This document shows positions 1 through 64,000 of a DNA stretch of 64,000 bases, piece after piece. Source of the stretch: Thermovibrio ammonificans HB-1 (lineage in GTDB: Bacteria > Aquificota > Aquificia > Desulfurobacteriales > Desulfurobacteriaceae); contig NC_014926.1 of NCBI RefSeq assembly GCF_000185805.1, positions 1,072,418 through 1,136,417 on the forward strand. Direction: 5' to 3'. The notes beneath the pieces were generated by a model. That model was not told the origin of the DNA. It worked only from the letters and a program-made list of their open reading frames with translations, and did not search any database. Each line of letters starts with the position of its first letter. Position 1 is the stretch's first letter. Made by a program: the position numbers and the translations under genes.

Positions 1-1
1 G

Positions 2-856
2 GGCGATAGGCTCGTCATCCAGAAAGTTGCTCCGGATGAGATAGTAGAAAAAGTCAGCGTAATGGGATACGTAAACAGGCCCGGCGTCTTCAAGATTAAC
101 GATAAAACAACCCTTTACGACGTTCTCAAAGCGGCAGGCGGCTTCAGGCCCGATGCCTTCCCCCAAGGAATTATCATCCTGAGAGAGTCTGTAAGAAAAA
201 TGCAGGAAGAGAGACTCCAGAAGGCCATAGCCCTCATGAAACAGCAGCTTGAGAAAGAAGAAGCAGGGGTAATGCAGTCAGACTTAACAGCTGAAGAGCT
301 TCGCGCCCGCCAGGCCGCATTTGAGGCTAAGAGGAAACTCCTGGCAGAACTCGAGAAAGTTCAGGTAACGGGAAGGATTTCGGGCATAAAGGTCCCCTTC
401 GACCTTGAAAAGCTGAAAAACTCACCCTACAACATCCTCCTTGAAGACGGAGACAGGATAATAGTTCCCAAAAGACCCCAAAGCGTGCTGATATTTGGAG
501 AGGTCTACAACCCGTCGGCGTTCGTATACAAGAAAGGCATAACGGTAAGAGACTGCATAGCACTTGCCGGAGGCTTAACAAGGGATGCAGATAAAGAGAA
601 CATATTCGTAATAAAGGCAGACGGAACCACGGTTTCCTCAAATGAGGGCAGCAGCCTCATCTCCTGGGACGGAGTTAGAAAGCGGTTCATCTGGGGCGGT
701 AGCAGCTCCATACTCGACTATAAACTGCAACCGGGAGATGCGGTTATAGTACCCACAAAAATCCACGTTCCGATTATGTGGAGGCCCCTCATAAGGGATG
801 TTGTGCAGATAATCTACCAGTCCGCACTTACCGTTTACACAATTTCAAAGCTGTGA
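2..856 (+). CDS. SLBB-domain polysaccharide export protein, 5' end missing
   Basis: The frame is open from base 2, so the start lies outside the window; the first ATG at 62 is internal (it sits in VSVMGYVNRPGVF, the typical beginning of an SLBB repeat). At least two SLBB-type beta-grasp repeats are visible (around MGYVNRPGVF and IFGEVYNPSAFVY), separated by a charged coiled-coil stretch rich in Lys/Glu. The last 25 residues (WRPLIRDVVQ onward) are hydrophobic and could be a C-terminal membrane helix as in Wza. The family forms outer-membrane or periplasmic channels for capsule and exopolysaccharide. The two following genes fit a gfc/yjb-like locus. Family call is firm; substrate unknown. Confidence 0.85.
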   Translation, partial: GDRLVIQKVAPDEIVEKVSVMGYVNRPGVFKINDKTTLYDVLKAAGGFRPDAFPQGIIILRESVRKMQEERLQKAIALMKQQLEKEEAGVMQSDLTAEELRARQAAFEAKRKLLAELEKVQVTGRISGIKVPFDLEKLKNSPYNILLEDGDRIIVPKRPQSVLIFGEVYNPSAFVYKKGITVRDCIALAGGLTRDADKENIFVIKADGTTVSSNEGSSLISWDGVRKRFIWGGSSSILDYKLQPGDAVIVPTKIHVPIMWRPLIRDVVQIIYQSALTVYTISKL

Positions 857-904
857 TAGGATTTTTGTATATATTTAAGGATGAACACCCTTAAGGAGGG
901 GACT

Positions 905-1240
905 ATGAAGAAATTTCTCGGTATCGTAACAGCACTCATGCTCATGACAACACCTGCCTTTGCAGCAGCCGAAGCCGGAGCAGCAGGTGCAGGCGGTGCC
1001 GGTGGTGCAAGCGCCGGAGCAGCAGGTGCAGCAGGCGCAGCAGCCGGTGCCGGAGCAGGTGTAGGAGCAGGTGCTGCTGCAACCGGAGCCGCAGTAGGAG
1101 CGGCAGCTGCAGGAGCCGCAGCTGCAACATCTGCAGCAATCGCTGCAGGAGCCGTAGTTGCAGCATCCGTTGTTTCTGCTACAGCAGCGGCCGGAAGCGA
1201 CACAACACCTGCACACATCGCAGTTGTAGCTCACCACTAA
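905..1240 (+). CDS. Small secreted Gly/Ala-rich protein (YjbE/GfcA-like)
   Basis: 111 residues: a clear signal peptide (MKKFLGIVTALMLMTTPAFA) followed by about 75 residues made almost only of Gly and Ala with a few Ser, Thr and Val, ending in a His-containing tail (AVVAHH). The ATG at 905 is chosen over the ATG at 881 because AAGGAGGGG lies just upstream and the signal peptide then starts correctly. Its place between an SLBB export protein and a YjbH-like protein matches YjbE/GfcA, the tiny Gly/Ala/Ser/Thr-rich first protein of the E. coli yjb and gfc operons. Homology cannot be judged from such low-complexity sequence, so the link rests on size, composition and context. Long Cys-rich frames on the other strand are artefacts of its GCA/GGA repeats. 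Confidence 0.75.
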   Translation: MKKFLGIVTALMLMTTPAFAAAEAGAAGAGGAGGASAGAAGAAGAAAGAGAGVGAGAAATGAAVGAAAAGAAAATSAAIAAGAVVAASVVSATAAAGSDTTPAHIAVVAHH

Positions 1241-1251
1241 CAACAACTCCC

Positions 1252-1270
1252 GCCGGGCTCTGTGCCCGGC
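1252..1270 (+). promoter_or_regulatory. Intercistronic GC hairpin upstream of the yjbH-like gene
   Basis: Perfect 7-bp stem GCCGGGC/GCCCGGC (1252-1258 with 1264-1270) and a 5-base loop. No T-tract follows, and the next start codon is 20 bases downstream. It may be a weak terminator or a 3' stabiliser that lets the small secreted protein be made in excess over the downstream protein. Confidence 0.6.
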
Positions 1271-1290
1271 ATACAGGGTAAAAAGGGGTG

Positions 1291-3267
1291 ATGAAAAAAC
1301 TCACAAAGATTCGGGGTTTTGTTTTATTAACTACGCTTTTTGTAACCCTCTCAACAACAAAAAGAGAAGCCCTTGGATACGACATACTCTCAAACTTCGG
1401 TAGAACGGGCCTACTTGAGATACCGACAGCCTACGTAATACAGGACGGACACCTGGCCTTCGGAACCTCTTACGTTTACCCCTACCTCAGGTTCTACGGA
1501 AACGTAGGCTTCTTCCCCGGCCTTGAGCTGGGAGGAGACATAACCGAAATCAGAGATGTAGTTGTAAAGGGAGGCATTTGGACAGGATACGGCTTTTATA
1601 AAGACAAAGCCTTCTTTGCAAAATACCAGATACTACCGGAAACAGAAAAATTTCCTGCAATAGCCGTAGGGTGGGACGACTTTCACGGAACCAAACTATT
1701 TGAATCAAAGTACTTCGTCATCTCAAAGTACATAGACACCGGAATTCCCCAAAACGTAACAATCGGCTATTCTACGGGAGTTTTAAAAGGCCCCCTCTTC
1801 GGTTCTGAAATACTGCTACATCCGAAATTCTCGTTCATAACCGAATACGCCCCGATAAAGAAAAGTAAATACTTCGGCTTAGAAGACAAAAAAATCAGGA
1901 GCAAGTGGAACTTCGGGTTAAAGTGGCAACCCCTCTCCTGGGCCCAGTTTGTCCTCTCCTATCAGAGGGGAAAGGAGATAGGCTTAAACGTTAACGTTAA
2001 CATGCCGATGGGCAAACCTTGGCTGCCCCACAAACCGAGGTATTTCGTTCTAACAAAAAGAGACGTTTACCTGATAAAACACAACAAACAGACGGCGTTT
2101 TTTGAGTCCGCCCTCAAAAGGCTCGACTTCGAGTACCCTGCTGTTTACGTAAAAGGTAATACCCTCTACATAGAGTACTCGAATAAAGGGTACTTTTACG
2201 AATCTGTTGCCCTTAGAAAGGCCCTTTCAATATTCAGAGTTGTTTACTTCCCGAACGTAAAGAAGGTTGTTATAGTCTTAAAGGAGAAGAACATACCTGT
2301 TACGGAGATTGAACTCCCGGGCTACCTCATAAACGCCTACCTAAAAGGGCAGATAACTTATAAGGAGCTGCTAAACAGAGCCGGATATACAATTGCTCCG
2401 AACTACAAGCCCAAAATAGACCTCAAGCTCTCCAATCCCCAGATAACCGGAGCGATAAAGCTAAGGACCTTCCTCAACGACCCTTCGGGAGCACTTAAGT
2501 ACAAATTGAGCTACGACGTAGGAGTCAGGGAGTACTTCTTGAACAACTTCATATTCGACGCAAAAGTGATACTTCCCATAAAGAACAACATCTACAGCGT
2601 AGTTCCTCCCCTGATGAAGCACCCCGTAAGGAGTGACATAGATAAGTACTTGAACAACAAACACCCGGATATTCCGACCCTTGCCGTAAGTTACGTATCG
2701 CCGATTGCCAAAGGAACGTTTGTAGGAGTGTCTGCCGGGTATAACGAACTCATGTTTGCAGGAGTAGGAGGAGACGTTATCCACTTTTTCGGTGACGGCA
2801 GGTTTGCGGCAGGCTTCGGCGGCGACTGGGTAAGGAAGAGGGATTCGGAGCACCCCTTAAGGCTGAAGAACTACGGGTTCCATGACCTCTACGTCAGTGC
2901 CCATTACGTTACCACTTACCCAGAACTTCACTTCACCGTTAAGGCAGGCAGGTTCCTTGCAGGCGACAAAGGGGTAAGGTTCGAAGTATCAAGGGTCGTT
3001 AAAGGGTTCGAGGTAGGATTCTGGTACACCTACTCCGACACTTCCGACTTTACCGGAGCAAACAAAAACTACCACGATAAGGGCGTTTTCGTAGCGGTTC
3101 CCCTGAGGATGTTCAAGTGGAGAGACACAAAACAGGTTGGTTACTACTCGATTTCTCCGTGGACAAGGGACGTGGGCCAGCTGGCCGGAAGGCCGCTCGA
3201 TGTTTACAGGCTCTTAATGGATAAGATGCCCTTTTATCTGAAGGACAAAGCCGGGGCCAGCGAGTAG
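1291..3267 (+). CDS. YjbH-domain exopolysaccharide-locus outer membrane protein
   Basis: 658 residues with an N-terminal signal segment (hydrophobic residues about 10-22) and a body rich in alternating beta-strand patterns and aromatic residues. The opening after the signal, ILSNFGRTGLLEIPTAYVIQDGHLAFG, is the hallmark start of the YjbH family (the GTGLLxxPTA motif). YjbH/GfcD proteins are large outer-membrane beta-barrels in exopolysaccharide and group 4 capsule operons. Length is close to that of E. coli YjbH (about 700). The start is uncertain: a GTG at 1288 directly precedes the ATG at 1291, and the AAGGGGTG stretch overlaps both. Partners YjbF and YjbG are not visible here and may lie upstream. 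Confidence 0.82.
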   Translation: MKKLTKIRGFVLLTTLFVTLSTTKREALGYDILSNFGRTGLLEIPTAYVIQDGHLAFGTSYVYPYLRFYGNVGFFPGLELGGDITEIRDVVVKGGIWTGYGFYKDKAFFAKYQILPETEKFPAIAVGWDDFHGTKLFESKYFVISKYIDTGIPQNVTIGYSTGVLKGPLFGSEILLHPKFSFITEYAPIKKSKYFGLEDKKIRSKWNFGLKWQPLSWAQFVLSYQRGKEIGLNVNVNMPMGKPWLPHKPRYFVLTKRDVYLIKHNKQTAFFESALKRLDFEYPAVYVKGNTLYIEYSNKGYFYESVALRKALSIFRVVYFPNVKKVVIVLKEKNIPVTEIELPGYLINAYLKGQITYKELLNRAGYTIAPNYKPKIDLKLSNPQITGAIKLRTFLNDPSGALKYKLSYDVGVREYFLNNFIFDAKVILPIKNNIYSVVPPLMKHPVRSDIDKYLNNKHPDIPTLAVSYVSPIAKGTFVGVSAGYNELMFAGVGGDVIHFFGDGRFAAGFGGDWVRKRDSEHPLRLKNYGFHDLYVSAHYVTTYPELHFTVKAGRFLAGDKGVRFEVSRVVKGFEVGFWYTYSDTSDFTGANKNYHDKGVFVAVPLRMFKWRDTKQVGYYSISPWTRDVGQLAGRPLDVYRLLMDKMPFYLKDKAGASE

Positions 3268-3271
3268 GTTG

Positions 3272-3277
3272 TATAAT
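3272..3277 (+). promoter_or_regulatory. Candidate -10 box for a leaderless murJ transcript
   Basis: A perfect TATAAT lies between the yjbH stop codon and the murJ ATG at 3285. The 7 bases between them (TGGCCCC) put the expected transcription start at the A of ATG, and there is no Shine-Dalgarno sequence. No -35 box is visible at 16-18 bases upstream. Confidence 0.5.
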
Positions 3278-3284
3278 TGGCCCC

Positions 3285-4793
3285 ATGACAAGGTCCGTAA
3301 TACGAAGTGCAGCTGTTGTTTCCGCCTCCATACTCTCAAGTAGAGTTCTCGGTCTGCTAAGAGACGTTGTTATAGCCTCCACATTCGGAGCTTCAACCCT
3401 CAGCGACACCTTCTTTGTAGCTTTCAGAATCCCCAACTTACTCAGGCGGATATTCGCAGAAGGGGCCTTCAGTTCCGTTTTCGTCCCGGCCTTCACTAAG
3501 GAGCTTCAGCTCTCAAGGGAAAGGGCCCTCCAGTTTGCCTCAAGGGTCTTAGGCACGCTGCTCATCCTCCTTACGGCTACGGTAGTGGCAGGAGAGCTCC
3601 TTGCCCCCCTCATCGTAAAGGCAGTAGCACCGGGGTTTTCGGGGGAGAGCTTCCGCCACGCCGTGAAACTACTAAGAGAGATGTTCCCCTACATAGCTCT
3701 CATCAGCCTCACTGCTTTCTACGGCGGAGTTCTCAACAGCCTTAACCACTTTTTCGCCCCATCCTTCTCAACAACCCTCTTCAACCTGGCACTGATAGTC
3801 AGCGCCCTAACACTCGGCAAGTGGCTTTCGGTAGAGGCTTTAGCCGTAGGGGTTATAGCGGGCGGAATTCTCCAACTGCTTCTCGTTACGGCCTTTGCCA
3901 AGAGAGAGGGAGCACTGGTAAGGCCGACATTTCGGCTAACGCCGAAGGTCAAGGAAACCATCAAGAACATGATTCCGGGCCTTTTCAGCTTTGCCGTTAG
4001 ACAGATATCTATGCTGATAGACACGGTAATGGCCTCCTTCCTTGCGGCGGGAGCAATCTCCTACCTTTACTACGCCAACAGGTTCGTTCAACTGCCGCTG
4101 GGAATGTTCGCAATAGGGCTATCCCAGGTACTCCTTCCCCGCTTCTCAAGGAGGAGCGGAGCCGGACTGAAAGAGGAGATAGAAATCGGCATCAGGCTCT
4201 GCAGCGCCCTCATAATTCCGGCGGCCGTAGGCCTCACACTTTTTGGAATGCCGATAATAGACCTCATCTTTAACCACGGAGCCTTCAGCGATAAAGCCCT
4301 GAAGTACACCTACTACACGCTAATAGGCTACAGTGTGGGTCTTTTCTTCTTCTCACTCGAAAAAATAGTAACCAACGCCTACTACTCCCTTGAGGAGTTC
4401 TCGCTTCCCGTGAAAATATCGGCCCTTACCCTGGGGTTCAACGGGCTGTTCAACCTCGTTTTCTGCTTTCTCCTCAACTTAGGGACTATGGGGCTGGCCC
4501 TCGGAACGAGCCTAACATCCCTGATAAACCTCACCCTCCTCATCAGATTCCTGAAAAGGCGCTTCTCGATAGAAATCCTCAACGAAACGGTAAAAGCCGG
4601 AGCCAAGTACACCTTACTCTCGCTACCCGTAGGGGTAATTGCGGCGGCGGGCAGCAAGCTTTACAGAGTGAACATGCCGACGGCGGAAAAACTCCTTATT
4701 GTAGGAATCACCGTTACCGCCGCAGCAACAGTTTACGCCGTTACCCTTTACATCACAAAAGACCCAATAATACAGTCGCTGAAGGAGGGTTAA
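3285..4793 (+). CDS. murJ: Lipid II flippase MurJ
   Basis: 502-residue polytopic membrane protein with about 14 hydrophobic segments, the normal MurJ size. The N-terminus (SSRVLGLLRDVVIASTFGAS, then DTFFVAFRIPNLLRRIFAEGAFS) is the conserved MurJ/MviN signature, including the Arg residues of the central cavity. It flips lipid-linked peptidoglycan precursor across the inner membrane. It is the first gene of a tight co-directional run (lgt starts at the next base after its stop). The start has no Shine-Dalgarno, in line with the leaderless promoter just upstream. Confidence 0.95.
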   Translation: MTRSVIRSAAVVSASILSSRVLGLLRDVVIASTFGASTLSDTFFVAFRIPNLLRRIFAEGAFSSVFVPAFTKELQLSRERALQFASRVLGTLLILLTATVVAGELLAPLIVKAVAPGFSGESFRHAVKLLREMFPYIALISLTAFYGGVLNSLNHFFAPSFSTTLFNLALIVSALTLGKWLSVEALAVGVIAGGILQLLLVTAFAKREGALVRPTFRLTPKVKETIKNMIPGLFSFAVRQISMLIDTVMASFLAAGAISYLYYANRFVQLPLGMFAIGLSQVLLPRFSRRSGAGLKEEIEIGIRLCSALIIPAAVGLTLFGMPIIDLIFNHGAFSDKALKYTYYTLIGYSVGLFFFSLEKIVTNAYYSLEEFSLPVKISALTLGFNGLFNLVFCFLLNLGTMGLALGTSLTSLINLTLLIRFLKRRFSIEILNETVKAGAKYTLLSLPVGVIAAAGSKLYRVNMPTAEKLLIVGITVTAAATVYAVTLYITKDPIIQSLKEG

Positions 4794-5552
4794 ATGCACC
4801 CGATACTCTTTAAGCTCGGCCCCATAACCATTTACACCTACGGAGTTATGGTTGCCCTCGGCATCTTCTTCGGCTCAATGATTCTGGTCCGCCTTGCGGA
4901 GAGGGAAGGGATAAAGAGGGAAGACGTTGTAGACGTGGCCTTCTGGAGTGTAGTTGCAGGATTTGTAGGGGCAAGGCTCTTCTTCTTCCTATACAACCCC
5001 CAGTACGCCCACCCGTGGTACACGGTGCTCTTCTTCTGGCAGGGAGGACTCGTTTGGTACGGCGGAGTCCTGTTCGGCGGTGCGGTTGCGGCCTACCTAA
5101 TCTGGAAGAGGAGGATTCCCGTTTGGAAGTTTGCAGACATTGTATCGATAGCCCTGTCTGTAGGCCTGGGGTTCGGAAGAATAGGGTGCACAATGGCGGG
5201 ATGCTGCTACGGTAAAGTGTGCCACGCACCTTTTGCCATAGTGTTTACAAATCCCCACAGTGCGGCCCCTCTAAACGTTCCCCTCTACCCGACCCAGCCC
5301 ATCTCCTCGGCCGCAAACTTCCTTATAGCGGCAATCTTGTACCTGCTCTACAGGAGGAGGAAGGCCCCCGGAGAGGTCTTCGGGTTCTACCTGATTCTCT
5401 ACGGAATCTTCAGGTTCCTCATAGAGTTCTGGAGGGCCACACCGAAGGAAATCTTTGGAGCCCTTAGCAATAACCAGGTTATAAGTATTATAATGGTGGC
5501 TGCAGGAATCTTTATCGTCTGGTACCGGAGAAAATCACAGGAGGCTGATTGA
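4794..5552 (+). CDS. lgt: Prolipoprotein diacylglyceryl transferase
   Basis: 252 residues with about seven membrane segments. The Lgt signature is present (LGRIGCTMAGCCYG, around residues 128-142) together with the N-terminal YTYGVMVALG and the QGGLVWYGGVL block. It transfers diacylglycerol from phosphatidylglycerol to the lipobox Cys of preprolipoproteins in the inner membrane. The start follows the murJ stop codon directly, with GAAGGAGGG in the murJ end as ribosome site. The gene ends in a TGATG overlap with ilvE. Confidence 0.96.
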   Translation: MHPILFKLGPITIYTYGVMVALGIFFGSMILVRLAEREGIKREDVVDVAFWSVVAGFVGARLFFFLYNPQYAHPWYTVLFFWQGGLVWYGGVLFGGAVAAYLIWKRRIPVWKFADIVSIALSVGLGFGRIGCTMAGCCYGKVCHAPFAIVFTNPHSAAPLNVPLYPTQPISSAANFLIAAILYLLYRRRKAPGEVFGFYLILYGIFRFLIEFWRATPKEIFGALSNNQVISIIMVAAGIFIVWYRRKSQEAD

Positions 5553-6466
5553 TGGGAAGGTTTGCTTACTTTGAGGGCAAGTTCGTCCCGGTAGAGGAGG
5601 CAAACATAAACATCCAGACCAACTCCTTCCACTACGGAACCGCAGTTTTTGAAGGTATAAGGGCCTACTGGAACGAAGAGAAAAAGCAGCTCTTCGGACT
5701 CTTTGTTAAGGAACACTACGAAAGGATGCTTGCAAACTGCAAGATACTGAACTTAAAAGTTGAGAAAAGCGCCCAGGAGCTTACCGAGATTACCGTAGAG
5801 CTACTACGCCGCTGCGGCCACAGGGAAGACACCTACATCAGGCCGATAGCCTACTTTGCAGACCTGAAAATCTCTCCGAAGCTCATCGGTTACAAAACAG
5901 AGCTGGCAATATACACCGTTCCCTTAGGAGACTACCTGGACCTTTCAAGGGGCTTAAAGGCCAAAACTGCATCGTGGCACAGGATAAACGACACCATGAT
6001 TCCGGCCCGCTGTAAAGTTGCCGGAGCATACGTAAACAGTGCCTTTGCAAAAACGGAGGCCCTCCTAAACGGCTACGACGAGGCGATAATGCTCAACCCC
6101 GACGGAACGGTTGCCGAAGGTAGCGGAGAAAACGTCTTTATAGTGAGAAACGGCAAACTCATAACCACCCCTTCGGCCTCGAACATACTGGAAGGGATAA
6201 CGAGGAATGCCGTTATCCACCTTGCAAGGGAAGAGCTCGGAATAGAGGTTGAAGAGCGGCCGATTTTAAGAAGTGAACTCTACGTTGCAGACGAGGTCTT
6301 CTACACCGGAACGGCAGCACAGGTTGCCCCCGTGGTGCAGGTTGACCACGTTGTAATAGGAAACGGCGAGGTAGGGCCGGTAACAAAGAGGCTACAGGAA
6401 ATCTACTTCTCGATAGTAAAGGGCAACAACCCCAAATATGAACACTGGTTAACTCCGGTTTACTAA
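5552..6466 (+). CDS. ilvE: Branched-chain amino acid aminotransferase
   Basis: 304 residues, class IV PLP-dependent aminotransferase, the usual IlvE length. Visible blocks are FHYGTAVFEGIRAYW, the PLP-lysine region RCKVAGAYVNS (Lys about 155), the phosphate-cup stretch EGSGENVFIV and GITRNAVI. It catalyses the last step of valine, leucine and isoleucine synthesis. The ATG overlaps the lgt TGA; a TTG one codon upstream is less likely. Confidence 0.93.
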   Translation: MGRFAYFEGKFVPVEEANINIQTNSFHYGTAVFEGIRAYWNEEKKQLFGLFVKEHYERMLANCKILNLKVEKSAQELTEITVELLRRCGHREDTYIRPIAYFADLKISPKLIGYKTELAIYTVPLGDYLDLSRGLKAKTASWHRINDTMIPARCKVAGAYVNSAFAKTEALLNGYDEAIMLNPDGTVAEGSGENVFIVRNGKLITTPSASNILEGITRNAVIHLAREELGIEVEERPILRSELYVADEVFYTGTAAQVAPVVQVDHVVIGNGEVGPVTKRLQEIYFSIVKGNNPKYEHWLTPVY

Positions 6467-6474
6467 GGTCGGCG

Positions 6475-7899
6475 TTGAAAGTTGAAGTATCGGTTCCCGA
6501 GGGGAAAAGCCTCTACCAAGTTCTGCGGGAAGAGGGGCTAATAAAGTCGGCCTACTGCGGAGGTAGGGGCATTTGCGGCAAGTGCAGGGTAAGGCTCGGA
6601 GGGAAAGAGGAGCTCGCCTGCCTTGTTTTCGGTCCCTTTGAAGGCGAGGTAGAGATAGAGGAGGAGCTCCTAACAGCTCCGGGGGAGAACCTCCCCCCCA
6701 TTCCGCCTACCGGGAAAAGCGGCTTTGGAGTTGCCCTCGACGTGGGAACAACGGGGGTAGAAGCGGCCCTTTTTGAGCTCTGCTCTGGCAAGTTTGTAAA
6801 GAGCGTAAAAGGGGTTAACCTCCAAGCCTCCTTCGGGGCCGACATCGTAACCAGGGTAGAGCTGGCAAGGGAGCATTACGGCAAACAGAGGGAGCTCCTT
6901 TTAAAAACCGTAGAGCTCCTCCTTAAAGAGCTTCCGGCAAAGCCAACAGAGGTGGTGGCGGTGTGCAACTCGGTTATCCACCACTTCCTGCTGGGCTTAC
7001 CGGTTTCCGGCTTTGAGCGCTACCCATTCAAGCTCTACGAGCGAGAGCCGGTAGAGACAACCGGCAGGGAGCTCGGGCTCGACGGCTTCCCCTCAACCAA
7101 GTTCATACTTCCCCCTCCCCTTGAGAGCTTCGTAGGCTCGGATTTACTTGCAAACCTACACTACCTTACAGCAGAGGGCCGCACGAACTTTACGGTTGCA
7201 GACCTCGGAACGAACGCCGAAATAGCCCGCTGGGAAAAGGGGGAGGGCGTTGCCACCTCGGTTCCGGCGGGCCCGGCTTTCGAGGGCGTAGGGCTATTTT
7301 CGGGCATGAGGGCCGTTGAAGGGGCCGTTTACAAAGTCTTCTTCGACGGAAGGAGCTTCCGTTTCCTCACAATAGGCAACAGAAAGCCCGAAGGCATCTG
7401 CGCAAGCGGCTACTTCGACCTCATCTACCTGCTCAAGAGCTTCCGAGCCCTGAACTCCGAAGGCACCTTTACGGAAGAGGCCCCGCCCCTAATAAGGGAG
7501 CGCATACGAGAAATCAACGGAGAAAAGGCCTTCCTCCTCTACAGCGACCCCGAAAGGGAAGTGGCCCTAACCCAGAGCGACATCAGGAAGTTCATGCTGG
7601 CAAAGGCGGGCGTTTACGGAGCCCTGAAAACACTAACGGAGGGAACACCTCCGAAAGAGCTCATATTCTCGGGGGCCTTCGGCAGCCACCTGAGCGAAAG
7701 GAGCGTTAAAGGAGTGAAGCTCATCCCCTCTCAGCTTCCGCCCCCCGAACCGGCAGGCAACCTTGCCCTTAAAGGTGCGGCACTTACCCTCTCAACCGGA
7801 GTGGAGCCGTTTAAGAAGCTGAAAGAGAAGCTCAGCCACGTTGAGCTTGCAGGTAACAAAACCTTCGAAAAAGCCTACGTAGAGGGACTCGAGCTGTGA
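6475..7899 (+). CDS. RACo-like 2Fe-2S/ASKHA corrinoid-activating ATPase homologue
   Basis: 474 residues starting at TTG. An N-terminal plant-type 2Fe-2S domain carries C28-x5-C34-x2-C37-x11-C49, followed from about residue 83 by an ASKHA ATPase fold (GVALDVGTTGVEAALFEL as phosphate-1 loop; later VADLGTNAEIARW and GASGYFDL-like blocks, here CASGYFDLIYLL). This matches the RACo/DUF4445 family, which uses ATP to reduce Co(II) corrinoid proteins for methyl transfer, for example in the Wood-Ljungdahl pathway. At 474 residues it is shorter than classical RACo (over 600). No corrinoid protein is in the window, so the substrate is unknown. It overlaps the next gene by GTGA. Confidence 0.8.
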   Translation: MKVEVSVPEGKSLYQVLREEGLIKSAYCGGRGICGKCRVRLGGKEELACLVFGPFEGEVEIEEELLTAPGENLPPIPPTGKSGFGVALDVGTTGVEAALFELCSGKFVKSVKGVNLQASFGADIVTRVELAREHYGKQRELLLKTVELLLKELPAKPTEVVAVCNSVIHHFLLGLPVSGFERYPFKLYEREPVETTGRELGLDGFPSTKFILPPPLESFVGSDLLANLHYLTAEGRTNFTVADLGTNAEIARWEKGEGVATSVPAGPAFEGVGLFSGMRAVEGAVYKVFFDGRSFRFLTIGNRKPEGICASGYFDLIYLLKSFRALNSEGTFTEEAPPLIRERIREINGEKAFLLYSDPEREVALTQSDIRKFMLAKAGVYGALKTLTEGTPPKELIFSGAFGSHLSERSVKGVKLIPSQLPPPEPAGNLALKGAALTLSTGVEPFKKLKEKLSHVELAGNKTFEKAYVEGLEL

Positions 7900-8150
7900 A
7901 AGAGCTGATAAAGGGGAGAAACCTCCTGTGCAGGGTAGACCCAAAAGACATCGCCTTCATAAACGCCATATTTGAGTGGTACCACGAAATAGGAACGGTA
8001 AGGACCAGAGACCCCAAAGAGGGACTCATAGAGATATGGATAGTCCCGGACTTCTACCAGGAAGCCCTAAAAGCCATAGATTACCTTAGAGGATTTGTAA
8101 AAAAACTCGAAGTCATAAAGGAAGTGGGAGACGACTGGTGGAGAGAGTAA
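7896..8150 (+). CDS. DUF4911-family small protein
   Basis: 84 residues starting at a GTG that overlaps the preceding TGA. The pattern RVDPKDIAFINAIFEWYHEIGTVRTRDPKEGLIEIWIVPDF resembles the DUF4911 family as I remember it: a small alpha/beta domain with no known function. The overlap means translational coupling to the RACo-like gene and suggests a shared role, but nothing in the sequence names one. Confidence 0.7.
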   Translation: MKELIKGRNLLCRVDPKDIAFINAIFEWYHEIGTVRTRDPKEGLIEIWIVPDFYQEALKAIDYLRGFVKKLEVIKEVGDDWWRE

Positions 8151-8161
8151 CGGAGGTAAAA

Positions 8162-8566
8162 ATGGAGCGCAGAAGGAGAGGATTCACCCTTATAGAGCTT
8201 ATGGTTGTAATCGTTATCCTCGGGCTGCTTGCGGCCCTTGTAGCTCCGAAATTCCTCAAAAGGGGAGAAGAGGCCAAAGTAACAACCACAAAGGTCCAGA
8301 TGAAAAACATAGAACAGGCGCTAAAGCTCTACAAACTCAACAACTCCCTCTACCCCACAACCGAGCAGGGACTCAAAGCGCTCGTTGAAAAACCCACAAC
8401 CCCTCCGGTTCCGAGAAACTGGAAGGGCCCCTATATGGATAAAATTCCAAAAGACGCATGGGGTAACAACTTTATCTACGTTTCAAACGGTAAACACTTT
8501 ACCCTCATCTCCCCCGGCCCCGACGGAGAAGAGGGAACATCAGACGACCTGAAGGTGAGCGACTGA
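8162..8566 (+). CDS. gspG: Type II secretion major pseudopilin
   Basis: 134 residues with a class III prepilin signal (RRRRG then FTLIELMVVIVILGLLAALVAP, Glu at mature position 5) and a typical GspG C-terminal domain (YPTTEQGLKALVEKP, WGPYMDKIPKDAWGN-like block, and the calcium-site ending SPGPDGEEGTSDD). The ATG at 8162 is chosen because CGGAGG sits 5-6 bases upstream; the upstream in-frame ATG at 8138 would put 8 extra residues before the leader. Other gsp genes are not present here. Confidence 0.92.
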   Translation: MERRRRGFTLIELMVVIVILGLLAALVAPKFLKRGEEAKVTTTKVQMKNIEQALKLYKLNNSLYPTTEQGLKALVEKPTTPPVPRNWKGPYMDKIPKDAWGNNFIYVSNGKHFTLISPGPDGEEGTSDDLKVSD

Positions 8567-9285
8567 TGGTTATCTACGGCGTTAACCCGGTGGCGGAGGC
8601 CCTCAGGGCCGGCTACCCGATAATGAAAATCTTCGTTGAGAAGAACTTCAAAGACAGGGAAAAGGTCCTTGAAACCGCCAGGCAGGCGGGGATAAAAGTA
8701 GTAAAAACAACAAAGCAGAAACTCACAGAGCTCGCAAAAACAACCAAACACCAGGGAATAGTGGCCCTTGTATCCCCGGTAGAGCCGAAACCCTTCGAAG
8801 AGCTGGCCCAAAAGGCGGTAGAGGAGAACGGATACCTGCTCTTCTTAGACAGAATAGAAGACCCCCACAACCTCGGGGCGATTTTCAGGTCGGCAGACGC
8901 GTTCAAGGTAACGGGCATAGTAATTCCCAGGGACCGCAGCGTTACGGTAACGGAAACAGTTGCCAAAACCTCAACGGGAGCCCTCTTCTACGTGCCCTTC
9001 GCAGTCGTAAACAGCTTCGTTACGGCCCTCCGCGAGTTCAAAGAGATGGGGGGCTGGCTTGTAGGCCTTGAGGCCGGCGGAAAACCGCTATCGAAGTTTG
9101 AGTTCCCGTTTCCCTTGGGGCTCGTTGCAGGCTCGGAAGGAAGGGGACTCTCCCGCTCTACGGTTAAACAGCTGGACGAACTGGTAGAAATAGAGATGGG
9201 GGGCCACGTTAACTCCCTAAACGTTTCCAATGCCGTTGCAATCGGCCTTTATAAGGTGTTCTGCCAACGCTATATTAATAGTTAA
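8566..9285 (+). CDS. rlmB: 23S rRNA 2'-O-ribose methyltransferase, TrmH/RlmB family
   Basis: 239 residues. N-terminal substrate-binding domain (YGVNPVAEAL) and C-terminal SPOUT knot domain with motif 1 (DRIEDPHNLGAIFRSADAF), motif 2 (LVAGSEGRGLSR) and motif 3 (MGGHVNSLNVSNAVAIGLYK). The size and the YGxNPVxEAL start fit RlmB, which methylates G2251 in 23S rRNA of E. coli; a related TrmH-family target is possible. The ATG overlaps the gspG stop (TGATG). Confidence 0.9.
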   Translation: MVIYGVNPVAEALRAGYPIMKIFVEKNFKDREKVLETARQAGIKVVKTTKQKLTELAKTTKHQGIVALVSPVEPKPFEELAQKAVEENGYLLFLDRIEDPHNLGAIFRSADAFKVTGIVIPRDRSVTVTETVAKTSTGALFYVPFAVVNSFVTALREFKEMGGWLVGLEAGGKPLSKFEFPFPLGLVAGSEGRGLSRSTVKQLDELVEIEMGGHVNSLNVSNAVAIGLYKVFCQRYINS

Positions 9286-9306
9286 TCACCACACCAGGGA
9301 GGAGAG

Positions 9307-9702
9307 ATGGAAGAGCTTAAAGGTAAACTCGTGTTCATTCAAACAGCCGGAGGAGAAGCAGTTCCTACATCGGGGATTATCGGCGTTGTAGAAGAGATTA
9401 CCCCCGACTTTATCAAGCTGAAAGAGGCCGGCGTTTTCGCCCTCGTTCCCACAACAAAGGGGGCTCAGGCTACGATAATGCCGATGGACCCTACTGCAAA
9501 CGAACCGGTTGAAGCCTACCTCGTAAGGCAACAGGTGGCCGCCATCGTTCCCGTCGGCGACCGCTCAAGGCTTAAAGAGTTCCACCAGCAGTTCAAGGCG
9601 GCTGCGGCCGGAATAGAGCTTCCGAGCGCAGGAGCCCTCGAGCTCAACAAACTCAAAGAGTTCCAAAAGGGCGGTAACAACAAAGGAGGACTTCAGCTGT
9701 AG
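9307..9702 (+). CDS. Conserved small protein of unknown function
   Basis: 131 residues, soluble, not recognised. GGAGGAG is 6 bases upstream of the ATG. The first 80 residues have short beta-strand patterns (KLVFIQTAGG, SGIIGVVEEITPDFIKL, VAAIVPV) that could form a small SH3- or Sm-like barrel; the rest is Ala/Leu/Lys-rich and may be helical or disordered, ending in a Gly/Asn-rich tail. It is the last gene before a strong hairpin that contains its stop codon. Confidence 0.7.
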   Translation: MEELKGKLVFIQTAGGEAVPTSGIIGVVEEITPDFIKLKEAGVFALVPTTKGAQATIMPMDPTANEPVEAYLVRQQVAAIVPVGDRSRLKEFHQQFKAAAAGIELPSAGALELNKLKEFQKGGNNKGGLQL

Positions 9703-9720
9703 GGCCTTAGGGCCCTACAG
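9697..9720 (+). terminator. Hairpin terminator containing the stop codon
   Basis: Perfect 10-bp stem CTGTAGGGCC/GGCCCTACAG with a TTAG loop. The TAG stop of the preceding gene lies inside the left arm. Only CCTTAAAAAC follows, with no T-tract. It separates the murJ-rlmB run from the sensor kinase gene. Confidence 0.6.
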
Positions 9721-9731
9721 CCTTAAAAACC

Positions 9732-10736
9732 ATGGAGGCAGAAGACCTTCTCTTCTCCCTTCCCTTCCCGACCCTCCTGGTGAACGGAGAGGGGAAAGTA
9801 GAGAAAGTCAACCAAAAACTTGAGTTCCTATTAAACAAATCCGAGAAGTTCCTCCGGGGCAAAAGCCTAACCGAACTCTTCGATGAAGGGTACAAACTCC
9901 AGAAACAGGCCGAAAGGTCCTACACAGAAGAGATAGAAGTTGTAGGCTTTCCCTTTAAAGAGTTCTTCGTCCACTTCTCACCCCTGTTTGTCTCCTCGAG
10001 GAAAAAAGGCGTTGTTGTCCAGTTTGAACCCAGACCGGAAAACCCGTTCTCCGTAGACCCCAAACTGCTCCTGAGGGGGCTATCCCACGAGCTCAGGAAT
10101 CCCTTGGGAGGAATAAAAGGGGCCGCAAAGCTGTTCATGGAGCTTAAAAGCTACGACGAAGAACTCGCCCAAGTGATAGTTGAAGAGGTAGAGAGAATAG
10201 AGCGGCTGCTGAACGACATCTCAAAGGGCTTCGACTTCTCAAGGCCCACTTTCAAAAGGGAGAACATACACAAACTCATCCAGAAAACCTTAGACCTCTT
10301 CAAGGGAGAGCTTCTCTCGAAAAACATAGAAGTAAACTGCCTGTTCGACCCCTCACTGCCCGAAATTCCCCTCGACCCGGATAAAATACAGCAGGCACTG
10401 GTCAACCTTATAAAAAACGCCATAGAGGCCGTGGAAAGGTCGGAAAGGCGAGTGATAACAGTTGAAACAGGCTACGCCATACGGCCGGCAGATTTCATCT
10501 TCATAAAGGTAAAGGACACCGGGAAAGGCATGAGCCCGAATGAGCTCAAAAACTACGGGCAGCCCTTCTTCTCCTCAAAGGAGGAAGGTACGGGCCTTGG
10601 AACCTTCATAGTGAACGAAATAGTAAAGGGCCACGGCGGCCAGCTCAAAGTAAAAAGCGAGCCCGGAGTAGGAACGGAAGTAACCCTTTTAATCCCTATG
10701 AAGAGGAGAGATGGCGAAAATCCTCGTAGCAGATGA
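9732..10736 (+). CDS. NtrB-type sensor histidine kinase
   Basis: 334 residues without membrane segments: a PAS-like N-terminus (FPTLLVNGEGKVEKVNQKLEFLL), the HisKA box LLRGLSHELRNPLGGIKGA with phospho-acceptor His119, then an HATPase domain (N box NLIKNAIEAVERS, G1 DTGKGMSP, G2 GTGLGTFIVNEIV). Layout and H-box are those of NtrB/GlnL, a soluble kinase that phosphorylates a sigma-54 activator. The next gene, overlapping by 26 bases, is that activator. No glnA or glnB is near, so the signal may not be nitrogen. Confidence 0.9.
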   Translation: MEAEDLLFSLPFPTLLVNGEGKVEKVNQKLEFLLNKSEKFLRGKSLTELFDEGYKLQKQAERSYTEEIEVVGFPFKEFFVHFSPLFVSSRKKGVVVQFEPRPENPFSVDPKLLLRGLSHELRNPLGGIKGAAKLFMELKSYDEELAQVIVEEVERIERLLNDISKGFDFSRPTFKRENIHKLIQKTLDLFKGELLSKNIEVNCLFDPSLPEIPLDPDKIQQALVNLIKNAIEAVERSERRVITVETGYAIRPADFIFIKVKDTGKGMSPNELKNYGQPFFSSKEEGTGLGTFIVNEIVKGHGGQLKVKSEPGVGTEVTLLIPMKRRDGENPRSR

Positions 10737-12069
10737 CGAAAAAAGCATAAGGCTTGTTCTGAAAAAGTACTTAACCTCCAAAGGACACAGCGTGATAGAG
10801 GCCTCAAACGGCGAAGAGGCCCTGAAGGCTATAAGGGAGCAGAAACCCGACGTTGCCTTCATAGACATAAAAATGCCCAAGCTCGACGGCCTATCGCTCC
10901 TGAAGCGGGTAAAAGAGATTCCCGTTGTAATACTCACGGCCTACGGAACCATGGAGTACACCGTAAAAGCGATGGAGCTGGGGGCAGTAGACTACCTCAC
11001 AAAGCCATTCTCCTTTGAGGAGATAGAAGAGGTCCTCTCAAAAATACTTGCGGCACCGCCAACCGGCCAGGAGAGCGAGTCCGGCGGCGACATAGTGGGA
11101 AGCTCCAAGAAGATGCAAGAAGTGTTTAAGCTCGTAGGCAGGGTGGCAAAGAGCTCCATAACCGTTCTCATAACCGGAGAGAGCGGAACGGGAAAAGAAG
11201 TTATCGCAAGGGCAATCCACAACTTCTCCGACAGGAAGGAGAAACCCTTCATAGCCGTAAACTGTGCGGCACTCCCTCCGAACCTGCTGGAAGCCGAACT
11301 CTTCGGCTACGAAAAAGGGGCCTTTACCGGGGCCACAACCTCCAAAAAGGGGCTCTTTGAACAGGCAAACGGCGGAACGCTGTTCTTAGACGAAATAGGG
11401 GAGCTTCCGGTAGAGCTTCAGGCCAAGCTCCTCAGGGTCCTCCAGGAGAAAGAGGTTCGGCCCATCGGCGGAACAAAAAGCAGGAAAGTAGACGTTAGGG
11501 TCATAGCAGCAACAAACCGAGACCTTGAAGAGGAAGTCAAAAAGGGCAACTTCCGGGAAGACCTCTACTTCCGACTAAACGTTGTAAAGATAGAGCTTCC
11601 CCCCTTAAGGGAGCGCAGGGAAGACATCCTCCCCCTTGCCCACCACTTCATAAAGAAGTTCTCCGGCGAGTTCAAGTTAGAGCCGAAAGAGCTGAGCGAA
11701 GACGCAGTTGAGTTCCTCCTCTCCTACGACTTCCCGGGAAACGTAAGGGAGCTCGAGAACATGATTCTAAGGGCCATGGTCCTCTCATCCGGCAAAGTCA
11801 TAAGCCGCTCAGACCTTACCCCACAGGAAGGGAGAGGGCCGGAAAAGAGCATAGAGGAGGCCGTTCGCTCCATGCTCGTTAAACTGCTCTCGGTAGAGCA
11901 GAAAGAGCCCAACAACCTCTACAGCCTGATAGTGAAGTCGGCCGAGAAGGTGGTCATATCGGAGGTTTTGAAGTTCTGCAACTTCAACCAGGTTAAGGCG
12001 GCCAAAATCCTCGGAATCCACAGAAACACGCTACGGAAGAAGATAAGGGAGCTCGGAATAAAAGTTTGA
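10711..12069 (+). CDS. NtrC-family sigma-54-dependent response regulator
   Basis: 452 residues: receiver domain (LVADDE, Asp52 in FIDIKMP, Thr in VILTAYG, Lys in LTKPF), AAA+ domain with Walker A GESGTGKE, the sigma-54 contact loop GAFTGAT, Walker B GGTLFLDEIGEL and the arginine-finger region, and a C-terminal Fis-type HTH (NQVKAAKILGIHRNTLRKKIRELGI). It would activate RpoN promoters after phosphorylation by the kinase encoded upstream. Between AAA+ and HTH there is a 50-residue linker. The ferredoxin-like gene 86 bases downstream may be a target, but I see no clear GG-N10-GC element there. Confidence 0.92.
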   Translation: MAKILVADDEKSIRLVLKKYLTSKGHSVIEASNGEEALKAIREQKPDVAFIDIKMPKLDGLSLLKRVKEIPVVILTAYGTMEYTVKAMELGAVDYLTKPFSFEEIEEVLSKILAAPPTGQESESGGDIVGSSKKMQEVFKLVGRVAKSSITVLITGESGTGKEVIARAIHNFSDRKEKPFIAVNCAALPPNLLEAELFGYEKGAFTGATTSKKGLFEQANGGTLFLDEIGELPVELQAKLLRVLQEKEVRPIGGTKSRKVDVRVIAATNRDLEEEVKKGNFREDLYFRLNVVKIELPPLRERREDILPLAHHFIKKFSGEFKLEPKELSEDAVEFLLSYDFPGNVRELENMILRAMVLSSGKVISRSDLTPQEGRGPEKSIEEAVRSMLVKLLSVEQKEPNNLYSLIVKSAEKVVISEVLKFCNFNQVKAAKILGIHRNTLRKKIRELGIKV

Positions 12070-12124
12070 CATACATCAAACCTATAGAAGGCAAGGTAGA
12101 AATAGATTGAAGTTTGGGTATAAT
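12066..12124 (+). promoter_or_regulatory. Promoter region of the selenoferredoxin gene with Crp/Fnr-like box
   Basis: TATAAT at 12119-12124 is a good -10 box, 31 bases before the ATG at 12156, with no matching -35. Upstream, TTGAC-ATAC-ATCAA (12066-12079) differs by one base from the FNR consensus TTGAT-N4-ATCAA; its centre is about 58-60 bases upstream of the expected start point, a class I activator distance. The half-site ATACATCAA recurs at 12128-12136. Regulator identity is inferred. Confidence 0.5.
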
Positions 12125-12155
12125 TTAATACATCAAGTATAACGTAGGTTTAATC

Positions 12156-12752
12156 ATGAAGGTTAAGTCCCTTGAACAGGTGAGGAACCAGGTAATCCTG
12201 AGCCAAGACGGCACCCCATTTGTGCCACAGTATCCCGGCGGTGTCAACTACTACAGGTGTACCGGCTGCGGAGAGTGTATAAAGGTCTGCCCCCAAGGGT
12301 GCATAGAGCTTCAGGAAGTAGAGGGGAAAAAGGTAGCGGTCCTCACGAATATAGAGCTGTGCATAGGGGACGGCTTCTGTAAAATCGTATGTCCCGAAGA
12401 CGCCTTCCTCTGAGGCCTCAACTGCTCCTCCGGTTCGGAGGAGGTAGAGGTAAACGAGGAAGAGCTCCTGTGCGACGAGCACGGAAACTACGCCTACCTT
12501 ACACTGGGGGGCATCCTGTATACCCCCAAGTACCTGGACTCAATAGACCACTCAAGGTGCCAAAACTGCGAGAAGTGTTTAGAGCTGTGTGAAACCAGGG
12601 GACTCAACGAGCTCGGCCAGGTTATCCCGGAGTTCCCCGAGGTCTGCTCCGGTTGCGGTCACTGTGGCAACATCTGCCCCGGAAAGAGCATAGTGGCAAA
12701 GCCGATTCCCCTGGAGGAGATGAAAAGGAGGGTAAGGGCAAGGAAAAGGTAA
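12156..12752 (+). CDS. Predicted selenocysteine-containing polyferredoxin (in-frame TGA = Sec86)
   Basis: The frame runs 198 codons, broken only by TGA at 12411-12413 (codon 86). Both sides encode iron-sulfur motifs: C35-x2-C38-x2-C41-x3-C45; C69-x2-D72-x2-C75-x3-C79, in which Asp replaces the second Cys as in Pyrococcus ferredoxin; then Sec86-x3-Cys90; and after a linker C135-x2-C138-x2-C141-x3-C145 and C164-x2-C167-x2-C170-x3-C174. Codon style is unchanged after the TGA, and a SECIS-like hairpin follows at the distance found in E. coli fdhF. The last cluster motif is followed by a basic tail (RRVRARKR). It lacks a signal peptide and is probably cytoplasmic electron transfer; the Sec/Cys pair suggests a redox-active or ligand role next to cluster 2. 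The alternative is a nonsense mutation. A good ribosome site is not evident before the ATG. Partner unknown; an NtrBC-type pair lies upstream. Confidence 0.8.
12414..12450 (+). promoter_or_regulatory. SECIS-like hairpin after the in-frame TGA
   Basis: Stem CTCCTCCG (12425-12432) pairs perfectly with CGGAGGAG (12436-12443); read as a 7-bp stem the loop is GGTTC. A lower helix CCTC (12416-12419) with GAGG (12447-12450) is possible, leaving an internal loop with an unpaired U. The GGU of the loop is at +19 to +21 from the UGA, the same place as the GGU recognised by SelB in E. coli fdhF (from memory). A bulged U close to the apex, needed in E. coli, is not obvious. Confidence 0.75.
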
Positions 12753-12754
12753 AA

Positions 12755-13648
12755 CTACCCGCAAACCTTGCCCTTTACGTTTAACACCTTCATAAGCCGG
12801 TCTATCTGAGGTCTCTTCTTTGCAAACTGTTCCAGCTTCAGAAGGGAGACCGGAGGCTGAGGCCGAACAACCAGCTCAAAGCAGGAGGGGTTGGCTATAA
12901 AGTCAATCAGTGCGTAGCCGAGCCTCCTGGCAAACTCCGGGTTTGCAGAGAAGCTGCCCCGTAAGGTCTTTACAAGTTCTGCCTTAACCTCCTGAGGAGA
13001 GAGACCCTCCTGACGGGCGGTGTAGCCTATAAAGCGGTTGAAGAAACCGTAGTCCCTGTAGCGAAGGTCGAGGAGCTTCAACTTTACACGAACGAGGGCA
13101 GAGGAGTAGGGAACCCGCCTCTCAAGGAGCTTCTCGGTGTAGTCCCTCGAGATGTTGTCGAGCTTAACCTCGCCGGTGAAGGCGGCAAGTCCCTTTACAA
13201 CAACGCCGCCGTTTACCGTCAGCTCTCTCCCATTAAAGGAGAAGCCGGCGGAGGTGTTCAGGTTCAAAAAGGGAGAAGAAAGGCCGGAAACGAGGGCGAG
13301 CTCTTTAACGAGGGGAAGGGAGGTGGGAACGTGAAGGCCGTAAACGGAGACCCTCGTAAAGGAGGGAACCCCCTTCTTCCTGAAATCGAAGGGCAGGTCT
13401 ATAACGACCTTATCGACCGTAATGTAGTTGCCGGCAAAACCCACCTTAAGGTCTTTCAGAACAAGGTCGTTGCCCAAGAGCTTGTAGCTGAAGCTCCCGT
13501 AGGAAACCGGGTAGGGAAGCCTTTCAAGACGCCTGTTGAGCTTCTGGGCAATCTTGTAGGTTACGTAAGACTGCAGTGCGTAGTAACCGCTAACGCAGGC
13601 CGCAACAAAGAGGGAAATCACGAGTAAAACAGAGCCCCACCTCTTCAC
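12755..13648 (-). CDS. Membrane-anchored envelope protein of unknown function (AsmA/DUF748-like architecture)
   Basis: 297 residues with an N-terminal membrane anchor (residues about 5-27) and a large exported part with repeating beta-strand phrases such as LVLKDLKVGFAGNYITVDKVVIDLPFDF, which recall the AsmA/TamB-like lipid-groove proteins. I do not recognise the family with certainty. Starts at a GTG that overlaps the hemE TGA and is the last gene of the long minus-strand run. Its stop lies 2 bases from the end of the convergent selenoferredoxin gene. Confidence 0.65.
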   Translation of the reverse strand: MKRWGSVLLVISLFVAACVSGYYALQSYVTYKIAQKLNRRLERLPYPVSYGSFSYKLLGNDLVLKDLKVGFAGNYITVDKVVIDLPFDFRKKGVPSFTRVSVYGLHVPTSLPLVKELALVSGLSSPFLNLNTSAGFSFNGRELTVNGGVVVKGLAAFTGEVKLDNISRDYTEKLLERRVPYSSALVRVKLKLLDLRYRDYGFFNRFIGYTARQEGLSPQEVKAELVKTLRGSFSANPEFARRLGYALIDFIANPSCFELVVRPQPPVSLLKLEQFAKKRPQIDRLMKVLNVKGKVCG

Positions 13649-14691
13649 GTCCTGAGCTCCCTACTGAGTTTATGAACCGTTTCAACCAAGAAACGGGCCT
13701 TGGCAGGGTCTGTAGGCGGCAGTATTCCGTGGCCGAGGTTAAAAATGTGGCCCCGGGCCTTCAGGCCCTCAGTGAGGATTTTCTCGACTTTTTCGGTTAT
13801 GGTCTTCTCATCTGCGAAGAGGGCAACGGGGTCGAGGTTCCCCTGAATGGACTTATCTATACGCTCAAGGGCAAAGGGAATCTCGGTTTTCCAGTCGAGC
13901 CCTATCACGTCAACGGGAAGCCTGTTGTTTACCTCGAGCAGGTGGGAGGCGTTTACGCCGAAGTGGATAATCGGAACGGAAGGGTGCCTCTCCTTAAGGG
14001 CTTTAACCACCTTTTCAGTGTAGGGAAAGACAAACCGCTCGTAGTCCTCCCTGGAGAGAACGCCCATCCAGGAGTCGAAAATCTGAACGAGGTCCACTCC
14101 CGCCTCTATCTGGGCGGAGAGGTACTCAACAACCGTGTCCACCAGCTTACCCATCAGCGTATCCCAGAGCTCGGGGCTGTTCCACATGGCGGATTTGGCG
14201 TTTATGTAGTTCTTGGAGCTTCCCCCTTCGAGCATGTAGGAGGCAAGGGTAAAAGGTGCTCCGGAGAAGCCTATGAGGGGCCTGTCGGTTAACCTCCTCT
14301 TTATCAGCTGAATCGTTTCGAGAACGTAGGGAAGGTCTTTCTCCGGCTCGGGCACCTTTAAACGCCTTGCATCGTCGGCGGTTTCAACCTTAGGGGAGAG
14401 AACGGGTCCCTTACCCTCAACGAACTTAACCTCTATTCCCATCTTCTCTACGGGAACGAGGATGTCGGAGAAGAGAATTGCGGCGTCTACGCCTATCTCC
14501 TCTATCGGTATAAGGGTAACCTCGGCGGCAAGCTCGGGGTTCCTGCACAGCTCCATGAAAGAGCCAGCCTTTGCCCTTATCCTCCTGTAACGCTCGGAGT
14601 AGCGGCCGGCCTGCCTCATTATCCAGATGGGGGTGTAGTCGGTCTTTTCTCCCCTTGCGGCCCGGAGAATGGGGTGGTCCTTTAAAGACAT
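13645..14691 (-). CDS. hemE: Uroporphyrinogen decarboxylase
   Basis: 348 residues. The N-terminal signature PIWIMRQAGRYSERYRRIR, the ILFSDILVP block (catalytic Asp) and the GFSGAPFTLASYM motif are all present. It decarboxylates uroporphyrinogen III to coproporphyrinogen III for haem. The ATG at 14691 is preferred over an upstream TTG because AAGGAGG lies 5 bases before it. Overlaps the downstream envelope gene by 4 bases. Confidence 0.96.
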   Translation of the reverse strand: MSLKDHPILRAARGEKTDYTPIWIMRQAGRYSERYRRIRAKAGSFMELCRNPELAAEVTLIPIEEIGVDAAILFSDILVPVEKMGIEVKFVEGKGPVLSPKVETADDARRLKVPEPEKDLPYVLETIQLIKRRLTDRPLIGFSGAPFTLASYMLEGGSSKNYINAKSAMWNSPELWDTLMGKLVDTVVEYLSAQIEAGVDLVQIFDSWMGVLSREDYERFVFPYTEKVVKALKERHPSVPIIHFGVNASHLLEVNNRLPVDVIGLDWKTEIPFALERIDKSIQGNLDPVALFADEKTITEKVEKILTEGLKARGHIFNLGHGILPPTDPAKARFLVETVHKLSRELRT

Positions 14692-14723
14692 TGGAACCTC
14701 CTTAAGGTCAAGAGCTTCCGTCA

Positions 14724-14729
14724 ATTATA
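14724..14729 (-). promoter_or_regulatory. Possible internal -10 box before hemE
   Basis: TATAAT on the minus strand at the very end of the exonuclease gene, about 33 bases before the hemE ATG. No -35 box is recognisable, so it may be weak or fortuitous. Confidence 0.35.
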
Positions 14730-15504
14730 TCCGAAAGGCGGCAACTAAAGGAGCGTGGTCTGAAGGTAAAAGCCCGCCGAGTTTCCTTCGGGCCTCCCTC
14801 AAAACCCTACACTCCTGTGCCCTTTTAAGGAGGGGCTCGGTAACCAAGATGTAGTCGATTCTCAAACCTCTGTTGCGGGCAAAGCCGCCGGTCTCAATGT
14901 CCCACCAGGTGTAGCCCGGCTCGTCTGGGTGAAGCTCCCTGAAGAGGTCGAAGAGCCCGAAGGAGAGAAGCTCCTCGAAAGCCTGTCGCTCATCCTCCAT
15001 AAAGCCGGGCCTCCCCCGCCAAACGGCAGGGTCGTAAACGTCGAGCTCCGAGCGGGCAACGTTAAAGTCGCCCACCACGGCAAGGGGTTCATCGGGAGAG
15101 AAGCTCTCCTGCAGAAACAGCTTCAGCTTAGTAAGGAAGTAGAGCTTAAAGGCGTGCCTTTCAGAGCCCTTTTCCCCGCCCCTGGGAACGTAAACGTTAA
15201 CAATCGGGAAAGGCTCAAGCCAAACCGTAATCAACCTCTTCTCGTCGTCTTCGCCGTCGGGCCAGCCCTTTAAAACCCTCAAGGGCTCACCCTTGAAACA
15301 GAGGGCAACCCCGTTGTAGGCCTTCTGGCCGTGATAGACAACGCCGTAACCGAGCTCCTTAAAGACACCTTCCGGGAACAGCTCGTCGGGGACCTTCGTC
15401 TCCTGAAGGGCAAGGAAGTCCCAACGCTCCCTTTCAAGCCAGTAAGAAATGTAGCTAAGCCTTGCCCTAACGGAGTTAACGTTCCACGTTACGAGACTCC
15501 TCAC
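14725..15504 (-). CDS. xth: Exodeoxyribonuclease III (AP endonuclease)
   Basis: 259 residues of the EEP fold. Motifs in order: LVTWNVNSVRAR, LALQETKV (metal Glu), VYVPRGG, VVGDFNVARSELDVYDP (catalytic Asp-x-Asn), GYTWWD, LRIDYILVT and LPSDHAPLVA (catalytic His). It cuts abasic sites and 3' blocks in base-excision repair. GTG start overlapping the preceding exbB TGA (GTGA). Confidence 0.95.
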   Translation of the reverse strand: MRSLVTWNVNSVRARLSYISYWLERERWDFLALQETKVPDELFPEGVFKELGYGVVYHGQKAYNGVALCFKGEPLRVLKGWPDGEDDEKRLITVWLEPFPIVNVYVPRGGEKGSERHAFKLYFLTKLKLFLQESFSPDEPLAVVGDFNVARSELDVYDPAVWRGRPGFMEDERQAFEELLSFGLFDLFRELHPDEPGYTWWDIETGGFARNRGLRIDYILVTEPLLKRAQECRVLREARRKLGGLLPSDHAPLVAAFRI

Positions 15505-16130
15505 TGCTTCTGCCTTCTTCCGAGGGCGTTGGCAAAGAAAACACCGGCCGCCTCAAGCTCGGCCGCTATTTTGTCGAGCTTCTTGTTGAACAGGTTGTAC
15601 ATAACAACCGCCGGAATGGCAACCACAAGGCCGAATATCGTAGTAAGAAGGGCCTCGGCAATACCTGCAGACAGCTGTTGAGGGTTCCCGATGGCACCGC
15701 CCCCGGCGGTTAAAACGCCGAATATCTTCACCATACCTATAACGGTTCCCAAAAGCCCCAAAAGGGGAGAAATCGCCGCAACGGTGGCAAGCAGGGCCAT
15801 CCCCCTCTCAAGCTCCATCATCTTCTTGCGGGCGCTTACCTCAAAGGCCGAGAGGAAGGTCTCTCTTGTAGGGTTCAGGGCCACGTGCTTAAAGGTCTCG
15901 TGGACAACCTCGGTCAGCAGGTTCTTCCTGCGCTTACACAGCTCTACGGCATCTCCTAAAGAGCCCCTCCTTATAAAGTCCGCAAGGAGCTTAAAGTCCT
16001 CCTTCGGAATCAGCTTAGAAAGCCTTAAGGTTATGAGCTTCTGAATTATCACTGCAAGGGAGACAACCGAAAGGAAAAGCAGGATGTAGCCTACAATACC
16101 CGCCTCTGAGATGAACCTAAACGCTTCCAC
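15501..16130 (-). CDS. MotA/TolQ/ExbB-family proton channel subunit
   Basis: 209 residues with three membrane segments (near residues 10-30, 110-135, 155-180). The conserved stretch LLGTVIGMVKIFGVL and GIAEALLTTIFGLVVAIPAVVMYN is typical of TolQ/ExbB. With ExbD/TolR it makes a proton-driven motor energising TonB or Tol. No exbD adjoins it; another exbB and exbD/tonB set lies at 40.5-42.2 kb. GTG start. Confidence 0.9.
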   Translation of the reverse strand: MEAFRFISEAGIVGYILLFLSVVSLAVIIQKLITLRLSKLIPKEDFKLLADFIRRGSLGDAVELCKRRKNLLTEVVHETFKHVALNPTRETFLSAFEVSARKKMMELERGMALLATVAAISPLLGLLGTVIGMVKIFGVLTAGGGAIGNPQQLSAGIAEALLTTIFGLVVAIPAVVMYNLFNKKLDKIAAELEAAGVFFANALGRRQKQ

Positions 16131-16917
16131 TCTTTTCCCCCTTTAACTTCCTGGCAAAGAGCAGGTAAGCCGTATGGGCCGGCATACGGTCCTCCGGCCG
16201 GAAACGCTCCGGAACGGTTTTGTACCTCCGGAGAAGTATCTCACAGACCTCAACATCTATAAAGGGTAGTTCTTTTAAACCTTTCAAGGTTTCTATCACC
16301 TGGTTGGCGGTGGGAAGCAGAACCCCCAACATCCTGCCGGGCTTCAAGGCGGCGTAGGCTCTATCGAGGTAAAGCCAAGGCTCCCTAACGTCTAAAAAGA
16401 GAGCGTCGGCCTCCTCTCTCTCGTCGAACCCCTCCTCTATATCCCTGAGCTTCACCTCAACCCTGTCGGCAAGACCGAACCTGCGGAGGTTCGAGAGGGC
16501 ATTCTTAACGAACTCCTCCCTCCTCTCGTAACTGACAACTTTTCCCTCCGGGCCTACAAGCTGGGCAAAAACCGCCGTAAGAGCTCCACTGCCGATACCG
16601 CTCTCAACAACCAGGTCTCCCGGCTTTACGTCGAGCCTGAGGACTATGTAAGCGGCGTCTTTAGGGTAGATTATCTGGGTAAGCCTCCGGAGTTTGTACA
16701 TTATGAACTCGTACAGGGTACACGGCAGAAGGTAGTAAACGTGGCCCAAGTGGGTTTTAACCTCGGAGCCGTAGGGAAGGCCCACCAACGACTCCAGCTC
16801 TATCTCTCCCTTTTCCGTATTGAACTTGCCCGAAGTAACGGCAAGGTTAACTATGTACTTTTTGTCCTTTTCGGGGTCGTATAGGATAACCGTATCTTCC
16901 GGCTTAACCGCGCTCAT
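16117..16917 (-). CDS. trmI: tRNA (adenine-58-N1)-methyltransferase TrmI
   Basis: 266 residues. Small N-terminal beta domain, then a Rossmann methyltransferase with SAM motif VVESGIGSGALTAVFAQLVG, acidic motif VVSYERREEFVKNA, and LFLDVREPWLYLDRA. The TrmI signature QIIYPKDAAYIV is present. m1A58 modification stabilises the T-loop and is required in thermophiles. Overlaps neighbours at both ends. Confidence 0.93.
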   Translation of the reverse strand: MSAVKPEDTVILYDPEKDKKYIVNLAVTSGKFNTEKGEIELESLVGLPYGSEVKTHLGHVYYLLPCTLYEFIMYKLRRLTQIIYPKDAAYIVLRLDVKPGDLVVESGIGSGALTAVFAQLVGPEGKVVSYERREEFVKNALSNLRRFGLADRVEVKLRDIEEGFDEREEADALFLDVREPWLYLDRAYAALKPGRMLGVLLPTANQVIETLKGLKELPFIDVEVCEILLRRYKTVPERFRPEDRMPAHTAYLLFARKLKGEKSGSV

Positions 16918-17962
16918 TGAACCTCTCTTCAGAGGGGAGTTTAACTATGAGAACCGTCCTTCCCCTGTAAACGTACTTGCCTCTTATTCTGTTTACCTCT
17001 TTAAGGAGCTTCAGGCTCACTCCGAACCGCCTTGCAAGAACCGAGAGCTTAACCGGACGCCTGGGCGTATAGGCGTAAACCTCCTGCCCCTTAAGGTACT
17101 TAACAAGGTGAGAGCTCCTAACAAACGAAAGGGGCAGGTAAACGCTGTAACCGGCGGGAACTATTCCCCTCCTGTACTGCCGGTTGTAGAGTCTCAACAG
17201 CTGGTAGGGCACCTTTAAGGTTCGGGAAAGGCTGTAAAGGGCCGTCCTCGTCGTTACCTTCACCTTCACGAGCCTGTCTTTAACGGGCCTTTCAAGGAGG
17301 CGGTGCTCCTTAACAACAGAGAGCAGGGCGTAGAACTTGGGCACGTAGTTGAGGGTTTCGTTGGGGAGCTTCGTAAGGTCCCAGAACTGGTCGGCCCCCA
17401 GCTTACGCAAACGCTCCTTTATGGTGCCCGGCCCAGCGTTATAGGCGGCAATTGCAAGGTCCCAACGGCCGAACATGGAGTGGAGCAGCTTCAGGTACCT
17501 GGCCGCGGCCCTCGTAGACTTCTCAACGTCGAACCGTTCGTCGATGAACCTGTTAACCCTTAAACCGAGCCGCCTTGCAGTGTAGGGCATTAACTGCCAA
17601 AGGCCCGCAGCTCCGGCCTTTGAAACGGCGGCAGGGTTGCCGTTACTCTCAATAATCGCAAGGAGGGCAAGGTCGGGAGGGAGTCCCTCTTCCCTAAAAA
17701 TCTTTGAGACCATAGGGTAGAAAACCTTGAAGGCATCGACCTTGGCGTAGAGCCTGAGCCTGTTTGAACGCTTTCTGTAGTAGGCCCTCCAGAACTGAAA
17801 GGAGGGCTGGTCCCAGGGAATGTTGAAGAAGATATCCCCTACCGGCTTCGAGCGTGAAACGTAGGGGAGGAGGAGGGAGGCCTCTGTGTGAACGGCCGTT
17901 TGAAGCTCTCCCCCCAAAGCTACCCCCGGCAACAGGAGCAGGGGTAGAAGCCTTTTAAGCAT
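16904..17962 (-). CDS. Lytic murein transglycosylase with two LysM domains (MltD-like)
   Basis: 352 residues: signal peptide ([13 protein letters not shown]), SLT domain with catalytic Glu in [29 protein letters not shown] and the [16 protein letters not shown] motif, then two LysM-like repeats (around 235-285 and 305-350) that bind glycan. It cleaves peptidoglycan strands in the periplasm. Starts inside the yebC end (8-base overlap). Confidence 0.92.
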
Positions 17963-18698
17963 TATTCATAACCTCTTCCGGCATGTCGAAGTTGGAGTAA
18001 ACCTCCTGAACGTCGTCGAGGTCTTCAAGGGCCATGAGCAGCTTCAGAACCTTTTGGGCAGTTTCACCCTCAACCCTTGTGGTTGTGGTCGGAATGAGGT
18101 CGAGCTTTGCCTCCTCAACCTCTATACCCGCATCGAGAAGCCCCTTCCTAACAGCCTCAAGCTCGGTAGGCTGGGTGTAGATAACGAACTTATCGTCCTC
18201 CCTGACAACGTCGTCGGCGCCGGCATCGATTGCGGCGAGCATAACGGTCTCCTCGTCGAACTTATCGGCGGGAACGGTAATAACTCCCTTCCTCTCAAAC
18301 ATCCAGGAAACGCATCCGGAGGTTCCCAGGTTGCCCCCGTGCTTAGAGAAGGCGTGGCGCACCTCGGAGGCCGTTCTGTTCCTGTTATCGGTAAGGCACT
18401 TAACGATGATTGCGACTCCGCCGGGACCATAACCCTCGTAGGTTACCTCTTCGTACGCTTCACCTGCAATCTCGCCGGTTCCCCTCTTAATGGCCCTTTC
18501 AATATTCTCCTTGGGCATGTTGAACTTACGGGCCCTCTCAATTGCTGCCCTAAGCCTCGGGTTGGTCTCGGGGTCTCCGCCCCCTTCACGGGCGGCAACG
18601 GTAATCTCACGGGCGAGTTTGGTGTAGATTTTGCCCCTCTTTGCGTCCTGAGCGGCTTTTCTATGGCGAATATTGGCCCATTTGGAGTGGCCTGCCAC
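17955..18698 (-). CDS. yebC: YebC/PmpR-family protein
   Basis: 247 residues, standard length. The N-terminal [24 protein letters not shown] is diagnostic. Family members were called transcriptional regulators; more recent work links them to translation of proline-rich stretches (established knowledge, not visible here). GTG start with GGAGG 6 bases upstream. A TATATT at about 18730 on the minus strand may be an extra promoter. Confidence 0.96.
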
Positions 18699-18746
18699 CT
18701 TTCACCTCCGATAACTTTGGTTTGCAGTTAATATAGGGTCCGTTTA

Positions 18747-19154
18747 CTACGGCTCAACGCCTGTGAAAACGAGCTTGCCGTGCTTAACCCCCTTCAGAGA
18801 GAGAATTTTACCAGCAAGCTCTTTAAGGTCTTTAACCTTTCCCTTCACCGCAAGGGTCTCAAGGCAGTGGTGGTGGTCTATGTGAACGTGCATGGTGGCT
18901 ATGATGTTCTCGAGGTAGCCGTGCTGAATCTCTGTTATCCTCTCTGCCAGCTCCCTCTGGTGGTGGTCGTAAACGAGGGTGAGGGTGCCGAAGGCGAAGT
19001 CCTCCTCCCTCAGGTCCTCCTCTATCAGGGCGGCCCTAATCAGGTCCCTTACGGCTTCGGAGCGGCTGACGTACCCTCTCTCCTTTATGAACTGGTCGAA
19101 CTTCTCAAGGAGCTTCTCGTCTATAGAGACGGCGAATCTCACTACTCTTCCCAT
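18747..19154 (-). CDS. nikR: Nickel-responsive regulator NikR
   Basis: 135 residues: ribbon-helix-helix DNA-binding N-terminus (VVRFAVSIDEKLLEKFDQFIKERGYVSRSEAVRDLIR) and an ACT-like C-terminal nickel domain. The four square-planar Ni ligands of E. coli NikR have counterparts at His78, His89, His91 and Cys97 (MHVHIDHHHC). It represses nickel uptake when Ni is replete. Its closeness to two [NiFe]-hydrogenase clusters fits nickel homeostasis, though no nickel transporter is in the window. It overlaps the TatD/radical-SAM gene. Confidence 0.95.
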   Translation of the reverse strand: MGRVVRFAVSIDEKLLEKFDQFIKERGYVSRSEAVRDLIRAALIEEDLREEDFAFGTLTLVYDHHQRELAERITEIQHGYLENIIATMHVHIDHHHCLETLAVKGKVKDLKELAGKILSLKGVKHGKLVFTGVEP

Positions 19155-20533
19155 GGTTTAAACCTCTTAAACGGACGAATTCTCCACTCCACCCCGAGCT
19201 CGGAGGCGAGCCTTTTGAAGGACTCGGCGTCAAAGCCGGGATAGGCTACGGCGGTAACCGTAACTTTAAAGCCCTTCTCCTTGGCGTCTTTTATGAACTT
19301 CAGGGCAGACTCCCAGCTACCCGGGCCGAACCGGGGGCGAACAACCCTGTAGTACTCCTCGGGAGAGGAGGCGTTCAGGCTTACGCTGAAAGAGTCAACT
19401 AAACCTTTAAGCTGGTCCAGAACCGTTTCATCGCCCGTTATCAGGTAGCCGAGGCCGCAGGTATCGACCCTTACGGGGGTATCCTTGGAGAACTTCTTTA
19501 TCCACTGGGCCACCTTCTTGAGGGCCTCAAACCTCTCAAAAGGTTCACCGTAGCCGCAGAAGACGATTTCGGAATAAACTCCCGGGTTCTTAATCCGGTA
19601 CATGTACTCTTCCGGTATAGGCTCCCGGGAGAGGTTGAGGTTGTAGCCCAGTATGTAGTCTTCAACGCCGCGGAAGCAGAACCGACAGCTGCACGGACAC
19701 TTCCCGGTGAGGTTCACGTAGAGCCTGTCTCCTACCTGGTAAACGAGCCTCTCCTTAGACTCCTCGGCAGTTAAGGGCAGGCCGAAAAGGCGTTTGGCGT
19801 TAACCGTTGTGATTCTGTCTACATCGGTAAAGTTCAGTCCGAGAACGTCGGCGATAACCTTGGCGGTGTAGGCAACGTAGGTGGGTTTGTTCCTCCTGCC
19901 CCTTACGGGTTGAGGCGCAAGGTAGGGGCAGTCGGTCTCAACAAGGAGCCTCGAGGAGGGAACGTACTTTAAAGTCTCCCTAAGAGCCGAGTTCTTCGGG
20001 TAGGTAACTATCCCGGAGTATGAGATGTAGAGGCCGGCATCGAGGGCCGCCTCGAGGAGCTCTTTCTCCCCGCTGAAGCAGTGGACAACGCCTCTAACGC
20101 CGTTAAAGTTCTCTCTTATGAAGGAGGCCATCTCGGAGGCGGCGTTCCTCGTGTGGATTACAACCGGGAGGTTCAGCTCCTTTGCCGCTTCAACCTGCAT
20201 CTTAAAAATCTCGTACTGTTTGGCCTTGGAAGAGAGGTTCCTGTAAAAGTCCAGCCCCATTTCCCCAAGGGCAACCACCCTCGGACTCGAACGGGCAAGC
20301 TCTACAAACCTGTTGTAGTCGGCTTCGCTGTAGCGCTCGGCCTCGTGGGGGTGAATGCCCACGGTAGCGTAGATGTTCTTGGAGCTCTCTGCAAGTTTTA
20401 TGGCCTTTTTGCTGTCTTCAAGGTCGCAACCGACTGTGATAACGGCGTCGAGCTTCTCCTCACACTCTTTTACAACCTCTTCCCTGTCGGGGTCAAACTG
20501 GGGGAAGTGGAGGTGTGCGTGGGTATCTATCAC
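19142..20533 (-). CDS. TatD nuclease fused to a radical-SAM domain
   Basis: 463 residues. The first 255 are a complete TatD metal-dependent nuclease (MIDTHAHLHF, VGIHPHEAERY, VALGEMGLDFYR, VIHTRNA, VHCFSG, ETDCPYLAP). The rest is a radical-SAM domain with C279-x3-C283-x2-C286 (GKCPCSCRFCFRG) and the GEPF-containing strand FCGYGEPFERFEAL. In other bacteria a radical-SAM protein is encoded beside tatD; here the two are one chain. The GTG at 20533 is chosen because GGAGG lies 5 bases upstream and MIDTHAHLHF is the normal TatD start; it overlaps the SPOR stop codon. Function of the pair is unknown. Confidence 0.9.
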   Translation of the reverse strand: MIDTHAHLHFPQFDPDREEVVKECEEKLDAVITVGCDLEDSKKAIKLAESSKNIYATVGIHPHEAERYSEADYNRFVELARSSPRVVALGEMGLDFYRNLSSKAKQYEIFKMQVEAAKELNLPVVIHTRNAASEMASFIRENFNGVRGVVHCFSGEKELLEAALDAGLYISYSGIVTYPKNSALRETLKYVPSSRLLVETDCPYLAPQPVRGRRNKPTYVAYTAKVIADVLGLNFTDVDRITTVNAKRLFGLPLTAEESKERLVYQVGDRLYVNLTGKCPCSCRFCFRGVEDYILGYNLNLSREPIPEEYMYRIKNPGVYSEIVFCGYGEPFERFEALKKVAQWIKKFSKDTPVRVDTCGLGYLITGDETVLDQLKGLVDSFSVSLNASSPEEYYRVVRPRFGPGSWESALKFIKDAKEKGFKVTVTAVAYPGFDAESFKRLASELGVEWRIRPFKRFKPWEE

Positions 20534-21261
20534 TGTTTCCTCCACCTGAGAATGGATGTGTAGCCTTCCCTTTTAAGCTCCTTCTGAACAGCAACCGCCC
20601 TGTGCCAGGAGGAAAACTCTCCCACCACAACTTTGTAAACTCTGCCTGCACGCTCAAGACGGGCGGAAAAGCCCTTGGTTTGAAGCTCTTTTACGAGTTT
20701 CTCGGCGTTCTTCTCGTTTCTAAAGACGCCAACCTGCAGGTAGTAAACCTTCTGAGGTTTTTTGGCCTCGGCTCCGGCTTTCCCGGAAGGCCGGTGAACC
20801 TGAGGAGCCTCGGAGGCAGCTTTAACGCTATGCCGGGCCTTGGGCTCGGCAGAGGCGACCTTTTCAGCCCTTTTCTCTGCACCCTCTTTCCCGTTAGCGC
20901 CAGAGGCAGGCACACCGGAGGCCGTTTTCTCGGAGGCCTTTTTGGTTGTATTTTCGGCTACAGCAGAAGGTTTCTCGGGTTTCTTAGGTTTTTCGGGCTT
21001 CACCTGGGAGCCCGTTTGGGAGGTGGAGTTCATCCCCACTATCCCCTCTACAACTTTGCTCTCTATGGGCGTTTGAGGCCTTGAAACCGGGTTTATCTGG
21101 GCCAGGGTTTTAATGAGCTGCTTTTTCTCGGCCTCACACTTCTTCCTCTCCTGCTGAACCCCGGCCTCCTTACCCACGTAGTAGCCCACTGAGTAGGAGA
21201 GGGTCAGGAGAATAACCGTAGCTACGCCTAAGAGAGCCTGAATCTTCCTCCCTCCTTCCAT
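20530..21261 (-). CDS. SPOR-domain membrane protein
   Basis: 243 residues: short cytoplasmic N-terminus, one membrane helix (about 11-29), a long low-complexity Lys/Pro/Glu/Ala linker (about 60-160) and a C-terminal SPOR domain (VYYLQVGVFRNEKNAEKLVKEL, ending VVVGEFSSWHRAVAVQKEL). SPOR domains bind denuded septal glycan, so a cell-division role is likely. The ATG at 21261 is preferred to the GTG at 21264 on ribosome-site spacing. Confidence 0.85.
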   Translation of the reverse strand: MEGGRKIQALLGVATVILLTLSYSVGYYVGKEAGVQQERKKCEAEKKQLIKTLAQINPVSRPQTPIESKVVEGIVGMNSTSQTGSQVKPEKPKKPEKPSAVAENTTKKASEKTASGVPASGANGKEGAEKRAEKVASAEPKARHSVKAASEAPQVHRPSGKAGAEAKKPQKVYYLQVGVFRNEKNAEKLVKELQTKGFSARLERAGRVYKVVVGEFSSWHRAVAVQKELKREGYTSILRWRKQ

Positions 21262-22904
21262 CACATCCTCCTCGGTGCAGAAACGTTGAGTATGGCAAGG
21301 CCAGTTGCCACCGTTTTCCTCACGGCCTCAACAAGGTAGAGCCTGGCCCTTGTAAGCTGCGGATTGTCCTCGTTTATAACTTTGTGCTTGTTGTAGAACC
21401 TGTGAAGCGTAGATGCAAGCTCTATGAGGTAGTAGGTGAGCCTGTGGGGTTCCCTCTTCTGGGCGGCCTGCTGAAGCTCGTACTTAAGCTGGTAACACCC
21501 GGTTATGAGCTTCCTCTCCTCGTCGGAGCTGAGCAGGTCGAGGTTCTCCTTGGAGGGGAGGAATCCCCTCTCCTTCGCCTTATCGAGAACGCTGCACAGC
21601 CTTGCGTGGGCGTACTGAACGTAGTAAACGGGGTTGTCGCTGCTTGTAGAGACGGCAAGGTCCAGGTCGAAGTCGAGGGGGGTGTCGTGGCGCTTAAGGA
21701 GGAAGAAGAAGCGAACCGGGTCAACGCCCACCTGCTCCATAAGCCACCTCAGGGGAACAAAGTCCCCTTTACGCTTAGACATCTTAACCTCTTTGCCGCC
21801 TTTAAAGAGCTTCACCATCTGAATGAGCACAACCTCCAGCCACCCTTCGGGGGCACCGAGGGCCTTGAGGGCCGCCTCTACCCGCGGAATGTAGCCGTGG
21901 TGGTCGGCACCCCAAACGTCTACGGCCCTGTCGTAGCCCCTCTTAAGCTTGTCGTAGTGGTAAGCTATGTCGGCGGCAAAGTAGGTGTATTCGCCTGTTG
22001 AACGCTTCACCACACGGTCTTTATCGTCTCCGAAGAGGGTGGTTTTTAGCCAGAGGGCACCGTCCTTCTCGTAGAGAAGGCCCTTCTCCTCGAGGAGCTT
22101 CAGCACCTCTTCAATCTTCCCCGAGTCGTGCAAACTCTTCTCGCTGAACCAGTTGTCAAACTCAACCCTCAGTTTCTTTAAGTCGGCCTCTATCTCCTTA
22201 AGAAGCTCCTCCTTCCCGAACTGGGCGGCAACCTCTACGGCCTCCTCTTCCGGAAGGTCGAGAAGGTCGGGACGCACCTCCTCAAGGAGCTTCTTGGCAA
22301 GTTCAACTATGTAGTCGCCCCTGTAGGCGTCTTCGGGGAGCTCAACGTTCTCCCCTTTAAGCTGCTTGGCCCTTAAGTAGATAGAAAGACCCAGAAGCCT
22401 TATCTGCCTGCCGGCATCGTTAATGTAGAACTCCCTCTCGGGAACGTAGCCGGTAAGCCTCATAATACGGTAGAGAACATCGCCCACAACGGCTCCCCTG
22501 CCGTGACCAACGTGCAAGGGGCCGGTAGGGTTTGCAGAAACGTACTCCAGGAGGACCTTCTCTCCTCCGCCTACGTCGGAAACGTAAAAGTCGGTCTCAA
22601 CAACCTGAACCAGCAAGTTCTCGTAGGCCTTCTGACTTAAGAAGAAGTTGATAAACCCTCCTCCGGCAACTTCAACCTTCTCAAACTCTTCAACCCCGGA
22701 GAGCTTGGCTGCAAGCTCCTGGGCTACAACCCTCGGGTTCTGGCGCACAACCTTTGCAAGCAGAAAGGCGACGTTTGTCGCAAAGTCCCCGAACTCACTC
22801 TTCTTCGGCTTCTCTACGGTAGCCCTCTCGGCCACAGCAGCGGCGTCGTCTCCGTATACCGAAGTTACGGCCTCTAAAATCCTCTCTCTAACCAGCTCCT
22901 TCAT
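21261..22904 (-). CDS. argS: Arginyl-tRNA synthetase
   Basis: 547 residues, class I. HIGH-type motif in SANPTGPLHVGHGRGAVVGD, the KMSKRKG loop, the N-terminal Add1 domain and the anticodon-binding C-terminus ending NVSAPRRM, typical of ArgRS. First gene of the long minus-strand run; ribosome site GGAG 5 bases before the ATG. Divergent from hypF. Confidence 0.97.
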   Translation of the reverse strand: MKELVRERILEAVTSVYGDDAAAVAERATVEKPKKSEFGDFATNVAFLLAKVVRQNPRVVAQELAAKLSGVEEFEKVEVAGGGFINFFLSQKAYENLLVQVVETDFYVSDVGGGEKVLLEYVSANPTGPLHVGHGRGAVVGDVLYRIMRLTGYVPEREFYINDAGRQIRLLGLSIYLRAKQLKGENVELPEDAYRGDYIVELAKKLLEEVRPDLLDLPEEEAVEVAAQFGKEELLKEIEADLKKLRVEFDNWFSEKSLHDSGKIEEVLKLLEEKGLLYEKDGALWLKTTLFGDDKDRVVKRSTGEYTYFAADIAYHYDKLKRGYDRAVDVWGADHHGYIPRVEAALKALGAPEGWLEVVLIQMVKLFKGGKEVKMSKRKGDFVPLRWLMEQVGVDPVRFFFLLKRHDTPLDFDLDLAVSTSSDNPVYYVQYAHARLCSVLDKAKERGFLPSKENLDLLSSDEERKLITGCYQLKYELQQAAQKREPHRLTYYLIELASTLHRFYNKHKVINEDNPQLTRARLYLVEAVRKTVATGLAILNVSAPRRM

Positions 22905-22938
22905 GCCGACTCCAGGTAGAGTAAACTTTTGGGCTAAT

Positions 22939-22944
22939 TATATT
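22939..22944 (+). promoter_or_regulatory. Candidate -10 box of the hypF-hydrogenase operon
   Basis: TATATT in the 61-base gap between divergent argS and hypF, 21 bases before the hypF ATG. No convincing -35 box is seen. Confidence 0.4.
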
Positions 22945-22965
22945 AAGGTTTCAGCAGGAGGCTCC

Positions 22966-25209
22966 ATGAGGTTAAAACTCTTCATAACAGGTGCCGTTCA
23001 GGGCGTCGGCTTCAGGCCCTTCATCTATAGGCTGGCAACCCAGATGGGCCTAAAAGGGTTCGTCTTAAACAGCGAAACGGGCGTTGTAATAGAGGTTGAA
23101 GGGGAGGAGGGGAAGCTCCGCAGCTTCATAGAACGGATAAAGCAGGAAAAGCCACCGGCGGCCAGAATCTACAGTATGGAGTTTAAGTTCCTGCCGGAGG
23201 TTGGTTATAGAGAGTTTCAGATAAAGAAGAGCCAAAAAAGCGGCGAAGTCCAGGTGGCGGTACTCCCCGACCTTGCCACCTGCCCCGACTGCCTCAGGGA
23301 GCTCTTTAACCCGCAAGACAGACGCTACCGCTATCCCTTTATAAACTGCACCAACTGCGGCCCCAGGTTCACAATCATCCTATCCCTCCCCTACGACAGG
23401 GAAAACACAACCATGAGAGAGTTCAAAATGTGTCCCGAGTGCCTAAAAGAGTACAGAGACCCGAAGAACAGGAGGTTCCACGCCCAGCCCAACGCCTGCC
23501 CCGCGTGCGGCCCCAAGGTGTGGCTGGTAGACGAAACCGGGCAAACCGTTGCAGAGGAAGACGAAGCGGTAAAAGAGGTCTGCAGGTGGATAACTCAGGG
23601 GAAGATAGTGGCCGTTAAAGGGCTCGGGGGATTTCACCTGATTTGCGACGCAACGAACGAAAAGGCCGTTAGAGAGCTTCGCCGGCGGAAAAACCGTGAA
23701 GAAAAACCCTTTGCCGTTATGTTCAAAGATTTAAACCAGCTGAAAGAGCACGCTTACCTGAGCCCGCTGGAGGAGATAGCCGTAACGGGCGTTGAGTCGC
23801 CGATAGTGATTCTCAGGAAGAAGAAGGGTTCTACCTTGGCCCCTTCGGTCTCTCCCGACACCGAAACGGTGGGGGCCTTCCTCCCGTACACTCCCCTCCA
23901 CCACCTTATATGCAGAGAGGTAAACAGACCCTTGGTTGCAACGAGCTGCAACATCACAGATGAGCCCATAATGAAGGAGAACAGCGAGGCAATCGAAGCG
24001 CTGGGCAGCCTGCTCGACGGAGCCCTGTGCCACAACAGACCGATTGCCAGAAGGTGCGACGACTCGGTTGTGAGGGTGATAGGAGATAGAGTAGTTCCCA
24101 TAAGGCGCTCAAGGGGCTACGCCCCTTTGCCGGTTCTGCTGCCGTTTAAGCTCAAGAGGGAGGTGCTTGCCATAGGGCCCCACATGAAGGTAACGGTGGC
24201 GGTGGGAAAGGGGAACAGAGTTTTCATCTCGCAACACGTGGGGGACACAGACAACCTGAAGGCCGAAGAGTTTCTGAAGGAGACGGTGGCCGATATGTTG
24301 AAGCTCTTTGAGTGTGAGCCCGAAGTGGTGGTGTGTGACCACCACCCCGGGTACTTCTCGACAAAACTGGCAAAAGAGCTCTTTAAAGACAGGGTGAAAC
24401 AGATTTACCACCACCACGCCCACGCCGTCTCTGTTATGGCCGAAAACGAAGTGCCCCTTAACGAAGAGATTGTTGCAGTTACCTTCGACGGCACCGGCCT
24501 GGGGCCCGACGGAACCGTATGGGGCGGAGAGGTTCTGAAAGCCGGATACACCGAGTTCGAAAGGCTGTTTCACCTCAAACAGTTCAAGCTCCCCGGAGGG
24601 GACAAAGCTGTAAAGGAGCCCTTCCGGTGCGCTGTTTCCCTGCTCTTAGAGCTGGGGGTAGAGCCCGGCGCATGGCTCAAGGGGCTCGAAAGGGAAGTAA
24701 GCCTTGTTAAACAGATGGTAGAGAAGGGAATAAACTCACCCACAACGAGCAGTATGGGGAGGCTCTTCGACGGAGTTGCCGCACTGCTCGGGATAAAACT
24801 GAAAGTCTCCTACCAGGCCCAGGGAGCCATCCTCCTCGAAGAGGCGGCCTCGGGATTCCACACCCAAGAGCACTACCCGGTAGTTTTAAGAGAGGGGGTT
24901 ATAGACTGGAGCGAAATGGTAGAAGCACTACTAAAAGACATAGAAAAAGGCGTAAGCGTTAACGAGGCTGCAGCCAAGTTCCACAACTGGGTGGTTGAGT
25001 CAACTGTTGAGGCCGTAAAGGAAGCCCTCTCGGCAGTTAACTGCCGAAAAGTAGGGCTCTCGGGCGGCGTTTTTCAGAACAGAATACTGACCGAGAAACT
25101 GAGCAGAAGGCTGAGAGAGGAGGGGATAACCGTTCTCACACACCAGATAGTTCCTCCGAACGACGGGGGAATCTGTCTCGGTCAGGCGGTTTACGGAGGT
25201 TTGGCGTGA
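22966..25209 (+). CDS. hypF: Hydrogenase maturation carbamoyltransferase HypF
   Basis: 747 residues, full length. Acylphosphatase domain (GAVQGVGFRPFIYRLA, 1-90), two zinc-finger pairs (C106/C109 with C128/C131; then CPECLKEY...CPACGP), YrdC-like domain (KGLGGFHLICDATNEKAV) and a Kae1-like carbamoyl-transfer domain (VCDHHPGYFSTKLA, HHHAHAVSVMAEN, VTFDGTGLGPDG). It makes the thiocarbamate on HypE that becomes the CN ligands of the NiFe site. The ATG at 22966 is fixed by AGGAGG 5 bases upstream; the frame stays open upstream only by chance over argS. It overlaps the next gene by GTGA. Confidence 0.97.
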   Translation: MRLKLFITGAVQGVGFRPFIYRLATQMGLKGFVLNSETGVVIEVEGEEGKLRSFIERIKQEKPPAARIYSMEFKFLPEVGYREFQIKKSQKSGEVQVAVLPDLATCPDCLRELFNPQDRRYRYPFINCTNCGPRFTIILSLPYDRENTTMREFKMCPECLKEYRDPKNRRFHAQPNACPACGPKVWLVDETGQTVAEEDEAVKEVCRWITQGKIVAVKGLGGFHLICDATNEKAVRELRRRKNREEKPFAVMFKDLNQLKEHAYLSPLEEIAVTGVESPIVILRKKKGSTLAPSVSPDTETVGAFLPYTPLHHLICREVNRPLVATSCNITDEPIMKENSEAIEALGSLLDGALCHNRPIARRCDDSVVRVIGDRVVPIRRSRGYAPLPVLLPFKLKREVLAIGPHMKVTVAVGKGNRVFISQHVGDTDNLKAEEFLKETVADMLKLFECEPEVVVCDHHPGYFSTKLAKELFKDRVKQIYHHHAHAVSVMAENEVPLNEEIVAVTFDGTGLGPDGTVWGGEVLKAGYTEFERLFHLKQFKLPGGDKAVKEPFRCAVSLLLELGVEPGAWLKGLEREVSLVKQMVEKGINSPTTSSMGRLFDGVAALLGIKLKVSYQAQGAILLEEAASGFHTQEHYPVVLREGVIDWSEMVEALLKDIEKGVSVNEAAAKFHNWVVESTVEAVKEALSAVNCRKVGLSGGVFQNRILTEKLSRRLREEGITVLTHQIVPPNDGGICLGQAVYGGLA

Positions 25210-26378
25210 GAAAGGTCGTTAAACTGGAAGGTATCCCCCTTACCGAAGGACACTCCGGACTCTTCTTAGAAGTTGAAAACGGAACCGTTAAAAGGGGCTT
25301 TTACTACGCCCTCGTTCCCGTTCGGGGCTTTGAAACCCTCCTCGTGGGAAAGGATGCAACGGTAGCCCCCGTTTTAACCAGCAGAATCTGCGGCCTGTGC
25401 CAGGTAACCCACTCCATTGCGGCCGCAAGGGCCGTAGAGGCGGCGTGCAACATAGAGGTTCCGCCGAAGGCAGAGCTACTGCGGGAGCTTCTGGGCCTTG
25501 CCGTCAGGGTTTACAACAACCTGCTCCACCAGATAGTCGTTTCAGAAGACCTCTTCCCCCAAAAGGACGAGCAGCTCGCCTTCATAAGACAGGTTCAGCG
25601 CATAAGGAAGGTGGCCGGAGAGCTCTTGGAGTCTATAGGAGGGGAGATTATTCACTCCCCAAATGTTAAGGTGGGGGGAGTGGCCGAAGCGATTGAACCG
25701 AGACTCCAGGAGAAGCTACTGAAAACGGTAGAGGCCACCCTGCCGCTGCTGAGAGATAGCCTCGAGTCGTTCAAGGAGGGTCTCAACTCCCTGTGGAAGA
25801 GGGAAGGGTTACCCGAAGAGCTCGGCAAACACTCTCTCCCCTTTTTCGCAACCGACCGGTTCTACGGTAAACCCGTAGACTTCAACCGTTTTCAGTTTAA
25901 AATGCCCCAAGAACTACTCCCCGGAGAGCTTAAAAGGCGGGCGACCAACCTCTTCCCATTCCCCAACGGCAGGGCCGTTGAAACAGGACCGAGGGCAAGG
26001 AAAGTGCTCTTTGAAGGCTACAAACCTAAAGGGGGAGTAAAGGAGCTTCACCTCTTAAGGGCCCTCGAGAACCTGGAGGCCTTCAAGAGAATAGAGGAGA
26101 TACTATCTGAACACTCCTTCAACCGCGAACTCCTCAACCGCACCGCCCCCTCGTCGGACGGTGAGAGGCTGGGAATAGGCGTTCACGAGGCTCCCAGGGG
26201 GACGAACATCCACGCCGTTAAAGTAGATAAATCTGGAAAAATCATATATTATAAAATTGTAGTGCCTACGGAGATAAACTTCTCCGCAATTGCGGAAGCG
26301 CTAAAGGGGGCACCGGCAAAGGCGGCAGAGTTCATCGTAAGGGCCTACGACCCCTGTATTGTGTGTGCCGCCCACTAA
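25206..26378 (+). CDS. Cytosolic [NiFe]-hydrogenase large subunit, Frh/Mvh (group 3) type
   Basis: 390 residues. Nickel ligands: C62-x2-C65 in SRICGLCQVTHS and C384-x2-C387 in DPCIVCAAH, the last residue being His390. The start KLEGIPLTEGHSG and the compact size are those of group 3 (F420-reducing or non-reducing) enzymes, not of group 1. The chain stops directly after the His where other [NiFe] enzymes are cut, so no C-terminal extension needs removal by a protease. GTG start overlapping hypF. It should work with the two next genes; the electron partner in this organism is unknown. Confidence 0.9.
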   Translation: MRKVVKLEGIPLTEGHSGLFLEVENGTVKRGFYYALVPVRGFETLLVGKDATVAPVLTSRICGLCQVTHSIAAARAVEAACNIEVPPKAELLRELLGLAVRVYNNLLHQIVVSEDLFPQKDEQLAFIRQVQRIRKVAGELLESIGGEIIHSPNVKVGGVAEAIEPRLQEKLLKTVEATLPLLRDSLESFKEGLNSLWKREGLPEELGKHSLPFFATDRFYGKPVDFNRFQFKMPQELLPGELKRRATNLFPFPNGRAVETGPRARKVLFEGYKPKGGVKELHLLRALENLEAFKRIEEILSEHSFNRELLNRTAPSSDGERLGIGVHEAPRGTNIHAVKVDKSGKIIYYKIVVPTEINFSAIAEALKGAPAKAAEFIVRAYDPCIVCAAH

Positions 26379-26388
26379 CGGAGAAGCC

Positions 26389-27129
26389 ATGTTCTACAGA
26401 GACAGCCGACTCTTTGAAGAGGACGACTTCAAGCTGAAAGTCGGTTTCTTCCACTTCTCGAGCTGTAGCGGCTGCCAGGTGGCCTTCCTGGATATGTTCG
26501 AAGAGGCCGTTGAGATTCTCGACACGGTAGAGCTGGCCTACTCCAACATGCTCACAAAGAGAAAAGAGGTACCTCACCTCGACGTTGCCTTCGTTGAAGG
26601 AGCGGTTTGCATAGAGGACAGAAACCACGCCAGGCTCGTCAGGGAGCTCTCGGAGAAGGCGAAGCTCATTGTAGCGGTAGGCGGGTGTGCCTCCTTCGGA
26701 GGGGTAAGGCGCTTTTCAAGGGGAAACCAGTTTCCCCAACCCACCCACCAGTCGTTCGTCCCGATTACGGAAGTGGAACTCCTCAGGGGTAAAATCAAGT
26801 ACGCCATACCGGGCTGCCCCCCGAACCCGTCGCTGCTCTACAGCTTCTTCCTGGCGCTCCTTGAAGTCAACGAAGATTTCCTCACACCCTTTGAATTCAT
26901 GGCCCACTCCCACAACGCCTGCGGCTTCGACCTCATATCGGAGGTGGTAAACAAAGGGTTCTGTGTAGGGTGTGGGACCTGCTCAACCGCCTGCCCCGCA
27001 AGGGCTATATCGACCGACCTCGAAAGCGGAAAACCCAACTTTACGCCGGAAATCTGTGTTCACTGTGGCTCCTGCCTGGCCGCGTGTCCTCAGAGCTTCA
27101 AACCCTACCCCCAACCCACCTACACCTAA
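26389..27129 (+). CDS. Frh-type hydrogenase small subunit with ferredoxin domain (FrhG-like)
   Basis: 246 residues. Proximal-cluster Cys in HFSSCSGCQVAFLD, VGGCASFGG and IPGCPPNP; a C-terminal 2[4Fe-4S] domain with CVGCGTCSTACP and CVHCGSCLAACP. This domain layout is FrhG rather than MvhG (which lacks the ferredoxin tail). No Tat signal, so cytoplasmic. GGAGA precedes the ATG at 26389; the frame is open further upstream over the previous gene. Confidence 0.9.
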   Translation: MFYRDSRLFEEDDFKLKVGFFHFSSCSGCQVAFLDMFEEAVEILDTVELAYSNMLTKRKEVPHLDVAFVEGAVCIEDRNHARLVRELSEKAKLIVAVGGCASFGGVRRFSRGNQFPQPTHQSFVPITEVELLRGKIKYAIPGCPPNPSLLYSFFLALLEVNEDFLTPFEFMAHSHNACGFDLISEVVNKGFCVGCGTCSTACPARAISTDLESGKPNFTPEICVHCGSCLAACPQSFKPYPQPTYT

Positions 27130-27140
27130 GGAGAGGGAGA

Positions 27141-28025
27141 ATGCTCAACCTTAACAGAGAGTTCCTCATAGGAGAGTTCAAAAGGGCGTTTAAGGTAGAG
27201 TCCCGGGAAGGAACGCCCCTTGAGAGGCTCTTCAAGCTGATGTTTAAGTCCCGAATGATAGACGGCCTTCTAACGGCCAACCGGGAGGGAACCCCTATTC
27301 TGGCAAAAGACGAAAAAGAGGTAGAGATAAACAGGCTCAACAGGTTCTTCGGGGTTAACAAACTGCTGAAAACGGCAATACAGAAACACCGGCTAAACAA
27401 GCTTGCAATCTTCGGCCCCTCCTGCCTAATCGACGGCCTGAACAAGGCCCAGTACTTCGGTATAGGGTGCAACTGGGCGAAAACAGCCGTGGCGCTGAAA
27501 GTGGGCCTCCTGTGCCTCGGGAGCACAACCAAGGAGGCGGCCGAGGCCGAAATGCTCGAAATCACAGGCAGAAGGCTCACACCGGTTAAGAGCTACATAG
27601 ACGGAGGCAAACTGATAACCGAAACGGCAGAGGGAGAGGAGGTAGAGTTAGAGCCCGCCGTCCACCACTACTACTCCAATACCGCCTGTAGATACTGCCT
27701 CAACCTGTGTGCCAAGGGGAGCGACCTCACCTACGTTCCCCTTAAAGGGGAGAAGGAGGCCCTGTTCATAGTGAGGAGCGAGAGGGGGTGGAGGACCCTT
27801 GCCCAGGTTCAACAGAAGTTCCCCGGGGAGCTACTGTTTAAACCGGAAAACGGAGAGCTTGATAGAATTTCCGCTCTCCTAAAAGAGAAAATGCTCCACA
27901 ACGTTGCAGAAATCATAGAGCGGGTAGAGCTCGGGCTTCCCGTTCCCAAGTGGAGCGACAACAAACTGCGGAAGTTCTACAGGGCGTGGAACTCCGTAGA
28001 AAACAGAGAAGAGGAGGTGTTCTAA
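27141..28025 (+). CDS. FrhB-like hydrogenase beta subunit (FrhB/FdhB family)
   Basis: 294 residues. The central part AIFGPSCLIDGLNKAQ...ALKVGLLCLG matches the F420-binding/FrhB_FdhB C-terminal family, and SNTACRYCLNLCAKGSDLTYV is its iron-sulfur Cys cluster. In methanogens FrhB carries FAD and passes electrons to F420. Whether this bacterium makes F420 cannot be told here; ferredoxin or another acceptor is possible. The ATG at 27141 follows a GGAGAGGGAGA ribosome site. Confidence 0.82.
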   Translation: MLNLNREFLIGEFKRAFKVESREGTPLERLFKLMFKSRMIDGLLTANREGTPILAKDEKEVEINRLNRFFGVNKLLKTAIQKHRLNKLAIFGPSCLIDGLNKAQYFGIGCNWAKTAVALKVGLLCLGSTTKEAAEAEMLEITGRRLTPVKSYIDGGKLITETAEGEEVELEPAVHHYYSNTACRYCLNLCAKGSDLTYVPLKGEKEALFIVRSERGWRTLAQVQQKFPGELLFKPENGELDRISALLKEKMLHNVAEIIERVELGLPVPKWSDNKLRKFYRAWNSVENREEEVF

Positions 28026-28318
28026 TGGTAGAGCTGTACCAGGTAGAGAGGGAAGAGCTCCTCTCGAAGGCGGAGCTACTGAAAGTTCTCGGTCACCCCG
28101 AGAGGCTGGCAATCGTTCTGCTGACGATGGACGGAGAGAGGTGTGTGAAGGAGCTGGTTGAAGCCCTTGGAATATCACAGCCCAAAGTTTCACAACACGT
28201 GGGGCTGATGAAAGAGCTGGGAATACTTACATTCCGGAAGGAAGGAACGAAGGTCCTCTACAGAGTAAACGACAGAAAGGTAAGGGAAATCGTTGAAGTT
28301 CTCTTCGGAGAGGAGTAA
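28025..28318 (+). CDS. ArsR-family winged-helix regulator
   Basis: 97 residues: a compact HTH (LKVLGHPERLAIVLLT, CVKELVEALGISQPKVSQHVGLMKELGIL, FRKEGTKVLYRVND). Its TAATG overlap with the hydrogenase beta subunit indicates one operon. Only one Cys (in GERCVKEL) and no classical metal-binding CxC box, so the signal is unknown. It may control its own operon or the uptake hydrogenase promoter that follows. Confidence 0.9.
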   Translation: MVELYQVEREELLSKAELLKVLGHPERLAIVLLTMDGERCVKELVEALGISQPKVSQHVGLMKELGILTFRKEGTKVLYRVNDRKVREIVEVLFGEE

Positions 28319-28434
28319 CCTTCCCGGGGGACTCCCTCCCTCCTCCGAATCCTCACCCTTCCATACAATAAAGTTTTCCTTATATTAGAAGTATTCATCA
28401 GTTATTTGGTAAATTCTAAAAAAAGAAAATTAGC

Positions 28435-28469
28435 ATGTCGTTGACATCCGATTATCCATTCTTTAAAAT
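28435..28469 (+). promoter_or_regulatory. Promoter of the uptake hydrogenase operon with overlapping dyad
   Basis: TTGACA (28441-28446), 17 bases, TAAAAT (28464-28469): the best sigma-70-like promoter in the window. The -35 is overlapped by the perfect dyad ATGTC-GTT-GACAT (28435-28447), a possible repressor site. The 211-base gap 28319-28529 holds nothing else recognisable. The gene starts at 28530 after GGAGGG. Confidence 0.75.
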
Positions 28470-28529
28470 GAATCATAGAACAGTGCCTCAATGCTTATTG
28501 AGCAGTGAAACTACTCTTAGGAGGGAACC

Positions 28530-29612
28530 ATGAACAGAAGCCTCTTCTTGGGGGGAATTCCCAGAACCATGTCCCGTAGGGGTTTCCTCAGAGCCTGCGC
28601 CATAGCAACAGCGGCCATGGGACTGCCGATGGAGATGGTTCCGAAAGTGGCCGAGGCCGCATCGGACCCTAAACGCCCGAGCGTTGTTTGGCTCCAGTTC
28701 CAGGAGTGTACAGGGTGCTCCGAGTCCCTGCTCAGGGCTTCACACCCCGACATTGCAACCCTTATCCTGGACCTCATATCCCTGGACTACCACGAAACGC
28801 TGATGGCCGCCGCCGGAGAGCAGGCCGAGCAGAACCTGGACAACGCCATCAAGAGAGGTAACTACATCCTCGTTGTAGAGGGAGGAATCCCCCTCAAAGA
28901 CGGCGGAATCTACTGTAAAATCGCCGGCAAAACGGCGGTAGAAATCGTTAAGGAAGCGGCAGAGAAGGCACTTGCAATCATCACAATCGGAACCTGTTCC
29001 TCCTTCGGAGGAATCCAGGCCGCAAACCCCAACCCCACAGGCGCCGTTGGCGTAAGCGAAATCATCAAGGACAAGCCCATAGTTAAAGTGCCGGGATGTC
29101 CGCCCAACCCCCACAACTTCCTTGCAACGGTTCTCTACTTCCTGACCTTCAAGAAGTTACCGCCTACAGACGTTCACGGCAGACCTCTGTTTGCATACGG
29201 CAGGAAGATTCACGACCACTGTGAGCGTAGGCCCCACTTCGATGAAGGCCGCTACGTTGAGCAGTTTGGAGACGTGGGCCACAGGCTCGGATACTGTCTT
29301 TATAAAGTTGGATGTAAGGGCCCCGAAACCTACTCCAACTGCCCTGTTATCCGCTTCAACGATGTAGAGGTGTGGCCCGTATCGGTAGGAAACGGCTGTT
29401 ACGGCTGTACAGAGCCCCACTTCTGGGACACTATGACTCCGTTCCACAAGAGGCTGCCTAACGTTAAGATTCCGGGAGCCGGCAAAGGTATTCAGGCAAG
29501 CGCTACAGAGGTTGGTAAGGTGGCTCTCGGCGTTACAGCAGCTGCCCTTGCAATTCACGCAGGCGTTGGCGTAGCAAAGCGCCTTGCAACAGGTTCCAAG
29601 TCTGAAGAATAA
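28530..29612 (+). CDS. hyaA: Membrane-bound uptake [NiFe]-hydrogenase small subunit
   Basis: 360 residues. Tat signal MSRRGFLRACAIATAAMGL (the twin arginines near residue 16), proximal-cluster Cys in QFQECTGCSESLLR, the ITIGTCSSFGGI and VPGCPPNPHNF blocks, the medial/distal cluster region around HDHCERRPHFDEGRYVEQFGDVGHRLGYCLYKVGCKGP and YSNCPVIRFN, and a C-terminal hydrophobic anchor (VALGVTAAALAIHAGVGVA). Group 1 enzyme facing the periplasm. Medial and distal clusters feed the cytochrome b encoded two genes on. Confidence 0.95.
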   Translation: MNRSLFLGGIPRTMSRRGFLRACAIATAAMGLPMEMVPKVAEAASDPKRPSVVWLQFQECTGCSESLLRASHPDIATLILDLISLDYHETLMAAAGEQAEQNLDNAIKRGNYILVVEGGIPLKDGGIYCKIAGKTAVEIVKEAAEKALAIITIGTCSSFGGIQAANPNPTGAVGVSEIIKDKPIVKVPGCPPNPHNFLATVLYFLTFKKLPPTDVHGRPLFAYGRKIHDHCERRPHFDEGRYVEQFGDVGHRLGYCLYKVGCKGPETYSNCPVIRFNDVEVWPVSVGNGCYGCTEPHFWDTMTPFHKRLPNVKIPGAGKGIQASATEVGKVALGVTAAALAIHAGVGVAKRLATGSKSEE

Positions 29613-29636
29613 AAACCCACATGGGGAGGTTAAACA

Positions 29637-31382
29637 ATGGCGAACAGAGTAGTAGTAGACCCGATTACGAGGATTGAGGGTCACTTAAGGATAGAGGTTG
29701 TTCCCGAGAACGGATACATTAAGGACGCTTACTCCTCTTCCCAGATGTGGAGGGGAATCGAGGTAATCCTCCAGGGAAGGGACCCCGACGACGCGTGGAT
29801 GTTTGCCCAGAGGATTTGCGGCGTTTGTACAACCGTCCACGCCATAGCTTCCGTAAGGTCGGTTGAGAACGCCCTCAACCTTGAGGTTCCCTACAACGCC
29901 CAAATGGTAAGGAACATCATAATCGCCGCCCACGCGCTCCACGACCACATCGTCCACTTCTACCACCTTTCCGCCCTCGACTGGGTAGACGTTGTGTCTG
30001 CACTCAAGGCAGACCCCCACAAGGCGGCCAAAATCGCCGAAAGCTACCAGAACTGGAGGTTAAACGGTGCCTCCGTGTTCAAGGCGGTTCAGGATAAGCT
30101 CAAGAAGTTTGTAGACAGCGGTCAGCTCGGTCCCTTTGCAAACGGCTACTGGGGCCACCCGGCAATGAAGCTTCCCCCCGAGGTTAACCTCATAGCCGTT
30201 ACCCACTACCTCCAGGCTCTCGATTTCCAGAGGAAGGCCGACCAGGCCATTGCAATCTTAGGCGGTAAGAACCCCCACATTCAGAACCTTGCAGTAGGCG
30301 GCGTTTCTACGGCAATCAACCCCAACAACGAAGCCACACTGAACATGGAGAGGCTCTACTACATTAAGCAGCTCCTTGAAGAGGTTAGGGACTTCGTCCA
30401 CAACTGCTACCTGCCCGATGTTATCGCAATCTCCGCCTTCTACAAGGAGTGGCTCCAGTACGGAAGGGGCGTAGACAACTACCTTGCAGTGCCCGACCTT
30501 CCCCAGGACCCGAAAGGGGAAACTTTCGATATGCCCGGCGGAACCATCTTCGGCGGCGACCTCTCTACGGTTAAACCCATCAAGAGGTTTGGCGACGAGT
30601 ACTTCGTTAAGAACGTTGTTGAGAACATCACCCACGCCTGGTACAAGGGCGACTGGACACGCCATCCGTGGGACGAGGAGACCGTTCCGGACTACACGGG
30701 TATGCCCGGCGGCTACGTTGACCCCAACGGTAAGTACTCCTGGACCAAGGCTCCCAGGTTCAGGAAGGGAGACACTTACGTTCCCATGCAGGTGGGACCG
30801 CTCGCTCAGGTTCTCGTTGGCTACGCACAGGGACACAAGCTCATTAAGAAGTACACCGACGACGCCCTCGACCTGCTCAGGACCGTTCTTACAACCATCG
30901 GAGAGAGCGCAGACGGCGTTGACATTAACGCCCTTCAGTCCACTCCCGGTAGGCACATTGCAAGGGCAATCAGGGCTAAGGTTCTCTCCGACCTTGCACT
31001 GAAGCAGTGGGAGCAGCTCGTTGACAACATCGGCCGCGGAGACCTCGAGATTTACAACCCGCCCAGCTACCCCAAGGGAGAGATTAAGGGCTGCGGCTTC
31101 CACGAGGCTCCGAGGGGAACCCTCTCCCACTGGACGGTAATCGAAAACGGAAAGATTAAGAACTACCAGGCGGTAGTGCCCTCTACCTGGAACTCCTCCC
31201 CCAGGGACGACAAGGGACAGAGGGGACCGTACGAGGCTTCTCTGATAGGGAACCCGCTGGCAATTCCCGAGAAGCCCCTTGAGGTTCTGAGAACGGTTCA
31301 CTCCTTCGACCCGTGTATAGCCTGCGCCGTTCACATGGTAGACCCCGAGGGTAACGAGATTACAACCGTGAAGGTTCTGTAG
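29637..31382 (+). CDS. hyaB: Membrane-bound uptake [NiFe]-hydrogenase large subunit
   Basis: 581 residues, group 1. Nickel ligands in RICGVCTTVHAIAS and DPCIACAVH near the end, with the L0 motif RIEGHLRIEV at the start. After the last His there is a 15-residue extension beginning VDPEG-like (MVDPEGNEITTVKVL) that the HyaD-type protease should remove. No signal peptide: it is co-exported with the small subunit through Tat. Ribosome site GGGGAGG upstream; the stop codon touches a hairpin. Confidence 0.96.
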   Translation: MANRVVVDPITRIEGHLRIEVVPENGYIKDAYSSSQMWRGIEVILQGRDPDDAWMFAQRICGVCTTVHAIASVRSVENALNLEVPYNAQMVRNIIIAAHALHDHIVHFYHLSALDWVDVVSALKADPHKAAKIAESYQNWRLNGASVFKAVQDKLKKFVDSGQLGPFANGYWGHPAMKLPPEVNLIAVTHYLQALDFQRKADQAIAILGGKNPHIQNLAVGGVSTAINPNNEATLNMERLYYIKQLLEEVRDFVHNCYLPDVIAISAFYKEWLQYGRGVDNYLAVPDLPQDPKGETFDMPGGTIFGGDLSTVKPIKRFGDEYFVKNVVENITHAWYKGDWTRHPWDEETVPDYTGMPGGYVDPNGKYSWTKAPRFRKGDTYVPMQVGPLAQVLVGYAQGHKLIKKYTDDALDLLRTVLTTIGESADGVDINALQSTPGRHIARAIRAKVLSDLALKQWEQLVDNIGRGDLEIYNPPSYPKGEIKGCGFHEAPRGTLSHWTVIENGKIKNYQAVVPSTWNSSPRDDKGQRGPYEASLIGNPLAIPEKPLEVLRTVHSFDPCIACAVHMVDPEGNEITTVKVL

Positions 31383-31400
31383 GGAGGGGCTTCCCTCCCT
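31381..31400 (+). promoter_or_regulatory. Hairpin between hyaB and hyaC
   Basis: Perfect 8-bp stem AGGGAGGG/CCCTCCCT with GCTT loop, beginning within the hyaB stop codon. No T-tract. Likely an mRNA-stabilising or partial terminator element lowering hyaC relative to the subunits. Confidence 0.6.
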
Positions 31401-31423
31401 CCAACTCTATGAGGAGGGACGAA

Positions 31424-32071
31424 ATGGCAACTTACGAGAAGAAGTACGTGTGGAGCATACTGCTGAGGCTGTTCCACTGGACGTTCGCCCCCTCTATCTT
31501 CACGCTGATAGTTACAGGGCTCTACATCCACTGGCCCTGGACCAATACGTGGATGGAGGGTAGCCACCAGTTCACAATGGCTACGATGAGGTGGATACAC
31601 TTTATAGCGGGAATGCTCTTTACCTGTGCAGTGATAGCAAGGCTCTACCTGTGGTTCTTCGGTAATAAGTACGAGAGGGTTTGGGACTTCCTGCCCATAA
31701 CCGGCAGGAACATTAAGAACCTTTTCTCTACGCTCCTCTACTACGCCTACCTGACGGACCACCACGAGCACAGGCTCGGCCACAATGCACTTGCGGGAAC
31801 GGCATACTTCTTTACAATTCTGCTGGCAATTATCCAGTTTATCTCGGGGCTTTACCTGCTCTACCCCGAGAACAGCTTCTTCGTCTCCCTGGGTTCTGCG
31901 ATTTTCGGAACTCAGCAGGAGGCCCGCTTTATCCACTACCTGCTCAACTGGTACTTTGCGTGGTTTGCCCTTGTTCACATCTACATTGTTGTGTGGAACG
32001 ACGTTAAGAACCCCGAGGGTCTTATCTCCTCTATATTCGACGGGTTCAAGTTTGCAAAGAAAGAGCATTAA
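31424..32071 (+). CDS. hyaC: Ni,Fe-hydrogenase cytochrome b subunit
   Basis: 215 residues with four to five membrane segments and candidate haem-ligand His residues (LRLFHWTFA, YIHWPW, MRWIHFIAG, WFALVHIYIVVWND). It anchors the periplasmic dimer and passes electrons to quinone. The ATG at 31424 is chosen over one at 31409 because GAGGAGGG lies just before it. An intrinsic terminator follows. Confidence 0.94.
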   Translation: MATYEKKYVWSILLRLFHWTFAPSIFTLIVTGLYIHWPWTNTWMEGSHQFTMATMRWIHFIAGMLFTCAVIARLYLWFFGNKYERVWDFLPITGRNIKNLFSTLLYYAYLTDHHEHRLGHNALAGTAYFFTILLAIIQFISGLYLLYPENSFFVSLGSAIFGTQQEARFIHYLLNWYFAWFALVHIYIVVWNDVKNPEGLISSIFDGFKFAKKEH

Positions 32072-32093
32072 GAGATTCGGAGTTTGCCGAGGG

Positions 32094-32128
32094 GAAGGGG
32101 GAGCTTAAAGGCTCCCCCTTCTTTATTT
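32094..32128 (+). terminator. Intrinsic terminator after hyaC
   Basis: Perfect 11-bp stem GAAGGGGGAGC/GCTCCCCCTTC, loop TTAAAG, then TTTATTT. The best rho-independent terminator in the window. Only 14 bases separate it from the hyaD start, leaving no room for a new promoter, so it should act as an attenuator for the maturation genes. Confidence 0.85.
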
Positions 32129-32142
32129 AAGCCGGAGGTGAA

Positions 32143-32676
32143 ATGGAGAAGATAGGTGTTATGGGCGTGGGAAACGTTCTTCTGAGGGACGAGGGGTTCG
32201 GGGTAAAGCTCCTCTATATTTTGAAGGCAAAGTACGACTTTCCGGAAAACGTTGTGTTGATAGACGGCGGAACGGCAGGAATCTTCCTCTCCCCGGAGAT
32301 AGATTACCTCGACAGACTGGTTATTGTAGACGTTGTTAAGGCGGAAGGGGAGCCGGGTAGCGTGAGGATTTACGAGAAAGAGGATTTTTTCATAGACAGG
32401 CTGCCGCTGAAGCTGTCTCCCCACCAGCTCGGACTCCAGGAGGTTCTGTTGCTGAACGAGCTTAAGGGCACTTGCCCTAAGGAGGTTAAGCTGATAGGGG
32501 TTGTACCAAAGGCCGTTGAAACCGGCACCGGCCTTACTCCGGAGCTTGAGGCGAAGCTCCCCGAAGTTGAGGAGCTGGTTCTAAAGGTGTTAAGGGAGTG
32601 GGGAGTTGAGCCTAAGTTAAAAGAGAGACCGGAAGACCCTCAGATCTGGTGGGAGAAAAAGGTTAAGGAGGCGTAA
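32143..32676 (+). CDS. hyaD: Hydrogenase maturation endopeptidase, HyaD/HybD family
   Basis: 177 residues. MGVGNVLLRDEGFG (nickel-sensing Glu), LIDGGTAGIF, VIVDVVKAEGEPGS (Asp) and LSPHQLGLQEVL (His) give the three metal-binding positions of HybD. It clips the C-terminal peptide of the group 1 large subunit after Ni insertion. The Frh-like large subunit has no such peptide, so this protease should serve only the membrane enzyme. Confidence 0.94.
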   Translation: MEKIGVMGVGNVLLRDEGFGVKLLYILKAKYDFPENVVLIDGGTAGIFLSPEIDYLDRLVIVDVVKAEGEPGSVRIYEKEDFFIDRLPLKLSPHQLGLQEVLLLNELKGTCPKEVKLIGVVPKAVETGTGLTPELEAKLPEVEELVLKVLREWGVEPKLKERPEDPQIWWEKKVKEA

Positions 32677-32919
32677 ATGTGTGTAGGTGTTCCCATGAAG
32701 GTTGTTGAGGTTGATTACCCGATGGCCGTTGCAGAGGCGAAAGGCGTAAGGAGAACCATCAGTTTGATGCTGCTGCTGGAGGGAGAGGTTAAGGAGGGCG
32801 ACTACGTTATGGTTCACGTGGGTAACGCTATAGAGAAGCTCGACCCGGAAACGGCAAAGGAGATATGGGACGCCCTTGATGAGGTTTTAAAGGCAATCGA
32901 TGAAGGTGAGGGCTACTGA
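32677..32919 (+). CDS. hypC: Hydrogenase assembly chaperone HypC
   Basis: 80 residues starting MCVGVPMKVVEV, where Cys2 is the essential iron-binding residue after Met removal. Carries the Fe(CN)2CO unit with HypD. ATG directly follows the hyaD stop; ends in a TGATG overlap with hypA. Confidence 0.95.
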   Translation: MCVGVPMKVVEVDYPMAVAEAKGVRRTISLMLLLEGEVKEGDYVMVHVGNAIEKLDPETAKEIWDALDEVLKAIDEGEGY

Positions 32920-33269
32920 TGCACGAAACCTCTATAGCAATGGGTTTTCTGGAATCTTTAAGCCAGCTGCTCGAGAGGGAGAAGGCAAAAAAGGTGGTGA
33001 AGGTAAGGGTGAGAATCGGGAAGCTCTCGGGCATAGTAGTGGACTCCTTCGTTTTTGCCTTTGACGCCCTTAAGGGGCAGTTTAAGGGGCTTGAGGAGAC
33101 CGAGCTCGTTGTGGAGGAGTCGCCAATAAGGTACAGGTGCAACAGCTGCGGCCACGAGTTTACGGTGGAGACGGTGTTTTTCCCGGAGTGTCCGAAGTGT
33201 GGGGCGGTGGACCTGAAGCTCCTGTCGGGAGAGGAGCTTCAGGTAATAGACGCAGAAATAGAGGTGTGA
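32919..33269 (+). CDS. hypA: Nickel-insertion protein HypA
   Basis: 116 residues. MHETSIA start (His2 binds nickel) and a zinc-ribbon with two Cys pairs (CNSCGHEF and CPKCGAVD). Delivers nickel to the large subunit together with HypB. Confidence 0.95.
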   Translation: MHETSIAMGFLESLSQLLEREKAKKVVKVRVRIGKLSGIVVDSFVFAFDALKGQFKGLEETELVVEESPIRYRCNSCGHEFTVETVFFPECPKCGAVDLKLLSGEELQVIDAEIEV

Positions 33270-33270
33270 A

Positions 33271-33969
33271 ATGGTCGTAAAGAGAATCTTCAACGGCAAG
33301 TTCGCCCACTACTACGAAAACGTGATAAACAGGATATCGAGCCCTCTCTACACCGACAGGTGGAGAAGGTCGCTCGTAGATAAAGTGGTGGAGCTTTTCC
33401 CCAACGCCAAAACCGTAATAGACTGCTGCAGCGGTGCAGGGAACGTGGGGAAGCTCTTTTTAAAGAAAAATCCCGGAGTGAAGCTCTTAAACTGCGACAT
33501 AAGCAAACCCCTACTGAAAATGGCAAAGGAGCGTTTAAAGGAAAAGGCCTTTTACGTCTGCTCCGACAACAGGTTCTACCCTATAAAGAGTAACTCCGTT
33601 GACGTAATCTTCTCCTCTTTCTGCGTCAGGAACTCACCCGACCCTCTACTAACAATAGGTGAGAGCTTCCGGGTCCTCAAACGGGGCGGGCTGCTTGCAG
33701 TTCTCGACTTCTTCAGGAACGACTCCCTCTCCCCGGTCTACCTCATAAACTCGGCCCTCTTCCGCTCCTTCATGGAGGCGAACAAACTGGTGTCAAAGGA
33801 AGCAAAAGAAGCGATAGAGTACCTCTTTGAATCGATAGAGCGGTTCTTCACAAAGGAGGAGTTCCTCGAAATCCTCAGGGGAACCGGCTTTACCCCCCTA
33901 CACGTAAAAGACTTCATGGGCGGAATAGCAACCACAATAGTAGCGGTTAAGGAGGTGAAAAATGTGTGA
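33271..33969 (+). CDS. UbiE/MenG-like SAM methyltransferase inside the hyp operon
   Basis: 232 residues, class I methyltransferase: motif I VIDCCSGAGNVGKLF, acidic LLNCDISKPLL, motif II/III stretch FSSFCVRNSPDPLLTIGESFRVLKRGGLLAVLDFF. The FCVRN-x-PD...ESFRVLKRGG phrase is that of UbiE/MenG/Coq5 quinone methyltransferases. Methylation of demethylmenaquinone, the likely acceptor for the hydrogenase cytochrome b, is an attractive role but not proven. It lies between hypA and hypB, one base after hypA and overlapping hypB by 8. Confidence 0.8.
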   Translation: MVVKRIFNGKFAHYYENVINRISSPLYTDRWRRSLVDKVVELFPNAKTVIDCCSGAGNVGKLFLKKNPGVKLLNCDISKPLLKMAKERLKEKAFYVCSDNRFYPIKSNSVDVIFSSFCVRNSPDPLLTIGESFRVLKRGGLLAVLDFFRNDSLSPVYLINSALFRSFMEANKLVSKEAKEAIEYLFESIERFFTKEEFLEILRGTGFTPLHVKDFMGGIATTIVAVKEVKNV

Positions 33970-34720
33970 CGTATGCGGATGTGGCAACCACGACCACAGC
34001 CACGACCACACGGTTGTAACAGACGACACAACAAGGAGGAACGTAGAAATTAAGCAGAGCCTGCTGAGCCGCAACGAGCAGGTAGCCGCATCCAACAGGG
34101 AGCACTTCGACAGGCACAACATACTGGCAATTAACCTCATAAGCTCTCCCGGCTCGGGAAAGACCACCCTCCTCGAGAAGACGATAGAGGCCCTTAAAGA
34201 CGAGTTCAAAATAGGAGTTCTCGAAGGGGACATCGAAACCGAGAGGGACGCAGAGAGAGTGAGGGCCAAAGGGGCCGCTGCCGTTCAGCTTACAACGGGA
34301 GGAGCCTGCCACCTTGAGGCACCACTCGTCCACAAAGGCTTCCACGCCCTTGAGAAACAGATGGAGGGCTACCCCGACATCCTCTTCATCGAAAACGTAG
34401 GGAACCTGGTATGTCCTTCCTCTTTCTACCTGGGAGAGCACCTGAGGGTTGTTCTCGTGTCGGTTCCGGAAGGACCGGACAAGCCGGCAAAGTACCCCAA
34501 GGCCTTCAAAACCTCCGACGTTTTCATCATCACAAAAGCCGACCTTCTTCCCTTCTTCGACTTCGACGTTGAAAAAGTTAAAGAAGAGGCCCTCTCGCTC
34601 AACCCCAACCTGAAGGTCTTTGTTGTATCGGCAAAAACCGGAGAGGGCCTTCAGGAGTGGTTCCAGTTCCTAAGGGAGAAGGTTTACGAAAAGAAAGGTG
34701 CCGCTAAAGAGACAAAGTAG
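33962..34720 (+). CDS. hypB: Hydrogenase nickel-incorporation GTPase HypB
   Basis: 252 residues. N-terminal high-affinity metal motif MCDVCGCGNHDHSHDH, P-loop SSPGSGKTT, EGDIETERDAERV, the metal-binding GGACHLEA and ITKADL. Provides nickel to HypA in a GTP-controlled step. GGAGGTGAAAA precedes the ATG. Last gene of the maturation operon; a hairpin follows. Confidence 0.97.
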   Translation: MCDVCGCGNHDHSHDHTVVTDDTTRRNVEIKQSLLSRNEQVAASNREHFDRHNILAINLISSPGSGKTTLLEKTIEALKDEFKIGVLEGDIETERDAERVRAKGAAAVQLTTGGACHLEAPLVHKGFHALEKQMEGYPDILFIENVGNLVCPSSFYLGEHLRVVLVSVPEGPDKPAKYPKAFKTSDVFIITKADLLPFFDFDVEKVKEEALSLNPNLKVFVVSAKTGEGLQEWFQFLREKVYEKKGAAKETK

Positions 34721-34729
34721 TTGCTCTGC

Positions 34730-34760
34730 GGCCCCTACCCTATATTTAGGGTTAGGGGCC
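34730..34760 (+). terminator. Hairpin after hypB
   Basis: 13-bp stem GGCCCCTACCCTA/TAGGG-T-TAGGGGCC with a single bulged T and TATT loop. The bases after it are ATAAAAAAAC, so there is no U-tract on the transcript. Confidence 0.6.
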
Positions 34761-34786
34761 ATAAAAAAACAAATAACGGGGGAGCG

Positions 34787-35077
34787 GTGCTTCCGAGGCT
34801 TGTTGGTGGGGCGATACTGACAACGGTTACCTTCTGCTTTGCGTCGTGTGACTCAAGTTACAAGATTCACAAGTACAGAGGGGAGATATCCCTGGTAAGG
34901 TCCAGGTGTAAGGTCGGGAAAAGGCTTTTAAAACAGGAGTTCCCGCGGAGCACCTTCAGGCTGAAGGACCCTCAAAACTGCACCTACGAGTTTGAAGTGT
35001 GGTTCTCCAAGCCGAAAAGGGAGCTTCAAACCCGCCTTCTAAGATATCCCTTCGTAAAAACGGTTAAGCTCCAGTGA
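34787..35077 (+). CDS. Small putative lipoprotein of unknown function
   Basis: 96 residues from a GTG at 34787, preceded by GGGGGAG. A lipoprotein signal is visible (GGAILTTVTFCFASC, lipobox FASC at about residue 20), followed by a basic 75-residue domain with two further Cys (RSRCKVG and PQNCTYE) that could form a disulfide. No family recognised. The frame is open back to 34721 through the hypB hairpin, but that upstream start has no ribosome site. Confidence 0.6.
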   Translation: MLPRLVGGAILTTVTFCFASCDSSYKIHKYRGEISLVRSRCKVGKRLLKQEFPRSTFRLKDPQNCTYEFEVWFSKPKRELQTRLLRYPFVKTVKLQ

Positions 35078-35080
35078 CCC

Positions 35081-35108
35081 TTGAAATCTCCGGCCTCCTT
35101 ACTGTAAT
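35081..35108 (+). promoter_or_regulatory. Candidate promoter of the tolC-hlyD pair
   Basis: TTGAAA (35081-35086), 16 bases, TGTAAT (35103-35108); the GTG start is at 35148. Confidence 0.5.
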
Positions 35109-35147
35109 GTTTTCTTAACACCTTACGCTTAAAAACAGGGAGAAAAA

Positions 35148-36506
35148 GTGAGGCTTCTAACCGCCGCTTTTGCCGCCTTGGCGTTTGCAACGCAGCAGAG
35201 CTTCGCCTTCACGGCAGACGAAGTAGCAAAGCTCGTAAGGGAGCGCAACCTACAGGTTCTTGCGGCAAAGGAACAGCTCAAAGGGGCCCTATTCCAAGAG
35301 AAAGCAACCAAAAAGAGCTTCCTCCCCCAACTAACCCTCTCGGGCTCCTTCTTCGAGAACTACCAGAGCGCCTTCCCCAAAGGGTGGCAGCAGAGCTACA
35401 CCCTCTCGGCAACAGTCACCGACCAGCTCGTAAACTTCCAACAGCTGGACCAGCTCAAAATAGACAGAACCCAAGTAGAAATTCAGAAAGCGAACCTATC
35501 GGGCACGCTACTGGAGCAGCTCTACCAGGCCCTCAACCTATTCCTCGAGGCCGGTGCCCAAAGGGAGAAAGTGAAAATACGGAAAGAGCTCCTAAACTCG
35601 GCACAGCAGATATTCAAAGTGGCCCAAAAAAAGTACAGAGAGGGCCTCGTAATGGTTACAGACCTTTTAAAGGCAAAGGCGGAAGTAGACTCAGCAAAGA
35701 GGGCACTGGTAGAGGAAGAAAACAGGTACAGGAAAACGCTTAACAGGCTCAACGAACTGCTGAACACCCGACTAAAGGGAGAGCCAGAGGTCTGCTTCTT
35801 CACCGAAGAGCTGAAAATCAACCGTAAGGAGCTTCTAAAAAGAGCCCTGAGCCTGCGGCCGGAGCTGAAACAGCAGGAGAAGGGAGTAAAACTTTCCAAG
35901 CTCCAGGTTCAACAAATCCAAGACACACTAAAACCGAACTTAAACTTAAGCGTTTCGGTCAGCAGAACGGGCACCCAGTTCCTACCGTCCGATAAAACGG
36001 TATCGGCGGGAATCACCATAAACTTCCCCGTTTTCGACAGCGGAGTCACAAAGGCCCGGGCACTCTCTGCTGAGTCCGGCGTTAAAGTGGCCCAACTTCA
36101 GCTCCAAGAGCTGAAAAACCGAATAAAACGGGAAGTCCTAAACGCCGTAGCCGACGTAGAATCGGGCTACCAAAGGCTAAAGGCGGCAGAGAGCTCCCTC
36201 AACTTCTACAGAAAAGCCTACAGCCGGAGCCTAAACGAGTACAGGCTCGGCGTCACAGACATAGTCTCACTACTTCAGGCCTTTAACGCCCTGAAAAACG
36301 GCGAAGAGGAGTACATAGACGCACTCCTCAGCTACAACCAGGCGATACTCAACCTCGACAGAACAACCGGCCAGCTCTTAACCGGAGGTTTCTATGAAGA
36401 AGTTTCTCGCTGCTCTGATAGTTTTGGCACTACTCGCAGCAGCGGTAGTAGCGATAAAGGGGAGAAAGGGGCAAGAGCTCGTTCCCGTTCAGGTAGTAAC
36501 GGTTAA
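35148..36506 (+). CDS. TolC-family outer membrane efflux protein
   Basis: 452 residues from GTG: signal peptide (LLTAAFAALAFATQQSFA), then two OEP repeats of long helices with strand pairs (LPQLTLSGSFFENYQ and LKPNLNLSVSVSRTGTQF), the usual TolC size. Forms the outer-membrane tunnel of tripartite pumps. The last about 37 residues (after LNLDRTTGQLLTGG) are Ser/Gly/Arg-rich and are encoded entirely inside the following gene, a 113-base overlap; they look like an accidental extension after loss of the normal stop. Confidence 0.88.
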   Translation: MRLLTAAFAALAFATQQSFAFTADEVAKLVRERNLQVLAAKEQLKGALFQEKATKKSFLPQLTLSGSFFENYQSAFPKGWQQSYTLSATVTDQLVNFQQLDQLKIDRTQVEIQKANLSGTLLEQLYQALNLFLEAGAQREKVKIRKELLNSAQQIFKVAQKKYREGLVMVTDLLKAKAEVDSAKRALVEEENRYRKTLNRLNELLNTRLKGEPEVCFFTEELKINRKELLKRALSLRPELKQQEKGVKLSKLQVQQIQDTLKPNLNLSVSVSRTGTQFLPSDKTVSAGITINFPVFDSGVTKARALSAESGVKVAQLQLQELKNRIKREVLNAVADVESGYQRLKAAESSLNFYRKAYSRSLNEYRLGVTDIVSLLQAFNALKNGEEEYIDALLSYNQAILNLDRTTGQLLTGGFYEEVSRCSDSFGTTRSSGSSDKGEKGARARSRSGSNG

Positions 36507-37635
36507 AAAGGGAGAAGTCAGAAAAGAGATAGAGGCCACGGGAATAATAAAGCCGCAGGTCGGCGCAGAGATAAAAGTGGGGGCGAGGATATCCGGAACG
36601 GTGGTAAAAGAAAACGTTAAAGTGGGAGACTTCGTAAAAAAGGGCGACCTCATAGCGGTAATAGACAACAGAGAGCTTAAAGAGGCCCTGAAAAGGGCCC
36701 GGGCCAATCTGGAAGAGATAAAGAGGAGCTACCCGGAACGCATAGCACGCCAGAAGTTCCTCGTTGAAAGTGCAAAAACCCAGCTCAAACAGGCAGAGGC
36801 CAAACTAAAGGCGGAGGAGGAGAACTACAGAGTTAAAAAGTGGAAGTTTGAAAGGCAGAAAGAGCTTCTATCGATAGGCTACACAACGCCCGAGAAGTTC
36901 AAAGAGGCCAAACAGGCCCTTGCTCTTGCAGAGAGCAACCTAAAAGCAGCCAAAGAAGGCGTTAAACAGGCCCTTTACAACCTAAAGGCTCAAGAGGCAG
37001 AGCTAAAAAGGCTAAAGGCCGAATTCCAGGAGAACCTCAAGAAAGCAGAAGCCGACCTTAAACAGGCCCAGATTCGCTACTCCTACTCCTACATCTACGC
37101 CCCCATGAGCGGGATAATCTCCTTCGTCTCCACCCAGAAAGGGGAAACGGTAGTTGCCGGCCTCAACGCTCCCCAGTTCGTGACGATACTCGACCCTAAG
37201 AGGCTCGAGAACTGGATATACGTAGACGAAACAGAAATAGGAAAGGTCAAAAAGGGTATGCCGGTAGAGTTCACCGTAGACGCCTACCCCGGGAAGGTGT
37301 TCAAAGGCAAAGTAGTGGAGATATACCCAAAACCCAAGATTCTCAACAACGTGGTTTACTACATAGTTGTGGCAAGGGGCTTTAAGAACGTAGAGCTCCT
37401 CAGGCCGGAAATGACAACCCACAACACCGTAATAGCCGGCGTCCGCAAAGGGGTTTTAGTCGTTCCGAACGCGGCCGTAAAGTGGAAAAACGGCCACTAC
37501 GTAGTCTACAAAGTGGTAGGCGGAAAAGTAGTAGAGGTTCCCGTTAAAGTGGGGTGGAGCGACGAAAACTACACCCAGATAGTTGAGGGGCTGAAAGAGG
37601 GCGACAAGGTGGCCCTATCGGTAAGGAGGCGGTAG
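36394..37635 (+). CDS. HlyD/MacA-family periplasmic adaptor
   Basis: 413 residues: N-terminal membrane anchor (FLAALIVLALLAAAVVAIKG), lipoyl halves on each side of a long coiled coil (residues about 90-215), beta-barrel and MacA-like C-terminus. The phrase GVRKGVLVVPNAAVKWKNG is typical. Strong ribosome site GGAGG before the ATG, within the tolC frame. The inner-membrane pump (MacB or RND) usually follows but here rubredoxin comes next, so the partner must be elsewhere. Confidence 0.9.
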   Translation: MKKFLAALIVLALLAAAVVAIKGRKGQELVPVQVVTVKKGEVRKEIEATGIIKPQVGAEIKVGARISGTVVKENVKVGDFVKKGDLIAVIDNRELKEALKRARANLEEIKRSYPERIARQKFLVESAKTQLKQAEAKLKAEEENYRVKKWKFERQKELLSIGYTTPEKFKEAKQALALAESNLKAAKEGVKQALYNLKAQEAELKRLKAEFQENLKKAEADLKQAQIRYSYSYIYAPMSGIISFVSTQKGETVVAGLNAPQFVTILDPKRLENWIYVDETEIGKVKKGMPVEFTVDAYPGKVFKGKVVEIYPKPKILNNVVYYIVVARGFKNVELLRPEMTTHNTVIAGVRKGVLVVPNAAVKWKNGHYVVYKVVGGKVVEVPVKVGWSDENYTQIVEGLKEGDKVALSVRRR

Positions 37636-37663
37636 TTGACTTTTAACCCGGTGGCCATAAGTT

Positions 37664-37682
37664 GAAATTGAGAACCATTACT
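37664..37682 (+). promoter_or_regulatory. Fur/PerR-like box before the rubredoxin gene
   Basis: By eye 13 of 19 positions match the E. coli Fur consensus (GATAATGATAATCATTATC), including the core TGA and CATTA. It lies 17 bases before the rubredoxin GTG. A Fur-family regulator (iron or peroxide) of an oxygen-defence operon would make sense. Confidence 0.45.
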
Positions 37683-37698
37683 ATTTAAGGAGGCCGCC

Positions 37699-37863
37699 GT
37701 GAAGAAGTTCTATTGTGTTCCCTGCGGATACGTTTACGACCCCGAGCTGGGAGACCCCGACAACGGGATACCTCCGGGAACGCCGTTTGAAGAGCTTCCC
37801 GACGACTGGACCTGCCCCTGGTGCGGAGCCGGAAAGGAAGACTTTGAACCTCTGGAGGAGTGA
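37699..37863 (+). CDS. Rubredoxin
   Basis: 54 residues from a GTG with AAGGAGG upstream. Two iron knuckles, [20 protein letters not shown] and [10 protein letters not shown], supply four Cys; the [16 protein letters not shown] stretch is standard. It is the electron donor expected for the flavodiiron protein encoded next, with a one-base overlap (TGATG). Its length of 54 is normal for the family. Confidence 0.96.
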
Positions 37864-39059
37864 TGGCAGTAAAACAGATATCTGAAAGAACCTACTGGGT
37901 AGGAGCGATAGACTGGGACAGGGTGCTGTTCGACGAGCTCGTAACCCTGCCGGAAGGAACAAGCTACAACGCCTACATCGTTAAAGGGAGCGAGAAAACC
38001 GCCCTTATAGACACCGTAGAGCCCCACAAAAAGGAGGAGCTGTTCAAAAACCTTAAAGAGCTCGGCATTGAAAGGATAGACTACATCGTTTCAAACCACG
38101 CCGAACAGGACCACTCCGGAGCGATACCGGACGTTCTAAAGGCGTTCCCGAAGGCCAAAGTGGTAACCAACAAAAAGTGCAAACAGATGCTCCAAGACCT
38201 CCTTCACCTGCCGGAGGAGGTGTTCAAGGTAATAGATGAAGGGGAGAGCCTATCGCTGGGCGACAGGAGCCTACAGTTCTTCATGGCCCCGTGGGTCCAC
38301 TGGCCGGAAACCATGTTCACCTGGGTCCCCGAGGAGAAGGTCCTCTTTACCTGTGACTTTTTAGGCTCCCACATAGCAACCAGCGAGCTCTTTGATACAA
38401 CCGACGAAAACAGGGCAAAAGTCTACCTTGAGACAAAGCGCTACTACGCCGAAATCATGATGCCCTTCAGGAACTTCATAAAGAAACACCTGGCCCTCAT
38501 AGACAGACTCGGCCCCGAGATAATAGCACCGAGCCACGGAGTTGTCATAAAGGACGTTGAGTTTATGACCGGAGCCTACAAGCGGTGGGTCAGCGACGAA
38601 GTTAAACCGATGGTGATAATCCCCTTCGTCTCTATGCACGAGAGCACCCGCCACATGGTAGAGCACCTTACCTCGGAGCTTTCAAAGGAAGGGGTCATAG
38701 TAAGACCCTACAACCTGATAACGGCAGACCTGGGCAACGCGGCCATGGACCTTGTAGACGCCGCAGCCGTAGTTATAGCCTCGCCGACGGTTCTCGCAGG
38801 CGCCCACCCGGCGGTTATATCCTTTGCCTACCTGACAAACGGCCTCAGGCCCAAAACAAAGTTCCTCGGGGTAATAGGCTCTTACGGCTGGAACGGCAAA
38901 GTTATGGTTAAACACGTTCAGGAGACTCTGAAGAACATAAAGGCCCAGTGGTTGGAACCCGTTCTCGTAAAGGGGCTTCCCAGGGAAGAGGACTTCAACA
39001 GGCTATCGGCGTTTGCAAAAGAACTGGCAGAGAAAGTCAAAGCGGTTTCGACCCTTTAA
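37863..39059 (+). CDS. Flavodiiron protein (FprA/rubredoxin:oxygen oxidoreductase)
   Basis: 398 residues: metallo-beta-lactamase domain with diiron ligands His79-x-Glu81-x-Asp83-His84 (NHAEQDHSG), His146 (PWVHWPET), Asp165 (CDFLGSH) and a later His in APSHGVVI; then a flavodoxin domain (MVIIPFVSMHESTRHM; VASPTVLAG region). It reduces O2 to water or NO to N2O in the cytoplasm, protecting anaerobes. No C-terminal rubredoxin domain, which matches the separate rubredoxin gene. Its last 23 bases overlap the convergent channel gene. Confidence 0.95.
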   Translation: MAVKQISERTYWVGAIDWDRVLFDELVTLPEGTSYNAYIVKGSEKTALIDTVEPHKKEELFKNLKELGIERIDYIVSNHAEQDHSGAIPDVLKAFPKAKVVTNKKCKQMLQDLLHLPEEVFKVIDEGESLSLGDRSLQFFMAPWVHWPETMFTWVPEEKVLFTCDFLGSHIATSELFDTTDENRAKVYLETKRYYAEIMMPFRNFIKKHLALIDRLGPEIIAPSHGVVIKDVEFMTGAYKRWVSDEVKPMVIIPFVSMHESTRHMVEHLTSELSKEGVIVRPYNLITADLGNAAMDLVDAAAVVIASPTVLAGAHPAVISFAYLTNGLRPKTKFLGVIGSYGWNGKVMVKHVQETLKNIKAQWLEPVLVKGLPREEDFNRLSAFAKELAEKVKAVSTL

Positions 39060-40542
39060 CCACAATAACCTGCTCGGCCCTTTCAAGGGGGTAGTCGTCC
39101 GGAGGGTTCAGGATAACGCGCCTGCCCTCCTGGACGGCTACGGGAAGCACCCCTTTCTTCCTAAGCCAAACAACCAGCTCACCGAAAGTTTTAACCCCTT
39201 TCAGCTTCTTTACGGGAAGGAGCTCTATGAGCTCCGAGGTGAGAAGGCCGTCTAAGAGCTTCTCCGCCCCCGGGTTTGTAATGCTGGAAAAGAGCAGCCG
39301 CCCTATCACCTTACCGTAAATGAAAACGCCGTCTACGTTCAGCCTCTTCTCAAACACCTCGGCGTTTTCATCGTGAAGCACCTCTACGAAAACCTTCGCA
39401 GACGGGTTCATCGTTTTTACAAGCATGGCCGTTAAGGCGGTCCTTGCATCTACGTTCCTGTCGGTAAGCCCTTCATGCCTCTCCCCGAGAATTACAACTT
39501 CGGAGGCGTTGGGAACGGAAACCTCGAGCAGAACCTTCTCCTTTGTGAAATCGCCCCTCTTGTAGAGGATATAGCGGCTCAGCTCAACTCCGAGCTCCTT
39601 CCTGTCGTACTCCGTTACGAGAACTATCGGCTTTTCTTTATCGAGCCCCCTGGCTATTATCTGCTCAAGAAGCTCTTCACCGCTTTCGCTCCAGCCGCAG
39701 ATAACCAGGTGCTCTTTCAGTTTGTCCATCTTTATCCCCTCCCCCTTCAAGATGTTCATCCTGTTTATCAGGGTTGCCGAAAAAGTAGCCGTAAGGGCAG
39801 AGACCAAAACGATGCCGCCGCTTATGAGAAGGGAGGCGAGGAACTTGCCCACCTTCGTTTGAGGGGTAATATCTCCGTAGCCCACGGTGGATATGGTCAC
39901 CACTCCCCAGTAGAGGGCCTCAAAAATTGAGCTGAAGGCCCTGTTACCGGCGTTGTACTCGTATATGTAAACCACCGAGGAGATGGTCACTATCCAGAGG
40001 ACCAAGGTTATGAGTATGAAGGTTATTATCGGGGCCTCCTCCTTTACCGCAAGCAGAAGGCTCCTTACGGCATAGGTGTAGCGGAAAATCTTTAAAAGGC
40101 GCATCAGCCTTAAGAGCCTGAGGGTTCCAAAGGGCCTGAAAACGGGCAGTATGGCAACAAGGTCTATGAGGGAGTAGGGTTTAACCGCCCACCTGAGCTT
40201 CGGGTAAAGGGCCAAGAGCAGAGCTTTAAGGGGAGAAGCTTCGGCCTCCCTGGCCGCCCTGAAGTCGTCTGTAAAGTCCGAAACCACCCAGAGCCGCAGT
40301 AAGTACTCAATTACGAAGAACCAGAGGGTAATCTCCTCGTAGTCATCGAAGAAGGTTTTAAGGTCCGGAGGGAGGGGCTACTTTACAACGGTTTCTATGA
40401 TTATAGGAATAGAGGAGGTTACAACCACAAAGAGGGCAAAGGTGTCGTAAAGGAGCCTGTAAGGCCCCGTATCGCTCTCGAGGAGGTTGTAGAGCCAAAC
40501 TTTAAGCCTTCTGAGCCTGCGGGAGAGCTTCAACACCAACAT
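39037..40542 (-). pseudogene. Voltage-gated-type potassium channel with RCK domain, interrupted by amber TAG
   Basis: From an ATG at 40542 the frame gives 54 residues ending after the first membrane helix (YDTFALFVVVTSSIPIIIE), then TAG at 40378-40380, then continues unbroken into FFDDYEEITLWFFVIEYLLRLW (second helix) and the rest of the channel: an Arg-rich S4-like helix (RPFGTLRLLRLMRLLKIFRY), the selectivity filter TISTVGYGDITPQ and a cytoplasmic TrkA-N/RCK domain (HLVICGWSESGEELLEQI). The protein would be 501 residues if read through. After the TAG only a GTG at 40287 could restart, which would lose helices 1 and 2. Either a recent nonsense mutation, suppression, or a base error. Seven bases after tonB, same operon. 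Confidence 0.75.
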
Positions 40543-40549
40543 CAACTAC

Positions 40550-41203
40550 CTACTGGGAAAAGGCCCGCTTCAGGTTGTACTCTAAGGAGAGTCTAAAAGT
40601 CAGGGTATCGTTCTTCACGCTTTCCGGAATTTTCGGAAAGCGGGCCTTTTTTATCGCTATACACGTTGCCTCTGTGAGAATAGGCTCCCCGAACAGCGGC
40701 TTACACTGGAGGACCTTTCCCGACCTATCCAGCGTAAACTGAACCATAACCGGTCCCTCTATCCCCCTCTGATAGGCCTCAAGGGGGTAGAAAATCTCCC
40801 TCGCAATTGCCTCCCTAACCGCCTCTACGTAGGCGGCGGGAAGGTTACCCTGCATCGGCTTAAGTCCCTGAGTGGGCCTTGAAACGGGCTGCTGCTTCTT
40901 CTCCTCTCTCCTCTCCTGCTTCTTGGGGCGGGGGAGCTCCTTTAAAGGCTTGGAACTTTTTATTTTCGGCTTCTCCTTTACAGGAGAGACCCTCTTCTTC
41001 TCCTCCTTAACCTCCCTCTTTGGCCTCTGGCGCTCAACGGTTATACGCTCACTCCTCACCTTGGGCTTTATGAGCGAAATCTGTATAACCTGCTTAACCT
41101 CCCTCCTCGGCGGCTTCAAAATCGCCTTCACCCCTTCAAAGAAGAGCCACTCAAAGGCAGCAGCCAGAAGGAGGGAAACGATAACCCTAACCGCCGTGCC
41201 CAT
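40550..41203 (-). CDS. TonB-family energy transducer
   Basis: 217 residues: an N-terminal membrane helix (VIVSLLLAAAFEWLFF), a long Lys/Arg/Pro/Glu-rich periplasmic spacer (about 40-115) and a C-terminal TonB domain (YPLEAYQRGIEGPVMVQFTLDRSGKV...CIAIKKARFP). Couples the ExbB/ExbD motor to outer-membrane receptors. The spacer is Lys/Arg-Glu rather than Pro-Lys/Pro-Glu repeats. It overlaps exbD by 17 bases in coding order. Confidence 0.88.
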   Translation of the reverse strand: MGTAVRVIVSLLLAAAFEWLFFEGVKAILKPPRREVKQVIQISLIKPKVRSERITVERQRPKREVKEEKKRVSPVKEKPKIKSSKPLKELPRPKKQERREEKKQQPVSRPTQGLKPMQGNLPAAYVEAVREAIAREIFYPLEAYQRGIEGPVMVQFTLDRSGKVLQCKPLFGEPILTEATCIAIKKARFPKIPESVKNDTLTFRLSLEYNLKRAFSQ

Positions 41204-41615
41204 TTTTCTCCTTCGCGAGAAGACCTATAGAGGAGACTCCCGCTTCAGTTGCGGCGTCCATAACGGTAACAAGGGCCTGAACCGGAGCGTTCCTGTCGGC
41301 GTCTATTATCAAGTAGAGGTCTCGGTACTGCTTCTTTAGGCCCTTCAGTAACCTCTTTAGCTGGTCAAAGGTTAAACGCTCCTTCCCGTAGTAGAAGCGG
41401 CCGAAGCGGTCTACCACAACCGTAACGGGGTGGCGCTTAATGTGGATGTTGCTCTTCTGAACCGTTTGAGGGGGATTGGTTTTAAGGGTAATACCCGGGA
41501 TTATGCTTCCCGCTATGAGAACGAAAAAGGCAAGGAGGAAGAGCATAACATCTACCATCGGGATTATTATCGGCCTCGGGGACTCTTCACACTCCTCTTC
41601 CCTGAAGATGAACAC
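41187..41615 (-). CDS. ExbD/TolR-family biopolymer transport protein
   Basis: 142 residues with one membrane helix containing the key Asp (IIIPMVDVMLFLLAFFVLIAGS) and a periplasmic domain (VVVDRFGRFYYGKERLTFDQL). The GTG at 41615 is preferred to the one at 41621 because GAGG would otherwise overlap the start. First gene of exbD-tonB-channel; its exbB partner is encoded divergently. Confidence 0.88.
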   Translation of the reverse strand: MFIFREEECEESPRPIIIPMVDVMLFLLAFFVLIAGSIIPGITLKTNPPQTVQKSNIHIKRHPVTVVVDRFGRFYYGKERLTFDQLKRLLKGLKKQYRDLYLIIDADRNAPVQALVTVMDAATEAGVSSIGLLAKEKNGHGG

Positions 41616-41637
41616 GACCACCTCTTAGATGTAGTGA

Positions 41638-41650
41638 TACAATTATTATA
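41638..41650. promoter_or_regulatory. Divergent promoter between exbD and exbB
   Basis: On the minus strand TATAAT (41650-41645) precedes exbD. On the plus strand TGA-TACAAT (41635-41643) is an extended -10 before exbB. The two overlap, so the operons probably compete or are co-regulated. Confidence 0.5.
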
Positions 41651-41672
41651 GCTTCCCCAGCGGAGGTTAAAG

Positions 41673-42164
41673 TTGAACTTCAACCTTGAAGTTGCCCACA
41701 ACCTCGTCTTCTACATCCTCTACGGCCTCTTCTTCCTGGCAACGGCCGTATTCATAGAGAGGTTGCTCTACTTCTTCTTCACCTTCTCGGCCGAGAAAAA
41801 GCTGATAAGAAGGGAGGTTGAGGAGGCAGACGAGAAAAGCGCAGAGCTCATATACAACACCTACACAGCCAAGTTCGACCGGGGGAAGGGCTTCCTTATG
41901 TTCGTTGTGACGGGAGCTCCCCTGCTGGGACTCCTCGGAACGGTCCTCGGAATTATGAACTCTTTTTCAACAATGGCCGAAAAGGGAATCTCCGATATAG
42001 CTGCAGTGAGTAAAGGAATCGCCTTCGCCCTTGAAGCAACCGCCCTCGGAATCGTGGTATCGCTCTTTGCCCTCGCCTACTACCACGTTGTGAACGCCCT
42101 CTCTAAAAGGGGCAAGGTTACGGTGAGGGAGATAATCCTGAAAACCCTGAAGGTGAGAGGTTAG
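41673..42164 (+). CDS. ExbB/TolQ-family proton channel subunit
   Basis: 163 residues from TTG, with GGAGG 6 bases upstream. Three membrane segments; core GAPLLGLLGTVLGIMNSFSTM and GIAFALEATALGIVVSLFALAYYHVVN. Shorter than the copy at 15.5 kb. It should team with the divergent exbD and tonB. Having exbB and exbD on opposite strands is unusual, since they are normally consecutive. Confidence 0.9.
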   Translation: MNFNLEVAHNLVFYILYGLFFLATAVFIERLLYFFFTFSAEKKLIRREVEEADEKSAELIYNTYTAKFDRGKGFLMFVVTGAPLLGLLGTVLGIMNSFSTMAEKGISDIAAVSKGIAFALEATALGIVVSLFALAYYHVVNALSKRGKVTVREIILKTLKVRG

Positions 42165-42165
42165 A

Positions 42166-42181
42166 GGCGGGCAACCCCGCC
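42166..42181. terminator. Short GC hairpin between convergent exbB and gatB
   Basis: GGCGGG-CAAC-CCCGCC, 6-bp stem starting one base after the exbB stop codon and 6 bases before the gatB stop. No T-tract. Could serve both strands. Confidence 0.5.
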
Positions 42182-42186
42182 CCGTA

Positions 42187-43644
42187 TTACTCCTGTTCAA
42201 GAAGCTTCGGAATAAGCTCGTTCAAGAGCTTCGGGTTCGCCTTCCCGCGGGTCTCCTTCATCACCTGACCTATGAGGAACTTAACGGCCTTCTTCTTCTG
42301 CTTTTCGTTGCCCTCCTTGTACTGCTTAACCGCCTTCTCGTTGTTTGCAAACACCTTCTTTATAACCTCTGTAAGCGCCGACTCATCCGATATCTGAACG
42401 AGCCCCTTCTCCTCCACTATGAGCTTGGGCTCCTTGCCGCTTTTCACCATTTCGGGGATTACCTCTTCCTTGGCAACCCTTAGGGAGATAACCTCTCTGT
42501 CTACAAGCTCCAGCAGCTGAGCAAGGTGTTCGGGTTTAACCGGGGAGTCGGCTATGTCGAGCTTTGCCTCGTTTAAAGCTCCCAACAGGTCGGAAATGAG
42601 GATGTTTGCCACCTTCTTGGGCTCACCGGAGTAGGCCTTGGCCGCCTCTTCAAAGAAGGTTGCAAGGGCCCTGTCTCTAACGAGAACGCTTGCATCGTAG
42701 GGGGTAAGGCCGTAGTCGGAAACGAAACGCTCCTTAACCTGGTCGGGAAGCTCGGGCAGGCTCTCCCTTATGGCGTCAAGCCACTCCTTGTCGATTATGA
42801 GGGGAGGCAGGTCGGGCTCGGGGAAGTAGCGGTAGTCTTCGGCCTCCTCCTTCGTCCTCATGGTTTTGGTTATACCCTTTTGGGAGTCGAAGAGGCGGGT
42901 CTCCTGAACAATCTCACCACCGCTCTTAACTACCTTTATCTGCCTCTCAATCTCGTACTCGAGGGCCTTCTGGATGAAGCGGAAGGAGTTTACGTTCTTA
43001 ATCTCGGTTCTCGTCCCGAGCTCCTTGGAGCCCTTGGGGCGAATCGAAACGTTTGCGTCGCACCTTAAAGAGCCCTCCTCAAGGTTGCCGTCGTTAACGC
43101 CTATCCACACCAAAATGTCCCGGAGCTTCTGCATGTAAAGCCTGGCCTCTTCAGGCGTGGAGATATCCGGCTCAGAGACTATCTCTATCAGGGGCGTTCC
43201 GGCCCTGTTGAGGTCTACGTAAGAGTTATTGTCGAAGCCCTCCCCGTGAATCGTCTTTCCGGCGTCCTCCTCCATGTGGATGCGCCTGATTCTGATTCTC
43301 TTCTTCGTGCCGTCGCTCTTTTCTATCTCTACCCAGCCGTTTTCGGCGAAGGGAAGCTCGTACTGGGTTATCTGGTAGGCTTTCGGAAGGTCGGGGTAGA
43401 AGTAGTGTTTACGGGCAAACACCGAGTAGGTGTTTATCTTACAGTTCAAAGCGAGTGCCGCCTTCACTGCAAACTCTACGGCCCTCTTGTTGAGAACCGG
43501 AAGGGCTCCGGGCATACCCAGACAAACCGGACAGACATTCGTATTAGGGGGTGCCCCGAACTCGTTTTTACAGCTGCAGAATATCTTGGTTTTAGTCAAG
43601 AGTTGAGCGTGAACTTCAAGGCCTATAACGGCTTCAAACTCCAT
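42187..43644 (-). CDS. gatB: Aspartyl/glutamyl-tRNA amidotransferase subunit B
   Basis: 485 residues. N-terminal EAVIGLEVHAQLLTKTKIFC, the zinc Cys pairs (FCSC and CPVC), RKHYFYPDLPKAYQITQ, HMEEDAGK and DLNRAGTPLIEIVSEPD are GatB signatures, with a C-terminal GatB/YqeY domain. It converts misacylated Glu-tRNAGln or Asp-tRNAAsn with GatA and GatC, which are not here. Confidence 0.97.
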   Translation of the reverse strand: MEFEAVIGLEVHAQLLTKTKIFCSCKNEFGAPPNTNVCPVCLGMPGALPVLNKRAVEFAVKAALALNCKINTYSVFARKHYFYPDLPKAYQITQYELPFAENGWVEIEKSDGTKKRIRIRRIHMEEDAGKTIHGEGFDNNSYVDLNRAGTPLIEIVSEPDISTPEEARLYMQKLRDILVWIGVNDGNLEEGSLRCDANVSIRPKGSKELGTRTEIKNVNSFRFIQKALEYEIERQIKVVKSGGEIVQETRLFDSQKGITKTMRTKEEAEDYRYFPEPDLPPLIIDKEWLDAIRESLPELPDQVKERFVSDYGLTPYDASVLVRDRALATFFEEAAKAYSGEPKKVANILISDLLGALNEAKLDIADSPVKPEHLAQLLELVDREVISLRVAKEEVIPEMVKSGKEPKLIVEEKGLVQISDESALTEVIKKVFANNEKAVKQYKEGNEKQKKKAVKFLIGQVMKETRGKANPKLLNELIPKLLEQE

Positions 43645-43665
43645 TTCTCCTCTCCTGCGGGGGAT

Positions 43666-44724
43666 TTAAGCACCTTTATTATAGCCTTCCAAGGCCCAGA
43701 AGAGTAAAACGCCCAACAGGAGAAAGAGGAAACTTACAGCGTGAAACAGAACCAGGAACCGCTTACCCTTTTCCACCCTCTCCCTGTAAATTCTGTAGGC
43801 TATCAAGTTGGCAAGGGAGGCCACAAGGGTGCCGAAGCCCCCTACGTTTACGCCCCACAGAAGCTCCTTCCACCTGCCGGTAAACTCGGAAACGAAAAGG
43901 GCGGCAGGCACGTTACTCATAACTTGGCTCAAGCCAACCGAGCTCCAGAAGACAGAAGCCCCTGACGAAAGCCTCAGGCTGAGGCCGTGGGAGAGGTTGT
44001 CGGTAAAGCCGAAAAAGGCGATAAAGGTCCCGAGGAGGAAGTAGTCAACCCTAAAGAGCCTCCTGTCGAACAGAAGGGCGTAAAGGAGCGGAACAAAGGC
44101 CAAGTACAGGGGCAGGAGCTTCAACGCCACGGGAAGGAAAAGCAGAAAAAGCCCTACCGCAACCTTCCAGCGCCCGTCAAGGGGCGGGTCGGGAGGCTCA
44201 AGGCAGACGCTCCTCACCTTCAGAGAGAGCAAAAACAGAGGAACAAGGAGCAGGGAAAAGGGCCCTATGGCAGAGATAAACTCCTTAAGGTGCAGGTCGT
44301 AGTGGTAGTAGATAAACAAGTTCTGGGGGTTGCCAACCGGGCTCAAAGCAGAACCGGCATTTGCGGCAACGGCCTCGAGAGTAACAAGGAAAGCTTTGCC
44401 CTCAAGGGCCATGGCGGCGGTTACCGGAACAACCGTAATGAGGGCAACGTCGTTTGTCACAAACATAGAGAGCAAAGCGGTGAGCAGAACCAGCTTCACT
44501 CCCACCCAGCGCCCCCGCTCAAAAAAGGCGGCCACCTGGGAAATCACCCCGTAGAGCTCCAAAGAGCGTAAAATTACCAGAAACACAAAGAGGGTGAACA
44601 CAACTTTCAGCTCGTCGGGACTTATACGGGGGAGCCTGTGGAAAACGAGGGAAGTGACCAAAAGGGCAGAGAGGGAAAGGAAGAAGAGCCACTCGGCAAC
44701 TACAACCTCTACTATTTTCCGCAA
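43666..44724 (-). CDS. ArsB/NhaD-superfamily permease
   Basis: 352 residues, about 10 membrane segments. The VTNDVALITVVPVT and NAGSALSPVGNPQNLFIYY motifs are those of the ArsB/NhaD/CitT ion-transporter superfamily (the GNPQN loop). The protein is short compared with ArsB (about 430). Substrate (arsenite, Na+/H+, dicarboxylate or silicate) cannot be set. TTG start with GGGGAG 7 bases upstream; divergent from the PBP gene. Confidence 0.82.
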   Translation of the reverse strand: MRKIVEVVVAEWLFFLSLSALLVTSLVFHRLPRISPDELKVVFTLFVFLVILRSLELYGVISQVAAFFERGRWVGVKLVLLTALLSMFVTNDVALITVVPVTAAMALEGKAFLVTLEAVAANAGSALSPVGNPQNLFIYYHYDLHLKEFISAIGPFSLLLVPLFLLSLKVRSVCLEPPDPPLDGRWKVAVGLFLLFLPVALKLLPLYLAFVPLLYALLFDRRLFRVDYFLLGTFIAFFGFTDNLSHGLSLRLSSGASVFWSSVGLSQVMSNVPAALFVSEFTGRWKELLWGVNVGGFGTLVASLANLIAYRIYRERVEKGKRFLVLFHAVSFLFLLLGVLLFWALEGYNKGA

Positions 44725-44751
44725 TTAGCAACTCCCCTCGGTAAGAATAAA

Positions 44752-44773
44752 TTTTCCTGTGGAAAACTATACC
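44752..44773. promoter_or_regulatory. Dyad and possible -10 between the permease and PBP genes
   Basis: TTTTCC-TGT-GGAAAA is a perfect 6-bp-arm dyad in the divergent gap, followed by TATACC, a possible -10 for the PBP gene. Bound factor unknown. Confidence 0.4.
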
Positions 44774-44792
44774 AAGCGTGCGGAGAGAAAAG

Positions 44793-46751
44793 ATGTTAAG
44801 AATAATAGCGCTTCTGACCGCCGTTCTCTTCACACTACCCCAGTGGGCAAGGGCCTCTGAAAGCTACAAGGAGAAGCTCCTCCCCCGGTTTGCAACAACC
44901 GTCTTAGACAGAAACGGCAAGGTTTTGGGTTTCTTCTACAAAGACAAATTCCGCCTCTACGCTCCCTACTCCCAAATACCCAAAAAACTCATCTACGCCG
45001 TCATATCGGCAGAGGACGAAAGGTTCTTCAAACACGGCGGAATAGACCCCTTGGGAATACTGAGGGCCGCAATAACCGACCTCAGCAGGGGTAAAGTGGT
45101 TCAAGGCGGAAGCACAATCACCCAACAGCTTGCAAAGATGATATACCTCTCCCCCAAAAGGACCATAGAGCGAAAGCTTAAAGAGATTGAGCTTGCGAGG
45201 AAACTGGAGAAGAAGCTGACGAAACAGGAGATACTGGAGCTATACCTCAACTACGTTTACCTCTCAAACGGAGCCTACGGGGTTAAGGCCGCCTCGTGGG
45301 TACTATTCGGCAAGAGGAACCTCAAAGACTTAACCCTCGCCCAGGCGGCACTCCTTGCAGGGATAATCAGGGGACCGGAGTTCTACAACCCCTTCACCCA
45401 CCCCCAGAGGGCCCTTAAAAGGAGGAACTACGTCCTTAAAAGGATGCTGGAAAACGGCTACATAACAAAGGCCCAGTACGAAAGAGCCATAAAAGAGCCA
45501 CTAACACCGCTTAAAGAGCCAAACAAACCAAAAACCGCCGGATACGCTCTCGACTTCATCAAGTTCGAGCTCTTGAAAAAACACATAATCCCTCCGAACA
45601 GACTCTACACCGGGGGCTACACCGTTTACACCTCAATAGACTCGGAAATTCAGAACTACGCCCAAAAAGTTCTAAAGAAGTACAGAGACTGGTACGCAAA
45701 GCGCCACAAACTCAAAGACCTTCAGTGTGCCGGCATGGCAATAGACAAAAAGGGGAGGGTGATATTTATAGTCGGAGGAAGTGACTACGCCGAGACCAAA
45801 CTCAACAGGGCATTCCAAACCCTCAGGCCGATAGGTTCAACCGCCAAACCGTTTACCTACTTAACGGCCTTCCAAAACGGCTGGTCTCCCCTGGACTTCG
45901 TATCCAACCTCCCCATAGAGAAACCGATGGACAAGATAGACCCGAGAACCGGCAAGAGAATGTGGTGGAAACCCCAGAACTACGAGCACACGTTTACTCC
46001 CTTTGTAACCGTCAGAGACGCCCTGATTCACTCGATAAACGTGGCAACGCTCCACCTTGCAATGCACTTTCCGGGGAAAATAAGGAAAAACCTGATTAAG
46101 TTCGAGATGATAAGTCCCAAAGCCCCTTTCGACCTTTCCTACATACTGGGAAGCTTCCCCTCCAACCTCTACCGGATAGTAAGGGCCTACTCGGCCTTCC
46201 AGAACAACGGCATAATGAGGGAGCCCTACGTAGTGCTGAAAGTTAAGAACCTGCACGGCAGAACCGTTTACGTAGGCTTCCCGAAGCTGAAGAAGGTGTC
46301 CGACCCCGAGTCGGTCCAGATACTCCGCTCCATCCTGCAAGATGTTGTGAAGCAGGGAACAGCCCGTTCAATAGCCTACTTAACGGAGCACTTTGACGTT
46401 GCCGGTAAAACGGGAACCACCAACGACTACAAAGACGCCTACTTCTCGGGCTTTACAACCTCCTTTGTTATGAGCATCTGGTTCGGAAGGGACAGCTACA
46501 AGAAGATGTGGCCCGGTGCCGCAGGCGGAGGAGTTGCCGCCCCTCCGTGGGGTAAAATAGCGCTGAAGCTATGCGATAAGTATAAGTGCGGTAGGTTCGT
46601 GCCACCTTACAGCGAGATAGTGGCCAACTACCCTCCTCCTACCCACTTCCCCGAGAAGGAGATGGAGGAGATTTACTACGACCAGCTGATTAACTCCCTA
46701 GGTGAGCCGCAGAGCGACAACGAAACCCTCAGCGAAAGCTTAGGAGGCTAA
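44793..46751 (+). CDS. Class A penicillin-binding protein (PBP1A type)
   Basis: 652 residues. N-terminal hydrophobic segment ([18 protein letters not shown]), glycosyltransferase domain with the catalytic Glu74 in [15 protein letters not shown] and [12 protein letters not shown], then the transpeptidase with Ser349-x-x-Lys352 (GSTAKPFTY), Ser414-x-Asn416 and Lys539-Thr-Gly ([12 protein letters not shown]). It polymerises and crosslinks peptidoglycan. The ATG at 44793 (GGAGAG 5 bases upstream) is preferred to a GTG at 44778. The N-terminal segment could be read either as an anchor or as a cleavable signal. Confidence 0.94.
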
Positions 46752-46752
46752 A

Positions 46753-50473
<3,721 letters not shown>

Positions 50474-50478
<5 letters not shown>

Positions 50479-50878
50479 GAACCTTATACACAAAATCGAC
50501 CACAGCCTTCTCGTTTGGAACCTTCTTGTTATAGACCTTAACCTCTACGGCGTAAACAGTGGCACCGGTAGCCGTATCGACAACCCTCCTCAGGAGGCGA
50601 GCCGAAGCAACGTAATCCCCGAAAGTGGAGTAACTTCCGAGGTTTATAGGCTGGTCCGGTAAGTTACAGTTGGTATAGTTACAGAGCTCATCCTCTTCCA
50701 TAAGCCTCATCAGGTATGAAGAGACCCCTTTCGCAACTTCTAATGAAGAGGTATAACGGGCCGTACTGCCGGTTATCTTCGTCCCGGTTGTAAGCATATA
50801 GAGCATAACGGCCGTGAACCCGAGGGCAATCAACGAGAGAATCAACACCGTGCTCAGAGCTAACCCTTTTCTCCTCAT
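50474..50878 (-). CDS. PilX-like minor pilin
   Basis: 134 residues with a prepilin-like leader (MRRKG, then LALSTVLILSLIALGFTAVMLYML). Glu at mature position 5 is missing, as is common in PilX-type proteins. The remainder is poorly conserved with two Cys (ELCNYTNC). The ATG at 50878 follows GGAG; a GTG four codons upstream is less likely. Last of the minor pilin operon. Confidence 0.75.
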
Positions 50879-50896
50879 AAAAGGCTCCACAAACAG

Positions 50897-51856
50897 TTAA
50901 TGAACAAGGTTCATAGGCTGAACCGTCAGCTTTACCACCTTCCAGTGGTAGTGTATTGCATCGGGCGTTGAAGGTAAACGTAAAGTCACTCCGTCGATGG
51001 TGGTGGAACCGGTAAACGTATAGTTGGGATCCTTCTTTCCTTCCCTGATCAGAAGGTAGATGTGAACGAGCTTCAAGTTCTTCCGCTCATCAAGAGCGGT
51101 AGCGCTTTTAACTGCAGGGTCCGTAAGGGGGTCAACGTAGGTGCTGTTCCCCCAGTCGTAGCGAACCTGGAAATCTGCAACGCAGTCTATCATAGGCCTT
51201 ACCCTACCCGACGGCTTGCCGGTCGAGGTCAACTTCCAGCTGACCTTCCTGCCGAGTGTGTAAAGGTCGGGACACACCGGGTTAGGGGAAGTAGGTGAAC
51301 GGTACAGGTAGTACTCAATCTGAGCACACACCTCGGTAGAGCAAATGGGAGCTGCAGAACCTATATCGGGAATAGGGTAAGTGAGGTAGTAGCCGGTATC
51401 AGGACAAACGTAATCGCTGTTACCGGCAACCACATCTCCCTGAAGGTTCAGGAAAACGGCCTTGGCCGAAGAAGGGAAAACCCACTCCGAAAGGGGAGGA
51501 GCAAGCTGCGTAGGCGCGCTACCGGAGGCGGCACAGTTAACGAGAGCCCACCCCCTTGTCAGGTCGTTCGTAATATCGTAGGTGGAGCGGATTATAAGGT
51601 CGTAACCGCTGGCACCGTAAGCAACGGTCTCAATGGGAAGCGAAGGCTCGTTAACGCCGATACCGTAACCCGCATGTTCAACATCCTGCCTCAGAATCTC
51701 AAGCCCCACCATTGACTGAATCTGAACGGTAGATTCCGAACTACGCTGGAGGAAACCTTTAAACAGATAGGTATAACCGAAGTAAATAGCCGATAGAACA
51801 AAAACGGTAATGCCCAGAACTATAAAAAGCTCCAGGAGAGAGAATCCCCTTCTCAT
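50897..51856 (-). CDS. PilW-like minor pilin
   Basis: 319 residues: type III signal MRRG-FSLLELFIVLGITVFVLSAIYFGY with Glu at mature position 5, a long exported domain with several Cys. Length and order (after pilV, before pilX) fit PilW of the fimT-pilVWX-pilY1 system, which forms the priming tip complex of type IV pili. GTG-free ATG start within the pilV end. Confidence 0.85.
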   Translation of the reverse strand: MRRGFSLLELFIVLGITVFVLSAIYFGYTYLFKGFLQRSSESTVQIQSMVGLEILRQDVEHAGYGIGVNEPSLPIETVAYGASGYDLIIRSTYDITNDLTRGWALVNCAASGSAPTQLAPPLSEWVFPSSAKAVFLNLQGDVVAGNSDYVCPDTGYYLTYPIPDIGSAAPICSTEVCAQIEYYLYRSPTSPNPVCPDLYTLGRKVSWKLTSTGKPSGRVRPMIDCVADFQVRYDWGNSTYVDPLTDPAVKSATALDERKNLKLVHIYLLIREGKKDPNYTFTGSTTIDGVTLRLPSTPDAIHYHWKVVKLTVQPMNLVH

Positions 51857-52296
51857 AGTTCCTTCCTGATAATCGTAGTTCCGGAAATACTGTGATACCT
51901 ACCCTTGTAGAACCAACATACAGTTAAGTTGACCTCTTTAAGCTCAAGGGCCGTATTCTCATTTATATCGTAGTAAAGGCCGTACTCTTGAGGTCTGCTC
52001 CATATATACCTTACAACAACGTTCTTCCCGGTTAGCAGGGCATCTTTACAGCTGGTGGTTCCGTTATCGAGGTTTGCCTCGGTAACGTTGTCGTAGTCCA
52101 TCTCCCTCACCTGCTCGAGCTTCTGATGGAGAAGCCTGACTGCCTGATACTGAATCATCTTCACCATCTCGAATTTTTTAACAAAAACCGCAGAAGCGAG
52201 CAAACCAAGGAAAACCACAAGACCTATAGCAACCGCAAGGAGCACCTCTACCATGGAGAAGGCACCCCTTTTTATTTTTCTTTTAACTATTCGCAT
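51853..52296 (-). CDS. PilV-like minor pilin
   Basis: 147 residues. Prepilin cleavage site in KIKRGAFSMVEVLLAVAIGLVVFL, with Ala rather than Gly before Phe. The domain has two Cys (SCKDAL and TVCWFY). Overlaps both fimT-like and pilW-like genes by 4-10 bases. Confidence 0.82.
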   Translation of the reverse strand: MRIVKRKIKRGAFSMVEVLLAVAIGLVVFLGLLASAVFVKKFEMVKMIQYQAVRLLHQKLEQVREMDYDNVTEANLDNGTTSCKDALLTGKNVVVRYIWSRPQEYGLYYDINENTALELKEVNLTVCWFYKGRYHSISGTTIIRKEL

Positions 52297-52733
52297 ACCC
52301 GTTTCCCCGAACTAAGAACCGTTTTCCCCATTCTCACCCTTACACCGTCGCTCTTAATACAGCTGTACTTGGCGTCTACCGAGAGGTCCCCCAGGTAAAT
52401 TATTGAGGTGTTGTTGGGTAACCCCTTCTCATCTATTTCTATAGTACCGGAGAAAGGATTTTTCAAATGAATTACTTTAACAACTGCATAGGTACCCGAG
52501 GAGGTTTGCTCCTCAACCGTTACCTGAGTACCCGAAACAACAATCTTGGCAGGAATCTTCTCGGTAAAAGACTTGGTCCTTTGAAGCTCAACCAGCGAGT
52601 AAATACGACGGGTATCGTTTTCTACACTTACTCTCTTCTCCCAAGAGTGGTACTTAAGGTAGGCCAGGGCCAATACGGCCCCGGCAAGTACAAGAGCCAC
52701 CAGAATTTCTATAACTGTTAGCCCTTTCCTCAT
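52287..52733 (-). CDS. FimT/GspH-like minor pilin
   Basis: 148 residues: MRKG-LTVIEILVALVLAGAVLALAYLKY with Glu at position 5, followed by a small beta domain ending in VRMGKTVLSSGKRVCE. Starts 3 bases after pilY1. Probably part of the pilus tip complex. Confidence 0.82.
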   Translation of the reverse strand: MRKGLTVIEILVALVLAGAVLALAYLKYHSWEKRVSVENDTRRIYSLVELQRTKSFTEKIPAKIVVSGTQVTVEEQTSSGTYAVVKVIHLKNPFSGTIEIDEKGLPNNTSIIYLGDLSVDAKYSCIKSDGVRVRMGKTVLSSGKRVCE

Positions 52734-52736
52734 TCC

Positions 52737-55700
52737 TTACCTTTCAAGCCACAGTAGTAACGTTCCAACGAGCCTGGAGCCCGGAGCTATAAACGGCGGA
52801 GCAGACTCCGGAGCAATTCCAGTATACCAGGAAGTAGCCCTGTTACCTGCGGAGGTAAACACCTGGGCCACGTTATTAACCTGGTTCTGCTTATCAAACT
52901 TAATGGTAATCTGCTGAATGTTGGCACCGGAAAGCTGAAGCAGCAAGGTTCCGTATACCTTGTTTATACCGTAAGTTGAACAATCCTCCAAGATGCTCCC
53001 GCCGGTAGCACAGTTCAGAGCCCAAACCCTCGTCCTACCTCCGGAACTACAGATATCGTCGGTAGGTTCAATAGTTGTAAAGAGAACAACGTTCTGGTCG
53101 GTGGTGGTTGGGTCGGAAATGTCACGCTCCTTAAAGTAACCCTCGTCCTGGGTATTAAGCTCTATGTACCAACCCCTAATAACGCCGTTTGCAGCATCTG
53201 TGCAGACGTTCTGGGAGTTGTCCGAAGCATCGGTTACAACCGTACAGCTATCCCCGTTACAGCTCAGAGACAGTCCGTATAGCCTGTTTGCCTGACCGGG
53301 AAGGACGTTATCGGTCTTGTAGAACCACCTACCCGTGCCGAAGTAGATGTAGTACCTGCTGAAGCACTTGGCGGCCTTTATCCTTGCAGTAACCGGAGGT
53401 ATAGCATCATCTAAATAGGTGTAGAACTTCCAGTTGAGGGGGTTGGGGTCCCTAACATCGGCCATAACTATGCCGCCCTTCCAGTTCTTCATATCCCCAT
53501 CTTTCCGGGCGTAGCCGAAGAAGACGTAATCTGTGCTTCCATCTCCGTTAACGTCGAGTCCTTCACTCATCAAACGGCCGCCAAAAGCGTCGTTTATAAC
53601 CCGCCCGGTTGTAGAGCCGGCAGGGATGAAGGTGTCGAAGGTAGCCACCTCTTTACCAGAGAGGAGGTCTACCACGAAAACTTTCAAAGGCTGATTGGAG
53701 TCTCCGTTATAGGTTTCCGGTCCGGAAACAAACATCAGATACGCCTTGTCTCCTTTACGTATCAACGACGGACCGGAATAGGTAAAGCCCAGTCCGGGAG
53801 CCGTGAACTCCCAGAGAACTTTAACGCCGTCGGGCTGCGGGTTTGTCACATCGAGGGCAAAGTAGGCAGAGAGCCCCGTGCAGGAAGCAGAGGAGCAGGT
53901 ATCGGCAGGGGGCTTAACGCAGTTGTCACCACCGACACAAGCTGCCCCTCCAAGGCGCATGCCGCCGATGAGTATCTTCCTACCGTTAACGGTGTAAACC
54001 TGAGGTGTAAGGTCAACAAAGTAAGTATGGCAGTAATCTTTCCCCGTTAAGAAGCGGAGGTAGGGAAGTGCATCTTTGGGGATAAAGGCCCACAACTCCT
54101 CACCGAGCTTATCGGTAGTGTCGTCGGTAGAACTGTTCTGGATGGCCACAGGGTGTTTTGTATCTCCTGCATTCTTCTTAACGTAGCCTGCAAGGAAAGC
54201 GTGGAGCATTCCGTCGTTTGCTCCCACAAAAACAACGTTGTAGTTTCCGTAGTTAACTATGGTAGGTGTGGAATAGTCTATATCGCCGAGCTTCCAAATC
54301 CTGTCCTTTCCGCAGGCAAGATTCCTACAGTTAGAGAAGTCTACAGGCTCTCCCCTTACGAACTTAACGAGCTTCTCGTAGTTTACGGTTCCGTCGGGGT
54401 TAAGAACGCATGCGGGGAAGAGGTTCGGGTCGGTCCCGAGAAGCTGCTTAAAGTCATTAAGGTTAGCAACGGTAAACGGCACCTTGTTAGAGCCGGTTGT
54501 GGTTGTAAAGATGTTCCTGTCGCTACCGGGAGTTTCTGCAAGTATCTCACCCTCTTCCCAAAGGGGGTGAAGCTCGGGAGAGTCAAAAGAATCCACGGTA
54601 GTTACAAGGTCTCCTCTACTGCCGTCGGCTTTCGGCTCGTAAATCTTTATCTTAAGGTTGTTATCCTCTATTGCCCACTCGAGAATCCTATCCTTATCAA
54701 CGTCGAGAACGAGGTTCTCGTTCGTATCCTCCCTAATGTTCTGGTTTGTCCTCGTGTTATAGAACCACCAGGTGTAGAGGTAACCGGGCCAGGTTACCTG
54801 GTAATACCTATCGGTATCGGGGTCGTAGATGTTCTTCATAGTGTAGAAAACCGACTGCTGAAGGGTAAAGCCGAGCTTGCTCTTCTCCGGAAGACCCATA
54901 ACAGAGGTACCGGAAGCCCTCTGAAGTATCTTGTAGAACACGCTCTCTATGGCTGCCTTCAGCTGCTCGGGGTCGGAGCCCTCAAAGTAGTTATCAGGCA
55001 GACCGTCTCCGTTGGCATCCCACTCGGAGCAGGCAGGTTCAACATCGTTGAAGGAGCCGCACGGAGCAGACTTGGTATCGCTGCACACAGGTGCAGGGGG
55101 AACAGAAGAGTAGTTGCAGGGGTACCCGTCTCCGTCTTCGTCGAGGAAACCTCCGAATATGGCCGTATTTTCAAGGGATTTAACGCCGTAACAGGAGTCT
55201 TTATCGCCTTTACACTCTTTAGTGCTCATAAACGCAGCCACCGTGTAAACGTCTACGTTCTGAACGCCGGTGAGCGTGTCTACAAGGTCGTTTACGTGCA
55301 TATCGTAAGCGGGAACGGCAGGGTCTATAGCACAGGAGTACCTTACGTTAGTGTCAACGGGGTCTTTTACACACTTGGAGTTGTTATCGCAGGAGGGGCA
55401 GGCCCTTTCGGCAGAGAAGATGTGGCCGTTCCAGGCACCGTCGGAGATTAAAACCGTAAAGTTCTTCGCACAGTGAACTTCCACCTTCTGACCGTCTACA
55501 TCAAAGGTGTAAGGGTCAAGGTAGTTGGGGTCACTCTTTCTAAAACCGAAGTTCCAAACACCGTCTTCTCTGGCGAAGTACCTTTTTATCTCATCGAGTA
55601 CTTCTCCGGTAGGAGTTCCGCCGTTGGGAACTTCGTTGTTTATCAGATCTATAATTTTGGAGTAGTCGTAGGTGGGATAGACCCAGTCCCTTATGGGGTT

Positions 55701-56414
55701 TAAGTAATCTAAGCTGCACCATCCACCACGGGAACAATTACACTTAGAGTAGCAGTGGTTTTTACAGTAACTATCACTATGACCTTCACTCTTACATTTG
55801 CTGTAACACCTTGAAAGACACTTCGGGCAATCACTATCGTAATCTAAACAAACTGTAGAGCCGGGATAGATAACAAGCCCTATTCGGGGTTTTTCCCTTC
55901 TTCTCTCTAATTTCTGAAGGATTCCTTCTACTTCCCCCGTTTCAGGGTTGTAAGAAGAGACATCTGTTGCTTTTATATAAAGGGTATTTCCTTTTTTATC
56001 TGTAGCAGCAAGTTCCACATATCTATCTCCATAAAACTCAACTACCTTCCCTCCGGTGAGTATCCACCTAAGAATATCTATACGGGTCATATACTCTCTA
56101 TTAAGCTTGCTACCGAGTTTACTTTTTCCCTTGTACTTAGAACAAAGGGTCCAAACTTTTCTCCCATGAATCGTAGACTTACAATAATATCTATCGGGAA
56201 TGAAATAGCCGTAATAAACACTCTTCTTCTTCCCTTCATATGCCTTCCAAGCCATACTGCCGCTGTAGTCGAGTGCCAACATAACGTTGGCAAAGGCCCC
56301 CTTCTGAATAAAGGGAGGTACCGCACAGTAGTCGGAGGGGGCGGTTGCTCCGGCAGGTTTTACAAGCAGGCCCAAAGCCACTAAAACGGTTATTATCAAG
56401 GAAAGCAGCCTCAT
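52737..56414 (-). CDS. pilY1: PilY1-like type IV pilus tip adhesin
   Basis: 1225 residues. Signal peptide (LLSLIITVLVALGLLVKPAGA), von Willebrand A domain with a MIDAS Asp49-x-Ser51-x-Ser53 (LALDYSGSM), and a C-terminal PilY1 beta-propeller from about residue 690 with the calcium loop DVNGDGSTDYVFFG; further EF-like loops LDEDGDGYP and DANGDGLPDNY in the middle. A Cys-rich insert (10 Cys in residues 189-233, at 55716-55850) lies in the vWA part. It acts in pilus extension, adhesion and surface sensing. The N-terminal third is visibly richer in A+T than the rest. Confidence 0.92.
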   Translation of the reverse strand: MRLLSLIITVLVALGLLVKPAGATAPSDYCAVPPFIQKGAFANVMLALDYSGSMAWKAYEGKKKSVYYGYFIPDRYYCKSTIHGRKVWTLCSKYKGKSKLGSKLNREYMTRIDILRWILTGGKVVEFYGDRYVELAATDKKGNTLYIKATDVSSYNPETGEVEGILQKLERRREKPRIGLVIYPGSTVCLDYDSDCPKCLSRCYSKCKSEGHSDSYCKNHCYSKCNCSRGGWCSLDYLNPIRDWVYPTYDYSKIIDLINNEVPNGGTPTGEVLDEIKRYFAREDGVWNFGFRKSDPNYLDPYTFDVDGQKVEVHCAKNFTVLISDGAWNGHIFSAERACPSCDNNSKCVKDPVDTNVRYSCAIDPAVPAYDMHVNDLVDTLTGVQNVDVYTVAAFMSTKECKGDKDSCYGVKSLENTAIFGGFLDEDGDGYPCNYSSVPPAPVCSDTKSAPCGSFNDVEPACSEWDANGDGLPDNYFEGSDPEQLKAAIESVFYKILQRASGTSVMGLPEKSKLGFTLQQSVFYTMKNIYDPDTDRYYQVTWPGYLYTWWFYNTRTNQNIREDTNENLVLDVDKDRILEWAIEDNNLKIKIYEPKADGSRGDLVTTVDSFDSPELHPLWEEGEILAETPGSDRNIFTTTTGSNKVPFTVANLNDFKQLLGTDPNLFPACVLNPDGTVNYEKLVKFVRGEPVDFSNCRNLACGKDRIWKLGDIDYSTPTIVNYGNYNVVFVGANDGMLHAFLAGYVKKNAGDTKHPVAIQNSSTDDTTDKLGEELWAFIPKDALPYLRFLTGKDYCHTYFVDLTPQVYTVNGRKILIGGMRLGGAACVGGDNCVKPPADTCSSASCTGLSAYFALDVTNPQPDGVKVLWEFTAPGLGFTYSGPSLIRKGDKAYLMFVSGPETYNGDSNQPLKVFVVDLLSGKEVATFDTFIPAGSTTGRVINDAFGGRLMSEGLDVNGDGSTDYVFFGYARKDGDMKNWKGGIVMADVRDPNPLNWKFYTYLDDAIPPVTARIKAAKCFSRYYIYFGTGRWFYKTDNVLPGQANRLYGLSLSCNGDSCTVVTDASDNSQNVCTDAANGVIRGWYIELNTQDEGYFKERDISDPTTTDQNVVLFTTIEPTDDICSSGGRTRVWALNCATGGSILEDCSTYGINKVYGTLLLQLSGANIQQITIKFDKQNQVNNVAQVFTSAGNRATSWYTGIAPESAPPFIAPGSRLVGTLLLWLER

Positions 56415-56734
56415 CTTTCTCCTCCCTTAAGAGGCTTACAGGTTATAGTGGTTCCGAAAGCTTTACACTTAAGGAGCGTTCCCTCCGGGTAAGAGGGTGC
56501 ACCTTCAACTTCAAGTAGTGAGTTCCTAAAGGTAACGAAATTTGTTTGAATGGTCAGCGGAGAGCTCGCCACAACTCGGGCGGTAAAGGTGACCACCTCT
56601 CCGAATACCTGTTCTCCCCACTCCATTTTTTTTAGGTGTCTCTCCTGTTTAAACTTTGGTTCATCGGCATTCGAAGACGAAAACAGACTACCGCCTAAAA
56701 GGAGGGCTGTTATTATTAGAGCCATTTTCCTCAT
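56411..56734 (-). CDS. Small exported protein preceding pilY1
   Basis: 107 residues with a signal peptide (MRKMALIITALLLGGSLFSSSNA) and a short beta-rich domain (VFGEVVTFTARVVASSPLTIQTNFV; two Cys in LLKCKAFGTTITCKPL). No family recognised. It overlaps pilY1 by 4 bases and so is part of the pilus operon. The ATG at 56734 is preceded by GGGGTGA; an in-frame ATG 5 codons upstream is weaker. Confidence 0.65.
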   Translation of the reverse strand: MRKMALIITALLLGGSLFSSSNADEPKFKQERHLKKMEWGEQVFGEVVTFTARVVASSPLTIQTNFVTFRNSLLEVEGAPSYPEGTLLKCKAFGTTITCKPLKGGER

Positions 56735-56803
56735 AATCACCCCACGCATCCGGTTCTCAATCTTAAGTTTAGTAATAATAGGTGAAAAAATCGTGAAACC
56801 AAA

Positions 56804-57769
56804 CTACTTAACGTAAACCCTTACCTTAAAGAGCTTCCTCCCCGGTATAACCTCCAGCTTCCAGTTTAGCCTTTCTGCAAGGAAATGGGCCAGCTTCAGC
56901 CCTATTCCGCTTCCGGGTGTAGTTATCCCTGGGTCGTTTTCAATCTCTATAATCGGCTTAGAACCCTCAAAGTTTAAAGAAATTTTTACAAAACTCCTCG
57001 AGTATTTAAATGCATTTTCTATCAGTATTTGAAAGATACTCTCCACTTCTCTCCGTTTTGCCTTAACAGTAAAATGGGGTAAAACAAGCTCCAGTTTTTT
57101 ATCCGGAAAAAGCGAGTGATACTTTAGGGCAAGTTTCTCTAAAATCGGGCCGATATCTACGTTCTCTTTCTCTGCATCCTCTTCAAAAGTTGAGATATAA
57201 TTCAAACTTTTTTTAAAATCGCTCTCCAGTATCGAATACGCCTGCTTAATTCTGGACAGAGCCTTCTCGTTAGGGCACTTCATCTCAAGTATCTCAAGGT
57301 TTATTTTGTTTAATGACAAAAAATTCCCCAGTTTATGGGTAAAAAGCAGGAAAAAGGTTTTGACCAGCTCCTTGGCCTCCTTTTCCCGCTTTATAAAGAG
57401 GGTAACCGTTTTGTAGGCTACGAGAATGGTAAGAACCACTATTGGAACTTCCCATATAAACAGGTAAAAGGCAAAGCGGCGAAGCTCACTCTGAACGTAA
57501 TCTTCGTTCACGAAGAAAAACTCATCGTTCACCTTGCCCGCAACGCTCCACCTCTCCCCGGGGGGCTTAGGGGATATAACGATATAGGGCGGGAGCTTGA
57601 GGGAGACTCCGTAATCTACGGCGAGCTTGTATAGCTCAACTTCCGAGTCTATCTTCTCGAGAATCTGCCTTTTATAGTTTGAAAGGGCAACGAGGTTAAC
57701 AACGGAAAGGCCCAAAGAGAGGATAAGCGTCAGGAGAACTAAAAGTTTTATCTCTGCCCTTACTTTCAT
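56804..57769 (-). CDS. Membrane sensor histidine kinase with atypical H-box
   Basis: 321 residues: two membrane helices (about 8-30 and 100-122) flanking a short periplasmic loop, then a kinase core. The H-box reads FTHKLGNFLSLNKINLEIL instead of HExRTP; the N box is LIENAFKYS, the G1 box is IENDPGI rather than DxGxG, and G2 is GSGIGLKLAHFLAE. It overlaps its response regulator gene by 4 bases. Placed between the lpt and pilus genes. Confidence 0.85.
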   Translation of the reverse strand: MKVRAEIKLLVLLTLILSLGLSVVNLVALSNYKRQILEKIDSEVELYKLAVDYGVSLKLPPYIVISPKPPGERWSVAGKVNDEFFFVNEDYVQSELRRFAFYLFIWEVPIVVLTILVAYKTVTLFIKREKEAKELVKTFFLLFTHKLGNFLSLNKINLEILEMKCPNEKALSRIKQAYSILESDFKKSLNYISTFEEDAEKENVDIGPILEKLALKYHSLFPDKKLELVLPHFTVKAKRREVESIFQILIENAFKYSRSFVKISLNFEGSKPIIEIENDPGITTPGSGIGLKLAHFLAERLNWKLEVIPGRKLFKVRVYVK

Positions 57770-58410
57770 TCCACAAGCTGGTATCCGCGACCCTTATAGG
57801 TTTTTATAGCTCCCGGGGGAAGTATCTTTCGGAGCTCCTTTATGTAGGCCCTGAGGACGTCTTCACCGACGTCCTTTCCCTTCCAAACGTAGGAGATAAT
57901 CCTCTCCTTTGGAAGAATCTCTCCCCTGTGCCTGAGGAGGAAGGTAAGGAGCTCCCAAGCGGTTTTGGAGACCTTTATCTCCTCGTTACCCCGTTTAATT
58001 ACTCCCCGGGCAAGGTCTATCTCGAGGTCGCCGATTCTCTCTACCTCGCCTCTGGTTCGTCTTCTTGCAAGGACTTTCAGGCGAAGCAGAAGCTCCTTCG
58101 GCTCAAAAGGTTTCGTTAGGTAGTCATCGGCTCCCCTGTTAAAGCAGAGCTCTTTATCCTCTATGCGCTGTTTTGCGGTAAGGATGAGCACTGGAAGGTC
58201 GGGCTTGCGCCTCTTTATATCGAGGAGCAGGTCTTCCCCCCGATAGTAGCGGAGCATAAGGTCGAGAACAACAACGTCGTAAAGGTTGAGGTCTTCAAAC
58301 TCTAAGGCCCTCTCGTCTTTAAGCCATTTAACCTCTATACCGTGTGTTACGAGAAACTCCTCTACAGACTCTCCGAGCAGTTCGTTATCCTCTATGAAGA
58401 GAACCCGCAT
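57766..58410 (-). CDS. OmpR/PhoB-family response regulator
   Basis: 214 residues: receiver with Asp50 (YDVVVLDLM), LILTAKQ and LTKPF, and a winged-helix output domain (LSKTAWELLTFLLRHRGEIL-like, here KVSKTAWELLTFLLRHRGEILPKERI). Works with the adjoining kinase. Six bases after lptB. Confidence 0.92.
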   Translation of the reverse strand: MRVLFIEDNELLGESVEEFLVTHGIEVKWLKDERALEFEDLNLYDVVVLDLMLRYYRGEDLLLDIKRRKPDLPVLILTAKQRIEDKELCFNRGADDYLTKPFEPKELLLRLKVLARRRTRGEVERIGDLEIDLARGVIKRGNEEIKVSKTAWELLTFLLRHRGEILPKERIISYVWKGKDVGEDVLRAYIKELRKILPPGAIKTYKGRGYQLVE

Positions 58411-58416
58411 GGCACC

Positions 58417-59163
58417 CTACAGTGAGAAGTCCTCCCCGAGGTATATCTCTCTAACGAGTTCTTGGTTTGCCACCTCGTGGGGCTTTCCCGATGCTATAAC
58501 TTTACCATGAGCTATGATATAGGCTCTATCTATAATTTTTAAAGTTTCGCGGACGTTGTGGTCGGTTATGAGTATTCCTATGTCCATCTCTTTCAGTTCC
58601 TTTATAAGGCCCTGAATGTCGGAAACGGCTATAGGGTCTATTCCTGCAAAGGGCTCGTCGAGAAGGAGAAACTTCGGGTTGATTGTAAGGGCCCTGGCTA
58701 TCTCTAAGCGCCGCCTCTCACCTCCGGATAAAGAGGCGGCTTTCTGTTTCCTCAGGTGGGCAATACCGAACCTGTTAAGCAGTGAATCGGTTTTCTCCTC
58801 TATCTCTCCCTTAGAGTAACCGTGCATCTCAAGAACGGCCTTGATGTTGTCTTCCACGGTGAGTTTTCTGAAGACCGAAGGTTCCTGGGGCAGGTAGGAA
58901 AGACCTTTTAGGGCCCTTTCGTAGGTGGGAAGCTCTGTTACGTCCTCTTCCCCTATGAGAACCCTACCGCCGTCGGGCTTGACCAAGCCGACGATACAGT
59001 AGAAGGTGGTGGTTTTACCGGCACCGTTTGGCCCGAGCAGGCCGACAACTTCTCCCTCCATTACCTCAACGGTAACGTTGTCTACAACGGTTTTCTTACC
59101 GTAGCGTTTGGTTATACGCTCTGCCCTAAGGCAGTTAAGGTCGGGTGGAGTTACCGTTTCCAA
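58417..59163 (-). CDS. lptB: LPS export ABC ATPase LptB
   Basis: 248 residues from TTG. Walker A GPNGAGKTT, signature LSGGERRRLEIARAL, Walker B FLLLDEPFAGIDPIAV, and the LptB YLPQEPSVFRKLTVEDNI stretch. Powers extraction of LPS from the inner membrane. The TTG is backed by AGGAGAG 5-6 bases upstream, inside the lptA end (29-base overlap). Confidence 0.96.
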   Translation of the reverse strand: METVTPPDLNCLRAERITKRYGKKTVVDNVTVEVMEGEVVGLLGPNGAGKTTTFYCIVGLVKPDGGRVLIGEEDVTELPTYERALKGLSYLPQEPSVFRKLTVEDNIKAVLEMHGYSKGEIEEKTDSLLNRFGIAHLRKQKAASLSGGERRRLEIARALTINPKFLLLDEPFAGIDPIAVSDIQGLIKELKEMDIGILITDHNVRETLKIIDRAYIIAHGKVIASGKPHEVANQELVREIYLGEDFSL

Positions 59164-59656
59164 CTCTGCTCTCCTGGGGGTAGATAACCGTTTTGACTTT
59201 CTGTTTTAGGCCTACAACCTCTACCCTGCCATCTCTGTAGGCTATTATTTTGTCGCCTATCAGAACGTTTTTACCCTGTTTAAGCTTTGCGTTACCCAAG
59301 AGGACTACCTTCTCCTGCATCGGGTAGTAGATGAGCTCGTCGCACCACCCCTCACCTCGGGGGTCTTTAACGTGGACGTTACCTTCAACTACTATTTTCG
59401 TAATCCGGGTTTTGGCGGGCCCAAAGTAGATTATAAGTTTGTCGCCCGTGATTACGGTGGAACCGTGCTGGGCCACAACGCTCCCTATGTAAACGGCCTG
59501 CCGTTTTTTGTCGTTGTAGATAAGTTCCTGAGCCTCCACAACAACCGGCAAGTTTTTGTTGACCTCTATCTTCTTCAAAGGGGTACCGGCGTGAGCAAAC
59601 TCAACGGCAGGGCTGACCAAGAGAACCGTCAAGAAGAGAAACACTACTTTCCTCAT
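59135..59656 (-). CDS. lptA: LPS transport periplasmic protein LptA
   Basis: 173 residues: signal peptide (FLFLTVLLVSPAVEFAHA) and an OstA beta-jellyroll (VVVEAQELIYNDKKRQAVYIGSVVAQHG, VEGNVHVKDPRGEGWCDELIYYPMQEKVVLLGNAKLKQG). Forms the periplasmic bridge for LPS. Overlaps lptC by 4 bases. Confidence 0.93.
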   Translation of the reverse strand: MRKVVFLFLTVLLVSPAVEFAHAGTPLKKIEVNKNLPVVVEAQELIYNDKKRQAVYIGSVVAQHGSTVITGDKLIIYFGPAKTRITKIVVEGNVHVKDPRGEGWCDELIYYPMQEKVVLLGNAKLKQGKNVLIGDKIIAYRDGRVEVVGLKQKVKTVIYPQESRVGNGNSTRP

Positions 59657-60183
59657 TTCAACGCTCCGTAGAGAACCGATTTTACTTTTCCCTTGATTAT
59701 AACCACCCCTTTATCCACCTTGACAGTACAGGATGCCCCTACCGTGCTCCCCTTGCCCGGGGCGGTAGCGGTGCAGGTTGTAAGGCTTTTAAAGGTTGCA
59801 GTTTTCAGGTTGTAAACACCCCGACCGGTGTAAGCCGTGTAGTTTGCAGTAACAAGGCGAGGGGATATAAGGTCTACAATCCCTTTATCCCTGAAGTAAA
59901 CGGCCGAATCTGCGTATATTTTCACGGGCTCCTTAAGGTAAACGGTTAGAACGGGCTCTTTAAGGTAGATTTTGTCCTTATCTACCATTTGAGCTTCGGG
60001 GGCCGAGAGGGTCCAAACCCTTTTACCGGTAGATTCAAGGGTGAAGTTCTCTATGGTCTGCCTCTGGTGGACTTTAACTTTTACTTTAAGGGGCGGCTCT
60101 TCCCTCCGGGATAGGAAGAGAACAAGGGGAAGGAGCGACAAAAAGGCGAGGAGAACGGCAAGCCTGTAGAGCTTACGTCTCAT
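59653..60183 (-). CDS. lptC: LPS export protein LptC
   Basis: 176 residues: N-terminal anchor (LAVLLAFLSLLPLVLFL) and a beta-jellyroll (ENFTLESTGKRVWTLSAPEAQMVDKDKIYLKEPVLTVY). Bridges LptBFG to LptA. Overlaps kdsC by 11 bases. Sequence is diverged; position between kdsC and lptA settles the call. Confidence 0.88.
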   Translation of the reverse strand: MRRKLYRLAVLLAFLSLLPLVLFLSRREEPPLKVKVKVHQRQTIENFTLESTGKRVWTLSAPEAQMVDKDKIYLKEPVLTVYLKEPVKIYADSAVYFRDKGIVDLISPRLVTANYTAYTGRGVYNLKTATFKSLTTCTATAPGKGSTVGASCTVKVDKGVVIIKGKVKSVLYGALK

Positions 60184-60646
60184 CTACGCGCTCTTTTATA
60201 AGGTAGTCGATAAACTCCCTTACAGCACCCTTCCCTCCGGGGTAACGGGAAACGAAGTTAACGGCAACTTTTACCTCGGGAACGGCATCCTTCGGAGCAC
60301 CCGATACTCCGACCCTCTTCAGAAGGGGCAGGTCGGGAAGGTCGTCGCCCATGGCGGCAATTTGAGCGTCGTTTAGGGAGAGCTCCCGTTTTACCTCCTG
60401 GTAGAGGGAGAGCTTATCCGATACTCCCTGGTATATACGGGTTACTCCGAGCTCCCTAAAGCGCTTTTCCACTATGGAGCTGAATCTGCCGGAGATTAGA
60501 ATCACCTCTATTCCGGTGTTAAGGGCACGGACTATGCCGTAGCCGTCTTTTACGTTGAAGCTCTTTAACTCTCTGCCAAAGATGTCGTAGGTTATAGTCC
60601 CGTCTGTGAGGACGCCGTCTACGTCGAGGATAAGCGCCTTTATCAT
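60173..60646 (-). CDS. kdsC: KDO-8-phosphate phosphatase KdsC
   Basis: 157 residues of the HAD family without cap: LILDVDGVLTDGTITYD (nucleophile Asp), VILISGRFS, and AAMGDDLPDLPLLKRVG. Releases KDO for LPS core synthesis. Directly upstream of lptC as in many Gram-negative genomes. Confidence 0.94.
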   Translation of the reverse strand: MIKALILDVDGVLTDGTITYDIFGRELKSFNVKDGYGIVRALNTGIEVILISGRFSSIVEKRFRELGVTRIYQGVSDKLSLYQEVKRELSLNDAQIAAMGDDLPDLPLLKRVGVSGAPKDAVPEVKVAVNFVSRYPGGKGAVREFIDYLIKERVDET

Positions 60647-61194
60647 AGCGGAAGCTCCTCTTGGGAAACCGGTAAGTAGTTCGTGAACTCTACATTAACA
60701 TTTACGCATTTTACACGATTAAGGTGACAGCCGCAGAAAACTCCGTAGGGGTTGAAGTGGACGTGGCCGTGAATAAGGAGAGAGGCTCCGGTGGAGCGGA
60801 ATTCCCGGGTTATACGGGCCTGAAGCTCACAGTAGCGGTAGGTCCGTAAATCCTTCGAAGGAAAGTGGCACAGCAGAAGCCTCTTTCCCTTAATTTCTAA
60901 GGCCAGGGAGAAGTCGTAAATCTCGTCAAAGTAGTCTGAAAGCTTCTCCCCCAAAGGCCAGTCGTGATTACCACAAATAAGCACCTTCCTCCCCGGCAGG
61001 GAGCGCCAGCGTTCCTTAAAGCCCTCCACCTCTCTCCAGAGGAAGTCCCCGAGGACAAAAAGGGTGTCCCCTTCCCTTAAAACTCTTTCAAGGTTAGAGA
61101 GGATTAGCTCCTCAAAACCCTCTCTCCTCTTTAGAGGGCAGAGCTTCAGTATGTTCCTATGAAAAAAGTGGGTGTCGGAAATGAAGTAGAACAT
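60643..61194 (-). CDS. Calcineurin-like metallophosphoesterase
   Basis: 183 residues. Metal motifs ISDTHFFHRNIL, LGDFLW, ICGNHDWP and HGHVHFNP. Substrate unknown. The ATG has no Shine-Dalgarno; a TATATT 7 bases before it suggests a leaderless transcript. Overlaps kdsC by 4 bases. Confidence 0.88.
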   Translation of the reverse strand: MFYFISDTHFFHRNILKLCPLKRREGFEELILSNLERVLREGDTLFVLGDFLWREVEGFKERWRSLPGRKVLICGNHDWPLGEKLSDYFDEIYDFSLALEIKGKRLLLCHFPSKDLRTYRYCELQARITREFRSTGASLLIHGHVHFNPYGVFCGCHLNRVKCVNVNVEFTNYLPVSQEELPL

Positions 61195-61201
61195 GAGGCT
61201 A

Positions 61202-61207
61202 AATATA
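61202..61207 (-). promoter_or_regulatory. Candidate -10 box for a leaderless phosphoesterase-kdsC-lpt transcript
   Basis: TATATT on the minus strand, followed after exactly 7 bases (TAGCCTC) by the ATG at 61194. Same geometry as the murJ -10. It lies just after the peroxidase terminator, where a new promoter is needed. Confidence 0.5.
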
Positions 61208-61209
61208 GC

Positions 61210-61232
61210 AAAAGGCCCGCTAAAGGCGGGCC
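61210..61232 (-). terminator. Intrinsic terminator of the cytochrome c peroxidase gene
   Basis: On the minus strand: stem GGCCCGC/GCGGGCC with CTTTA loop followed by TTTT. Six bases after the gene's stop codon. Confidence 0.8.
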
Positions 61233-61238
61233 CTGAGT

Positions 61239-62483
61239 TTACTCGGGGTTGTTCCCGGGCAGCTGAGGAACCGTTCTTGCCTCGAGGGGAACTTCTCCCG
61301 TAAGGGAGCGGAGGAATGCGGCAATCTTTTCGGCCTGCTCGTCGGTAAGCTTCTTACCGAGCTCCTTCTGGGCCATAATCTTAACCGCTTCTTCCAGGCT
61401 GTTTACAGAACCGTCGTGGAAGTAGGGAGCGGTAACTCCAACGTTAAGCAGCTGGGCGGTGCGGAACTTGTACTTATCGGCGGGGTTCTTAGTTACCCTG
61501 TAGCGGCCCAAGTCGTTGTTCCACTTAAACTTGTGGAACTGACCGTCGGAGAGGACCGGACCGTTGTGGCAAGCCGTACAGCCGAACTTAACAAAAAGTG
61601 CCATTCCCTCCTTCTGCTCCTTGGTGAGGGCGTTCTCGTCTCCGAGGAGGTAGCGCTGGAAGGGAGAGTTGGGAGTATTGAGGGTTCTCTCAAAGGCCGC
61701 TATGGCCTTTGCAACGTTGTCAAAGGTCACAGGGTCTTTCTCTCCGGGGAAAGCCTCTTTAAAGAGCTTCACGTACTCGGGTATCGCTTTAAGCCTGCGG
61801 ACAACAATCTCGGGCGTAGAGTTCATCTCTACGTGGGCCTGTATCGGACCCTTTGCCTGAGCCTCAAGCGTTGGTGCCCTACCGTCCCAGAACTGAACCC
61901 TTAAAAAGCCGGAGTTCAAGGTTGTGGGAGCGTTCCTTCCTCCGGTTCTCCAGTGGTCTCCCCTGGAAGTGGGCAGGTTATCGTCTCCGCCTATGGCCAG
62001 GTTGTGGCAGGTGTTACAGGAGATAAGCTTGCTCCTTGAGAGCCTCGGGTCGTAGTAGAGCATCTTACCGAGCTTCACCTTGGCAGGGGTAAGGGCGTTA
62101 TCTGCAGGGATGGGCGGAAGGGCGGGAAGGGGTGTGAAGAACTTTTTATACTTGGCGTAAGGGTCGGCCGAAGAGGCCTTAGTTGTTGCAGAGCTGAAGG
62201 AGTGGAACTTTACCCCTTTTTTGGCTCCGAAAGAGGGAGCTCCGCCGAAAAGCTCACGGGCTGCCATGCCGTACCTTAAGCCGGGAGGCATCTTACCGGC
62301 CTGAACCATCTTACGAACTGCGGCCATAAACTCCTGCTTAGTATGGAACTTCTTGAGAAGCTGCTCCTTTGAAGGCGCTACAGTCCCGTTGTGACAACCG
62401 CTACAGTTTGTCTCCCAAACGCCGGCAAAGGAGGCAGTTGCAGAAAGAAGCGATATGGTGAGAGCGGCAAGGAGTCTCTTCAT
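61239..62483 (-). CDS. Tri-haem cytochrome c peroxidase (MauG/CcpA family)
   Basis: 414 residues: signal peptide (LLAALTISLLSATASFA), then three CxxCH haem sites: CSGCH near the N-terminus in an extra about 90-residue domain, CNTCH (low-potential haem of the canonical domain) and CTACH (high-potential haem). Canonical bacterial peroxidases are di-haem, so this is a tri-haem form with an added electron-entry haem. It reduces H2O2 in the periplasm. The ATG at 62483 follows AGGAGGGG; the frame stays open upstream to 62555. Confidence 0.92.
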   Translation of the reverse strand: MKRLLAALTISLLSATASFAGVWETNCSGCHNGTVAPSKEQLLKKFHTKQEFMAAVRKMVQAGKMPPGLRYGMAARELFGGAPSFGAKKGVKFHSFSSATTKASSADPYAKYKKFFTPLPALPPIPADNALTPAKVKLGKMLYYDPRLSRSKLISCNTCHNLAIGGDDNLPTSRGDHWRTGGRNAPTTLNSGFLRVQFWDGRAPTLEAQAKGPIQAHVEMNSTPEIVVRRLKAIPEYVKLFKEAFPGEKDPVTFDNVAKAIAAFERTLNTPNSPFQRYLLGDENALTKEQKEGMALFVKFGCTACHNGPVLSDGQFHKFKWNNDLGRYRVTKNPADKYKFRTAQLLNVGVTAPYFHDGSVNSLEEAVKIMAQKELGKKLTDEQAEKIAAFLRSLTGEVPLEARTVPQLPGNNPE

Positions 62484-62526
62484 ACTCCCCTCCTGTGAAA
62501 AGTTTTCTGATTTAGAAGTTATTCTT

Positions 62527-62543
62527 TTGCAAGAAAGTTGCAA
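62527..62543. promoter_or_regulatory. TTGCAA repeat upstream of the peroxidase gene
   Basis: TTGCAA-GAAAG-TTGCAA, a dyad of two self-palindromic hexamers, lies 44-60 bases before the peroxidase ATG. A TTGACC on the minus strand (62555-62550) could be a -35 with the dyad over the -10 area. Possible repressor site; regulator unknown. Confidence 0.4.
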
Positions 62544-62551
62544 TAAAAGGG

Positions 62552-63169
62552 TCAAAAGAGATGGGAGACAACCTTTAAAGCGTCTGGCGGGGAACTGAAT
62601 AGGAAAACTTCTACATCGAGAAGCCTTTTCAGGGTGTCGTAGTTTGTATCTACGCTCTCGTCGTAACGGTTGGGGGAGTTTAAAACAACGCAGGCTACCT
62701 TTACACCCGCACTCTTTAAGGCACCAACGGTAAGAAGCGTGTGGTTGATAACCCCGAGCTTGTTAAGGGCAACAACTACCGTTCTTGCCGAAAGGGAAAC
62801 GGCAAGGTCAAGGTAGGTGTGCTCCCACGTTATCGGCACCATTACTCCGCCTGCCCCTTCAACAACGAGGGGCGAGTAAAGGGCGGAAAGCTCCTCAATC
62901 CTGCTCACAACGGCTTTAAAATCGACGGTAACCCCCTCAAGCTCCGCGGCCACCGCCGGGGCAAGGGGTCTTTTTAAGGAGTAAACCGGCTCAAGGTAAA
63001 CGCCGCTGGCCCGGGAGAGCAACAGGGCATCTTCACACTCGGGCTCACAGCCCGTTTCAACCGGCTTAAAGGCGGCCGCGTTGAAGCCGCTACCCCTTAA
63101 TGCCCGAACCAAAGAGGCGGTGAAGAAGCTCTTCCCTACTCCCGTATCGGTGCCGGTTACAAAGAGCAC
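62552..63169 (-). CDS. bioD: Dethiobiotin synthetase
   Basis: 205 residues from GTG. P-loop VTGTDTGVGKSFF, FKPVETGC, and VVEGAGGVMVPI are BioD signatures. Uses CO2 and ATP to close the ureido ring of dethiobiotin. No other bio gene is adjacent; it overlaps a flagellar-cluster gene by 13 bases. Confidence 0.94.
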   Translation of the reverse strand: MLFVTGTDTGVGKSFFTASLVRALRGSGFNAAAFKPVETGCEPECEDALLLSRASGVYLEPVYSLKRPLAPAVAAELEGVTVDFKAVVSRIEELSALYSPLVVEGAGGVMVPITWEHTYLDLAVSLSARTVVVALNKLGVINHTLLTVGALKSAGVKVACVVLNSPNRYDESVDTNYDTLKRLLDVEVFLFSSPPDALKVVSHLF

Positions 63170-63411
63170 TTCCCGTAAGACTCCTTAACCTTCTTGGAGT
63201 TTGAAAGCTGCTTCAGAAGTTCCTCTTCATTTAACTTGAGCTTTTTCTGGAGGGAGTCAAGGAGCAGGTAGAGCTCCCTCGCCTGAGCCGGAGAGAGAGA
63301 CGGAAGGAGCTCCGGAAGGCCCGAAAGCAGCTCCGAAGCCTTTTGGTAGTTACCGTTCTCAACCTCAACGATGAGGTTATCCAAAACCTTTTTTAGGCTA
63401 TCTTTTCCCAA
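63157..63411 (-). CDS. Small helical protein next to fliS (possibly FliT-like)
   Basis: 84 residues, TTG start inside the fliS end, almost all helix-forming with heptad-like Leu (ARELYLLLDSLQKKLKLNEEELLKQL). FliT chaperones often follow fliS, and the size fits, but no diagnostic motif is visible. Start uncertain, as no clear ribosome site is present. Confidence 0.55.
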   Translation of the reverse strand: MGKDSLKKVLDNLIVEVENGNYQKASELLSGLPELLPSLSPAQARELYLLLDSLQKKLKLNEEELLKQLSNSKKVKESYGKCSL

Positions 63412-63743
63412 CCTTCCTTCACCGTCTCAAGCATGGAAATCATGTTCTTCAAAACTTCAACATCGTTTTTGCTGTTCGCAACGAAGAGCCCTGCCAGCAG
63501 GGTATCGTAGAACTCCCTAAGGGCTTTGGCTACATCTCCCCCCTGCTCCATGTCGAGGGAACCGTTTAAAACCCTTATTATCCTGTCGGCCTTGGTTATA
63601 GCCTCCACCTTAGCCGGGATATCCCCCCTCTCAATGGCCTCAATGGCCTCTTTCAGCAGCACTATAACCTTCTCGTAGAGCAGCACAACCCTCTCAACGG
63701 GAGAGGAGGTCTCAACCTGCATCTTCAAGTACGGATTTACCAT
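63393..63743 (-). CDS. fliS: Flagellin export chaperone FliS
   Basis: 116 residues. NPYLKMQVETSSPVERVVLLYEKVIVLLKEAIEAIERGD is typical FliS. It binds the flagellin C-terminus before export. GGAGAGAAG precedes the ATG, 9 bases after the fliD stop. Confidence 0.93.
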   Translation of the reverse strand: MVNPYLKMQVETSSPVERVVLLYEKVIVLLKEAIEAIERGDIPAKVEAITKADRIIRVLNGSLDMEQGGDVAKALREFYDTLLAGLFVANSKNDVEVLKNMISMLETVKEGWEKIA

Positions 63744-63752
63744 CTTCTCTCC

Positions 63753-64000
63753 TTACTGAGTGGTGTTAGTGGGGAACAGCGTAGGCGTTCCGAAAACGGA
63801 AGTGAGCTTGGCCTTTATCTCCTCCATTTGGGCCTGCAGCAGTTGAACCTGAATAAGCTGCTGCTTCAGAACATCCATCTGCTCTTTAAGGTTCTTGTTG
63901 AGGAAGTCTATCTGGTCCTCTATGGAGCTTATCTCGTTGTTGTAGTTGTCAATCTGGTTCTCTACGGGGCTATCGGGCCCTTCCAGGAAGAGCAGGTAGT
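63753..64000 (-). CDS. fliD: Flagellar cap protein FliD, C-terminal part
   Basis: The frame runs off the window end. The 81 visible C-terminal residues form a coiled coil (ENQIDNYNNEISSIEDQID, then QMDVLKQQLIQVQLLQAQMEEIKAKLTS-type heptads) and end in PTNTTQ, as in FliD/HAP2. Directly upstream of fliS, the usual order. FliD caps the filament tip. Confidence 0.85.
   Translation of the reverse strand, partial: YLLFLEGPDSPVENQIDNYNNEISSIEDQIDFLNKNLKEQMDVLKQQLIQVQLLQAQMEEIKAKLTSVFGTPTLFPTNTTQ

What the first reader, a model, noticed from the sequence alone, without database searches (positions are those of the whole stretch)
12156..12752. New selenoprotein candidate: a polyferredoxin with Sec86
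A single reading frame of 198 codons is interrupted only by TGA. Three CxxCxxCxxxC cluster motifs (one before, two after) plus a CxxDxxCxxxC motif straddle the TGA, and codon style does not change. A gene finder would report only an 85-residue ferredoxin and lose the other half. UGA encodes Sec86 four residues before Cys90, at the end of the Asp-ligated cluster motif. I know of no described ferredoxin selenoprotein of this form.
Basis: partly seen in the sequence, partly recalled or inferred. Interest (0 to 1): 0.93.

Follow-up and report, generated by a model that had tools for sequence, protein, structure and literature searches.

The report
New selenocysteine-containing polyferredoxin family
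A heat-loving vent bacterium and nearly all of its close relatives carry a four-cluster iron-sulfur protein with selenocysteine, the rare 21st amino acid, at one fixed place; standard annotation would cut the gene in half there, and I found no earlier description of the family.

Summary
In detail: window 12156-12752 is one 198-codon frame interrupted only by TGA at codon 86. The Sec interpretation is strongly supported. All 19 homologous sequences (18 genomes, 6 of 7 genera of one bacterial family) have TGA at exactly this codon; none has a sense codon. Both halves are under purifying selection (pN/pS about 0.20 and 0.24). Synonymous divergence falls from about 0.8 to 0.4 only over codons 88-99, where a bacterial SECIS hairpin lies 15-18 nt after the UGA. 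The genome encodes tRNA-Sec, SelA, SelB and SelD. TGA is an ordinary stop elsewhere, and the second half has no start codon before about codon 181. The protein is a tandem duplication of a ferredoxin-III-like module: three four-Cys motifs, one Asp motif (CIGDGxCxxxCP), then U-x3-C. The nearest outside relative, a single module in a mercury-resistance operon, aligns a Cys to the Sec after a two-residue gap. No full-length relative was found outside the family. Ferredoxin-like selenoproteins exist (HgcB, an RnfB-like Fe-S protein, HdrA), so the kind is known; this family is not in the 2026 inventory of 119 families. What the protein does remains inferred.

The parts
12156..12752 (+). Selenoprotein gene: 198-residue polyferredoxin read through TGA (stop TAA)
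12411..12413 (+). Sec codon TGA (U86), conserved in 19/19 homologues
12425..12443 (+). bSECIS apical hairpin CUCCUCC-GGUUC-GGAGGAG; loop starts 18 nt after UGA
   Evidence: synonymous-rate dip; pair counts
12258..12290 (+). CxxCxxCxxxC motif 1 (C35, C38, C41, C45)
12360..12392 (+). Asp motif C69xxD72xxC75xxxC79P; D72 invariant in 19 sequences
12423..12425 (+). Cys90, invariant; with Sec86 forms U-x3-C
12558..12590 (+). CxxCxxCxxxC motif 3 (C135-C145)
12645..12677 (+). CxxCxxCxxxC motif 4 (C164-C174)
12192..12407 (+). Module 1 of a tandem duplication (QDGxPFxPQY..., ferredoxin-III-like)
   Evidence: hhalign probability 96, E 3.9e-9
12492..12692 (+). Module 2 of the tandem duplication (GNYAYLTxGGxLYTPxY...)
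12119..12124 (+). TATAAT, possible -10 box; similar TATAxx stretches in many relatives
   Evidence: by eye only
12066..12079 (.). TTGAC-N4-ATCAA palindrome (CRP/FNR-like), recurs in many relatives
9732..10736 (+). Conserved upstream neighbour: histidine kinase
10711..12069 (+). Conserved upstream neighbour: NtrC-type sigma-54 response regulator
12755..13648 (-). Conserved downstream neighbour of unknown family, opposite strand
   Evidence: no family hit

Best explanation
The gene encodes a selenoprotein. UGA at codon 86 is read as selenocysteine by SelB and tRNA-Sec with the help of a bacterial SECIS hairpin 18 nt downstream. The product is a polyferredoxin made of two copies of a ferredoxin-III-like module, expected to hold four Fe-S clusters; one cluster of the first module uses a CxxDxxC motif, so it should be a site-differentiated [4Fe-4S] or a [3Fe-4S] cluster. 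Supported by sequence evidence: the frame, the TGA conservation, the SECIS, the Sec machinery, the duplication. Inferred: Sec86 lies beside the module-1 clusters and works with Cys90 as a redox-active selenol/thiol pair, taking electrons from the clusters to reduce a disulfide, a chalcogen compound or another soft electrophile in an anaerobic thermophile. About 0.95 for Sec; about 0.45 for the redox-pair mechanism. The confidence given below is for the selenoprotein claim.
For: TGA at the same codon in 19/19 sequences from 18 genomes at 60-80% protein identity. pN/pS 0.197 upstream and 0.237 downstream; synonymous divergence about 0.8 along the gene but 0.39-0.47 over codons 88-99. The hairpin meets the published bSECIS model; 89.7% of cells paired against 39-65% in slid controls, 11 double-changed cells against 5.5 in shuffles. 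selD of the same genome has its own in-frame TGA and a GGUC-loop hairpin 17 nt behind it. tRNA-Sec 80.7 bits, SelB 423 bits, SelA 616 bits, SelD 365 bits. 29 ORFs of at least 120 codons in the window end in TGA, so the code is not reassigned. Cys90 and Asp72 are invariant. A distant homologue aligns AMTC with AFLU.
Against: No protein-level proof. No full-length Cys orthologue gives the usual Sec/Cys pair; the one distant pair needs a two-residue gap and stands alone. The hairpin is weak in L022 and L026; in L020, L025 and L026 the loop is 15 nt from the UGA by a 5-nt loop (16 by a 3-nt loop), at the edge of the 16-37 nt model. Two genomes with the gene show no tRNA-Sec. The AlphaFold model is poor (mean pLDDT 66), so the place of Sec86 relative to the clusters is not shown. 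Nothing tested bears directly on substrate or partner.
Confidence: 0.93

Rival explanations
1. Same selenoprotein, but Sec86 (or Cys90) is a ligand of the module-1 cluster that lacks a Cys at position 72, giving a selenolate-ligated Fe-S cluster that tunes potential or makes a reactive iron site.
For: D72 replaces the second Cys and is invariant. In Sulfolobus-type ferredoxins the equivalent Asp is unbound beside a 3Fe cluster, in P. furiosus it is a ligand (PMC2946596). U86 is 7 residues past C79, at the end of a short predicted strand (84-86).
Against: Three Cys plus Asp already make a known cluster type, so Sec is not needed as a ligand. The low-confidence model gives no distances.
Confidence: 0.2
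2. TGA is a true stop: an 85-residue ferredoxin followed by a decayed or separately translated second half.
For: Mechanical ORF calling gives the 85-aa ORF.
Against: The downstream half is under purifying selection in 19 sequences, with no in-frame start codon before about codon 181 (read). A decayed gene would not keep TGA and all the motifs.
Confidence: 0.02
3. UGA is read through at some level by a near-cognate tRNA, without Sec, helped by the hairpin.
For: A conserved hairpin could in principle promote readthrough.
Against: Loop and spacing fit the bSECIS model and the hairpin of this genome's selD. Sec machinery is present. The site is Cys in the L160 relative by alignment.
Confidence: 0.03
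4. Sequencing error or nonsense mutation in this strain.
For: None found.
Against: The same codon in 18 separately assembled genomes.
Confidence: 0.005

Closest known systems
Ferredoxin III, nif-specific (TIGR02936)
   Same: Best named match of module 1 (64.7 bits), starting before the first cluster motif
   Different: Below the cut-off of 80.55; nifH absent from all genomes that carry the gene, found only in two genomes without it; no Sec
Single-module ferredoxin of a Desulfobacterota mer operon (L160)
   Same: 49% identity over 67 residues with the CxGDxxC motif; a Cys aligns with Sec86 after a 2-residue gap
   Different: About 98 residues, one module, lies between a MerP-like gene and merA; Cys in place of Sec
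HgcB mercury-methylation ferredoxin (NF040864; a Sec form is known)
   Same: Ferredoxin with a Sec form (motif GVGU, PMC13188914)
   Different: 34.2 bits against a cut-off of 99; no GVGU motif here
Fe-S cluster domain selenoprotein (NF005503/PRK07118)
   Same: Fe-S protein with Sec, motif UxxC (PMC13188914)
   Different: Here U-x3-C; the model is not among the best 25 NCBIfam matches
HdrA, heterodisulfide reductase subunit A
   Same: Ferredoxin modules similar in sequence and predicted fold; Sec forms exist
   Different: Much larger protein; 31-37 bits against cut-offs of 1100-1400; Sec motif CxxU
TsoA selenoprotein (NF045695, LULAxC motif)
   Same: Same U-to-C spacing (U-x3-C) and a Leu before Sec, by the motif printed in PMC13188914
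   Different: No NF045695 match to residues 79-134 of this protein even at E 10; likely coincidence

Membership tests
Bacterial selenoprotein | In-frame UGA conserved in homologues | tested here: met
   19/19
Bacterial selenoprotein | SECIS hairpin downstream, G in first two loop positions, 16-37 nt from UGA | tested here: met
   two of 19 weak, three at the spacing edge (15 or 16 nt)
Bacterial selenoprotein | tRNA-Sec, SelA, SelB, SelD in the genome | tested here: met
Bacterial selenoprotein | Cys-containing homologue at the Sec site (usual, not obligatory) | tested here: inconclusive
   None full length; one distant single-module protein with Cys after a 2-residue gap
Bacterial selenoprotein | Selenium in the protein | not testable with these tools
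   needs 75Se labelling or mass spectrometry
4Fe-4S polyferredoxin | Several CxxCxxCxxxC motifs and Fer4 domains | tested here: met
   Fer4 E 9.1e-17, 4 stretches; motifs
Ferredoxin III, nif-specific (TIGR02936) | Score over curated cut-off | tested here: not met
   64.7 against 80.55
Ferredoxin III, nif-specific (TIGR02936) | Occurs with nitrogenase | tested here: not met
   no nifH in any genome with the gene
HgcB (NF040864) | Score over curated cut-off | tested here: not met
   34.2 against 99
HdrA | Score over curated cut-off | tested here: not met
   31-37 bits against 1100-1400; 198 aa

The most novel reading that the evidence does not exclude
A Sec-only protein family, spanning most of a bacterial family, in which a selenolate directly ligates an Asp-type Fe-S cluster: a natural selenolate-ligated ferredoxin, which to my knowledge has not been established.
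Probability: 0.2. Interest if true: 0.88.

Novelty: new variant of a known kind. Interest (0 to 1): 0.62.

Why it matters
It adds a well-supported selenoprotein family in an anaerobic vent lineage for which I found no published selenoproteome. The family would be hard to find by the Sec/Cys-pair method because no full-length Cys orthologue was seen. It places Sec in a plain Fe-S electron carrier, close in sequence to an Asp-type cluster, instead of in a thioredoxin fold or at a Mo, W or Ni site, so what selenium does beside an Fe-S cluster becomes testable in a small protein. It also corrects the annotation of this gene in the whole family.

Tried and rejected
Nitrogenase link: rejected, nifH never co-occurs. 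Obligate partnership with the upstream kinase/NtrC pair: rejected, the pair persists without the gene in the genus that lacks it, where leuC follows instead. Other phyla: no full-length relative in 136 genomes of the phylum, in 395 of a Desulfobacterota sample (only about 8 candidates per genome scored, E 1e-16), in 19 chosen genomes, or among plasmids and viral contigs. Fold: the AlphaFold model is too weak in the second half to place Sec, and Foldseek found general ferredoxin domains with no E below 0.001. The raw DNA alignment misaligned rows with shifted hairpins; I anchored on the loop instead, which leans toward the structure. A second long open stretch behind a TGA at 24111, minus strand, was taken as chance (no plausible protein, no hairpin). 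A link to TsoA by its U-x3-C spacing found no support.

Full report
Source. The two contigs are 76,561 and 1,682,965 bases, 1,759,526 in all. From memory these are the published sizes of Thermovibrio ammonificans HB-1; a paper on that organism also reports a Sec tRNA (PMC5441870). The named close homologue loci are Desulfurobacteriaceae, Thermovibrio and Desulfurobacterium.

Observation. The frame from 12156 to 12752 is open except for TGA at 12411. Three CxxCxxCxxxC motifs and one CxxDxxCxxxC motif are present; the Asp motif ends 7 residues before the TGA codon. Without readthrough only an 85-residue ORF is seen. Reading codon by codon, there is no in-frame ATG, GTG or TTG after the TGA until about codon 181, so the second half cannot be a separate gene of useful length.

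Conservation. Of 24 genomes of the order, 18 have a full-length homologue, 19 sequences in all, each with TGA at the same codon. They fall in 6 of the 7 genera of the family. The seventh genus, g4, has tRNA-Sec and SelB but no copy of the gene; the sister family has no copy, no tRNA-Sec match and only SelB-like matches below the cut-off. Two genomes with the gene show no tRNA-Sec match (G008, G023), and SelB is below the cut-off in G006 and G008. G006 and G008 are fragmented; G023 is rated 99% complete, which I cannot explain.

Selection. Median pairwise pN/pS is 0.197 for codons 10-85 and 0.237 for 87-195. Synonymous divergence per 8-codon window is 0.66-1.1 everywhere except 0.39 (88-95) and 0.47 (92-99). 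Such a dip is what an RNA element inside the coding region would cause, and it sits on the predicted hairpin.

SECIS. The hairpin CUCCUCC-GGUUC-GGAGGAG starts its loop 18 nt after the UGA; in all 19 the loop reads [AG]G[UG]NN, at 18 nt or, in three, 15 nt. The model summarised in PMC13188914 asks for a G in the first two loop positions and 16-37 nt spacing. Anchored on the loop, 89.7% of cells pair against at most 65% when slid, with 11 cells changed on both sides against 5.5 in shuffles. In L020 the hairpin has moved 3 nt towards the UGA and is rebuilt with a swapped G-C pair. L022 and L026 are weak. selD of the same genome has an in-frame TGA followed at 17 nt by a GGUC loop.

Machinery and code. 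tRNA-Sec, SelA, SelB and SelD are all over their cut-offs in this genome. TGA ends 29 ORFs of at least 120 codons in the window (some may be spurious ORFs), so it is not reassigned.

Anatomy. The two halves resemble each other beyond the cluster motifs (hhalign probability 96, E 3.9e-9), so the protein is a tandem duplication of a ferredoxin-III-like module. By the usual dicluster scheme (established knowledge of bacterial-type ferredoxins), C35/C38/C41/C79 and C45/C69/C75 with D72 serve two clusters of module 1, and the eight Cys of module 2 serve two more. C49, U86 and C90 are left over. C90 is invariant; C49 is Cys in 18 sequences and TGA in one. The Asp motif resembles that of archaeal ferredoxins with a 3Fe or an Asp-ligated 4Fe cluster (PMC2946596).

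Surroundings. A histidine kinase and an NtrC-type regulator upstream, an unknown protein and hemE downstream, are kept in nearly all relatives, but the kinase/regulator pair also exists without the gene, so the partnership is not obligatory. A CRP/FNR-like palindrome precedes the gene here and in many relatives.

Outside relatives. One protein stands out: a single module of about 98 residues in a Desulfobacterota genome (L160; 49% identity over 67 residues), in a mer operon between a MerP-like gene of the NF041115 metal-binding (seleno)protein family and merA. MAFFT places its Cys (AMTC) on Sec86 (AFLU) after a two-residue gap. I take this as moderate support for a Cys/Sec pair and as a lead to soft-metal or chalcogen chemistry, no more.

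Mechanism. An electron carrier with a selenol/thiol pair beside an open-site cluster is the most economical reading; direct ligation is the bolder one. Neither is shown.

Known or not. The 2026 inventory of 119 families (PMC13188914, Table 1) lists ferredoxin-like selenoproteins but none with this architecture and motif, and no NCBIfam model covers the protein over its cut-off among the 25 best matches. Paper searches for Thermovibrio or Desulfurobacterium with selenoprotein or selenocysteine, and for polyferredoxin with selenocysteine, gave nothing on this family. Subscription-only papers and preprints were not searchable, so an earlier prediction cannot be excluded.

Noticed in passing
L032:1492-2103 (second copy in genome G010): A second in-frame TGA at codon 49, where the 18 other sequences have Cys. 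No SECIS-like hairpin follows it (z 0.82); the copy has the same neighbours as L018, so the bin may mix two strains. Second Sec, mutation or assembly error not decided.
   Followed up: partly
window 12066-12079: Palindrome TTGAC-N4-ATCAA overlapping the stop of the NtrC gene; it or close variants recur in many relatives, and the pattern occurs at only six places in the genome, one near the start of a CO dehydrogenase-like gene. A CRP/FNR-family site is possible.
   Followed up: partly
L120, about 1484-2547: selD of this genome is itself a predicted selenoprotein gene with an in-frame TGA and a SECIS-like hairpin.
   Followed up: partly
L160: Desulfobacterota mer operon: MerT-like, NF041115-type MerP-like, a single-module CxGDxxC ferredoxin, and MerA.
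   Followed up: partly
L146-L149: In the genus that lacks the gene, the kinase/NtrC pair is followed directly by leuC.
   Followed up: yes
window 9307-9702 and 12755-13648: Two conserved neighbours, a 131-aa and a 297-aa protein, match no Pfam or NCBIfam family.
   Followed up: no
genome G023 (same genus): Rated 99% complete and with SelB, but no tRNA-Sec match over the cut-off although it carries the TGA gene.
   Followed up: no
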